IMG/VR virus record: IMGVR_UViG_3300029265_000369
Location: 1 to 28,200 of that record
Strand: one strand, 5' to 3'
DNA: 28,200 nucleotides
DNA from: a virus
Shown: in pieces, positions 1-28,200 of the stretch
Layout: every line of letters begins with the position of its first letter
Numbering within the stretch: position 1 is the stretch's first letter
Program-made: the position numbers and the translations under genes
The notes under the pieces: model-generated
What the model was told of the DNA's origin: nothing
What the model saw: the letters and a program-made list of their open reading frames with translations, nothing else
Database searches by the model: none

Positions 1-92
1 GGGAGAGAGACCACCTCAAGCCTCACTCTTACCAGAATCTTCACAGCTAGTTACCAAGGGATCTTTACAAGTTACAGATACAGGGTTTATAC

Positions 93-125
93 GAGTAGGA
101 GGACATGACATCCGCAGCAACTCTT
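93..125. repeat. 33-base direct repeat, copy 1
   Basis: Matches 396-428 at 31 of 33 positions, including an identical 24-base core (98-121 versus 401-424). Read on the plus strand, the core contains GGAGG followed two bases later by ATG. That ATG opens an 11-codon frame (MTSAATLNLND, stop). The GGAGG-ATG spacing is shorter than usual for translation, so a protein-binding or promoter role is as likely as a leader peptide. Confidence 0.85.
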
Positions 126-256
126 AACCTGAACGATTAAATAACTTCCAAGGTTTGGAACTGTTCTTTTCCAATCTCCGCCCTAACTATCTACGCAGTG
201 ACCAACTCCCAGCCCCTGCCCAACTCTTGTCTTGAACTTCTTCAATGTGACTTAGG

Positions 257-383
257 TAGTGACTAGGTAATGACACTGTACAAACACAGTTGTGGCACTC
301 TATGTGTTAAGTGTGCAGAAGGTTAACTACAGTTGTACTGTACGAACACACTTGTCGAAACACTGGGTATTACCTAGTCACTA
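257..383. repeat. 15-base perfect inverted repeat with 97-base loop
   Basis: TAGTGACTAGGTAAT at 257-271 is the exact reverse complement of ATTACCTAGTCACTA at 369-383. The arms each contain the palindrome TAGTNACTA, and a third related copy, TAGTAACTAG, follows at 387-396. The arrangement resembles repeated operator sites for a dimeric DNA-binding protein, or an origin structure. No such binding protein is encoded in the window. Confidence 0.8.
275..355. repeat. 19-base direct repeat pair inside the inverted repeat
   Basis: ACTGTACAAACACAGTTGT at 275-293 and ACTGTACGAACACACTTGT at 337-355 differ at two positions and are 62 bases apart. The octamer ACAGTTGT at the end of the first copy also appears at 329-336, immediately before the second copy. 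The copies sit symmetrically within the 257-383 inverted repeat and look like iterated binding sites. Confidence 0.75.
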
Positions 384-395
384 GCTTAGTAACTA

Positions 396-428
396 GAGTT
401 GGAGGACATGACATCCGCAGCAACCCTT
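396..428. repeat. 33-base direct repeat, copy 2
   Basis: Second copy of the 93-125 repeat, starting 303 bases further on. Here the ATG inside the repeat opens a 10-codon frame (MTSAATLCYL, stop) that shares its first seven residues with that of copy 1. It lies directly after the third TAGTNACTAG site, so repeat types are interleaved. Confidence 0.85.
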
Positions 429-494
429 TGTTATCTATAAATAGCAACAGTCGATACACCTCGTTAGAAGTGCATCTCAGTTACTACTTAATTA

Positions 495-2690
495 CTACTG
501 GCAGAAGTAGTAGCTGTTTTCGTGGTTAAGTATCTCTTCAGTGATAACTACATCTCTGAAGTCAAGATCGATACCACCAAGCTGGGCAGCCAAGTGTTCA
601 ACAGGATCGTTGTCAATGAAGCAGATCTTGTAGGCTTGTGCTATCACACCTTGTAACTTGTCTGCATCTTCAAGACATACACGAAAGCAATCATGTATTG
701 ATGTAATACCTTGCAAGCCTTGCTCTGCTGCTAAGTTCACCACAGTCCGTGCTACAAGAGCATCTAAGCCTTGAATGAAGTTAACGCAGAAGGTACGAAC
801 ATACTCAGCACCGGTTGGGCGAGCTGTCCGTACTCTGTAGTTATTACCGAGAGTTCCGAAGTCGATACACTTCTCACCATTGACGAAGCCACCGAGGTTG
901 ATGGAGAAGTCTTTGCTAACGAACTCAGTACCGTAAGCCTTGTGCTTAACAACAAAGCCATCAACGTGTTTGTAGTTGATAGTCTCTGCTAACACCATGA
1001 CCTCTTCATCGTCACCGTTGTAGTTGGTAACTGTCTCCATCTTGCACCCAGCTTTTACCCACAAGGCATTCTGGACAGCATCCTCAACAGCATCCCTAAA
1101 GTTGATGATGCGCTTACCTAGTGTTATCTCTACAGCTTTCTTACACTCTTTAGCTAAGATTTGGAGTTCATCATTATCCATAATGACTTGATCTTTGATT
1201 GAGTTTGTCCAATCACGATCACCGTAGATAGCACCGGCACCACCGCCATATTGCACCATCATATAGGGCGTCTTGATCCAGTCTCTACTAAGTACACCAG
1301 ATAGGTCAGTAGTCAGCTCTGACTTCTCAATCAGCTTCTCTAATACTTCCAAGCTCTGCTGGTAAGGATCTTTCACCTTCTCAGCTGAAGTAGTAAGGCC
1401 TGTAGCTATTGCCATATTCAAGTCACCAGCACAGAATGCGTAGTACTGAGTACCACTACACTTAGCATCAAGACCAAAGCCCACTGTAGACTTAAGCAAG
1501 CCAGTGAGTGTGAAGTCTTGATAATCCCAAGCCAACCGTATTAATGTCATTGGCTTCTTAGGCACTTGAATCGATGTGCGGTTTACAGTGACTGTCTTGC
1601 TCCTGCTGGCCTCTGCTACTAAGCATAAGGTTAAGAACTCTTCGGGATTTGCAGCCACCCAAGCAAGACGCTTCGTAGTAGCAAAGCCACCAGCGATATC
1701 CTTGAGCTCACCCATGAACATATCAAAGCCAACAGACCCTTCAAGCACACCGGTCTGGTTATAAACCAAGCTGTAGTAGCTGCGTTCTTCATCACCTGCC
1801 TGTGGGTTAGGGCCGGCACAACCAACATGGTAACCACGCGCCCTGTTATCCATATCGTACTTACTGAATAACGTATTGCTCACTAGCTCAGCACAAGCCT
1901 CTCGAACATAACGGGTGGTGTCTAGCTGCCGCTTGATCTGCTTCTTCACAACATCTGAAATGATATCCTTGCCAGATCGTTGTACTAAAGCAATCGTATT
2001 AGCCACAACAGATAGCATCCGCTCATGCACCTGATACCCTACCTTGTTCAAGTTGATGCAGAAGTCTCTAGCATTCTTATTACCACTAGTCCCATTCTTT
2101 ACGAAGGGTATGTTTCTATCCACCCCTGGTTCAAAGTCAGGATAGCTCTGCTCATTAAGCTCAACTTGCTTAAGGAAGGCATCTGTTAGTGTGAAGTCAT
2201 CATTCAACCAACCCCGACCGATTGCTGTGTCTATCAGGTAGTTGACATCAACCTCTATCGGCTTATCCAACAAGACAGTGTTTCTGACATTTAAAGTCTT
2301 CAGCTTCTTGAGCATAAGATCACCCACGATCTGCTCACTGTATACTTGGCTATCAGTAACCATTGCACAAAGACTCTGTACAACTGCTGTAAAGCAGACA
2401 GCTAACCGGTTGACCTTGCGATCAGTCTTCAATCCATCCAGTGTACGCAACCAATGAGGAAATCCACCAAGCACTATGGCCTGTACAGTCCTAACCGAGA
2501 TGCGGTATATCACCTTGCTAGTGTCCATCGGATCAGACACCTCACTATGTGTAGGTAACTCCATCTCCCAAGGAGCCAAAGCCATTTGAGATTCAGTGTT
2601 CATTGCAGTGTTAGTGTTAGTTGAAGTGTTCATAATAGTTACTCTATTAATGGTAAAAGGGTTTGTATTGCAGTGTGTGTTAGTAGTCAT
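495..2690 (-). CDS. Single-subunit DNA-dependent RNA polymerase, T7 family
   Basis: This 731-residue protein should transcribe phage genes independently of the host polymerase. Motif A is LDAKCSGTQYYAF with catalytic Asp408, motif B is RDWIKTPYMMVQYGG with Arg469, Lys473 and Tyr481 (equivalents of T7 R627, K631, Y639), and motif C is SIHDCF with catalytic Asp667. The C-terminus (EILNHENSYYFCQ) resembles the Ser-Asp-Phe-Ala-Phe-Ala end of T7 polymerase. It is about 150 residues shorter than T7 polymerase, mostly in the N-terminal promoter-binding and RNA-binding part, so its promoter should differ. The chosen start overlaps the upstream gene's stop by 11 bases, suggesting translational coupling. 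Met20 at 2633, with a weak GAG upstream, is an alternative start. All catalytic residues are present, so an active enzyme is likely. No promoter of its own kind was recognised in the window. Confidence 0.95.
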   Translation of the reverse strand: MTTNTHCNTNPFTINRVTIMNTSTNTNTAMNTESQMALAPWEMELPTHSEVSDPMDTSKVIYRISVRTVQAIVLGGFPHWLRTLDGLKTDRKVNRLAVCFTAVVQSLCAMVTDSQVYSEQIVGDLMLKKLKTLNVRNTVLLDKPIEVDVNYLIDTAIGRGWLNDDFTLTDAFLKQVELNEQSYPDFEPGVDRNIPFVKNGTSGNKNARDFCINLNKVGYQVHERMLSVVANTIALVQRSGKDIISDVVKKQIKRQLDTTRYVREACAELVSNTLFSKYDMDNRARGYHVGCAGPNPQAGDEERSYYSLVYNQTGVLEGSVGFDMFMGELKDIAGGFATTKRLAWVAANPEEFLTLCLVAEASRSKTVTVNRTSIQVPKKPMTLIRLAWDYQDFTLTGLLKSTVGFGLDAKCSGTQYYAFCAGDLNMAIATGLTTSAEKVKDPYQQSLEVLEKLIEKSELTTDLSGVLSRDWIKTPYMMVQYGGGAGAIYGDRDWTNSIKDQVIMDNDELQILAKECKKAVEITLGKRIINFRDAVEDAVQNALWVKAGCKMETVTNYNGDDEEVMVLAETINYKHVDGFVVKHKAYGTEFVSKDFSINLGGFVNGEKCIDFGTLGNNYRVRTARPTGAEYVRTFCVNFIQGLDALVARTVVNLAAEQGLQGITSIHDCFRVCLEDADKLQGVIAQAYKICFIDNDPVEHLAAQLGGIDLDFRDVVITEEILNHENSYYFCQ

Positions 2691-2931
2691 AGCTATTAAG
2701 CAGTGACGAAATACGACCGTTCAAATAACCAATGCGGCGAACATCGACTGGCATCTCAAGGAAGAGTTCTGTTATCTCTTTCTCCATTGCCTCAATGTCT
2801 CTTATTGCATTGACTTGTGCGGGGTTCTCATTCATCGGGATTGCGCCACCTTCGTTACCTTCGGCCATAATCTGATCTATGACTTTCTGACCAAGTGCTG
2901 CTTTTAGTTCATTCGCGATACTGTTAGACAT
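2680..2931 (-). CDS. Small hypothetical protein upstream of the RNA polymerase
   Basis: An 83-residue protein that is not recognised. The start MSNSIANELK at 2931 is chosen because AAGAGAG lies eight to ten bases upstream; a longer frame reaches back to 3030 but lacks a ribosome-binding site and overlaps the preceding small gene. The sequence is mostly helical and charged (EAMEKEITELFLEM in the middle), with no membrane segment and no cysteines. It overlaps the RNA polymerase start by 11 bases and is probably co-transcribed and translationally coupled with it. A host-takeover or regulatory role is possible from the position alone. Confidence 0.7.
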   Translation of the reverse strand: MSNSIANELKAALGQKVIDQIMAEGNEGGAIPMNENPAQVNAIRDIEAMEKEITELFLEMPVDVRRIGYLNGRISSLLNSYDY

Positions 2932-2959
2932 AGTAAATACTCTCTTAATGAATTGGGGT

Positions 2960-3124
2960 TTAGATAGACGCAACGCTCTTGACATCGGTGTACCAGTGAC
3001 CACTACGACTGTGGGCTTGCTCAATTGCATGAGCCATATTCACTGCCCATACATCATGGGTGATAGTGTCATCAGGGCTGGCTACTGATACGAGCGTGAT
3101 TGCATAAAGAAACAGATTGTTCAT
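2960..3124 (-). CDS. 54-residue hypothetical protein, first gene of the RNA polymerase cluster
   Basis: This short frame encodes a protein that begins MNNLFLYAITLVSVAS and ends HWYTDVKSVASI. The start has AAGGT at an 8-base spacing. The N-terminal 15 residues are hydrophobic and could be a signal peptide or a short membrane anchor; the remainder is polar. It ends 28 bases before the 83-residue gene, and the three genes run in one direction toward the polymerase. No family is recognised. Good ribosome-binding site and tight placement argue that it is real, but its shortness leaves doubt. Confidence 0.55.
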   Translation of the reverse strand: MNNLFLYAITLVSVASPDDTITHDVWAVNMAHAIEQAHSRSGHWYTDVKSVASI

Positions 3125-3316
3125 AGTTAATACCTTAGTGAGTTAGAGATGAGAGAAGAAAAAGGTCAAGAGACTCCTTTCCTCCTTACCTTCATTCAGC
3201 CACCCACTGTGTTCTCCCAAAAATTCTATAAAAACAATCACCAGTACCACTTACCCTAATCGTTAGATGCAACTCCTACCTGTACAGTACTCTGTATATA
3301 ATTTACCCAACTACCA

Positions 3317-3357
3317 AAAAGAAAAATTTTATATATTTTCGCCAAATTTTAGGCGAA
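3317..3357 (-). terminator. Possible intrinsic terminator with U-rich tail
   Basis: On the minus strand TTCGCC (3357-3352), an 8-base loop and GGCGAA (3343-3338) form a perfect 6-bp stem, followed by an A/T stretch that ends in TTTTTCTTTTT (3327-3317). This is the layout of a Rho-independent terminator, although the U-run starts about ten bases after the stem rather than directly after it. It lies between the late genes and the RNA polymerase cluster, so it could stop late transcripts or attenuate those into the polymerase operon. Confidence 0.4.
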
Positions 3358-3494
3358 GAAATCCCTGTCACGCTTTGTGAAGTTTTACGAATATTTACAT
3401 AGTAAGTATTTAAGCCTGTGTTAAGCGCGTTCTGTTATTTACTTATTAATTATGGTGCAGAATCTACCAGCTTACCAAATCATTTTAAACTGAA

Positions 3495-3512
3495 GTGTTA
3501 AGGAATTAACAC
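3495..3512. repeat. Perfect 6-bp palindrome in the intergenic region
   Basis: GTGTTA and TAACAC flank AGGAAT. GTGTTAAG also occurs at 3419-3426 and 303-310, so the motif recurs in the two non-coding regions. It could be a protein-binding site; the evidence is limited to the repetition. Confidence 0.35.
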
Positions 3513-3568
3513 AATGTTAACAATAGGTTGATTAGTGTACTTTGATATTATCTACTCCCCTACAAATA

Positions 3569-3584
3569 TCACCCAAACGGGTGA
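3569..3584 (-). terminator. Stem-loop after the last late gene
   Basis: On the minus strand TCACCC-GTTT-GGGTGA forms a perfect 6-bp stem with a 4-base loop, 22 bases after the stop codon of the Ig-like gene. It is followed by TATTTGTAGG, which is only weakly U-rich. The position at the end of the late gene run suits a terminator or an mRNA-stabilising hairpin. Confidence 0.45.
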
Positions 3585-3606
3585 CTCTGTAGAGGTGTAA
3601 AGTGTG

Positions 3607-4008
3607 CTAGGCCTGCTCGAAGTAACTCTTCTTGCCTTTCTTCTTGGTCGTAACTACTTCTTCTTTAACGATTTCTTCTAAAACTTCTGCCACAACAGGT
3701 GCCACAACTTCTTCTATAGCTTCTTCAACAACTTCAGGCTCTTCTCCGAAGATAATCTCTGCAACATTACTTGCTACTGCATGACCATCGCTTCTTGCGA
3801 TTACTCTGTAGTGGGTACCCAGTGCTTTACCTACTTTGCCAAGGGTGAATGAACTACCTTGTGTACCACCTACAAACATCCATCGACCTTCACGCCTTAC
3901 TTGAAACTCAAAGGCTGCTTCTACGCTGGCCTCTGCCTTAAAGGTAATGGGTTGGCCTACTTCTGTGTAGATAGTTTCTATGGGCTCTACTGTAAATTTA
4001 TTAATCAT
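3607..4008 (-). CDS. Ig-like domain protein with acidic and lysine-rich tail
   Basis: A 133-residue protein. Residues 1-88 look like one beta-sandwich of the Ig-like type often found on phage virion proteins (YTEVGQPITFKAEA, then ARSDGHAVASNVAEIIF, a typical final strand). Residues 89-118 are almost entirely Glu, Val, Ala and Pro and probably form an extended or helical acidic segment, and the protein ends with KKKGKKSYFEQA. The gene begins directly at the stop codon of the coiled-coil membrane protein, with GGAGG in front of the ATG. It is the last gene of the late run. Ig-like phage domains often bind weakly to cell-surface sugars, but here function is inferred from fold resemblance only. 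Confidence 0.55.
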   Translation of the reverse strand: MINKFTVEPIETIYTEVGQPITFKAEASVEAAFEFQVRREGRWMFVGGTQGSSFTLGKVGKALGTHYRVIARSDGHAVASNVAEIIFGEEPEVVEEAIEEVVAPVVAEVLEEIVKEEVVTTKKKGKKSYFEQA

Positions 4009-4272
4009 CTATCCTCCAAGGATTGATCTAAGTACGATGGCGACAACAATAGTTGCAACGCCAGTTACGCCAGCTAGGATGGTGTTGTTTCTGGTTACTT
4101 GTTTGTCCAAGCGAATCACGTTCAACTCAATCACTGACAACCGTTCAACAGCTACACCAGAGCGCTGTGCAATTTGTGATACCCGTTCTTCTATCACCAT
4201 TTGCCTGCTGGCTATTTCTGTTAGTTTCTCCAATGTCCGTTCTATACGGTCAAAACGTACACTATCATCCAT
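4009..4272 (-). CDS. Coiled-coil protein with C-terminal membrane segment (XhlA-like)
   Basis: An 87-residue protein with a charged helical N-terminal part (residues about 5-60, likely coiled coil) and one membrane segment at about 65-85 (ILAGVTGVATIVVAIVL). This layout matches the haemolysin XhlA-type proteins that accompany phage holins; an inner-membrane spanin would have its membrane segment at the other end. It starts one base after the holin-like gene stop, with GGAGAG nine bases upstream. A role in lysis, as holin partner, is likely but not proven. Confidence 0.55.
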   Translation of the reverse strand: MDDSVRFDRIERTLEKLTEIASRQMVIEERVSQIAQRSGVAVERLSVIELNVIRLDKQVTRNNTILAGVTGVATIVVAIVLRSILGG

Positions 4273-4273
4273 G

Positions 4274-4684
4274 TTACTTAGCTCTCCATAACTTCAAGCC
4301 CACTGCTGCGAATACCACGGCGGTCATCATTTCACCCATGTCTACGCCGGCTTCGTTCAAAGCACGTATGCCTTCAACAGTTCCAGTAAGTAAACGGGCA
4401 TCACCGGCATAGGCCAGCCAAACAGCACCGGCCAATATCCCAACAACGGGTAGAGTTATGATTATGGTTACATATTCATCTTTCCATGAACTGTCTTGGT
4501 TGGCTGCGTTAATAGCCTCCCACTCAGCATCGGAAAGGGTTATTTGCGTTTCGTTAGAGAGTTTAGCCTGGCTAAGTTTGGCCCTGCCTGTCTCTTTGGC
4601 TTGCTTGCGATCTTGGTTCTTCGTGTACATAGATGACAGCGGCTTGACCACTGCACCTAATACTTTACTTATCAACCCCAGCAT
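4274..4684 (-). CDS. Holin-like membrane protein (GTA_holin_3TM type)
   Basis: A 136-residue protein resembling the three-segment holins first described in gene transfer agents. It has an amphipathic N-terminus (1-18), a polar linker, the characteristic SWKDEY motif at 66-71, a membrane segment at about 72-93 and another at about 118-132, ending in KLWRAK. Such holins open the inner membrane at the end of infection. The start overlaps the stop of the upstream gene (TAATG). It is followed directly by the XhlA-like gene, making a compact lysis pair. No endolysin gene is adjacent. Confidence 0.65.
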   Translation of the reverse strand: MLGLISKVLGAVVKPLSSMYTKNQDRKQAKETGRAKLSQAKLSNETQITLSDAEWEAINAANQDSSWKDEYVTIIITLPVVGILAGAVWLAYAGDARLLTGTVEGIRALNEAGVDMGEMMTAVVFAAVGLKLWRAK

Positions 4685-5487
4685 TAGAATAGCCCGTCCA
4701 TTTGTGACAACTGGGTGCGGGTGTTAGCTGTTTCTAGTTGGTCAAGTTCTTCCCAATGCTTAACATGAAGCTGGTGTTGCATACTTGCAACAAGGGCAAT
4801 CAGGTCTAAGAGCTCTAATTCATCAATGGGTTTGGTTGTACCATCTGCTGCCCTTACTACATCACCGCCAGCTAATAGTGTGGTGTGCAGTATGCCTAAG
4901 CACTCAGCAGAGCAAGTAATGGCAAAGCCCAGTGCTGTTTCTACTAGCCATTTGGTCTTTAGTGCCTTGTCTCGGCGCGCAATACTCTTGTTTATGTAGT
5001 AATTACGGGCTGTTTGAACGTCTGTACCTTTGCCATCACGGGGTTTATTGGGCAGAGAAATCAGGAAAGGGTCGGTGCTTTGGTCGGTTAAATCACGCAA
5101 TTGTTGCCGGTATTCCTCCCATTCACCCTTTTGTAGGACTCTATCTGACTGTATTTGCCCATCCGATTCATCCAACAGCTCGTTACGTCGCTCTCTTAGT
5201 GAGTCCCAGCGCCGGCTTATGCGGGCATCAACGTCACCTTGATAGTCAACCAGTGTTGGCTTGCGTACATAAACGCCCTCTTCTTCCACAACATAGTAGG
5301 TGTAGATTTTGTCGGCGGTGTGCGGTACAAACTCAGTGGCCTGTGGTGCTTCTAGTGGTGTGTAACCAAAAGAGGCAAGGTTGGCTGCCGTTAATACAGC
5401 AGGCAAGTTGGTGTCACTGAGTTGTTCACGCAATTTATCTTCTGTTATCAGATTAGTAAAACCATCCGATACTTTTCCATATAGCAT
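4684..5487 (-). CDS. Tail fibre-associated protein with chaperone-like domain
   Basis: A 267-residue protein. Residues about 91-148 (RRWDSLRERRNELLDESD, then GEWEEYRQQLRDLTDQ and a proline-rich end) match the phage tail assembly chaperone motif found in many fibre-associated proteins. The N-terminal 80 residues begin with LYGKVSDGFTNLI and contain a possible beta-rich domain. The C-terminal half (150-267) is helical and unrecognised. The ribosome-binding site AAGGA lies six bases upstream. It probably helps assemble or cap a tail fibre encoded upstream, like the comparable protein at 8702-9250. Confidence 0.55.
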   Translation of the reverse strand: MLYGKVSDGFTNLITEDKLREQLSDTNLPAVLTAANLASFGYTPLEAPQATEFVPHTADKIYTYYVVEEEGVYVRKPTLVDYQGDVDARISRRWDSLRERRNELLDESDGQIQSDRVLQKGEWEEYRQQLRDLTDQSTDPFLISLPNKPRDGKGTDVQTARNYYINKSIARRDKALKTKWLVETALGFAITCSAECLGILHTTLLAGGDVVRAADGTTKPIDELELLDLIALVASMQHQLHVKHWEELDQLETANTRTQLSQMDGLF

Positions 5488-5501
5488 AAGTGTTCCTTGC
5501 G

Positions 5502-6353
5502 TTATCGGGTGGTGGCTTGGGCCATTGGCTTGTGCAACTCACGCAGATTAGTAATATTGGTGTAAAAGGCTTCCGTTCGTTCTTCTATGTCATCCATCCA
5601 AGGGAACAACAGGCCTGAGCTTTTGCAAGCTATCATGTTGTTTAGCCGCGCTTGGCGATCACCCTTGTTCTTGGTGCCAAGTAATACCCTGTTTATGGGG
5701 AAGTAAACCGTGTCCGACTCTTTGGTGAATCTACCCACATTAACAATGGACTTCTGCCACAGTGCAGCGACAATACCCAGCTCACTGGCTGCTGTGATGT
5801 ACGCTGTTTTGGCGTTCTTGAGTACTTCCATACCACTGACATTGCGTTCTATAATTCGAGTGGCACCGTAGGTACATTGCAGCTCGCGGTACGCTTCATC
5901 ACTCATCATGGGGTGTGGTTTTATGAACGCATACTCATCGTCAAACATAAGCCTTGCGAGTATTTCAGGGTCAACTAGGTCGTTGAGGTTATCGCCCGGG
6001 GGGAACACAACATCGTCTGGGTATTCATCAACATCAAGGCTGTCCAGCACATACTTGTCACCGATTGTGTCAAAGAGCATTGATAAGTGTTTTTCGTCTT
6101 CATAGTTTAGCGAGGCTTTGTGCATAACCCTGGTATTTATCTCTAAGTTTTGAGACTTGAGGTAAACACCGCCAAGCACTTCTGTATAAGAACACTCGGT
6201 AAAGTTTACGGGCTGGGTGCAATTGACATCGTAGCTTGTTGGGTAGTGCGCTAGATCTATTATTTGGCTTTCTATTTCTTCAATCCAGTTGTTGCGTTCG
6301 CTGCGTGCAATGTTGCCAATGTCACGGTCAGCGATAGTCGTTCCTTCAATCAT
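5502..6353 (-). CDS. Protein with glycosyltransferase-like (capsule polysaccharide type) motifs
   Basis: A 283-residue protein with AAGGAGA before the start. Residues 145-148 read KPHP, followed 42 residues later by SELGIVAALWQKSIVNVG (from Ser190). This pair resembles the nucleotide-sugar binding half of GT-B glycosyltransferases of the capsule polysaccharide (KpsC/KpsS) group, where a KPHP motif precedes a Ser/Thr-x-x-Gly-x-x-Ala-Leu segment and a Val-x-Gly turn. The N-terminal 130 residues are not recognised, and the protein is short for a two-domain enzyme. It lies among tail fibre genes, beside a threonine-rich protein that could be a substrate. A structural fibre protein that only resembles the fold is the alternative. 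Confidence 0.4.
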   Translation of the reverse strand: MIEGTTIADRDIGNIARSERNNWIEEIESQIIDLAHYPTSYDVNCTQPVNFTECSYTEVLGGVYLKSQNLEINTRVMHKASLNYEDEKHLSMLFDTIGDKYVLDSLDVDEYPDDVVFPPGDNLNDLVDPEILARLMFDDEYAFIKPHPMMSDEAYRELQCTYGATRIIERNVSGMEVLKNAKTAYITAASELGIVAALWQKSIVNVGRFTKESDTVYFPINRVLLGTKNKGDRQARLNNMIACKSSGLLFPWMDDIEERTEAFYTNITNLRELHKPMAQATTR

Positions 6354-6370
6354 AGGTTCTCCTTGTGTTG

Positions 6371-6868
6371 TTATATAAGCGTTTCCCTTACCGTGTTTCT
6401 GTACACTTGGGTAGGCTTTGATGTTTGCTTTTCGGTTGGTCTTGATGTGTTGCGACTCGATAAGCGCAGCGTTTGATGGTAGGTGTACTTACTGGTTGGG
6501 TTGCTCGTTGCGTTTGTTGTGTTGCCCGAGTAACAAGTCAAGTAGATACCTTGAGCTGGGTCGCCTGTGTTTCGTGTAAAGGTGTCGCTATAGCAGACGT
6601 TATTGGTTACCCACCACCCTGTTTTTGACTCGCCTTCTGACAACCAGTAGAGGCCTGAAGACCCTGCTGTGAAAAAGGTAGTGTCGTAGGAGGTGGGCTT
6701 TTGTGTTGTGTACCATGTGTTGTAAGACACCAAGGCATTTGTGGAAAACGAGGTAGTTGCCTCCGTACCCACAAGGGTGTTGGCACTGCTCTCTAATGTG
6801 TTCACATCCGTATTTCTTGTGCGTGGTGCGCCGCCTGTTGCTGCCAGCCTAAACTTCTTTAGATTCAT
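6371..6868 (-). CDS. Threonine/serine/asparagine-rich tail fibre-region protein
   Basis: A 165-residue protein with 34 threonines, about one residue in five, and many Ser and Asn. It begins MNLKKFRLAATGGAPRTRNT and has an aromatic-rich middle (GLYWLSEGESKTGWWVTNN). The C-terminal 60 residues carry dense NT, TS and ST dipeptides. The start overlaps the preceding stop by four bases (ATGA). No family is recognised. Composition and position suggest a surface-exposed fibre tip or decoration. The adjacent glycosyltransferase-like gene makes modification conceivable, but this is speculation. Confidence 0.55.
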   Translation of the reverse strand: MNLKKFRLAATGGAPRTRNTDVNTLESSANTLVGTEATTSFSTNALVSYNTWYTTQKPTSYDTTFFTAGSSGLYWLSEGESKTGWWVTNNVCYSDTFTRNTGDPAQGIYLTCYSGNTTNATSNPTSKYTYHQTLRLSSRNTSRPTEKQTSKPTQVYRNTVRETLI

Positions 6869-7401
6869 CGAATCACCTTGCCGTAGAACGTCACTCCATC
6901 TGGCGTCCAGATTATTGCCCAGTCACTTCCGCTGGTTTGCAGCTCCACACCAGCAGTTAATAGGTTGGTGTTAGTGCTGCCATCAGGCGACACCCAATTA
7001 ACAACAGGCGACCATGTAGTTGCCCACGCCCCGCCATCAACCAACTCTATTAGGAACGAAGACTCCCGCCCATTGCTGGCATTAGTAATTACCGGCGACC
7101 AATTGGCTGTGTATGTGTGCTTAAATCCGTTGCTTATGGCCAAGTCAATACTGGTTCCGGTAAGGACTACGACAGTAGTACCTACATCAACCACATCTTG
7201 CATGGTGCTGCCACCGGCTCGCCGTACAAACTTTGCATCGTTCTCGGCATCTGACCCACCCACTTCTACAACAGCGCCATTGTCTTTCTTGATGAACATC
7301 TGCCCACCAATCGTGTTTATTGCTATCTCCCCCAATACCAAATCCGCAGCAGCAGGTACAGCATTGAGAGTAGCACTGCGTTTATGTTTAATTTCTATCA
7401 A
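6865..7401 (-). CDS. Short tail fibre protein
   Basis: A 178-residue protein. The N-terminus (KHKRSATLNAVPAAADLVLG, then EIAINTIGGQMFIKKDNGAV) is the widespread phage fibre N-terminal repeat in which a LxLGEIAINT strand is followed by a GQ/K-LF(I)K turn. The C-terminal part (TWSPVVNWVSPDGSTN to WIIWTPDGVTFYGKVIR-like end) resembles the C-terminal beta domain also seen at the end of the 10150-11433 fibre. The start codon is TTG at 7401, supported by AAGGAG seven to eight bases upstream. It is probably a receptor-binding or fibre tip component. Confidence 0.65.
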   Translation of the reverse strand: MIEIKHKRSATLNAVPAAADLVLGEIAINTIGGQMFIKKDNGAVVEVGGSDAENDAKFVRRAGGSTMQDVVDVGTTVVVLTGTSIDLAISNGFKHTYTANWSPVITNASNGRESSFLIELVDGGAWATTWSPVVNWVSPDGSTNTNLLTAGVELQTSGSDWAIIWTPDGVTFYGKVIR

Positions 7402-7424
7402 TGTGAAACTCCTTGTTTGTTTAA

Positions 7425-8438
7425 TTAACTTGTGTAACTTCCGTCGTTGAGGAACATCATAACGGTGTCATCTCCAACAACAGTTACTATTGGGTTTCCG
7501 GTGTGTGTACCTGTGTAGTTTGTGGTTTTTACTCTTAGGATAACTGTACCTTTTCCGCCTTTTCCGCCACGCCCTGGGTTGAAGGCACCACCTCCTCCAC
7601 CACCACCAGTATAATCACCGGCATATGCACCAGTATATCGGCCAGCGCTTGCGGGCAGTGCGTCAAAGCCATTGTTGTACCCTGTGCCGCCACTTGTTGC
7701 AGCGCCGGTTCCGCTTCTGCCGCCGCCTCCACCACCTTCGCCACCATTTCCCGCGCCGTGATTAGAGTACGTACCACCACCACCGCCGCCAGCCCAGTAC
7801 AAGTCGTAACCCAGTATGTCCGATAGGATGCCGTTTCCACCACTACCGGATTGCGTGCCAATGCCATTTCCTCCCAGTTGGTTAGACCCGCCGCCGCCAC
7901 CCGATACATAATTACTGCTGCTACTTGAGCCACCCCTAAATCCCTCGTTGACTCTGCCGATGTTCCCAACGTGAACACCACTATTTCCTCCGCCACGGCC
8001 ACCACCCGAGCCGTAGTTGCCATTATCGGGGGCCATCACGTTCCGATAGCAACCCCCACCACCACCACCATTGGAGGTAGCTATGTCATTTTGTGATGTA
8101 TACAAGCGTGAAGGGCCACCCTGGACGCCATGCGCTCTGTTGTTGCCGCCGCTCCCTCCTACGCCAACACTGATTAAGTAGTGCGTGCCTATGGGTATAG
8201 AAGGTTCTGGGTTTGCACCGCCACCGGAATCAGTACCCCAAGAAGTTCTAAGGCCACCAGCTCCACCGCCGCCGCCCATTCTTCCTCCGCCTTGCCCACC
8301 ACCACCAATAACTAGGTAGTCCATAGATGGTGCTGCGTAAGTGAATATCTCTACACCGTCTAAGATGATGGCAGACACAGTACTACCGTCTAAGGTGACA
8401 TCGGTTACGCCTGCCATATCTATAATTTGATCGGGCAT
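7425..8438 (-). CDS. Glycine-rich tail fibre adhesin 1
   Basis: A 337-residue protein. The first 40 residues form a small beta domain (VTDVTLDGSTVSAIILDGVE), then DYLVIGGGGQGGGRMGGGGG opens a long glycine-rich region (about 45-300) with many runs of four to seven Gly. It closes with KGTVILRVK and a short beta tail. This resembles the glycine-rich receptor-binding domains of phage adhesins such as T-even gp38, built from packed polyglycine II helices whose loops determine host range. The start has AGGTGA upstream. The high GC of the glycine codons creates long meaningless antisense frames. Confidence 0.75.
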   Translation of the reverse strand: MPDQIIDMAGVTDVTLDGSTVSAIILDGVEIFTYAAPSMDYLVIGGGGQGGGRMGGGGGAGGLRTSWGTDSGGGANPEPSIPIGTHYLISVGVGGSGGNNRAHGVQGGPSRLYTSQNDIATSNGGGGGGCYRNVMAPDNGNYGSGGGRGGGNSGVHVGNIGRVNEGFRGGSSSSSNYVSGGGGGSNQLGGNGIGTQSGSGGNGILSDILGYDLYWAGGGGGGTYSNHGAGNGGEGGGGGGRSGTGAATSGGTGYNNGFDALPASAGRYTGAYAGDYTGGGGGGGAFNPGRGGKGGKGTVILRVKTTNYTGTHTGNPIVTVVGDDTVMMFLNDGSYTS

Positions 8439-8445
8439 GTATCAC

Positions 8446-8688
8446 CTATGTTGTAATAGTAAGTATTGTTCCATTCATGGAATATGTAGCAGCTGCAGGG
8501 CCAACTGGACCGGGAACTGTAGAGTCGGCACCCGCCGGCCCTATCTCGCCTCTAGCACCTATGTAGTTTGAATCGTCGTACACCTCAGTCTTTATATTCC
8601 ACACATTTTTTGTAGCGTCATACTGCCAGCGCCGGCCATCAGGGTGTGTCCTTATATGGCCGTTTGCTATACCTGTTGGGAATGCCAT
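8446..8688 (-). CDS. Small collagen-like tail fibre connector
   Basis: An 80-residue protein. The N-terminus (MAFPTGIANGHIRTHPDGRR, then WQYDATKNVWNI) matches a common short phage motif found at the start of baseplate- or fibre-associated proteins. Residues about 44-65 form Gly-X-Y triplets (ARGEIGPAGAD, PGPVGPA), and the end is a short beta segment (YSMNGTILTITT). It starts after AAGGACAG and ends eight bases before the adhesin 1 gene. It probably connects or trimerises a fibre; the assignment rests on motif resemblance. Confidence 0.6.
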   Translation of the reverse strand: MAFPTGIANGHIRTHPDGRRWQYDATKNVWNIKTEVYDDSNYIGARGEIGPAGADSTVPGPVGPAAATYSMNGTILTITT

Positions 8689-8701
8689 GTTCTGTCCTTA
8701 C

Positions 8702-9250
8702 TCATTTTGTAGGAGTAGGCAACTCACCTAAAAAGGCTTCGATAGTGGGCTCTTGTCTAATGCCCGCTTTAACATCGTTTTCCACTTGATAGGTGTGTCC
8801 CCACATTTTTAAATACCATCGCGCCAAAGTCACTGAGTCGGCGTGCATGTCTAGCTCCATTTGTGACTCGTCGCCAAACAAAGGAATACCGGCACATGCT
8901 CTTGCTGATTCCATATCGTCCCAGCCGCTGTTTTGTGCGTACTCATCAAGCAGTGTTTGTACGAGTGCAGTTACTAATTGCTTCTTTTCTTCTGGCGTGG
9001 GCAGTGGCAAAAGCACAACAGTTTTTCGTTGCGTCCACACCCCATTAAGCAACTCCACATTCCCATCTTCAACACGCTCCGTGTCTTCTTCATACTCAAT
9101 AAGTTCTTGCACAACAAAGTAGATGCCATACATTGCTAAGAATGTTTCTGACATTACTTTAGGGAAAGAGGTGTTGGGGTATTCTTGCTTTAGCTGGTGC
9201 AGGTTGTACGGGTATTGCGATAGTAAATTATCAATTGTTTTTACGTACAT
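8702..9250 (-). CDS. Tail fibre assembly-like protein
   Basis: A 182-residue protein. The C-terminal half (about 91-178) has the pattern of phage fibre-associated proteins: a helix, SGWDDMESARACAG, an LFGDESQ segment, ARWYLKMWGHTYQVENDV, then an RQEPTIEAFLGELP end. This motif, with a conserved W at the chain end and a closing Pro-Thr-x-x-x-x-x-x-x-Leu-Pro, is widespread in tail fibre assembly proteins. The N-terminal half is not recognised. It lies between the two glycine-rich adhesin genes, which fits a chaperone for one or both. Confidence 0.6.
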   Translation of the reverse strand: MYVKTIDNLLSQYPYNLHQLKQEYPNTSFPKVMSETFLAMYGIYFVVQELIEYEEDTERVEDGNVELLNGVWTQRKTVVLLPLPTPEEKKQLVTALVQTLLDEYAQNSGWDDMESARACAGIPLFGDESQMELDMHADSVTLARWYLKMWGHTYQVENDVKAGIRQEPTIEAFLGELPTPTK

Positions 9251-9259
9251 ACTCTGTCC

Positions 9260-10150
9260 TTATATTTTCGTTATTGTGCAAGTGCCTACGTTGTAGCTAT
9301 ATTGGTCGTTTGATTGGCTTGTGCCTGCGTTGTAGCAGTTACCGCCTGTTGCCCCGGGTGCCCTGCCGCTGTTGCTACCGCCATTTCCACCCGTCGCACC
9401 GCCACCGCCACCGCCACCAGAGAACCCACCGCCACCACCGCCGCCGTAGCCACCGTATCCAGCCCCGTTGTGGCCAGTGCCACCCAAGTTGTCGTACCTA
9501 ATGGCCTCTCCCGGATTACCATACCCAGAACCGCTGCCGTTATGGAAGGCTCCACCGCCGCCGTTACCACCTGTACTGCTATTGGCTTCGCCACCACTCC
9601 CATCACCCTGCTCTGATGATGCGTGTCCACCATCTACCGGGGGAGTTCTGTAGTGTGTGCCACCACCGCCGCCACCGGCTATTATTAGTATGTCGGAGGT
9701 TCCACTAAAGCCTTCTTTGCAGACAGATGATGCCCCTCCCCCACCCGCTTGTCCGTATTGACTGTTACCGCCATTACCGCCTTGCTTGGCTACAACTATC
9801 TCTAGCTTCTGCCCTTTTAGTAATGCAAAGTTGCCCTCTATTTTCCTGCCGTAGCCGCCGGTGGCGTAGCCAGTGAGTCCGTAGTTGTTCTTGCCTGCTC
9901 CGGAACAACCAGCACAAATAATTCTGTAGGTGCCATCAGCCGGCACAGTCCACAGTTGCTTACCTTCCACAACAGTAAACATGCCGGTATCAACCAGCCA
10001 CGGGTTTGCGCTTGTGTCGTAGTTGGCTATCAAGTCTGAGTACGTTGGCGCGGCGATGCCTTGCACTTCAGACCCAGAGTTGAACTGGAATGTGGTGAAG
10101 TCATACAGGTCACCGCCACTCGATACTGCTAATAATTTTCTTGATAGCAT
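9260..10150 (-). CDS. Glycine-rich tail fibre adhesin 2
   Basis: A 296-residue protein. Residues about 60-85 (LWTVPADGTYRIICAGCSGA) followed by a Gly-rich segment, LLKGQKLEIVVAKQGGNGGN and DILIIAGGGGGG match the layout of the glycine-rich domain family also seen in ALK/LTK receptors (PF12810 type). It then has about 100 residues of Gly-rich sequence with Ser, Asn, Tyr and His loops and ends with YNVGTCTITKI. The start overlaps the upstream stop (TAATG). It is a second, unrelated-looking adhesin of the same design as 7425-8438 and probably contacts the host surface. Confidence 0.75.
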   Translation of the reverse strand: MLSRKLLAVSSGGDLYDFTTFQFNSGSEVQGIAAPTYSDLIANYDTSANPWLVDTGMFTVVEGKQLWTVPADGTYRIICAGCSGAGKNNYGLTGYATGGYGRKIEGNFALLKGQKLEIVVAKQGGNGGNSQYGQAGGGGASSVCKEGFSGTSDILIIAGGGGGGTHYRTPPVDGGHASSEQGDGSGGEANSSTGGNGGGGAFHNGSGSGYGNPGEAIRYDNLGGTGHNGAGYGGYGGGGGGGFSGGGGGGGATGGNGGSNSGRAPGATGGNCYNAGTSQSNDQYSYNVGTCTITKI

Positions 10151-11433
10151 TACGCATCCCCTACCCTAGAGCCAAATAAATCGCCTGCCACTTTCCACAA
10201 AACGACAAAGGTAGGTTCTGTCGCGTTAAGTGTGGGCGCAACCCCACCCTCTGTTTTCCAATTGACAGATGGCCATGTCACTGAATAATCAGAACCGTCA
10301 TCTATCATTAAGGTGATGCTGGTGTTGTCGGCAAAACTGTCGGTAGGTGTGCTGTTGTTTGTAAGCACCCAGCTTTGTAAGGTTCCAGCAGTTGCACTTA
10401 GCGCCGGGGTGACACCTGTGATTGCAGCGTAGCCTTCTGTTAATGAGCCAACAAAGACTGCATTGGTTTTTAGAGCTCTTAGTTCATCTTGCGCATCCAC
10501 ATAGGTCACATCGGCTTTTAGATCCGTACCTACCACAGCAGCACTTATCTGAACCCAAGAGGAAGATTGTTGCTGGTATAGCACCTCATCGTCTGTGTCT
10601 AACCAAAATGTACCGTCCGGTTTTTCTGTTGGTGCTGTGGTGCCAGAAAAGAACTGTGTACCTACGGCACCGGGAACGGGTACTTCCCAGATGTACGTAC
10701 CGGCTATTGCACTAGAGGTAAGCACTTTGCCCACACTGTCTGTGCCATTGGCAGGTACGTGGTTGTTGCCATCACCAGTGGGGTGTGTGTAGTTGGCAAG
10801 GCCGGCCAACTTGGTAAAATCTGATGCACTCATCTTGCCGTCAACTGAGTCTGTTGCTAAAGGTATTGTGCCTCCTGCTAGAACCAGCCAATCTGTTCCG
10901 TCAAACCGGTAGATAATATCAACATCGTCTACGCTGGCTGTCCAACCCTCTTGTGCTGCTGAGTACGTTGTGGCTAAGTCACCAAAGGTTGCAACACCCT
11001 CTTTCCAATCGAGGTCTGATACTACGCCACTGATGGCGTTGTCCACTTCATTTTTGGTGTACGTGTCTGACTGTGGCGAGTAAAAGTCACTGGCCTCTCC
11101 CGCCAGCGTAAGCGCATTAATACTGGTGTGCTGTGCAAGGTTAGCTTGCAGCGATGCAGGGCTTACTGTTTTGTCTTGATCTGTGCCTGCATTGACTTCA
11201 ACTTGCGTTGCAATCTGTATAATACCCCGGGCCAGTTTTGTTGCATCAGGGGTGCCAAGCGCATCAATAGTTGCTTTGAGCGTGGCTGGTGTTATTACTT
11301 TCTCTGCATCAATGCCTGCTAACGCTTCTTCCAGCGTAGCGAGAACTACTGCACCCTGATCTAGCTCGGATGCATCAATGGCATTAAGGTGAACGAAGTC
11401 AGCGAGTTGCCTAGATTTTGAAATGTTCGGCAT
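10150..11433 (-). CDS. Long tail fibre protein
   Basis: A 427-residue protein starting after AAGGAGG. Two copies of the common fibre repeat occur: GAVVLATLEEALAGIDAEKV and GIIQIATQVEVNAGTDQDKT, each followed by (I/V)(T/S)PA(T/S)L. Later parts are beta-rich (FWLDTDDEVLYQQQSSSWVQ, a frequent fibre motif), and the C-terminal 70 residues (DDGSDYSVTWPSVNWKTEGG, then APTLNATEPTF) form a domain common at fibre ends. It is likely a trimeric fibre linking the baseplate to adhesin 2. Confidence 0.75.
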   Translation of the reverse strand: MPNISKSRQLADFVHLNAIDASELDQGAVVLATLEEALAGIDAEKVITPATLKATIDALGTPDATKLARGIIQIATQVEVNAGTDQDKTVSPASLQANLAQHTSINALTLAGEASDFYSPQSDTYTKNEVDNAISGVVSDLDWKEGVATFGDLATTYSAAQEGWTASVDDVDIIYRFDGTDWLVLAGGTIPLATDSVDGKMSASDFTKLAGLANYTHPTGDGNNHVPANGTDSVGKVLTSSAIAGTYIWEVPVPGAVGTQFFSGTTAPTEKPDGTFWLDTDDEVLYQQQSSSWVQISAAVVGTDLKADVTYVDAQDELRALKTNAVFVGSLTEGYAAITGVTPALSATAGTLQSWVLTNNSTPTDSFADNTSITLMIDDGSDYSVTWPSVNWKTEGGVAPTLNATEPTFVVLWKVAGDLFGSRVGDA

Positions 11434-11443
11434 AAATACCTCC

Positions 11444-11863
11444 TTATGCTCCGGTCACGGTAGTCAATAAACCATTGGTGTACCCGTAGGTTTTGGTGAA
11501 CTTGGTTGTTGTGCCATCGACCTCTGTATACACAATGCTCGTTATACCATCACCGCCGTAGCTGTGTGTGGCAGTTGAGCCTTGCGAATAGGTTATGACG
11601 TTGGTGGTGTTGTCACCGTTGTAAGTAATATTGGTGATGTCAGCAACCCGCAAGAATGCCAGCGGGTCAATAAAAGCTTCACCGTATATTGCACGCATGG
11701 TTTGCGGGGTAATTACCTTGCCTGCATTAACACCGTTCCTTACTTCAGTACCCGAGGCGAGTTGAACAACACCTTTAACAAACAGTGTTGCGTCAACCAG
11801 TTCGGTGTGTGCTGTCACTACTTCAGATATATTGTCGGCTAGGTCACGCGCTTTGCTGGTCAC
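11444..11863 (-). CDS. Small tail fibre protein
   Basis: A 139-residue protein containing one copy of the fibre repeat (GVVQLASGTEVRNGVNAGKV, then ITPQTMRA), as in the neighbouring 10150-11433 protein, followed by a short beta-rich C-terminal region (TYNGDNTTNVITYSQGSTAT). The start codon is GTG at 11863, overlapping the upstream stop (TAGTG), with GGAGG nine bases in front. Its relation to the longer fibre suggests duplication of a fibre module. It could form an intermediate segment between the baseplate-attached fibre and the long fibre. Confidence 0.65.
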   Translation of the reverse strand: MTSKARDLADNISEVVTAHTELVDATLFVKGVVQLASGTEVRNGVNAGKVITPQTMRAIYGEAFIDPLAFLRVADITNITYNGDNTTNVITYSQGSTATHSYGGDGITSIVYTEVDGTTTKFTKTYGYTNGLLTTVTGA

Positions 11864-12654
11864 TAGTATGTACCTCCGTCAATTTCTGAGTACGCTGTTC
11901 CCCAAGCAGTAATAACAAGCAAATCGTTTTGTTCATCAAGTGCTGCACCGGTTAGTACGATGTTAGAGCCATCGGGCCGAGTGAAGTCACCTGTTGAAAG
12001 CCTAAACCCGTTGAGGTACACATGGATGACATCGCCACCATCGTAGGCAAAGGCAAAAGTGTCTTGACCCTGTGCACCGGTAAACTCTACTGTACGAACG
12101 ATGCCGGCCTTGGCATTGTCTGTACCTGCACCAAACAAGCCGGTGAAGAAATCAGAACTGCGCGCTTCTTTGGATGGATCACCCGTACCCACTTCACCGA
12201 GTAGGTTGACGCCCCAGCGATTCGTGTCATGGAAGAACTGGAAGATGCCATTGGTGGTGTCTAACTCGAACGTGCTGAACGAGGGCATCACAATAGGCAA
12301 GCCATTGCCCACAACTGTCGCGGGTATGATGGAGAAGTCGGTGTCTTGGCTTTGCAAGATAGTGACACTTTGCCCAGGCACAGCATCGTTAGGCAGGTAG
12401 ACAACATCACCGGCGTTCACTACGTTAATAGAACCGACTTCGAGCGTGGTGCCATCAACCGTTTGCACATGCTCGTTGGATCGCCTAAGCCATGTTGCAA
12501 AGTTATTTTGAATCCAGTTCATGTGTTGCAGCAACGGAATCTCTTGCTCCCAACCCTCTGTCTTTGACTGCGTATCTGGTTCTAGCTTGTTGGGCGAACC
12601 GCCGCCAATATCTGCAATATCAGTCGTTGCCCACTGTGGAAATTTAAGAGCCAT
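11863..12654 (-). CDS. Tail fibre N-terminal (baseplate-attached) protein
   Basis: A 263-residue protein whose N-terminus (GSPNKLEPDTQSKTEGWEQE, then PLLQHMNWIQNNFATWLRRS) matches the baseplate-proximal start of many phage fibres, in which a (K/R)xxPxxxxxxxGW segment precedes a QxxNWxxxxFxxW helix. Residues 65-180 are beta-rich, and the C-terminal region (DVIHVYLNGFRLSTGDFTRP) resembles the fibre motif VxVxLNGxxLxxGxDY found in other phages. The ribosome-binding site AGAGG is present. It directly follows the DUF2612 baseplate gene, where the first fibre gene is expected. Confidence 0.75.
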   Translation of the reverse strand: MALKFPQWATTDIADIGGGSPNKLEPDTQSKTEGWEQEIPLLQHMNWIQNNFATWLRRSNEHVQTVDGTTLEVGSINVVNAGDVVYLPNDAVPGQSVTILQSQDTDFSIIPATVVGNGLPIVMPSFSTFELDTTNGIFQFFHDTNRWGVNLLGEVGTGDPSKEARSSDFFTGLFGAGTDNAKAGIVRTVEFTGAQGQDTFAFAYDGGDVIHVYLNGFRLSTGDFTRPDGSNIVLTGAALDEQNDLLVITAWGTAYSEIDGGTY

Positions 12655-12662
12655 AAATACCT

Positions 12663-13307
12663 CTAGGTGTTATATATGATTGGGCCATCTACGTCTGAGT
12701 AATCAACCTGTATACCGGCTGGCTTGGGCATTCCGCGATTAGCGATTAGCTCTTTCTCTGTAGGGCTTAATTGTTTGGGGAAGTACACGCTATAGCTGAG
12801 TGCACCGTTCGTGTTCTCGGTGATCGTGCAATCATCGTTTGTTGTCACAACTAGCAACAACAATTCGCGCATGTTGTTCACTGACAACAAGGATGTATTG
12901 ATAATGATCTTGGCTCGAAGCAACTTTCTATACAGCCTGTCTGACAATGGCGTTAGTGCATTGACACGCAATTGATCGGACTCTGACTTCCACTCACCAC
13001 CTTGTGCGTTTGACGGTGTACCAAAGGACAAAGCCACGGCATTGCCGTTCCAACCAAAGTTAGCAAAGGGCACTTCAATAGGTGTGCGCTTGGCCCCCAA
13101 GTACTCGCCAATGTATTCTAAGTTTAAGCCACCGGCACTGGACAAGTTACGCCCTGTGCGTATTTGTGTGTGTGCAATTTGCAACTCCTCAAGTTTCTTA
13201 AAGAGGATTTCACAGTAGGCCTTAAACTTAGGTGAGTCTTGGTACTGAGAGATAAGCAATGTGCGAAAGCGTTCTATAGCGGGTGTGTCTAAATCATACA
13301 GTGCCAT
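12663..13307 (-). CDS. Baseplate protein, DUF2612 type
   Basis: A 214-residue protein resembling the DUF2612 phage family, which takes the place of P2 gpI. It begins with a helical part (AIERFRTLLISQYQDSPKFK), then LNLEYIGEYLGAKR, a recognisable family segment, and later RLYRKLLRAKIIINTSLLSV with a C-terminal alpha/beta domain ending in GMPKPAGIQVDYSD. It probably sits at the outer edge of the baseplate and joins fibres to the wedges. The start is preceded by a modest GGGG, five bases after the gpJ-like stop. Confidence 0.75.
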   Translation of the reverse strand: MALYDLDTPAIERFRTLLISQYQDSPKFKAYCEILFKKLEELQIAHTQIRTGRNLSSAGGLNLEYIGEYLGAKRTPIEVPFANFGWNGNAVALSFGTPSNAQGGEWKSESDQLRVNALTPLSDRLYRKLLRAKIIINTSLLSVNNMRELLLLVVTTNDDCTITENTNGALSYSVYFPKQLSPTEKELIANRGMPKPAGIQVDYSDVDGPIIYNT

Positions 13308-13311
13308 ACCA

Positions 13312-14442
13312 TTACCCCGCCACTATGGTTATGTCATCGGCAGTAGTGATCGCCACCGCATCTTTTGCAATAGCAAAGTCAACGGCTGCTTCAGAGCCGG
13401 GAGTGCCAAGCAAGATGCTAGGGAATGCAAGCCCGGGCTCTGCTGCTAATGCCACAAACAAATCAGACCACACAATGTCTTGCCCAATAGTACGGGTAGC
13501 TATGTGCCCCAAGATTGCATTGCGAATATCGGCTTCATACGTTGGCCTAGCGTTTTCACGTATGCGTACATTGATGCTGACACTCACGGTTGTTTGTGTG
13601 GGTCGATCAAAGTTGATGTCGTGTGCGTCAGAGCCACTGTCCAATACCGACATAGTGGTTGCACCAAAGGTGGTGACGCCCACTGTCTTGTTGTTGAAGA
13701 TGGTTTCTGCTATCTCTACATCGGTGCCATCTTGTACGATCACTCGAACACTGTGGGCCGGTTGCCCATCTACCACACTGTCGCTGTCGTTCTCAACCAC
13801 ATGCACTTTGTCAATACCGTTAGCGGCAAAGGCTGAGTACAATGCATCAAGCGTACTGGTGCCACGCGATACGGTACTGGACAATAGCCTTGCTCTAAAC
13901 ACGGCATCGGATTCTGTCTCGTAACCTACAATGCCTTCAACGGTATTGGTTGCTGTTGTCCAGCCGTTGATTAGTGTGTAGGGCTCAGTGATTGCACCGA
14001 CACCGACATTGAGGTTGCCATAGTTAACCGCTTCGCACGGGGTGCCTGTTGAAGGCAATGTAGCCACGGCCAACGTAGAGAACAGATCGCCTGCCTCATT
14101 GCTTACCAAGGAACCGGACGGTATCTGCAAGCCGGCAAACCCGTCTAAGTTTACGGACACTGTGGCCAGTATGCCTTCCTTTCTGTTCAGGCCAAATAAC
14201 TCGGCTGCATTGTCTAGGCCTACGCCATATGTTTTGGACGGTACAAAAGTCTTGGAGCTGGCTTCAGCTAACAACCACTGGTTAGCCAGGGCATCGGCAA
14301 AGATAGCAATGAGCTGCCCATCGGGACTCTCTGTTGTGGTATCAAAGTCAGCACCAAATGTTGCTTCAAAGGAAGCAGATAATTCTGTCATAATTTCATC
14401 GTAGGTTTTTATTTCAAAACCATTAACGGTTACACCAGCCAT
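13312..14442 (-). CDS. Baseplate wedge protein, gpJ/Mu gp47 type
   Basis: A 376-residue baseplate J-family protein. Typical features are the N-terminal TYDEIMTELSASFEATFGAD, DTTTESPDGQLIAIFADALA, the AAELFGLNRKEG segment, the beta stretch with IPSGSLVSNEAGDLFST, and ESDAVFRARLLSSTVSRGTS. The C-terminal domain (QTTVSVSINVRIRENARPTY) is also usual in this family. These proteins form the wedge ring around the hub. The start is supported by AGGAGG. Length is within the family's usual range. It lies in the canonical order gp46-like, J, then I-like. Confidence 0.9.
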   Translation of the reverse strand: MAGVTVNGFEIKTYDEIMTELSASFEATFGADFDTTTESPDGQLIAIFADALANQWLLAEASSKTFVPSKTYGVGLDNAAELFGLNRKEGILATVSVNLDGFAGLQIPSGSLVSNEAGDLFSTLAVATLPSTGTPCEAVNYGNLNVGVGAITEPYTLINGWTTATNTVEGIVGYETESDAVFRARLLSSTVSRGTSTLDALYSAFAANGIDKVHVVENDSDSVVDGQPAHSVRVIVQDGTDVEIAETIFNNKTVGVTTFGATTMSVLDSGSDAHDINFDRPTQTTVSVSINVRIRENARPTYEADIRNAILGHIATRTIGQDIVWSDLFVALAAEPGLAFPSILLGTPGSEAAVDFAIAKDAVAITTADDITIVAG

Positions 14443-14451
14443 GCGGCCTCC

Positions 14452-14805
14452 TTATATTGTTGCTGTTGATGCGAATGATTCGCCAAAGTCTGTTGTACCG
14501 GCAAAGGTTACGGTAAGCCGGCGCGCTGCCCTGTCTACTTGTGTACTCATCGAATCAAGAGACTTGACGCCATTAGTACTAACAATGGTTTTGGCAATGT
14601 ACGATTCAATAGTGGGTAGGTCGTAGTTGTTAACGAACACACTATCAAACCACGGCACACCAACACTGCCTTCTCTGTACCACTCCCCTTTAATTGTTTG
14701 CAGCCTTGATCGTACAAGCTGTGCTACTTGGGGTGATTTTGTTACTCGCCTGACCCTGTTGGTGATGTCTAAATCCCAGTCGGACGTTAAATAAAAGTTG
14801 GACAT
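14452..14805 (-). CDS. Baseplate wedge protein, Mu gp46/gp25 type
   Basis: A 117-residue protein with the pattern of the gp46/GpW-gp25 group: an N-terminal SDWDLDITNRVRRVTKSPQV, QLVRSRLQTIKGEWYREGSV, GVPWFDSVF and a C-terminal beta strand pair (RAARRLTVTFAGTT). In Mu and T4 relatives this protein bridges the tail sheath to the baseplate wedge. The start overlaps the upstream stop (TAATG) and has AGGAGGG eight bases upstream. Its place next to the gpJ-like gene is the family's normal setting. Confidence 0.85.
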   Translation of the reverse strand: MSNFYLTSDWDLDITNRVRRVTKSPQVAQLVRSRLQTIKGEWYREGSVGVPWFDSVFVNNYDLPTIESYIAKTIVSTNGVKSLDSMSTQVDRAARRLTVTFAGTTDFGESFASTATI

Positions 14806-15527
14806 TAGTTTGGCCCTCCTGTGGTGCCTGCACTTGAACCACCTGATATGGTATGTGTGTGTCCGTTGAGGCTTATGCCGCCACCAATACAGTCTGGTGC
14901 TGTGACGTTACCAGAGGCATTTACAGCGTCCTGTGCGGTCACTACGCCAACGATACCTAGCGTACCGGTTATGCTTACATCGCCGTCTAACGTAATTGAG
15001 GGAGACTCAACAAGGACTTCGGGAGCCTTGACCGTTACTTTGGTTACAGCATCGACAAACACTTCCGCATTGGTCAGTGTAATCTTGGTGTTGTTGGCGG
15101 CGTTACGCAGGGCAATGTTGTCAGGATCAAAATCGGTAATAGCGTTGGGGATGGGATTAAAACCAACCATGCACAGTGCATCAGTGATGTTGTGTGTGCG
15201 TATGTGCTGCGAGCTGGGTCTGCCGATTAAGCGCCCTGCTTTCATAGCAGCTTTGTACAGCCAATGATCGATACCCTTTTGGGCAAACATCACTAGGCAA
15301 AAGTCACCGGGCTTAACCGGCATGGTCAGGCAGTACCCGCCACCGCTAGGAAAGTGAACCGGTACATCATTAATTTCGGGTGTTTCTGCTTCTGTGAATT
15401 CTTTTTCTTCACTGAAAAGGCCACGGTAGTATTGCTCTATGGCCAGCTGCACAGTGGCAGTTTGTTCTTCTGGGTTAAACGACACTATCTTTGCGGGATA
15501 GCATGTGTTGATAAACTTTTGTTGCAT
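14805..15527 (-). CDS. Baseplate spike protein, gp138/gpV type
   Basis: A 240-residue protein. The N-terminal OB-like domain (INTCYPAKIVSFNPEEQTAT, VHFPSGGGYCLTMPVKPGD, FCLVMFAQKGIDHWLY) matches the phi92 gp138-type spike N-terminal domain. After it comes a beta-helix-like stretch (KITLTNAEVFVDAVTKVTVK). The C-terminus carries NGHTHT with His223-Thr-His225, the iron-binding HxH motif of P2 gpV and Mu gp45 spike tips. The protein should form the trimeric membrane-piercing spike. The start at 15527 is preferred over the ATG at 15530 because of the spacing to GGAGG. Confidence 0.85.
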   Translation of the reverse strand: MQQKFINTCYPAKIVSFNPEEQTATVQLAIEQYYRGLFSEEKEFTEAETPEINDVPVHFPSGGGYCLTMPVKPGDFCLVMFAQKGIDHWLYKAAMKAGRLIGRPSSQHIRTHNITDALCMVGFNPIPNAITDFDPDNIALRNAANNTKITLTNAEVFVDAVTKVTVKAPEVLVESPSITLDGDVSITGTLGIVGVVTAQDAVNASGNVTAPDCIGGGISLNGHTHTISGGSSAGTTGGPN

Positions 15528-15829
15528 CATGCCTCCAATATGTATAGATCAAAGATGTCTCCAAGGCTGGTGGGCGTTGTTGTTACACCAATCTTTTGCT
15601 TAGCGTACAAGCTAGGTATGGCACAGCCACCGTATTGCTTCACTAGGTTGGCCCCTTCTACAACTTCGATGCCGTAGATGATTCTGTCTTCCCACGTAAT
15701 ATCAATGATGTATTGCAGCTGGCCTTCAAAGCCACTGCGCCTTACTGTTGATAGTCCATAGGTCACACCGTCATAGTCAAACAACACACCACTGGAAAAG
15801 GTAGGTGTGGGTATTTTAAACACGTTCAT
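15527..15829 (-). CDS. Baseplate plug protein, Pam3-type
   Basis: A 100-residue protein resembling the small baseplate plug proteins described in cyanophage Pam3 and relatives. It has an N-terminal beta strand (PTPTFSSGVLFDYDGVTYGL), then QYIIDITWEDRIIYGIEVVE and GANLVKQY, which matches the family pattern of a short beta barrel with a (D/E)GxxIxxGIxLxxGxxLL segment. It is flanked by the Dit-like and spike genes, where the plug is expected, and overlaps its upstream neighbour by four bases (ATGA), with AAGGA before the start. Confidence 0.6.
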   Translation of the reverse strand: MNVFKIPTPTFSSGVLFDYDGVTYGLSTVRRSGFEGQLQYIIDITWEDRIIYGIEVVEGANLVKQYGGCAIPSLYAKQKIGVTTTPTSLGDIFDLYILEA

Positions 15830-16401
15830 TTATGTTTCCTTGCAGCGCTTCGCTCAAGAAAGTCTTTAAGGCTTGGCGAGCGTACTTTGGGATCAGCGGT
15901 AAACAAGGACACGATTGAATTCGCAATAGACCCAACAAGCCCAACAGCTTCATTCAATATAAAGCCACGGCCTTCTGATTTATCCACAACAAACAATTGC
16001 TCAAGGGTTACTGTGCCGCGCATCACCATGATAGTTTTCGGGTCTTGTACGATATTGACATCGGTAATGATGCAATCGGTATACACGCCCAGGTTAGTAG
16101 TGACGGTTACCAGCTCACCGCGCAGGCACAGGTCGTTAAGGACATCGAAGTGGCCCCTTACCCTATCCGATATGGGTGAGTTACCCATCGCATCGGACTC
16201 TCTAAAGTGTTGGTTGGCCGTGACTACTTCAAGGTTAACTAATCGGTTTCGCCGTATAGCGTGGTCACTGACAAGGAACCCACTTTCCACGGGGTACTTG
16301 GTGATATCGATATGGCTTTTATGGGCCTCTACTACAACAGCATCAAAGATGAGTTGCTGGTCTTGTGAGTGCTCAATCATTGTGGGTATGTTGAGAGCCA
16401 T
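15826..16401 (-). CDS. Dit-like baseplate/tail protein
   Basis: A 191-residue protein starting at MALNIPTM, with AGGAGG nine bases upstream and one-base overlap with the hub stop (TAATG); the longer frame to 16458 lacks such a site and overlaps the hub gene. The N-terminal domain (LIFDAVVVEAHKSHIDITKY, then PVESGFLVSDHAI) matches the Dit-like phage tail domain, with the characteristic Pro-Val-Glu-x-Gly and Asp-His segments. Residues 95-150 (LVTVTTNLGVYTDCIITDVN) are beta-rich. It probably forms the ring around the hub between the tail tube and the baseplate. Confidence 0.7.
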   Translation of the reverse strand: MALNIPTMIEHSQDQQLIFDAVVVEAHKSHIDITKYPVESGFLVSDHAIRRNRLVNLEVVTANQHFRESDAMGNSPISDRVRGHFDVLNDLCLRGELVTVTTNLGVYTDCIITDVNIVQDPKTIMVMRGTVTLEQLFVVDKSEGRGFILNEAVGLVGSIANSIVSLFTADPKVRSPSLKDFLERSAARKHK

Positions 16402-17357
16402 TAGGATTCCCCTCCTGTATTTTGTGACCACCTGTGGCCCTTTATTGTGGTGATCCACTTATCTTCGTAGTTTGAGCCGGCGTGCTTTACTTCTAACAAT
16501 AAGAAAGAAGTAAGCAATGCATAGCTGAAGTAGTTATCTGTCAAGAACAGATCGGTATTGTCTTGTAGCCTTGAGTAACTGTTAGACCGGCTTTGCTCAT
16601 CGACAAACTCACTGGTGTCAATGACATCACCTGCACGTATGGCAGGGGTGAGTGTGTAGGGCAAAACAATCTTTTGATTACCTATCTCAGGCAAGCCTTT
16701 GGTGCGAGACAACTCAAGAACGTGTTTGTTCTTTGAGCTTTTACTCAGCTCTTCAACCGACCCTGAAACCAGCTTAGGTGTGACGCGAATAGAACGTGCA
16801 TTTTCTACTTTGAAGTACACGTATTTTTCGTCACAGATACCTTTAAGCAGGGAGTAAGCTGAAGAGGTCACTGTCCGTGAAGGTACGATGGACTCGAGTA
16901 TTTCATCATAGACACCAATGAAGTTGCACCCACGCGAGAAGCCTGCCGTAATAGCCAGCCTATTCATATAAGCCCGAAAGGTTTCTTCTCGCCCTGATAC
17001 CGGCATGGTAATAACCCGGCCCAAGTTCTGCGTCCCTACAGCCAAGCAATACAAGCTGGTAATGTGATCGGGCAGTTGTCTTTTGCCCCATGCATTTTGT
17101 ACGACGCCGGTGAAGACTGTTTCCAGATCACCTTCGTCTTCATACCCTGCCTCTAGCAACACATGAAGTGTCGATGTGGTTGACAATTTTACGGCGTTCT
17201 CTAATGCAAGGTTGTAAATATCTATCTTGCATGTGTCTACTGCCTCACCCATCGTGCTGGTATAACTAAAGTCCATACGCAGGGCATCAGAAGACCAAAT
17301 CTTTTTGCTTAGATTGGCATCTTCATAGACTTTTAACCGTATCTTTCGTTTCCACAC
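16401..17357 (-). CDS. Baseplate hub protein
   Basis: A 318-residue protein in the position of the baseplate hub (P2 gpD, Mu gp44, T4 gp27-like). It begins WKRKIRLKVYEDANLSKK and has beta-rich segments (AVDTCKIDIYNLALENAVKL, STLHVLLEAGYEDEGDLETV) and FTGVVQNAWGKR, all typical of hub proteins from phages with this tail type. The middle (AYMNRLAITAGFSRG, SAYSLLKGICDEKYVYFKVE) recalls the hub domain that follows the LysM-free core. The start codon is GTG at 17357, with AGGAG six bases upstream. No lysozyme domain is present. Confidence 0.7.
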   Translation of the reverse strand: MWKRKIRLKVYEDANLSKKIWSSDALRMDFSYTSTMGEAVDTCKIDIYNLALENAVKLSTTSTLHVLLEAGYEDEGDLETVFTGVVQNAWGKRQLPDHITSLYCLAVGTQNLGRVITMPVSGREETFRAYMNRLAITAGFSRGCNFIGVYDEILESIVPSRTVTSSAYSLLKGICDEKYVYFKVENARSIRVTPKLVSGSVEELSKSSKNKHVLELSRTKGLPEIGNQKIVLPYTLTPAIRAGDVIDTSEFVDEQSRSNSYSRLQDNTDLFLTDNYFSYALLTSFLLLEVKHAGSNYEDKWITTIKGHRWSQNTGGES

Positions 17358-17369
17358 GTTCTTCTCCTA

Positions 17370-20300
17370 TTAAAAAGTTTCTGTTACTTGATCCACGGTG
17401 CGGGTGTTTTCTGTCGTATCAATATCATCGCCTGATACGCGCTGCACCATCACACCATTTTTCATATCCAATGTGCTTTCTACTTTTATGCGTGTCTCTT
17501 TTGCACCGTCCGAGCCTGTTACCAAGTCCCATGCGCCTACGCCTAAGTCAGCAACCATACCCGCAGCACCCTTAACGACATTGCCCGGGGCTGATGTGAT
17601 GGCATCGACCGCATTGCCGGGAAAGCCCAGCACTGAGGATACGGCACCGGCACCAGCGCCTATAAATCTACCGGGAAATCCTGCTACCCCACTTATGGCT
17701 CCTGTCACAGAGTCGAGTGTTTCAAAGCCCTCTTCGTTGCGGAAGTACTCACCCAAGGTGGCTATAGGTGCATCACCTAATCGTCTCTTGTTTGCCAACA
17801 AGTCGCCTTTCTTATTCTCGATCAGCATGTTGGTTCTAAACAACGCCGCATCGGTTGTGCCCAGTCCATCAAACCGTGCATCGCCTTGTTCAGCAATGCG
17901 CGCCTCCCGCTTCATCTCGTCCAGATCATCTTGGTTGAGGTTGCGAGCGCCAGCCAAGCCTTGCAAAACACTGCCTGATAACTTACCGGCTACATTGATA
18001 CCACGACTGTCTTGGTCTTTAACTTCTTGAAGCGCATCGGCTATTGAGCCATTGGCCAGTGTCTCTCTGGTAAACAACCCGTGCGTGTCTGACATGAGCT
18101 TACTAAGAGCTGCTGGCTTCTCCGCATCATTCAGGGTTTGAATAACTTGGAATTTGGTGGCAAGGTCGTTGGCTTTCTCATCACTCATGCCCAGCTCTTG
18201 CAAGTGACCTTGCCCGCGCTTGAACTTAAGTTTTGTTTCATCGGCACCGATGTTAGCCAGGGCATCGACGCTCTCTGCCTCTGCGCCTGCATACTTAATA
18301 ATGCCTGCGCCAGCTTGCACGACCATGCCAACTGCGCCGCCCATTTTGCCACCTAACATGCCAGCCAGCCGGCCCTTCACACCGCCCGAGCCACCGCCGC
18401 CGCCTAGCAAGGTTTTAAACAAGCCTTTGCCTTCACCGGTTAGTGCATCGGAGATGGTAGATAGACGTTCATTGCCGAGTCGGTTGTCTGCTTTGTTGGC
18501 TTTCTCTGCCTCTTGTCTGCTCTGTCCTTGCGTAACATCGCCCAAGCCCTCTTGATTGAGGTACGCCTGTGTTGCAGCCGTTCCGCCGCCGGCCATGTCT
18601 GCTTTCTTAGCAGCACCAAAGCGTTGTATCTTGTCTTTGTTGTTGGCTTCCCATTCACGAAACTCATCAGAGTCTCGTTCGATCTTGCCGGCCTCACGCA
18701 TACGCCAATCAGAATCAGAGTAGCTTGCGTGTGCGCCCTCGTTACCTGAGAATGCACTGTTGCTTGATGACCACACCCGTTGCAGCGTATTAGACTCAGC
18801 TTCCGATACCATCATCTGCATCATCATCTGGTCTTTGTGCTTGGCAAACAGGCCTGCATCGTTCCTATCATCACCGACACTGCTGGTCTTGAATTCTTGC
18901 AAGTGCAGTTTGTCTTTATCATCAATGTGCATTCTGTCTGGTGAGATGCCCATGTTCTGATACTTGGGATTAGTAATTAACCCTGACTCAAATAAGTCCA
19001 AACCGGTGCGCTCTTTAAGCATCCGTGCGCCTTGCTTCTCGCCTATCTCACCTATGGCAAAAGCACTGTGATCTTGTTGGCCTTGAGCATCTTCCTTCTG
19101 GCCTTCAGCAATACCGGTTAAGGCATCTTGCCCATAAGCGTTATAGCCTGAGATGGCATAGCCCGCTTCGGTAGCTGTAGCAACAGGCTTGCGCTCATCT
19201 TTCCACGCTGGGGTGCCTTGCTCGTTGTCGCTAAAGTTAAGGTTTGGCTTTAGCTTCTTCAGTTGATCTAGTTGATCGTTCGATGTACGGTTTTTTGCTT
19301 GAGGTGTAACTAGGTCGGCTGCTGAATTATACTCGCGCCGGTAAGGTGTCCCACTCTTTACAGGTGGCTTGCCAGGTTCTACTTTCTTGGGTGGCACTGC
19401 CTTCTCTGGCATGTCGGCAAAAGTTACCTCTTCGGCACCAAACAAATCGTTGTACATTGTTTGTTTGTCAAAAAGCTTTTGCCTAGTTTGCCGTTTTTCC
19501 TCACCTACCCTCCACACGTTACGCTGGTGGTCTTTCATATTTTGGTCAGGTTCGGGTTGGTTTTCACCCTCTTTATCAATGCCTAAATTGAACGAAGTGA
19601 TTTGAGGATTTGACAATCCAAGATATCCTGTGTCAAAACTTCCGACATCTTTGTTGAGGTCTACCTCGCCCAGCTTACTGGCATCCATGTCTTCAAACTT
19701 ACTGTCAAAGGCGTAGTAAATTTCTTCACCGTCTTCGTCCAATAGGCCTGAAGCGGTACGAGCGGATGCATTGTGTTGCTCACCAATAAGTTGATCGACA
19801 ATAAACTCACGCCCTGTCTGCCCACCTATAGTATCTGCTACATCGCCTTGCATACCGATAGCATCGTTTAGGTCTGAGCCTGATAGTGCTGCACCGGTTG
19901 TCTTTAATGCATCGCGGCGCTTCCGCCTATTTGCGTCCCTTCCTGATCCATAGAAAGCACCTACGTCACTGGCAAGATCGCGCATCTCATGCCTAACTTT
20001 TGTGTAGTCATGGTTGTACTTGTTCTTGCCACTGGTTGCGTCAAAATTAAACTTTGGCACGCCACTGATCGTTGATGTCACACCACCGTCTAGCTTCCTG
20101 CCTTGGTCGTTGTCTGGATACTGTGCGGGCTTTCTTAAGTAGCTGCTGAGTTCACGCCCACGCTTGGTGCCATTGCCTCTAAGGGCTTGAGCAAATTGCT
20201 TGGTGCCAGGTATGGCGTCGGCTTTGCCTAAGAAAGATTCCGAGTTGTAACTCATTGCATTGGATCGGACGTTTTCTGCAATGAGCTTTTCCATTGTTGT

Positions 20301-20936
20301 GGAAGCAGTACGCAAACTGCCTTTGAGGTGATCGGGAACGTCGTTGAAGTATTTCTCTGTCAGCGAGTCAACAGCTGTGCGCCTTCCACTGGCATAATCT
20401 TCATCCGAATAACGCTGGGGTAAACCACCAATGTTAAACTGGGTGTTGAGTACTTCTAATTGATTGCCCCAATTGTCTGTGACTTCTCTTGATAGGGTTT
20501 CTTCTCTGTTGCGTATTACACCACTGGCGTCTGAGTGAACTGGATCTTTTTTACCTAGCTCAATAGAGTCCTTGATCCTCTTTCTTGATTCTCTTTCAGA
20601 GGCGGATCGGTGGTGTATTGCATCTTCTTCACTCACCCATTCGTCATTTGCGTTGTAGTGATTAACGGAAGACGGTTGCATGTGCGTGGGTACATCATCA
20701 CCAGCGTACATGGATACAGCGCCGAGGAGTGACGATTCGACCATTGAGTTGGTGGGCGCGACATCTTCTTGGTCTGCGCTGTCAAACAATTCGGCAGTGT
20801 CATACCTGCGAGCTTCTATGGCTGCAAGTACTTCTCTGGGGTGCTGTTCGTGATTCCCGCCCGCTGCTCTGTGTTCAGTAGCAGCTTGTAAAACTTGCGC
20901 CCTTATATGGGGTGGTAGGTTATCTAGTGCCGACAT
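17370..20936 (-). CDS. Tape measure-position protein with embedded YqaJ-type nuclease domain
   Basis: A 1188-residue protein between the frameshifted chaperones and the hub, exactly where the tape measure lies. The start at 20936 (MSALDNLPP) is chosen for the AGGA eight bases upstream; the frame opens three codons earlier. Residues 1-570 are hydrophilic and helical. Residues about 573-740 look like a YqaJ/lambda-exonuclease nuclease: GTPAW with Trp578, Arg582, TATEA, Glu633 (GEIGEKQGARM), SPD with Asp667, LQEFKT with Glu681 and Lys683, and Gln703-x3-Gln707 (KDQMMMQ). All catalytic positions of the family (D, E-x-K, Q) are present. Residues about 845-885 and 1082-1140 are Gly/Ala-rich hydrophobic stretches like those of tape measure C-termini. 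The protein is therefore probably a tail component injected with DNA that brings a nuclease into the host; whether it cuts DNA is unknown. Confidence 0.75.
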   Translation of the reverse strand: MSALDNLPPHIRAQVLQAATEHRAAGGNHEQHPREVLAAIEARRYDTAELFDSADQEDVAPTNSMVESSLLGAVSMYAGDDVPTHMQPSSVNHYNANDEWVSEEDAIHHRSASERESRKRIKDSIELGKKDPVHSDASGVIRNREETLSREVTDNWGNQLEVLNTQFNIGGLPQRYSDEDYASGRRTAVDSLTEKYFNDVPDHLKGSLRTASTTMEKLIAENVRSNAMSYNSESFLGKADAIPGTKQFAQALRGNGTKRGRELSSYLRKPAQYPDNDQGRKLDGGVTSTISGVPKFNFDATSGKNKYNHDYTKVRHEMRDLASDVGAFYGSGRDANRRKRRDALKTTGAALSGSDLNDAIGMQGDVADTIGGQTGREFIVDQLIGEQHNASARTASGLLDEDGEEIYYAFDSKFEDMDASKLGEVDLNKDVGSFDTGYLGLSNPQITSFNLGIDKEGENQPEPDQNMKDHQRNVWRVGEEKRQTRQKLFDKQTMYNDLFGAEEVTFADMPEKAVPPKKVEPGKPPVKSGTPYRREYNSAADLVTPQAKNRTSNDQLDQLKKLKPNLNFSDNEQGTPAWKDERKPVATATEAGYAISGYNAYGQDALTGIAEGQKEDAQGQQDHSAFAIGEIGEKQGARMLKERTGLDLFESGLITNPKYQNMGISPDRMHIDDKDKLHLQEFKTSSVGDDRNDAGLFAKHKDQMMMQMMVSEAESNTLQRVWSSSNSAFSGNEGAHASYSDSDWRMREAGKIERDSDEFREWEANNKDKIQRFGAAKKADMAGGGTAATQAYLNQEGLGDVTQGQSRQEAEKANKADNRLGNERLSTISDALTGEGKGLFKTLLGGGGGSGGVKGRLAGMLGGKMGGAVGMVVQAGAGIIKYAGAEAESVDALANIGADETKLKFKRGQGHLQELGMSDEKANDLATKFQVIQTLNDAEKPAALSKLMSDTHGLFTRETLANGSIADALQEVKDQDSRGINVAGKLSGSVLQGLAGARNLNQDDLDEMKREARIAEQGDARFDGLGTTDAALFRTNMLIENKKGDLLANKRRLGDAPIATLGEYFRNEEGFETLDSVTGAISGVAGFPGRFIGAGAGAVSSVLGFPGNAVDAITSAPGNVVKGAAGMVADLGVGAWDLVTGSDGAKETRIKVESTLDMKNGVMVQRVSGDDIDTTENTRTVDQVTETF

Positions 20937-21563
20937 TATCATCATCCTGTCTTGCGTCAGTTTTGATCTGCGCTTTTAAATCGAGTAGTTGGTGCATAAC
21001 CAAAATGTCCACAATGGTGTAAGTACCGTCATCCAATTGGTGCAATAAGCACAAAGGCGGTTCTGACATACAGGGACGGTGAATAAAGAAGTTAACGTGG
21101 GGGAACTGGCTGGCATAATCTTTGGGAGGGGGAAGGGGCAAATCGGTATCTGCCCCTTCTGTATAGACTTCTACTCTTCCACTTTCATGCTCAGCCCTTG
21201 TGCGAAAAAATCTTTATATTGTACCTCGCATACAAATGCGAAGACTTTATAAACGTGCATCAAGTCTTTAAAATCGGAGTCGAAAGTTTTGGAGTCGAGG
21301 CGTTCCCCTTCCCGGTAGGAAGAACAAACAGCCTCTTGTACGAGTTCCTTCATATCGGAATCGTTAGTAAAGCGGGTAAAGCGGAGTACGTCAGCAAATT
21401 CATATTTGCCTTCGATGAATGGTAGGATATGCTCACCCGATACGTCAAGAAGACGGTGCAGGTAGCGCATAGATTTTGTTACTGGCCATACATTGACGCG
21501 ATAGGTTACTCCGTCAATTGTTGCGTTAGTGGCCTGTTGTACTGGCCGTTTCTCTGTTTCCAT
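20920..21563 (-). CDS. Tail assembly chaperone, -1 frameshift product
   Basis: The chaperone frame from 21563 can continue, after a -1 slip at the T TTT TTC heptamer (21210-21204), into a second frame that stays open to 20922-20920. This gives a 214-residue fusion: 120 residues shared, then 94 residues ending in DARQDDDNVGTR. The second frame has no good start codon of its own (only TTG at 21141 without a ribosome-binding site), and it overlaps the start of the tape measure-position gene, exactly as in lambda G/GT and P2 E/E'. The fusion normally binds the tape measure protein while the short form binds the tail tube. Confidence 0.75.
21133..21158 (-). other. 8-bp stem-loop downstream of the slippery site
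   Basis: On the minus strand AAGGGGCA, a 10-base loop and TGCCCCTT form a perfect 8-bp stem. It begins about 45 bases after the slippery heptamer and 13 bases after the zero-frame stop. The distance is too great for a classic stimulatory structure, but an interaction with the AAGGGC directly after the heptamer (around 21198-21193) could bring it closer. Its function is uncertain. Confidence 0.4.
21171..21563 (-). CDS. Tail assembly chaperone, short form
   Basis: A 130-residue protein between the tail tube and the tape measure-position gene. It contains ATIDGVTYRVNVWPVTKSMR, an RLLDVSGEHILPFIEG segment and a helical C-terminal part (FKDLMHVYKVFAFVCEVQYK). It starts after GAGGG. It is the zero-frame product of a frameshifting pair whose slippery heptamer T TTT TTC lies at codons Asp118-Phe119-Phe120, ten codons before its stop (TAG, 21173-21171). 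Such proteins prevent premature tube polymerisation and help load the tube onto the tape measure. Confidence 0.8.
   Translation of the reverse strand: METEKRPVQQATNATIDGVTYRVNVWPVTKSMRYLHRLLDVSGEHILPFIEGKYEFADVLRFTRFTNDSDMKELVQEAVCSSYREGERLDSKTFDSDFKDLMHVYKVFAFVCEVQYKDFFAQGLSMKVEE
21204..21210 (-). promoter_or_regulatory. -1 ribosomal frameshift site T TTT TTC
   Basis: The minus-strand sequence GA(T TTT TTC) is read in the zero frame as Asp-Phe-Phe. It fits the X XXY YYZ rule exactly, with the last T of the Asp codon as the first X. After a one-base slip back, the reading frame continues from CGC without a stop for 94 codons. The P2 E/E' site is the similar T TTT TTG. Confidence 0.75.
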
Positions 21564-21577
21564 TTTACCCTCTTACG

Positions 21578-22072
21578 TTAGACGAAGTTGTAGTTTGCCG
21601 CGCTATCTGAACTGATAGAACCCGGAGAGTCTTCTTGCAGACCTTCAGAGAAGTACAGCTGAGCAAACTCAACAACCCATTTCACATCTGCAATGCCTAC
21701 GCCCCGGCTGTATACGGGTTGCTTAGGAACAAATCCGTCTGCGCCGTTTACACGGTCTTGGCCCATCAGGTCTTTCAAGTGTGCAGCGCCGATGCCTTTG
21801 AATTGCTCGCCATCACCCAATGTAGTTTCTTGGGTAAACTCGGCAAGGCGACGTAGGCCTGTGTTGGAGTTTGACGTTTGTAGCAAGTTGAAAGTCATGT
21901 AGCCTGAGCGGTCAGCAGTAGTTGCAATAACCATCTCACCTTTAGCGCCCATTACCCGGGCATGTTGTGCCGCAAAACGGCCTGCTTCGATGATGGAGTT
22001 AGAGGTACTGAAACCTTCAACCGTTACACCATCGAGCTGTAAATCCATATTGTAAAAACTATACTGCTTCAT
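21578..22072 (-). CDS. Tail tube protein, DUF3277 type
   Basis: A 164-residue protein whose start KQYSFYNMDLQLDGVTVEGF and the segment AKGEMVIATTADRSGYMTFN followed by LLQTSNSN are typical of the DUF3277/phiTE tail tube family, where a T-V-x-LLxTSxxN strand is followed by a helix. The C-terminal part (GADGFVPKQPVYSRGVGIAD, then VKWVVEF) is also family-like. Tube proteins stack as hexamers inside the sheath. AAGGAG precedes the start. It sits immediately after the sheath gene. Confidence 0.85.
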   Translation of the reverse strand: MKQYSFYNMDLQLDGVTVEGFSTSNSIIEAGRFAAQHARVMGAKGEMVIATTADRSGYMTFNLLQTSNSNTGLRRLAEFTQETTLGDGEQFKGIGAAHLKDLMGQDRVNGADGFVPKQPVYSRGVGIADVKWVVEFAQLYFSEGLQEDSPGSISSDSAANYNFV

Positions 22073-22082
22073 TTAATACTCC

Positions 22083-23171
22083 TTAGTTAAAGCTGCCGCT
22101 TATAGTGATGCCGTGCAGTGAACCTGCGCCAATAGCGACAAACCCAATACCTGAGTACACACGCGCAGCCTTGTCAGCATCGGAAACAGCAGACAAAGGT
22201 ACTGACGTTACAGCGTAACCATTGATGAGTGTGTTGCCTTCCTCATCAGAGCCAGAACCTAACAGACCGTTGCGCTTACCTTGTGCAAGTGCATCGCTAA
22301 CAGCTGCGACAATACGTGCAATGCCTAAATTGGTGTAAGGCACTTTGGTGGGTGACAAGTACAGCGCGTTAAACACGGCTAGTTGAATGTAGCTTTGCAA
22401 CCAGTGACGACCGTGTACAGTATCGATGTAACCACCACCTGCCATCTTGCCATCGGAATACAACAAGTTGCCTGCAACATCCAAGAATGCATTACAGTTA
22501 ACATTTTCTAGTGCAGCTTTCTGCGAAGAAGAGATGCTAGACGAAGTAATGCCAGGTAACTTCTTACCGAACAAGGTGATGGTGGTGTTAGTGCCACCGA
22601 AGTTAACAGTAAACGCACGACCTGCGACAGAAGCACAAGCGTACTGATCAACATTGCTGCCGTAAGTAACGATAGTGTTTGAGTAGGCGGCTGTTTGAAG
22701 CGTCTTAGCACTGGTGCCAGTCTGGGTAGATATGCTTAGTGTTGCAGAATCGTTGGTGTTGGCAAAGAATATCATGTCGCGGCTTTGAACCCAGCCGGCA
22801 GCAGCGATAGTGTCGGGGCCATCACGGTATGATTTGTCTAAGCAAACGCCATAGAAGCTGTCGTCGTACTCTTCCAGAGCAGTTAAGTTATCGACCAGTG
22901 CAGCGACAGCGCTTAAGGTGGTACCCACTTTTAATTCTGTAGGACGAGGCACTTGTCCAAAGTAGGCATTGGCTGCTTGTACAGCTTCACCCGATGTAAA
23001 ATCAGCAGCAACTTCACCGGCGCTAGAATAGCTGCGCATCAGTTCACCGGCGTCAAAGATTCCTTCGCCTTCGGGTGTTACAAATAACAGTGTACCAAAG
23101 CCGGCTAAGCCAGCAGGAGTAGGAGCGCTTGATATTGCTACGCTCACTACACTTGAGATAGGGACAGTCAT
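22083..23171 (-). CDS. Tail sheath protein, DUF3383 type
   Basis: A 362-residue protein of the DUF3383 sheath family. It begins MTVPISSVVSVAISSAPTPA, followed by GFGTLLFVTPEG and AGEVAADFTSGEAVQAANAY, the usual pattern in which a helix and a YFxQ segment close the first domain. The middle (DDSFYGVCLDKS) and the C-terminal helices (LQSYIQLAVFNALYLSPTKV, GIARIVAAVSDALAQGKRNG) match the conserved sheath core. Its contraction drives the tube through the envelope, and its presence shows that the virion is a contractile-tailed phage. The start is supported by TAGGAG. Confidence 0.9.
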   Translation of the reverse strand: MTVPISSVVSVAISSAPTPAGLAGFGTLLFVTPEGEGIFDAGELMRSYSSAGEVAADFTSGEAVQAANAYFGQVPRPTELKVGTTLSAVAALVDNLTALEEYDDSFYGVCLDKSYRDGPDTIAAAGWVQSRDMIFFANTNDSATLSISTQTGTSAKTLQTAAYSNTIVTYGSNVDQYACASVAGRAFTVNFGGTNTTITLFGKKLPGITSSSISSSQKAALENVNCNAFLDVAGNLLYSDGKMAGGGYIDTVHGRHWLQSYIQLAVFNALYLSPTKVPYTNLGIARIVAAVSDALAQGKRNGLLGSGSDEEGNTLINGYAVTSVPLSAVSDADKAARVYSGIGFVAIGAGSLHGITISGSFN

Positions 23172-23195
23172 ATAATCTCCTAAAAATTTAATTCG

Positions 23196-23693
23196 TTATA
23201 AGCTAACGGTGTATGTTTCGTTTACACCAACATCAGTAATGTTCGCTGAGTTTATGGTGCTAATATTGATGGAGGTTTCACGGATGATATTGAACTGGAC
23301 ACGTATGCCGGTTCGCACTTCCCACGAAGTCTCCCTTGATATGTTTTTGTTGTCTATTGGCTGTTTCCACAGCAACGCAAGACCTTCCGTAATCATAAAG
23401 TCTTTAATGTCAGGCCGAGTAAAGCTTGAATCAAATATCACAGCTTCCACATCATCGCGAGAGAACATAATGTCGTATGTGATGATACGTATGCCTCTTG
23501 CCGTCTGCACAATGGTGCCTGTCTCATCACTCATCTTCACCGTATCTATGCCAGGGTTTTCTTCGCTTATGTATTTAACAGCAGCGTAAGCTCCTTCTGG
23601 TCTAGGCGCATTTTCATACATCGGGTAGGTGTACTTGGGTTTCCCCAGAGCCATGTCTACCATCCGCATTACTTTAATCATGTCATCTTTCAT
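23196..23693 (-). CDS. Tail terminator / neck protein
   Basis: A 165-residue protein between the neck genes and the sheath, a place held by the tail terminator in related phages. It starts KDDMIKVMRMVDMALGKPKY, with a later beta-rich half (GIRIITYDIMFSRDDVEAVI, EVRTGIRVQFNIIRETSINI) in line with the phage neck terminator gp12-like fold. The start overlaps its upstream neighbour by four bases (ATGA), and AAGGA lies ten bases upstream. Identity is based on position and general pattern. Confidence 0.6.
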   Translation of the reverse strand: MKDDMIKVMRMVDMALGKPKYTYPMYENAPRPEGAYAAVKYISEENPGIDTVKMSDETGTIVQTARGIRIITYDIMFSRDDVEAVIFDSSFTRPDIKDFMITEGLALLWKQPIDNKNISRETSWEVRTGIRVQFNIIRETSINISTINSANITDVGVNETYTVSL

Positions 23694-24082
23694 GGTGTGA
23701 CATCCTTAAAGATATTTTCTTTGGCTGCTATGGCTTGTCTATAACCACCACTATCCAGATTCTCAATACGGGTAATCTTGTATTGGTCATTGTGGAATGT
23801 GATGTAGTCATTAATGACAGGCACTAAGCCACCAAGGAAAGGTGCCATAGTAAGTTGAATGAGTTCCGGTTGACGTTCACCAGACTTGAGGGGCTTTAGC
23901 TGTTCTCCATACAAGGCATCGTCACGATCCCCCACTGGTACGACAGTAGCTAGGCCAGCAACACCGGGAGCAAAACCGCCCTCGATATAGAAGTTATCCG
24001 CATCGCGGCTTCCTGCTAACGCTTTGTGCAGTGTGACTATGCTTGCTGTATCCATACAGACAGCTTCGGCTACATTAATCAT
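23690..24082 (-). CDS. Head-tail completion / neck protein
   Basis: A 130-residue protein. It contains a Gly-rich loop (GGFAPGVAGLATVVPVGDRD), GERQPELIQLTMAPFLGGLV and a C-terminal beta strand (DYITFHNDQYKITRIENLDS, GGYRQAIAAKE) that recalls small beta-barrel neck and tail-completion proteins. It overlaps its neighbours by four bases at both ends, so the three neck genes form a coupled set with the DUF4054 protein. The exact role, stopper or tail completion, cannot be told from the sequence. Confidence 0.5.
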   Translation of the reverse strand: MINVAEAVCMDTASIVTLHKALAGSRDADNFYIEGGFAPGVAGLATVVPVGDRDDALYGEQLKPLKSGERQPELIQLTMAPFLGGLVPVINDYITFHNDQYKITRIENLDSGGYRQAIAAKENIFKDVTP

Positions 24083-24453
24083 CCCGTTATCCTTGGCCCA
24101 CCAAAGGCCATACGTCGATACCGGATGTAGTTTTGTCCGTAGCTTGTTGACAAATATTGATCATCACCCTTGATGGATTTAAGATCAGCATTGGCATATT
24201 CTACGACAACATCATTGACTTCTTTTCTGTGCACTTGCAGCACAGGTGAGCTATCTCCAAGAGATTGCCTTTGATAGACAGTAAACAAATGACCAATAAG
24301 ATTGGCTTGGGCAACATCGTATGTTCCACCGAGCCATCTAAGTTCATCTGCACCCATCTCGATTACAGCATCACTCTTCATTATGTCAAAGAGTGGTTGA
24401 GAGGTGCTTGCAAACTGAGGAAACCTTGTCTGCCAAACAGATAAGGTCAACAC
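24079..24453 (-). CDS. Head-tail adaptor, DUF4054 type
   Basis: A 124-residue protein with the pattern of the DUF4054 family: FPQFASTSQPLFDIMKSDAV, ADELRWLGGTYDVAQANLIG, HLFTVYQR and a C-terminal YLSTSYGQNYIRYRRMAFGG. The conserved W, followed by A..L.GHL, is the family's hallmark. Such proteins form the ring between portal and tail. The start codon is GTG at 24453 with AAGGAG seven bases upstream; TTG at the next codon is less likely. Confidence 0.8.
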   Translation of the reverse strand: MLTLSVWQTRFPQFASTSQPLFDIMKSDAVIEMGADELRWLGGTYDVAQANLIGHLFTVYQRQSLGDSSPVLQVHRKEVNDVVVEYANADLKSIKGDDQYLSTSYGQNYIRYRRMAFGGPRITG

Positions 24454-24465
24454 AATTAATCTCCT

Positions 24466-24957
24466 TTATCCAAGTATGCGATCAAACAACGCAGCTACAG
24501 CATCTTCGTGCAGGTCTGCTTTAACTGTAATCCCTGCTTCCTTCAACTGCAATCGCATCGCTTTGGGTGCAATCAGGCTGGCAGGCTTAACAACGATTTC
24601 TAAATCGCCTTTCTGTATCATCTCTTTCATCAAGTTAACTTTTCGAGTCTTGCCCGTAGGTACTTTGATGGTTCGAGTAACGGGTTGTGGGTCTTGTTGC
24701 CCACCCAATGAAATGCCGCTAATCACTTCTGTCTCCTCTTCCGTGATCGGTACGGTAGTGGATGTCATTGCGGCTAGGTTCCATAGGTTATCTTCAACCT
24801 CAACCAAGGCCATTGGGGGAATATGTAATGTCTCCACCTTGGGCCGTTCGGGTTGAGTAATCGTGTTACCGTGTTGATCCAGAAATGAATCTGTCGTTTT
24901 TGAGTTCATGCGAACCATAAACTGTAGGTTAGCTGATGTGTTATTTCGTACTTGCAT
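24466..24957 (-). CDS. Structural hypothetical protein between capsid and neck genes
   Basis: A 163-residue protein. The N-terminal half is beta-rich (QVRNNTSANLQFMVRMNSKT, then VETLHIPPMALVEVEDNLWN), a Thr/Glu-rich linker follows, and the C-terminal half carries basic segments (TRTIKVPTGKTRKVNLMKEM) and helices ending in EDAVAALFDRILG. The start is preceded by TAGGAG. It is the first gene after the major capsid protein and its stem-loop. A role on the capsid surface or in the neck is likely from position, but no family is recognised. Confidence 0.6.
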   Translation of the reverse strand: MQVRNNTSANLQFMVRMNSKTTDSFLDQHGNTITQPERPKVETLHIPPMALVEVEDNLWNLAAMTSTTVPITEEETEVISGISLGGQQDPQPVTRTIKVPTGKTRKVNLMKEMIQKGDLEIVVKPASLIAPKAMRLQLKEAGITVKADLHEDAVAALFDRILG

Positions 24958-24978
24958 GGGTTCTCCTAATAAATTCGT

Positions 24979-24998
24979 GGCCCTTCCTAAGAAAGGCC
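24979..24998 (-). terminator. Stem-loop after the major capsid gene
   Basis: On the minus strand GGCCTTTC-TTAG-GAAGGGCC forms an 8-bp stem with one G-U pair, eight bases after the capsid stop codon. On the plus strand the same position would be a C-A mismatch, so the structure fits RNA made from the minus strand. It is followed by ACGAATTTATTAGG, without a strong U-run, and may act as a partial terminator or mRNA 3'-end protector. Confidence 0.55.
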
Positions 24999-25005
24999 GT
25001 TGTGC

Positions 25006-26004
25006 TTAGATGCCAGAGTGGATAGAAATTGCGGCGGGGTAAGTCACCTCAAGTCCACCGAAGCGACCACGGCCAGGTACTTCATAAACCAGACCGTGAA
25101 GCTGTACAGGGAAGTACTGCAAAGGCAGCGGCTCACGTATACGAATAGTCTCAGTACCTTCAGGTGTCTTGTCCGTCATAATAACGAAACACTCAGTACC
25201 GCCAGCGCCTTGACCTTCTATGGCGTTCAAAGGCTTGACCTGATCAGAACTGGTAATGAACTCGCTGTTCTGGATGAAGTATTCCAAGATGGTGGTGTCG
25301 CTCAAAGCAGAACGTGGCGTAGAACGGATGTAGTTCCACTTTAGAACGGGCAGCAACAACTTGGTTGGACGGTGAATCTTCTTGGTAGATGCAAACATTG
25401 CACCACAGGCTGCGTTCAAATCCGCTAAGATTTCGTCAGGGGTTTTGTTGTCCCACTCACTAGCAGCGGATGCGCCGTTGGCTACAGTGGCGCGGGTGAT
25501 GTCGGCGTTCTGGAAGAAACCAGTCATGCCAGCATCGACGTTGCCGTACCATACTGCATCGTTGACAAATTCCTCATAACCACGACGCGAAGCCATGGCC
25601 CGACGAGCTTCTAAAGGCAGGCCAGCCATTTGTGCAGCTGCAACTTCATCGACATCGAAGTCATAAGCTGTACCGACAGACTTAACACCCAGCGAGAATT
25701 CCTTACCGTTGATGTCAGACTTGGGCAGGTCGATAGCCCGTGCGTTGATGACTTGCGCCTTACCAACACGGTCGTAGCTGCGGTAGGTCAAAGTCTGTGC
25801 GCCGGCACCACCAAAGGTGTTAGTACCGAAGATGTCGCGAGCTTCCAGATCTGGATAGAGTACGTCATAAGTGACGCTTTCGATTGCTTCTAATTGACGC
25901 TGAAAGAATACACCTTCATGGTCAGTCATTTTTGCTGAGCTTACTAGTTGTGCAATTTCGTCACACAGGATAACTTCAGTACCGTCATTCATTTTTACTT
26001 TCAT
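25006..26004 (-). CDS. Major capsid protein, DUF2184 type
   Basis: A 332-residue protein with the layout of the DUF2184 HK97-fold capsid family: an N-terminal helix (FFQRQLEAIESVTYDVLYPD), LEARDIFGTNTFGGAGAQTL, the beta strands around KAQVINARAIDLPKSDINGK, FDVDEVAAAQMAGLPLEARR, GMTGFFQNADI and a C-terminal part with PLPLQYFPVQLHGLVYEVPG ending in SIHSGI. It forms the capsid shell. It follows the decoration gene, has AAGGA ten bases upstream, and is followed by a stem-loop, as often for highly expressed capsid genes. Confidence 0.9.
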   Translation of the reverse strand: MKVKMNDGTEVILCDEIAQLVSSAKMTDHEGVFFQRQLEAIESVTYDVLYPDLEARDIFGTNTFGGAGAQTLTYRSYDRVGKAQVINARAIDLPKSDINGKEFSLGVKSVGTAYDFDVDEVAAAQMAGLPLEARRAMASRRGYEEFVNDAVWYGNVDAGMTGFFQNADITRATVANGASAASEWDNKTPDEILADLNAACGAMFASTKKIHRPTKLLLPVLKWNYIRSTPRSALSDTTILEYFIQNSEFITSSDQVKPLNAIEGQGAGGTECFVIMTDKTPEGTETIRIREPLPLQYFPVQLHGLVYEVPGRGRFGGLEVTYPAAISIHSGI

Positions 26005-26017
26005 TGTTTTCTAATCC

Positions 26018-26473
26018 TTACTTAATGCGAACAGGAACGATGTCGCCGGTAACACCAGCTTTCTCGAATACAAGTGAAGCGGCTTGTGTTAAGCCAGCGC
26101 CGGCACTGCCGTAGAATTCACCGGTAACGTCATCAACAAACACATTACCACCAGCGGTAACTGCGCCTTTAGCTTCAACATTGACGAAGCCTTCAACCAT
26201 AATGGCGCACAAGTCACCGGCTGAGTAGGAGGTCTGGCCATCGTTAGACGGACGCAGATCGGCCTCTTCTTTCTGTTGGAGAACCACGATTCCGTAAACT
26301 TCAGGGCCGCCAAGTACAACTTGGTGATCACCAGTACCGCGATTAACAGCACGGCCTACTTCGACACCAGCACCTTCAGCGATACCAGTAAGGATAAATG
26401 ACGCATGGCCTAAGCCGTATTCTTGTCCGACTTTTGAGTCGCGTGTATTAATTTTGTAGTCTTGTACAGGCAT
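26018..26473 (-). CDS. Capsid decoration (cement) protein
   Basis: A 151-residue beta-rich protein between the protease/scaffold gene and the major capsid gene. It starts MPVQDYKINTRDSKVGQEYG and has GVEVGRAVNRGTGDHQVVLG, VYGIVVLQQK, DLCAIMVEGFVNVEAKGAVT and a GNVFVDD turn. This is the pattern of the phage structural cement protein family, in which a strand with GVAVRR..D..V..G is followed by V.V.G.V.V. AAGGA precedes the start. It probably binds and stabilises the mature capsid. Confidence 0.75.
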   Translation of the reverse strand: MPVQDYKINTRDSKVGQEYGLGHASFILTGIAEGAGVEVGRAVNRGTGDHQVVLGGPEVYGIVVLQQKEEADLRPSNDGQTSYSAGDLCAIMVEGFVNVEAKGAVTAGGNVFVDDVTGEFYGSAGAGLTQAASLVFEKAGVTGDIVPVRIK

Positions 26474-26488
26474 GATAATATTCCTTGT

Positions 26489-27532
26489 TTATTTGCCGCT
26501 GTTGCGGGCGATCATTTTGTCGCGAGCTATGACAGCCGGACTTTTAACGGCGTCAGCGGCTTTCATAGAAGCAGCTTTCTCCAACTCTTCTGCCATAGCA
26601 GACTTACCAGCCGGTGCAGCACCAGCGACAGCATCTTCAAGCAAGATGTCATAACGTACTTCAACATACGCATCGCCTTCATCAGCCATGTCGCGGTCAA
26701 GTATTTTAGCTACGACAGCACGCTTGGCTTCTAGCTTGGTCATACCTGTCACATCAACATCAGACAGTGTTGCGACTTCGGATACGAAACCCATGCGCTC
26801 GACTACCAATGTATCAATGGCTGCTGCGTCTAGGATTTTGGCGGTAGCCTCTTCCAGTTTCAGGGCAGCATCGTCTAACTTAGCTTGCAGCGAATCGTTT
26901 GCTGTCTTGGCATCGGTTACTTCTACTTTCATAGCTACAGATGCAGTTTCCGCATCGGCAAGCTTGACTTTCATTTCTTCTAAATCCACTTTTAATTCCT
27001 CGTCTGCTATACGCGCAGACCCTGCTCGGCCTTTTTGCACAATCGCAATGTGGTTGGCTCGAATATTAATTTTCTCACAGTCCCAGTCAACATCACCGTC
27101 TGCCATTACGACATCACAAGTGTGTCCTGAAGACAGCTCCACAGTTCCTTCACTCACTAAGCCAATGGCTTCAGCATCATCAATGACAATGGTTCCCATG
27201 AGTTGTTGTCCGTCTGCAAAGGGAACACCATCTAGGTGGCCTTTACGTAACTCTTTTGCGTTACTGACGTTTACATCTTGGCTGGGATGGCCAATGGTAA
27301 TTGGGGAAGAGAAGTATGAGTCTAAACTGTCTTTTGCGAATAGCTCAGATTCGCGTGTCATTACCTTTACGATAGATTCTGGGTCACGGTCATGGAATAA
27401 GTTACCGCACTCGCCTGCCTTGTAGTACATGATTCCTGTACGTGCAATCGAGCATGGTGCAACCAGTTGGCCGTTATCCAAAAACTTACGTTGTGTAGGT
27501 AATGCCAATAGGTCGTTAAAAATTACCGACAC
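26489..27532 (-). CDS. Prohead protease with C-terminal scaffold region, DUF2213 type
   Basis: A 347-residue protein. The N-terminal 175 residues match DUF2213: RTGIMYYKAGECGN, PESIVKVMTRESELF, TIGHPSQDV with His82, VELSSGHTCDV with Ser134/Ser135, and NHIAIVQKGRAG with His161. The His and Ser positions suit the Ser-His active site of this HK97-like protease group. Residues 176-235 are a coiled coil rich in Ala, Asp, Lys and Glu, and a helical C-terminus ends in IARDKMIARNSGK. The fusion presumably acts as scaffold during assembly and cleaves itself and capsid proteins. The start is GTG at 27532 with GGAGG eight bases upstream. Confidence 0.85.
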   Translation of the reverse strand: MSVIFNDLLALPTQRKFLDNGQLVAPCSIARTGIMYYKAGECGNLFHDRDPESIVKVMTRESELFAKDSLDSYFSSPITIGHPSQDVNVSNAKELRKGHLDGVPFADGQQLMGTIVIDDAEAIGLVSEGTVELSSGHTCDVVMADGDVDWDCEKINIRANHIAIVQKGRAGSARIADEELKVDLEEMKVKLADAETASVAMKVEVTDAKTANDSLQAKLDDAALKLEEATAKILDAAAIDTLVVERMGFVSEVATLSDVDVTGMTKLEAKRAVVAKILDRDMADEGDAYVEVRYDILLEDAVAGAAPAGKSAMAEELEKAASMKAADAVKSPAVIARDKMIARNSGK

Positions 27533-27551
27533 TATTACTACCTCCGTTAAG

Positions 27552-28200
27552 TTAGTTGGTACTGGGTGCAGCAGGACTCTGCGACTGGCCCATCGTTTGA
27601 ATTTTTGGTGCTGTTCCTAAGTTAATTTTGCCGTACAACTTTTCATCGGCAAGTATAGTAAGAGCAACATCGGGCTTCATAATGCCTGCTTCAACAAGGG
27701 CTGTGAGTTGGCTAACAAACTCGGTGTTGCGAGTCGTTGCCTGTGCCTTGGATTCAGGGAATATGCAATTCCACTCGTAGCCCCATGCTTCAATGCCGTA
27801 ATGCTTTTGCATTATTTGATCGACAATTTCTAGGCGTGGGTCAAATTGGCTGCGCTGCATACCAATGAGCAGTTCGATATAGTTTACTAGGTCAGACTCA
27901 CCGGTAGCGTTCATGCCATCGGGTGATGCTGATAGAAAACGTGTTGCGGGAATGCCCACTGCTGCTGCAATGATTCGCAGGTATTCCCAAATCAAATCTT
28001 TAACACCACTGAGGGAGATGTTTTTAATATCGTATGTCTCGGTTTCATCTAAGAGTAATACGTTATAAATAGATTTCATCTGCTTCATTAAGCGAAAGCG
28101 TTTCATAACAGCTTGCTCGCCTTCAGGGTTGGTCAGCAATGCTTGTAACCCCTCAACACTAACAACATCGATAGTCGACTCTTGCACTAACTGACTAGCA
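27552..28200 (-). CDS. Portal protein, DUF1073 type (partial)
   Basis: The frame is open to the right edge of the window, so the N-terminal part is missing; about 216 C-terminal residues are present. Recognisable DUF1073 features are ESTIDVVSVEGLQALLT, LLLDETETYDIKNISLSGVK, AAAVGIPATRFLSASPDGMN directly followed by ATGESD, and QFDPRLEIVDQIM. Portals form the dodecameric DNA channel at one capsid vertex. The chain ends with a Gln/Ser/Pro-rich tail (GQSQSPAAPSTN). The protease/scaffold gene follows after 19 bases. Confidence 0.88.
   Translation of the reverse strand, partial: ASQLVQESTIDVVSVEGLQALLTNPEGEQAVMKRFRLMKQMKSIYNVLLLDETETYDIKNISLSGVKDLIWEYLRIIAAAVGIPATRFLSASPDGMNATGESDLVNYIELLIGMQRSQFDPRLEIVDQIMQKHYGIEAWGYEWNCIFPESKAQATTRNTEFVSQLTALVEAGIMKPDVALTILADEKLYGKINLGTAPKIQTMGQSQSPAAPSTN

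Follow-up and report, generated by a model that had tools for sequence, protein, structure and literature searches.

What is the function of a glycosyltransferase-like protein encoded among the tail fibre genes of a phage, and on what would it act? The question is raised by an open reading frame of 283 amino acids, starting with ATG, on the minus strand of a 28,200-nucleotide viral stretch (IMG/VR record IMGVR_UViG_3300029265_000369; the whole stretch is hereafter called the window); the plus strand across the same positions, 5502-6353, is full of stops. An earlier note, made from the sequence alone, had pointed to a KPHP motif at residues 145-148 and to a segment from Ser190, had likened them to the nucleotide-sugar-binding half of the GT-B capsule enzymes KpsC and KpsS, and had placed the gene within a tail fibre cluster. 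Both motifs are present in the minus-strand frame, the second being SELGIVAALWQKSIVNVG, which begins at S190. The placement was also right, as the gene sits 3' of the fibre genes, flanked by a Thr-rich gene 17 nt upstream and, downstream, by a gene for a protein with a Phage_tail_APC domain (Table 1). The product of the latter is related (BLAST, E 1e-6) to that of a small gene between the Thr-rich gene and the transferase gene at another locus, L031. Two glycine-rich proteins of the same fibre region are perhaps polyglycine adhesins. A tail sheath is also encoded on the window contig, and sheath and RNA polymerase are nearest to those of Proteus phage Myduc and Pectobacterium phages PM1 and PP101 (Chaseviridae); the window appears to be part of the genome of a Chaseviridae-like myophage. 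In PP101 the fibre genes run into those for holin and endolysin, with no such transferase annotated between them.

Table 1. Positions of the features discussed (window coordinates unless a locus is named; residue numbers refer to the 283-amino-acid protein)
Feature	Position	Strand	Basis
Single-subunit RNA polymerase	495-2690	minus	phrog_414, E 2.7e-53
Protein with tail-fibre assembly chaperone domain (Phage_tail_APC), downstream of the transferase	4684..5487	minus	PF16778, E 7.7e-10
CMP-sugar-type GT-B glycosyltransferase-like protein	5502..6353	minus	ORF, PHROGs, AF2, VIA Z 9.9 to KpsC
SELGIVAALWQKSIVNVG, residues 190-207	5733..5786	minus	E191 in 43/43; S190 in 37/43, T in 6/43
KPHP, residues 145-148, (K/R)XHP CMP-binding motif	5910..5921	minus	K, H, P in 43/43 homologues
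PGDN, residues 119-122, in the position of the nucleophile motif QXXXD	5988..5999	minus	N122 in 43/43, G120 in 41/43
K100-Y101, opposite KpsC Lys133-Tyr134	6051..6056	minus	43/43; hhalign
D42, candidate general base, N-terminal domain	6228..6230	minus	43/43; role inferred
Thr/Ser-rich protein of 165 aa with repeats of period 4, proposed as acceptor (fibre/adhesin component)	6371..6868	minus	S+T 0.32, Thr autocorrelation
Short tail-fibre protein, encoded next to the Thr-rich gene on its upstream side	6865..7401	minus	PHROG tail fibre families, E 3e-6 and weaker
Glycine-rich protein, upstream of the short fibre gene	7425-8438	minus	PF21722, E 2.6e-8
Second glycine-rich protein, same fibre region	9260-10150	minus	PF21722, E 1.2e-4
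Desaturase-like proteins	L022:3556-4368, 10082-10837; L024:6434-7180, 10534-11319		by eye

By sequence, the likeness to capsule enzymes is faint and comes mainly from relatives of the window protein. The protein itself matched nothing in Pfam by hmmscan at E ≤ 10, PF05159 (Capsule_synth) included, and a PF05159 search of the window record gave no match. Among the PHROGs it matched phrog_26179 and phrog_30602 (E 1e-54 and 6e-16), both of unknown function, and a third match at E 0.13 is noise. PF05159 is matched by three of nine relatives (best E 6e-4) and PF07922 by one of the nine (E 5e-4); within an 18-member set, the corresponding numbers are two and one. A PDB profile search with the family returned KpsC weakly (E 0.36-1.1), one hydrolase and DJ-1 chains scoring alike, and hhalign of the family against a six-sequence KpsC alignment gave a probability of 87.6 over 125 columns. 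With the transferase as query and E ≤ 1, tblastn returned 44 records, 35 from phages of Vibrio and 9 from phages of Caulobacter, and the locus was inspected in nine of the 44; Stenotrophomonas phage DLP6 was added by tblastn with a relative as query. The carriers are diverse in host and phage type, comprising Autographiviridae (Lullwater, BL198), Straboviridae (KVP40), Cr30, and DLP6. Further loci were obtained from IMG/VR, where six of seven protein scans were productive and the first viral scan, with a single protein as query, found nothing. Two scans of cellular-genome contigs confirmed no relative, which is a weak negative as the scans require short conserved peptides.

The proposal of the earlier note would have been refuted by a predicted structure without a Rossmann-like GT-B domain or by a clear match to a fibre or chaperone family, and neither came about: such a domain was found in an AF2 model made from 18 family members (pLDDT 89.1, pTM 0.86). 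VIA-align of this model placed KpsC, WbbB, and KrkA in the best 14 of the 50 rows listed (Z 8.5-9.9 over 196-220 residues, rmsd 3.8-6.2 Å), followed by a CMP-using polysialyltransferase at Z 8.3 (5wc6) and 7.9, and then mostly by general GT-B enzymes at Z ≤ 7.6, with one extra KrkA row at 7.3. No other family was prominent among these 50 rows, although absence there excludes nothing. It should be noted that, even when nothing matches clearly, the best Z commonly reaches 7 to 8, and that 9-10 is not far above. Foldseek ranked a UDP-GlcNAc 2-epimerase first (E 5.7e-4) and KpsC third (E 1.7e-3), with TM-scores to KpsC of merely 0.33-0.40. In the predicted structure, the nearest fold is that of the CMP-Kdo GT-B transferases, and activity is only inferred from it. 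An ordinary fibre or chaperone protein was considered and rejected in view of the PHROGs matches of unknown function only, the lack of a Pfam match, and the GT-B model.

The motifs do not owe their resemblance to chance, since K145, H147, P148, and E191 are kept in 43/43 aligned homologues although family members are only about 18-40% identical to the window protein. D42, K100, Y101, N122, and G247 are equally invariant in this alignment, which was chosen by hand and from which most clones and truncated sequences were left out (L023, L082-L084, and L050 among them). Judged by sequence, the nine residues look like the active site of a CMP-sugar enzyme. According to PMC12887879 and PMC10148158, two motifs are common to the retaining Kdo transferases: (K/R)XHP for CMP, with Ser for K/R in KrkA, and QXXXD, which bears the nucleophilic Asp; the donor site of KpsC is described in PMC10148158 as including Lys133 and Tyr134. 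By hhalign, K100-Y101 fall on 'SKYN' of the KpsC alignment and the E191/SELGIVAALWQKSIVNVG segment falls against TS..GFEALL of KpsC, while residue 124, which is set opposite KpsC Asp160, is not conserved (L in 25/43). At the place of QXXXD the 43 homologues have G120-x-N122 and no conserved Asp or Glu. D42 directly follows strand 39-41 of the AF2 model.

Membership of the retaining Kdo families GT99, GT107, and GT140 was rejected because the nucleophilic Asp of QXXXD is missing. The phage protein shares with the retaining β-Kdo transferases KpsC (GT107), WbbB (GT99), and KrkA (GT140) the GT-B fold over about 200 residues, the (K/R)XHP motif, and a Lys-Tyr pair at the KpsC Lys133-Tyr134 position. 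It differs from them in being smaller, in having PGxN for QXXXD, in lacking, in the window, a PF05159 match, and in being encoded beside a Thr-repeat gene rather than within a capsule/LPS operon. An HP motif and the GT-B fold are also shared with the bacterial CMP-sialyltransferases and polysialyltransferases (GT38, GT52, GT80), to which 5wc6 and the PF07922 match of one relative point, but sequence similarity is low. Bacterial CMP-sialyltransferases carry D/E-D/E-G and S-S/T motifs. Loss of the Asp nucleophile of the nearest enzymes could also mean that the protein is catalytically dead, its GT-B fold now serving as a chaperone or as a lectin-type binder of the Thr-rich fibre or of a surface sugar, and it is true that the gene adjoins one for a protein resembling a fibre-assembly chaperone. 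We regard this as distinctly improbable, given that the top-conserved positions in 43 divergent homologues are mostly polar and likely form a CMP/sugar site (the His of HP, two acidic residues, and an Asn).

The neighbour upstream bears on the question of what an active enzyme would modify. The Thr-rich protein of the window has no match in PHROGs or Pfam, and its Thr residues recur with an autocorrelation of 0.34 at lag 4 (z 4.6); xTxx runs over most of both arms, and the middle is non-repeat. AF2 gave no confident fold for it (pLDDT 34.7), as would be expected, though this is not proven, for a glycan-dependent chain. When 226 ORFs of at least 100 aa from the window and the fetched loci were ranked by Ser+Thr content, the 14 richest were all partners of the transferase; those of Cr30 and L013 ranked 20 and 24. 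Across 23 partners, mean Thr autocorrelation is 0.31, 0.27, and 0.20 at lags 4, 8, and 12, and about zero or negative elsewhere. A lag-4 z above 3 was reached by 10/16 partner ORFs as against 0/175 other ORFs of those loci. For both the ranking and this comparison, L025, which is KVP40 again, was used in place of the KVP40 record. Period 4 is weak or absent in three partners (Cr30, z 0.5; L022, z 0.6; L014, z 1.9). N-glycosylation of the repeats was considered only, as NTS/NTT words occur, and was set aside because the periodic residue is Thr, not Asn. In some partners (L051:3346-4053, L052:3389-4060, and L028:2791-4068), the two repeat arms are separated by a Cys-rich segment without repeats, possibly a receptor-binding tip. 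A separate observation concerns the Thr-rich gene of Quill_5.2 as annotated (L008:2307-2861), whose C-terminus is unlike that of Lullwater and for which the tblastn match consists of two joined pieces that extend to record position 37372, as if by a frameshift or an annotation error.

The pairing of the two genes is the main observation of this study. In the discovery set, made up of the window, 9 annotated phage records, and 13 IMG/VR loci, the transferase gene is preceded at 23/23 loci by a Thr-rich repeat gene, either immediately or across one small gene. Three further scans yielded a second set of 36 previously unseen loci, six of them cut at the gene, and here a Thr-repeat gene was found upstream on the same strand at 27/30 testable loci; the partner is the third gene upstream in L051 and L052 and about three genes away in L075. 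Loci with the gene at the end of the stretch could not be tested (L023 of the first set; L050, L071, L073, L074, L077, and L083 of the second). L027 and L029 were excluded before counting as near-identical to L026 and L028, and L011, L012, L016, L018-L020, L042-L046, L053, L058, L060, L085, and L087 as copies of counted records. The 27 positives still include apparent clones (L065-L069; L070/L072/L081; L048/L049/L057; L076/L078), and the independent cases are thus fewer. In addition, the partners of L047, L075, and L014 were recognised only by eye in the reading frames, automated ORF picking having missed them or looked too near. Among the 206 other ORFs of the second-set loci, two had a Thr fraction of at least 0.18 and one a z above 3. 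A tblastn search with the Thr-rich gp41 of Lullwater returned seven records, all of Caulobacter phages that also carry the transferase, whereas the long Thr-rich protein of L031 found nothing in phages by the same method, which filters low complexity. The recurrent Thr-repeat partner of the transferase is a new result: our full-text search of the literature on phage and fibre glycosylation and on Thr-rich tail proteins did not find the pair described, but subscription papers and preprints were outside its scope and an earlier description is possible.

With DLP6 counted, the tally outside the discovery set is 27/31, the transferase being without a Thr-repeat neighbour in DLP6, L079, L080, and L084. 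The last three resemble DLP6, in which a short coiled-coil-like gene is found upstream instead; since no Thr-repeat neighbour exists there, the acceptor may differ in these four loci. If the DNA extends far enough, DLP6-type loci also encode, upstream, a large Ser/Thr-rich protein that looks Ig-like (L041:5894-8490 continued in L040:177-1655 for DLP6, L079:1-1638, and L084:669-4814), and by eye it ends in a Cys-containing segment recalling a Hint/intein-type domain.

These four loci also lend some support to the view that the pairing is a mere by-product of a shared, exchangeable fibre region, the Thr-rich protein being no acceptor. Fibre regions are mosaic, and a converse scan for a Thr period-4 DNA pattern met the transferase in 0/80 loci listed (at least 120 stretches matched), within the fetched DNA only. 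However, where the Thr runs of that scan could be read by eye, they were of other kinds (TPTP, TGNV, TNTN, etc.) than the TS-(R/aromatic)-x repeats seen in the partners; in 4 of the 80 listed loci, no open frame contained a run of at least 10. Dominated as it is by other Thr repeats, the scan says little about TS-(R/aromatic)-x repeats that lack a transferase. Moreover, the two genes keep their order and direction in phage groups that are unrelated, the KVP40-like phages among them, in which the pair lies amid nucleotide-metabolism genes and outside any annotated tail cluster. A mere by-product seems rather improbable to us. QueC-like, nicotinamide phosphoribosyltransferase, and radical-SAM genes were seen near the pair in the KVP40-like L004, L005, L007, and L009, and the gene next to the pair in KVP40 is phrog_30897. 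On two large phage contigs, proteins resembling membrane fatty-acid desaturases, with GYHR or a similar motif by eye, are encoded close to the pair (Table 1).

The position in KVP40-like phages can also be taken to favour a third alternative, namely that the transferase alters a polysaccharide or lipid of the host surface (LPS, capsule) during infection, for superinfection exclusion or progeny release, its proximity to fibre genes then reflecting co-selection with receptor recognition. The nearest folds build LPS or capsule, and phages do alter O-antigens, as described in PMC11990801. We nevertheless hold this alternative to be unlikely, because the transferase follows a Thr-repeat gene in nearly all testable loci of unrelated phages and because in Lullwater it lies between the fibre and the holin/terminase genes. 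O-antigen systems have membrane-partner genes, gtrA/gtrB. The annotated fibre gene of Lullwater encodes just 323 aa with a T7-type fibre N-terminal domain and is directly followed by the Thr-repeat gene, from which we infer that the Thr-repeat protein would suit the distal part of the fibre. The earlier note had left open whether fibres or host polysaccharides are modified or whether the fold merely binds sugar; the conserved Thr-repeat partner favours the first, and the other two are not excluded.

The explanation that we prefer, and consider somewhat probable, is that the protein is an active GT-B transferase that uses a host-made, CMP-activated ulosonic-type sugar and has the upstream Thr-repeat fibre/adhesin protein as its acceptor. 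While the ORF, the GT-B fold closest to CMP-Kdo transferases, the invariant CMP-site motif with the other invariant polar residues, and the recurrent Thr-repeat neighbourhood are shown computationally, catalysis, donor, and acceptor are inferred. The donor would be CMP-Kdo or a CMP-nonulosonate such as pseudaminic, legionaminic, or sialic acid. His147 may serve as acid towards the CMP phosphate, and Asp42 or Glu191 as base; since the Asp nucleophile of KpsC, WbbB, and KrkA is missing, the transfer would probably be a single inverting step. In inverting sialyltransferases an acidic residue of the N-domain can act as base, and it is by analogy with these mechanisms that we guess at an inverting step in which D42 is the base. 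O-linkage of the sugar to the Thr/Ser of the repeats would take place in the cytoplasm and precede assembly of the tail; the result may be a glycan-coated, mucin-like fibre segment that stiffens the fibre, protects it, or tunes host binding. No CMP-sugar synthetase (PF02348) was detected in 6/6 phage records searched (Lullwater, Cr30, KVP40, DLP6, and the L022 and L024 contigs), whereas the control search was positive in Caulobacter vibrioides and E. coli; the CMP-sugar would therefore have to come from the host. What counts against the acceptor assignment, which is itself inferred, is that gene neighbourhood does not prove an enzyme-substrate relation and that there are no virion glycan data.

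In the GspB and PsrP systems, the transferase gene lies beside the Ser/Thr-repeat gene. These Gram-positive serine-rich repeat adhesins, with GtfA/B, resemble the phage pair in combining a dedicated transferase with a Ser/Thr-repeat surface protein; in the phages, however, the transferase is of an unrelated type, there is no accessory Sec, the protein would belong to a virion and not a cell wall, and glycosylation is inferred. Freeman et al. (2023) reportedly described glycosylation of mycobacteriophage virions by phage-encoded transferases at the C-termini of capsid and tail-tube proteins. This work is cited in PMC12619734. In contrast to the mycobacteriophages, the protein concerned here is a Thr-repeat protein of the fibre region, the transferase has a different fold relative, and the phages infect Gram-negative hosts. 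A bolder proposal, for which our confidence falls just short of even, is that the two genes form a glyco-fibre module exchanged among unrelated tailed phages (Chaseviridae-like, Autographiviridae, Straboviridae, and others). Its transferase would represent a new GT family, a CMP-ulosonate transferase without the Asp nucleophile on a Kdo-transferase scaffold, that O-glycosylates tetrapeptide Thr repeats; the module would be the phage counterpart of the serine-rich-repeat adhesins, perhaps displaying host-like Kdo or pseudaminic acid on the virion.

To our knowledge, sugars on tail fibres are scarcely known outside mycobacteriophages, and it would be unusual, if true, for a Kdo-type sugar to be O-transferred directly to protein. 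Our results provide a likely function for PHROGs of unknown function, namely phrog_26179, phrog_30602, and the KVP40 partner phrog_30374. Glycosylation could explain why Thr-rich fibre proteins resemble unfoldable, low-complexity sequence and, if true, would have a bearing on host recognition and on the production of recombinant fibres. The pair can be tested in the well-studied phages Lullwater of Caulobacter and KVP40 of Vibrio, and it suggests that many unrelated phages sugar-coat part of the very fibres with which they grip their hosts.

Follow-up and report, generated by a model that had tools for sequence, protein, structure and literature searches.

A YqaJ/lambda-exonuclease-type nuclease domain in the tape measure protein of a divergent Chaseviridae-like phage and of its relatives

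Can a phage tape measure protein carry an enzyme that acts on DNA and, if so, upon which DNA would it act? The question is raised by a stretch of 28,200 nucleotides of viral DNA (positions 1 to 28,200 of the IMG/VR record IMGVR_UViG_3300029265_000369; hereafter the window), where an earlier sequence-only reading had placed a YqaJ/lambda-exonuclease domain inside the protein encoded at the tape measure position. The genes of the window are arranged in the order portal, protease, MCP, sheath, tube, tail assembly chaperone (TAC), tape measure-position protein (TMP), hub, Dit-like, spike, wedge, J and fibres (Table 1); thus, besides the TMP, they encode head, contractile tail, baseplate and fibres, with a single-subunit RNA polymerase at the left end. 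The TMP ORF is the sole large gene separating the TAC from the hub, as is also seen in the Chaseviridae records examined, and the gene order that had been invoked to place the nuclease-bearing protein as the tape measure therefore holds. Residues are numbered here from the first Met, which gives 1191 aa; the sequence-only reading started at the third Met (1188 aa), and its numbers are 3 lower.

Table 1. Coordinates of the features discussed in the text (positions in the window)
Feature	Position	Strand	Basis or conservation
Single-subunit RNA polymerase, Chaseviridae hallmark	495..2690	(-)	PF00940; phrog_414
Baseplate hub	16401..17357	(-)	phrog_196, E 2e-27
Tape measure-position protein (TMP), 1191 aa, internal YqaJ/lambda-exonuclease domain	17370..20945	(-)	Between TAC and hub; Chaseviridae TMP homology
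Nuclease domain, residues ~560-785	18591..19268	(-)	Pfam match 18798-19205 (residues 581-716)
Q706 ... M711; Q706 = lambda Q157	18813..18830	(-)	Both 45/45
E684-x-K686 = lambda E129-x-K131	18888..18896	(-)	Both 45/45
D670 of SPD motif = lambda D119 (metal)	18936..18938	(-)	45/45
E636 = lambda E85	19038..19040	(-)	44/44
W581 and R585 = lambda W24 and R28 (5'-phosphate pocket)	19191..19205	(-)	W 43/43, R 44/44 ungapped sequences
Small ORF between TAC and TMP	20920..21141	(-)	phrog_4364; Myduc and KPP10 have short ORFs at the corresponding place
Tail assembly chaperone (Phage_TAC_15)	21171..21563	(-)	PF21822, E 4.5e-14
Tail tube (KPP10_Orf10)	21578..22072	(-)	phrog_280
Tail sheath (DUF3383)	22083..23171	(-)	PF11863, E 8.4e-51; phrog_205

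Judged from its genes, the window phage is a divergent Chaseviridae-like myovirus. It combines a single-subunit RNA polymerase, a hallmark of the Chaseviridae (PMC12842549), with a myovirus tail module of the Chaseviridae type, and its sheath is ~40-45% identical to those of Proteus phage Myduc and of Chaseviridae phages of Aeromonas, with the same gene order. In the sheath tree the window falls within a clade of both Chaseviridae subfamilies and metagenomic relatives (support 92/100), on a long branch (0.93) because of which we regard it as a divergent relative; its placement inside the clade is weak (90/40). The window sheath has 362 aa versus about 470-483 aa in the aligned Chaseviridae, a region of ~100 inserted residues being absent; its surface domain may have undergone a natural deletion. 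At 1-4700 the RNA polymerase gene comes after the fibre region in transcription order. As this gene sits within a 3202-bp terminal repeat in the Myduc record, it is probable that the window contig runs across such a repeat in collapsed form. A 33-nt direct repeat beside the same gene (93-125 and 396-428, 94% identical, 303 nt apart) could be a duplication of a promoter or start region.

The window TMP is too diverged for pairwise search, so that profiles were needed: tblastn on phage records and a scan of viral contigs with this protein gave no match, and phmmer, when the PDB was searched with the domain as a single sequence, returned only chance matches to armadillo proteins. PF09588 was found at residues 581-716 with 27.4 bits, the cut-off being 22 bits (E 4.7e-6), and the window TMP scored 32.1 bits with the same profile in the genome-wide search. 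An HMM made from the domains of related phages, built without the window and without a stand-alone exonuclease (L047), gave the window ORF a score of 56.3 bits (E 9.6e-16); as a control, the top score among 2000 shuffled copies of the TMP was 6.8 bits and the reversed protein scored -2.1. The alignment used for the profile search of the PDB (A4) included L047, and the E-values of that search are therefore flattered.

Structure prediction points to the same fold. The AlphaFold2 model of the domain, from a 20-row alignment, had a pLDDT of 78 and a pTM of 0.78, and its top PDB matches in Foldseek were lambda exonuclease (3sm4, E 2.6e-7) and LHK-Exo (E 4.0e-7). When the model was compared with lambda exonuclease using VIA-align, Z was 16.0 for 6m9k (rmsd 3.2 Å, 193 residues aligned) and 15.8 for 1avq. 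The fold, with its restriction-endonuclease-like core, resembles nearly the whole of lambda exonuclease (1avq, 3sm4) and of LHK-Exo (3syy), with every catalytic residue in common. In the AlphaFold2 prediction of the whole TMP, the nuclease appears as the main confident island, flanked by segments that are mostly predicted as helix at low confidence (mean pLDDT 41) and for which the model is not usable. With profile and structural matches both at hand, and with the family-wide conservation given below, the presence of a YqaJ/lambda-exonuclease domain inside the TMP is borne out; the interval first proposed for it (18720-19220) was right in location but too narrow, the domain being somewhat larger (Table 1).

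The active site of lambda exonuclease can be followed residue by residue into the window, W24, R28, G81, E85, D119, E129, K131 and Q157 aligning with W581, R585, G632, E636, D670, E684, K686 and Q706, respectively. The conservation counts of Table 1 come from a set of 45 sequences that includes the stand-alone exonuclease L047. Among 27 domains selected at pairwise identity below 70% (median 24%), the only invariant window columns were W581, R585, G632, E636, D670, E684, K686, Q706, M711 and D744; seven of these ten we take to be active-site or 5'-phosphate-pocket positions of lambda exonuclease, the others being G632, M711 and D744. Since the columns that stay invariant among such divergent domains are mostly catalytic, the predicted nuclease activity is very likely under selection. 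The catalytic residues claimed to be retained are all present in the window and invariant across its relatives, with one exception among the proposed hallmarks: the column of the glutamine given as Gln707 in the sequence-only numbering is occupied by Q in 26 of the 45 sequences and by G in the other 19, and is no conserved catalytic position. A dead remnant or structural relic is ruled out by the invariant active site across divergent domains; a sequence artefact or chance motif, by the score of the relatives-only HMM, by the shuffled controls and by the invariance of the active site. We hold it as practically certain that the window TMP harbours a YqaJ/lambda-exonuclease domain with an intact active site.

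The domain might, alternatively, have lost its cutting activity and been kept for binding DNA, holding on to the genome end while the phage DNA is ejected. In favour of such a module, tail lumens do not usually contain folded nuclease domains; a domain that only binds would, however, be expected to lose some of its catalytic residues, whereas the metal-binding and catalytic positions, the lysine and the Gln among them, all stay invariant at ~24% domain identity. We regard a non-cutting role as very unlikely.

The nuclease-bearing TMP is real, but it is not unique to the window phage, as the whole Chaseviridae family has it. In a survey of viral contigs anchored on the sheath, the YqaJ domain was present in the TMP at all 37 distinct Chaseviridae-like loci from which a TMP was recovered. 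The same fusion thus recurs in 36 other distinct loci, by which a stand-alone recombination gene fused through misassembly is ruled out. Named carriers are Myduc (45.3 bits), pAh6-C, 4HA13, Y2, PP101, phiEcoM-GJ1, Faunus, VPs20, SppYZU05, ZPAH14 and PVN03. The complete TMPs of the clade have 1188-1595 aa; others are truncated where a contig is cut, and the deposited gene is split in two cases, those of pAh6-C and Spp001 (L003 and L038), in which two or three ORFs stand for a gene that is whole in near relatives, probably through sequencing errors or real frameshifts. A Chaseviridae-type TMP is also found in the record PP952070, named 'Staphylococcus phage Pel53'; the family is known from Gammaproteobacteria, and the host label may be wrong.

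Outside the clade, 23 loci (among them KPP10 and many prophage-type contigs) encode TMPs of 584-933 aa, and the YqaJ domain was found in 0 of the 23. One further locus, L056, was first counted as an outgroup row and was set aside as a cut contig inside the clade. A single change on the sheath tree explains the distribution of the domain (support 92/100; a single change in 93% of the bootstrap trees). KPP10 and Felix O1 share with the window a related tail module, the DUF3383 sheath and the gene order; their TMPs are of 742-778 aa (742 in Felix O1), and no YqaJ domain was found anywhere in either genome. The window sheath and the window J protein, when used as scan queries themselves, gave no match. 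The window capsid protein has two close relatives at 77% identity (L007 and L008), and the stretches that carry them gave no match to the sheath profile or to the domain profile.

The nearest counterparts of the window protein are the TMPs of Chaseviridae such as Myduc gp49, 4HA13 QEM43042, ZPAH14 gp34 and PP101 orf67, which lie at the same position, have 1200-1290 aa and contain an interior YqaJ domain with the same active site, although their overall identity to the window TMP is only ~16-22%. TMPs of the Myduc type differ from that of the window in having a C-terminal transglycosylase (SLT); no SLT match was found in the Nefertitivirinae protein pieces scanned (pAh6-C). The SLT-bearing TMPs (Myduc, phiEcoM-GJ1, L061 and L074) likewise carry enzymatic cargo, directed at the cell wall in the case of the SLT and at DNA in that of the nuclease. 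Directly outside the clade, locus L074 encodes a TMP of 584 aa (L074:7424-9178) with the transglycosylase only, whereas Myduc and L061 carry both enzymes; from these sequences it appears that enzymatic cargo is exchanged among these TMPs.

We then considered whether the protein travels in the particle. In the published LC-MS/MS list of virion proteins of phage 4HA13 (MN136198), the orthologue, annotated as tail tape measure protein, is the second entry and the major capsid protein the first (PMC9699118), which contradicts the possibility, raised with the sequence-only reading, that the protein is absent from virions. On the strength of this orthologue, the nuclease is likely carried in the virion and ejected. 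A helix measures 0.15 nm per residue, such that the 1241-aa TMP of ST32 would predict 186 nm as a full-length helix, and the ST32 tail measures 132 nm; once ~340 aa of globular nuclease and transglycosylase are subtracted, the prediction becomes 135 nm. The TMP sizes of ST32 and PP101 roughly match a ~132-nm tail when globular domains are treated in this manner. The arithmetic for ST32 is consistent with, but is not proof of, globular cargo lying outside the ruler.

A virion-borne nuclease could work within the particle or during its assembly, trimming or holding the genome end at the head-tail junction as T4 gp4 may do. One end of the TMP faces the DNA in the finished tail, as would suit such a role, but the domain lies mid-chain, at residues 560-785 of 1191 in the window and 760-1009 of 1374 in L050, and the assembly of contractile tails takes place away from DNA, before joining. 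The T4 gp4 family provides a virion-associated protein of restriction-endonuclease fold with DNase activity (PMC7824862); even so, we find an in-particle role distinctly improbable.

The reading that we prefer, tentatively and as something short of probable, is that the virion-borne exonuclease is ejected with the TMP and has as its purpose the resection of the ends of the phage's own terminally redundant genome. A precedent for TMP delivery comes from lambda, in which a biotin ligase placed on ManZ, an inner-membrane protein, robustly labels one phage protein during injection, the TMP (PMC13190303). On tail contraction the TMP would exit the tube before the DNA, and the nuclease domain would arrive in the cytoplasm, or at the membrane's inner face, and fold there. 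Lambda exonuclease starts at free ends of duplex DNA and degrades the 5' strand, and the predicted nuclease would likewise load on free 5'-phosphate ends and digest the 5' strand; its first substrate would be the nearest ends, those of the entering linear genome. Chaseviridae genomes have direct terminal repeats of ~3 kb (PMC12842549). If such repeats were resected, no information would be lost, and the complementary 3' tails laid bare could anneal to give a circle or a concatemer. RecBCD acts poorly on long 3' overhangs, and the resected ends would in this way be protected ahead of any phage gene expression. More tentative still is the complete scheme, in which the nuclease is delivered by the TMP, possibly in a trimeric state such as that of the lambda exonuclease ring, the repeats are resected before expression, and the ends are joined and denied to RecBCD. 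As a counterpoint, the Chaseviridae also encode a separate 5'-3' exonuclease, and Myduc a RecBCD inhibitor; these could carry out end processing and protection later.

Among the targets first suggested was host or competing DNA, and the injected nuclease might attack chromosome breaks, plasmids or resident phage DNA in place of its own genome ends. The intact active site and the virion-borne orthologue would suit such an attack. However, the lambda-exonuclease class requires free double-strand ends, for which reason host-DNA degradation is the less likely of the early suggestions, and there are few TMP copies per particle; other nucleases encoded by the family are made after infection. During infection by the Chaseviridae phage Tiny the nucleoid is condensed by 20-40 min and the DAPI signal is down by 60 min (PMC13340011), which could reflect such an attack, but the nucleoid persists at 40 min, slow for an injected nuclease. 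Altogether, attack on host or competing DNA appears unlikely.

Another possibility is that the nuclease is not delivered by the virion at all and serves late recombination by way of newly made TMP. The TMP nuclease is the sole YqaJ gene in each of 16 genomes, and any recombination of the lambda-exonuclease type would have to use it. Against this stand its fusion to a late structural protein that is found in the virion, as in the 4HA13 orthologue, and the lack of a partner: no annealase of the RecT, Erf or Rad52 type (PF03837, PF04404, PF04098) was found in 16 related genomes, the window genome itself being incomplete, and among ten Myduc proteins scanned against PHROG an SSB was the only single-strand-binding candidate, with no annealase seen. 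Lambda exonuclease is a stand-alone early enzyme with an annealing partner, whereas the window nuclease forms part of the interior of a late virion protein and has no detectable partner of the RecT, Erf or Rad52 type. As no annealing partner was found, the TMP nuclease is unlike the usual pair of exonuclease and annealase, and no cassette of the Red or RecET kind was found in the 16 genomes. We consider late recombination, too, to be distinctly improbable, and retain resection of the incoming genome ends as the preferred reading.

The enzyme has left a trace in the databases. PHROG 149, a 1242-residue profile that covers the Aeromonas-type Chaseviridae TMP, is labelled 'exonuclease', and PHROG 19855 'virion structural protein'; some RefSeq records of the protein are labelled 'exonuclease' and a few records 'exonuclease | yqaJ', and others tape measure, tail fibre or virion structural protein. 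We suggest that these scattered annotations designate one protein with two functions. TMPs with enzyme cargo and the 'exonuclease' labels were thus known; what is new, within the literature searched, is the linking of a DNA-acting cargo to the TMP, since no description of a nuclease in a tape measure was found in the open-licence literature covered.

The known roles of TMPs are those of ruler, membrane channel and carrier of cell-wall enzymes. If the present reading is true, no earlier TMP in the literature searched is known to have had DNA as its substrate. That a whole family, phages grown on E. coli K-12 included (flopper, host MG1655), has an exonuclease with conserved catalytic residues in its TMP would mean that the virion itself imports a DNA-processing activity into the cell, and it makes testable how linear, terminally redundant phage genomes survive and have their ends joined before phage protein synthesis.
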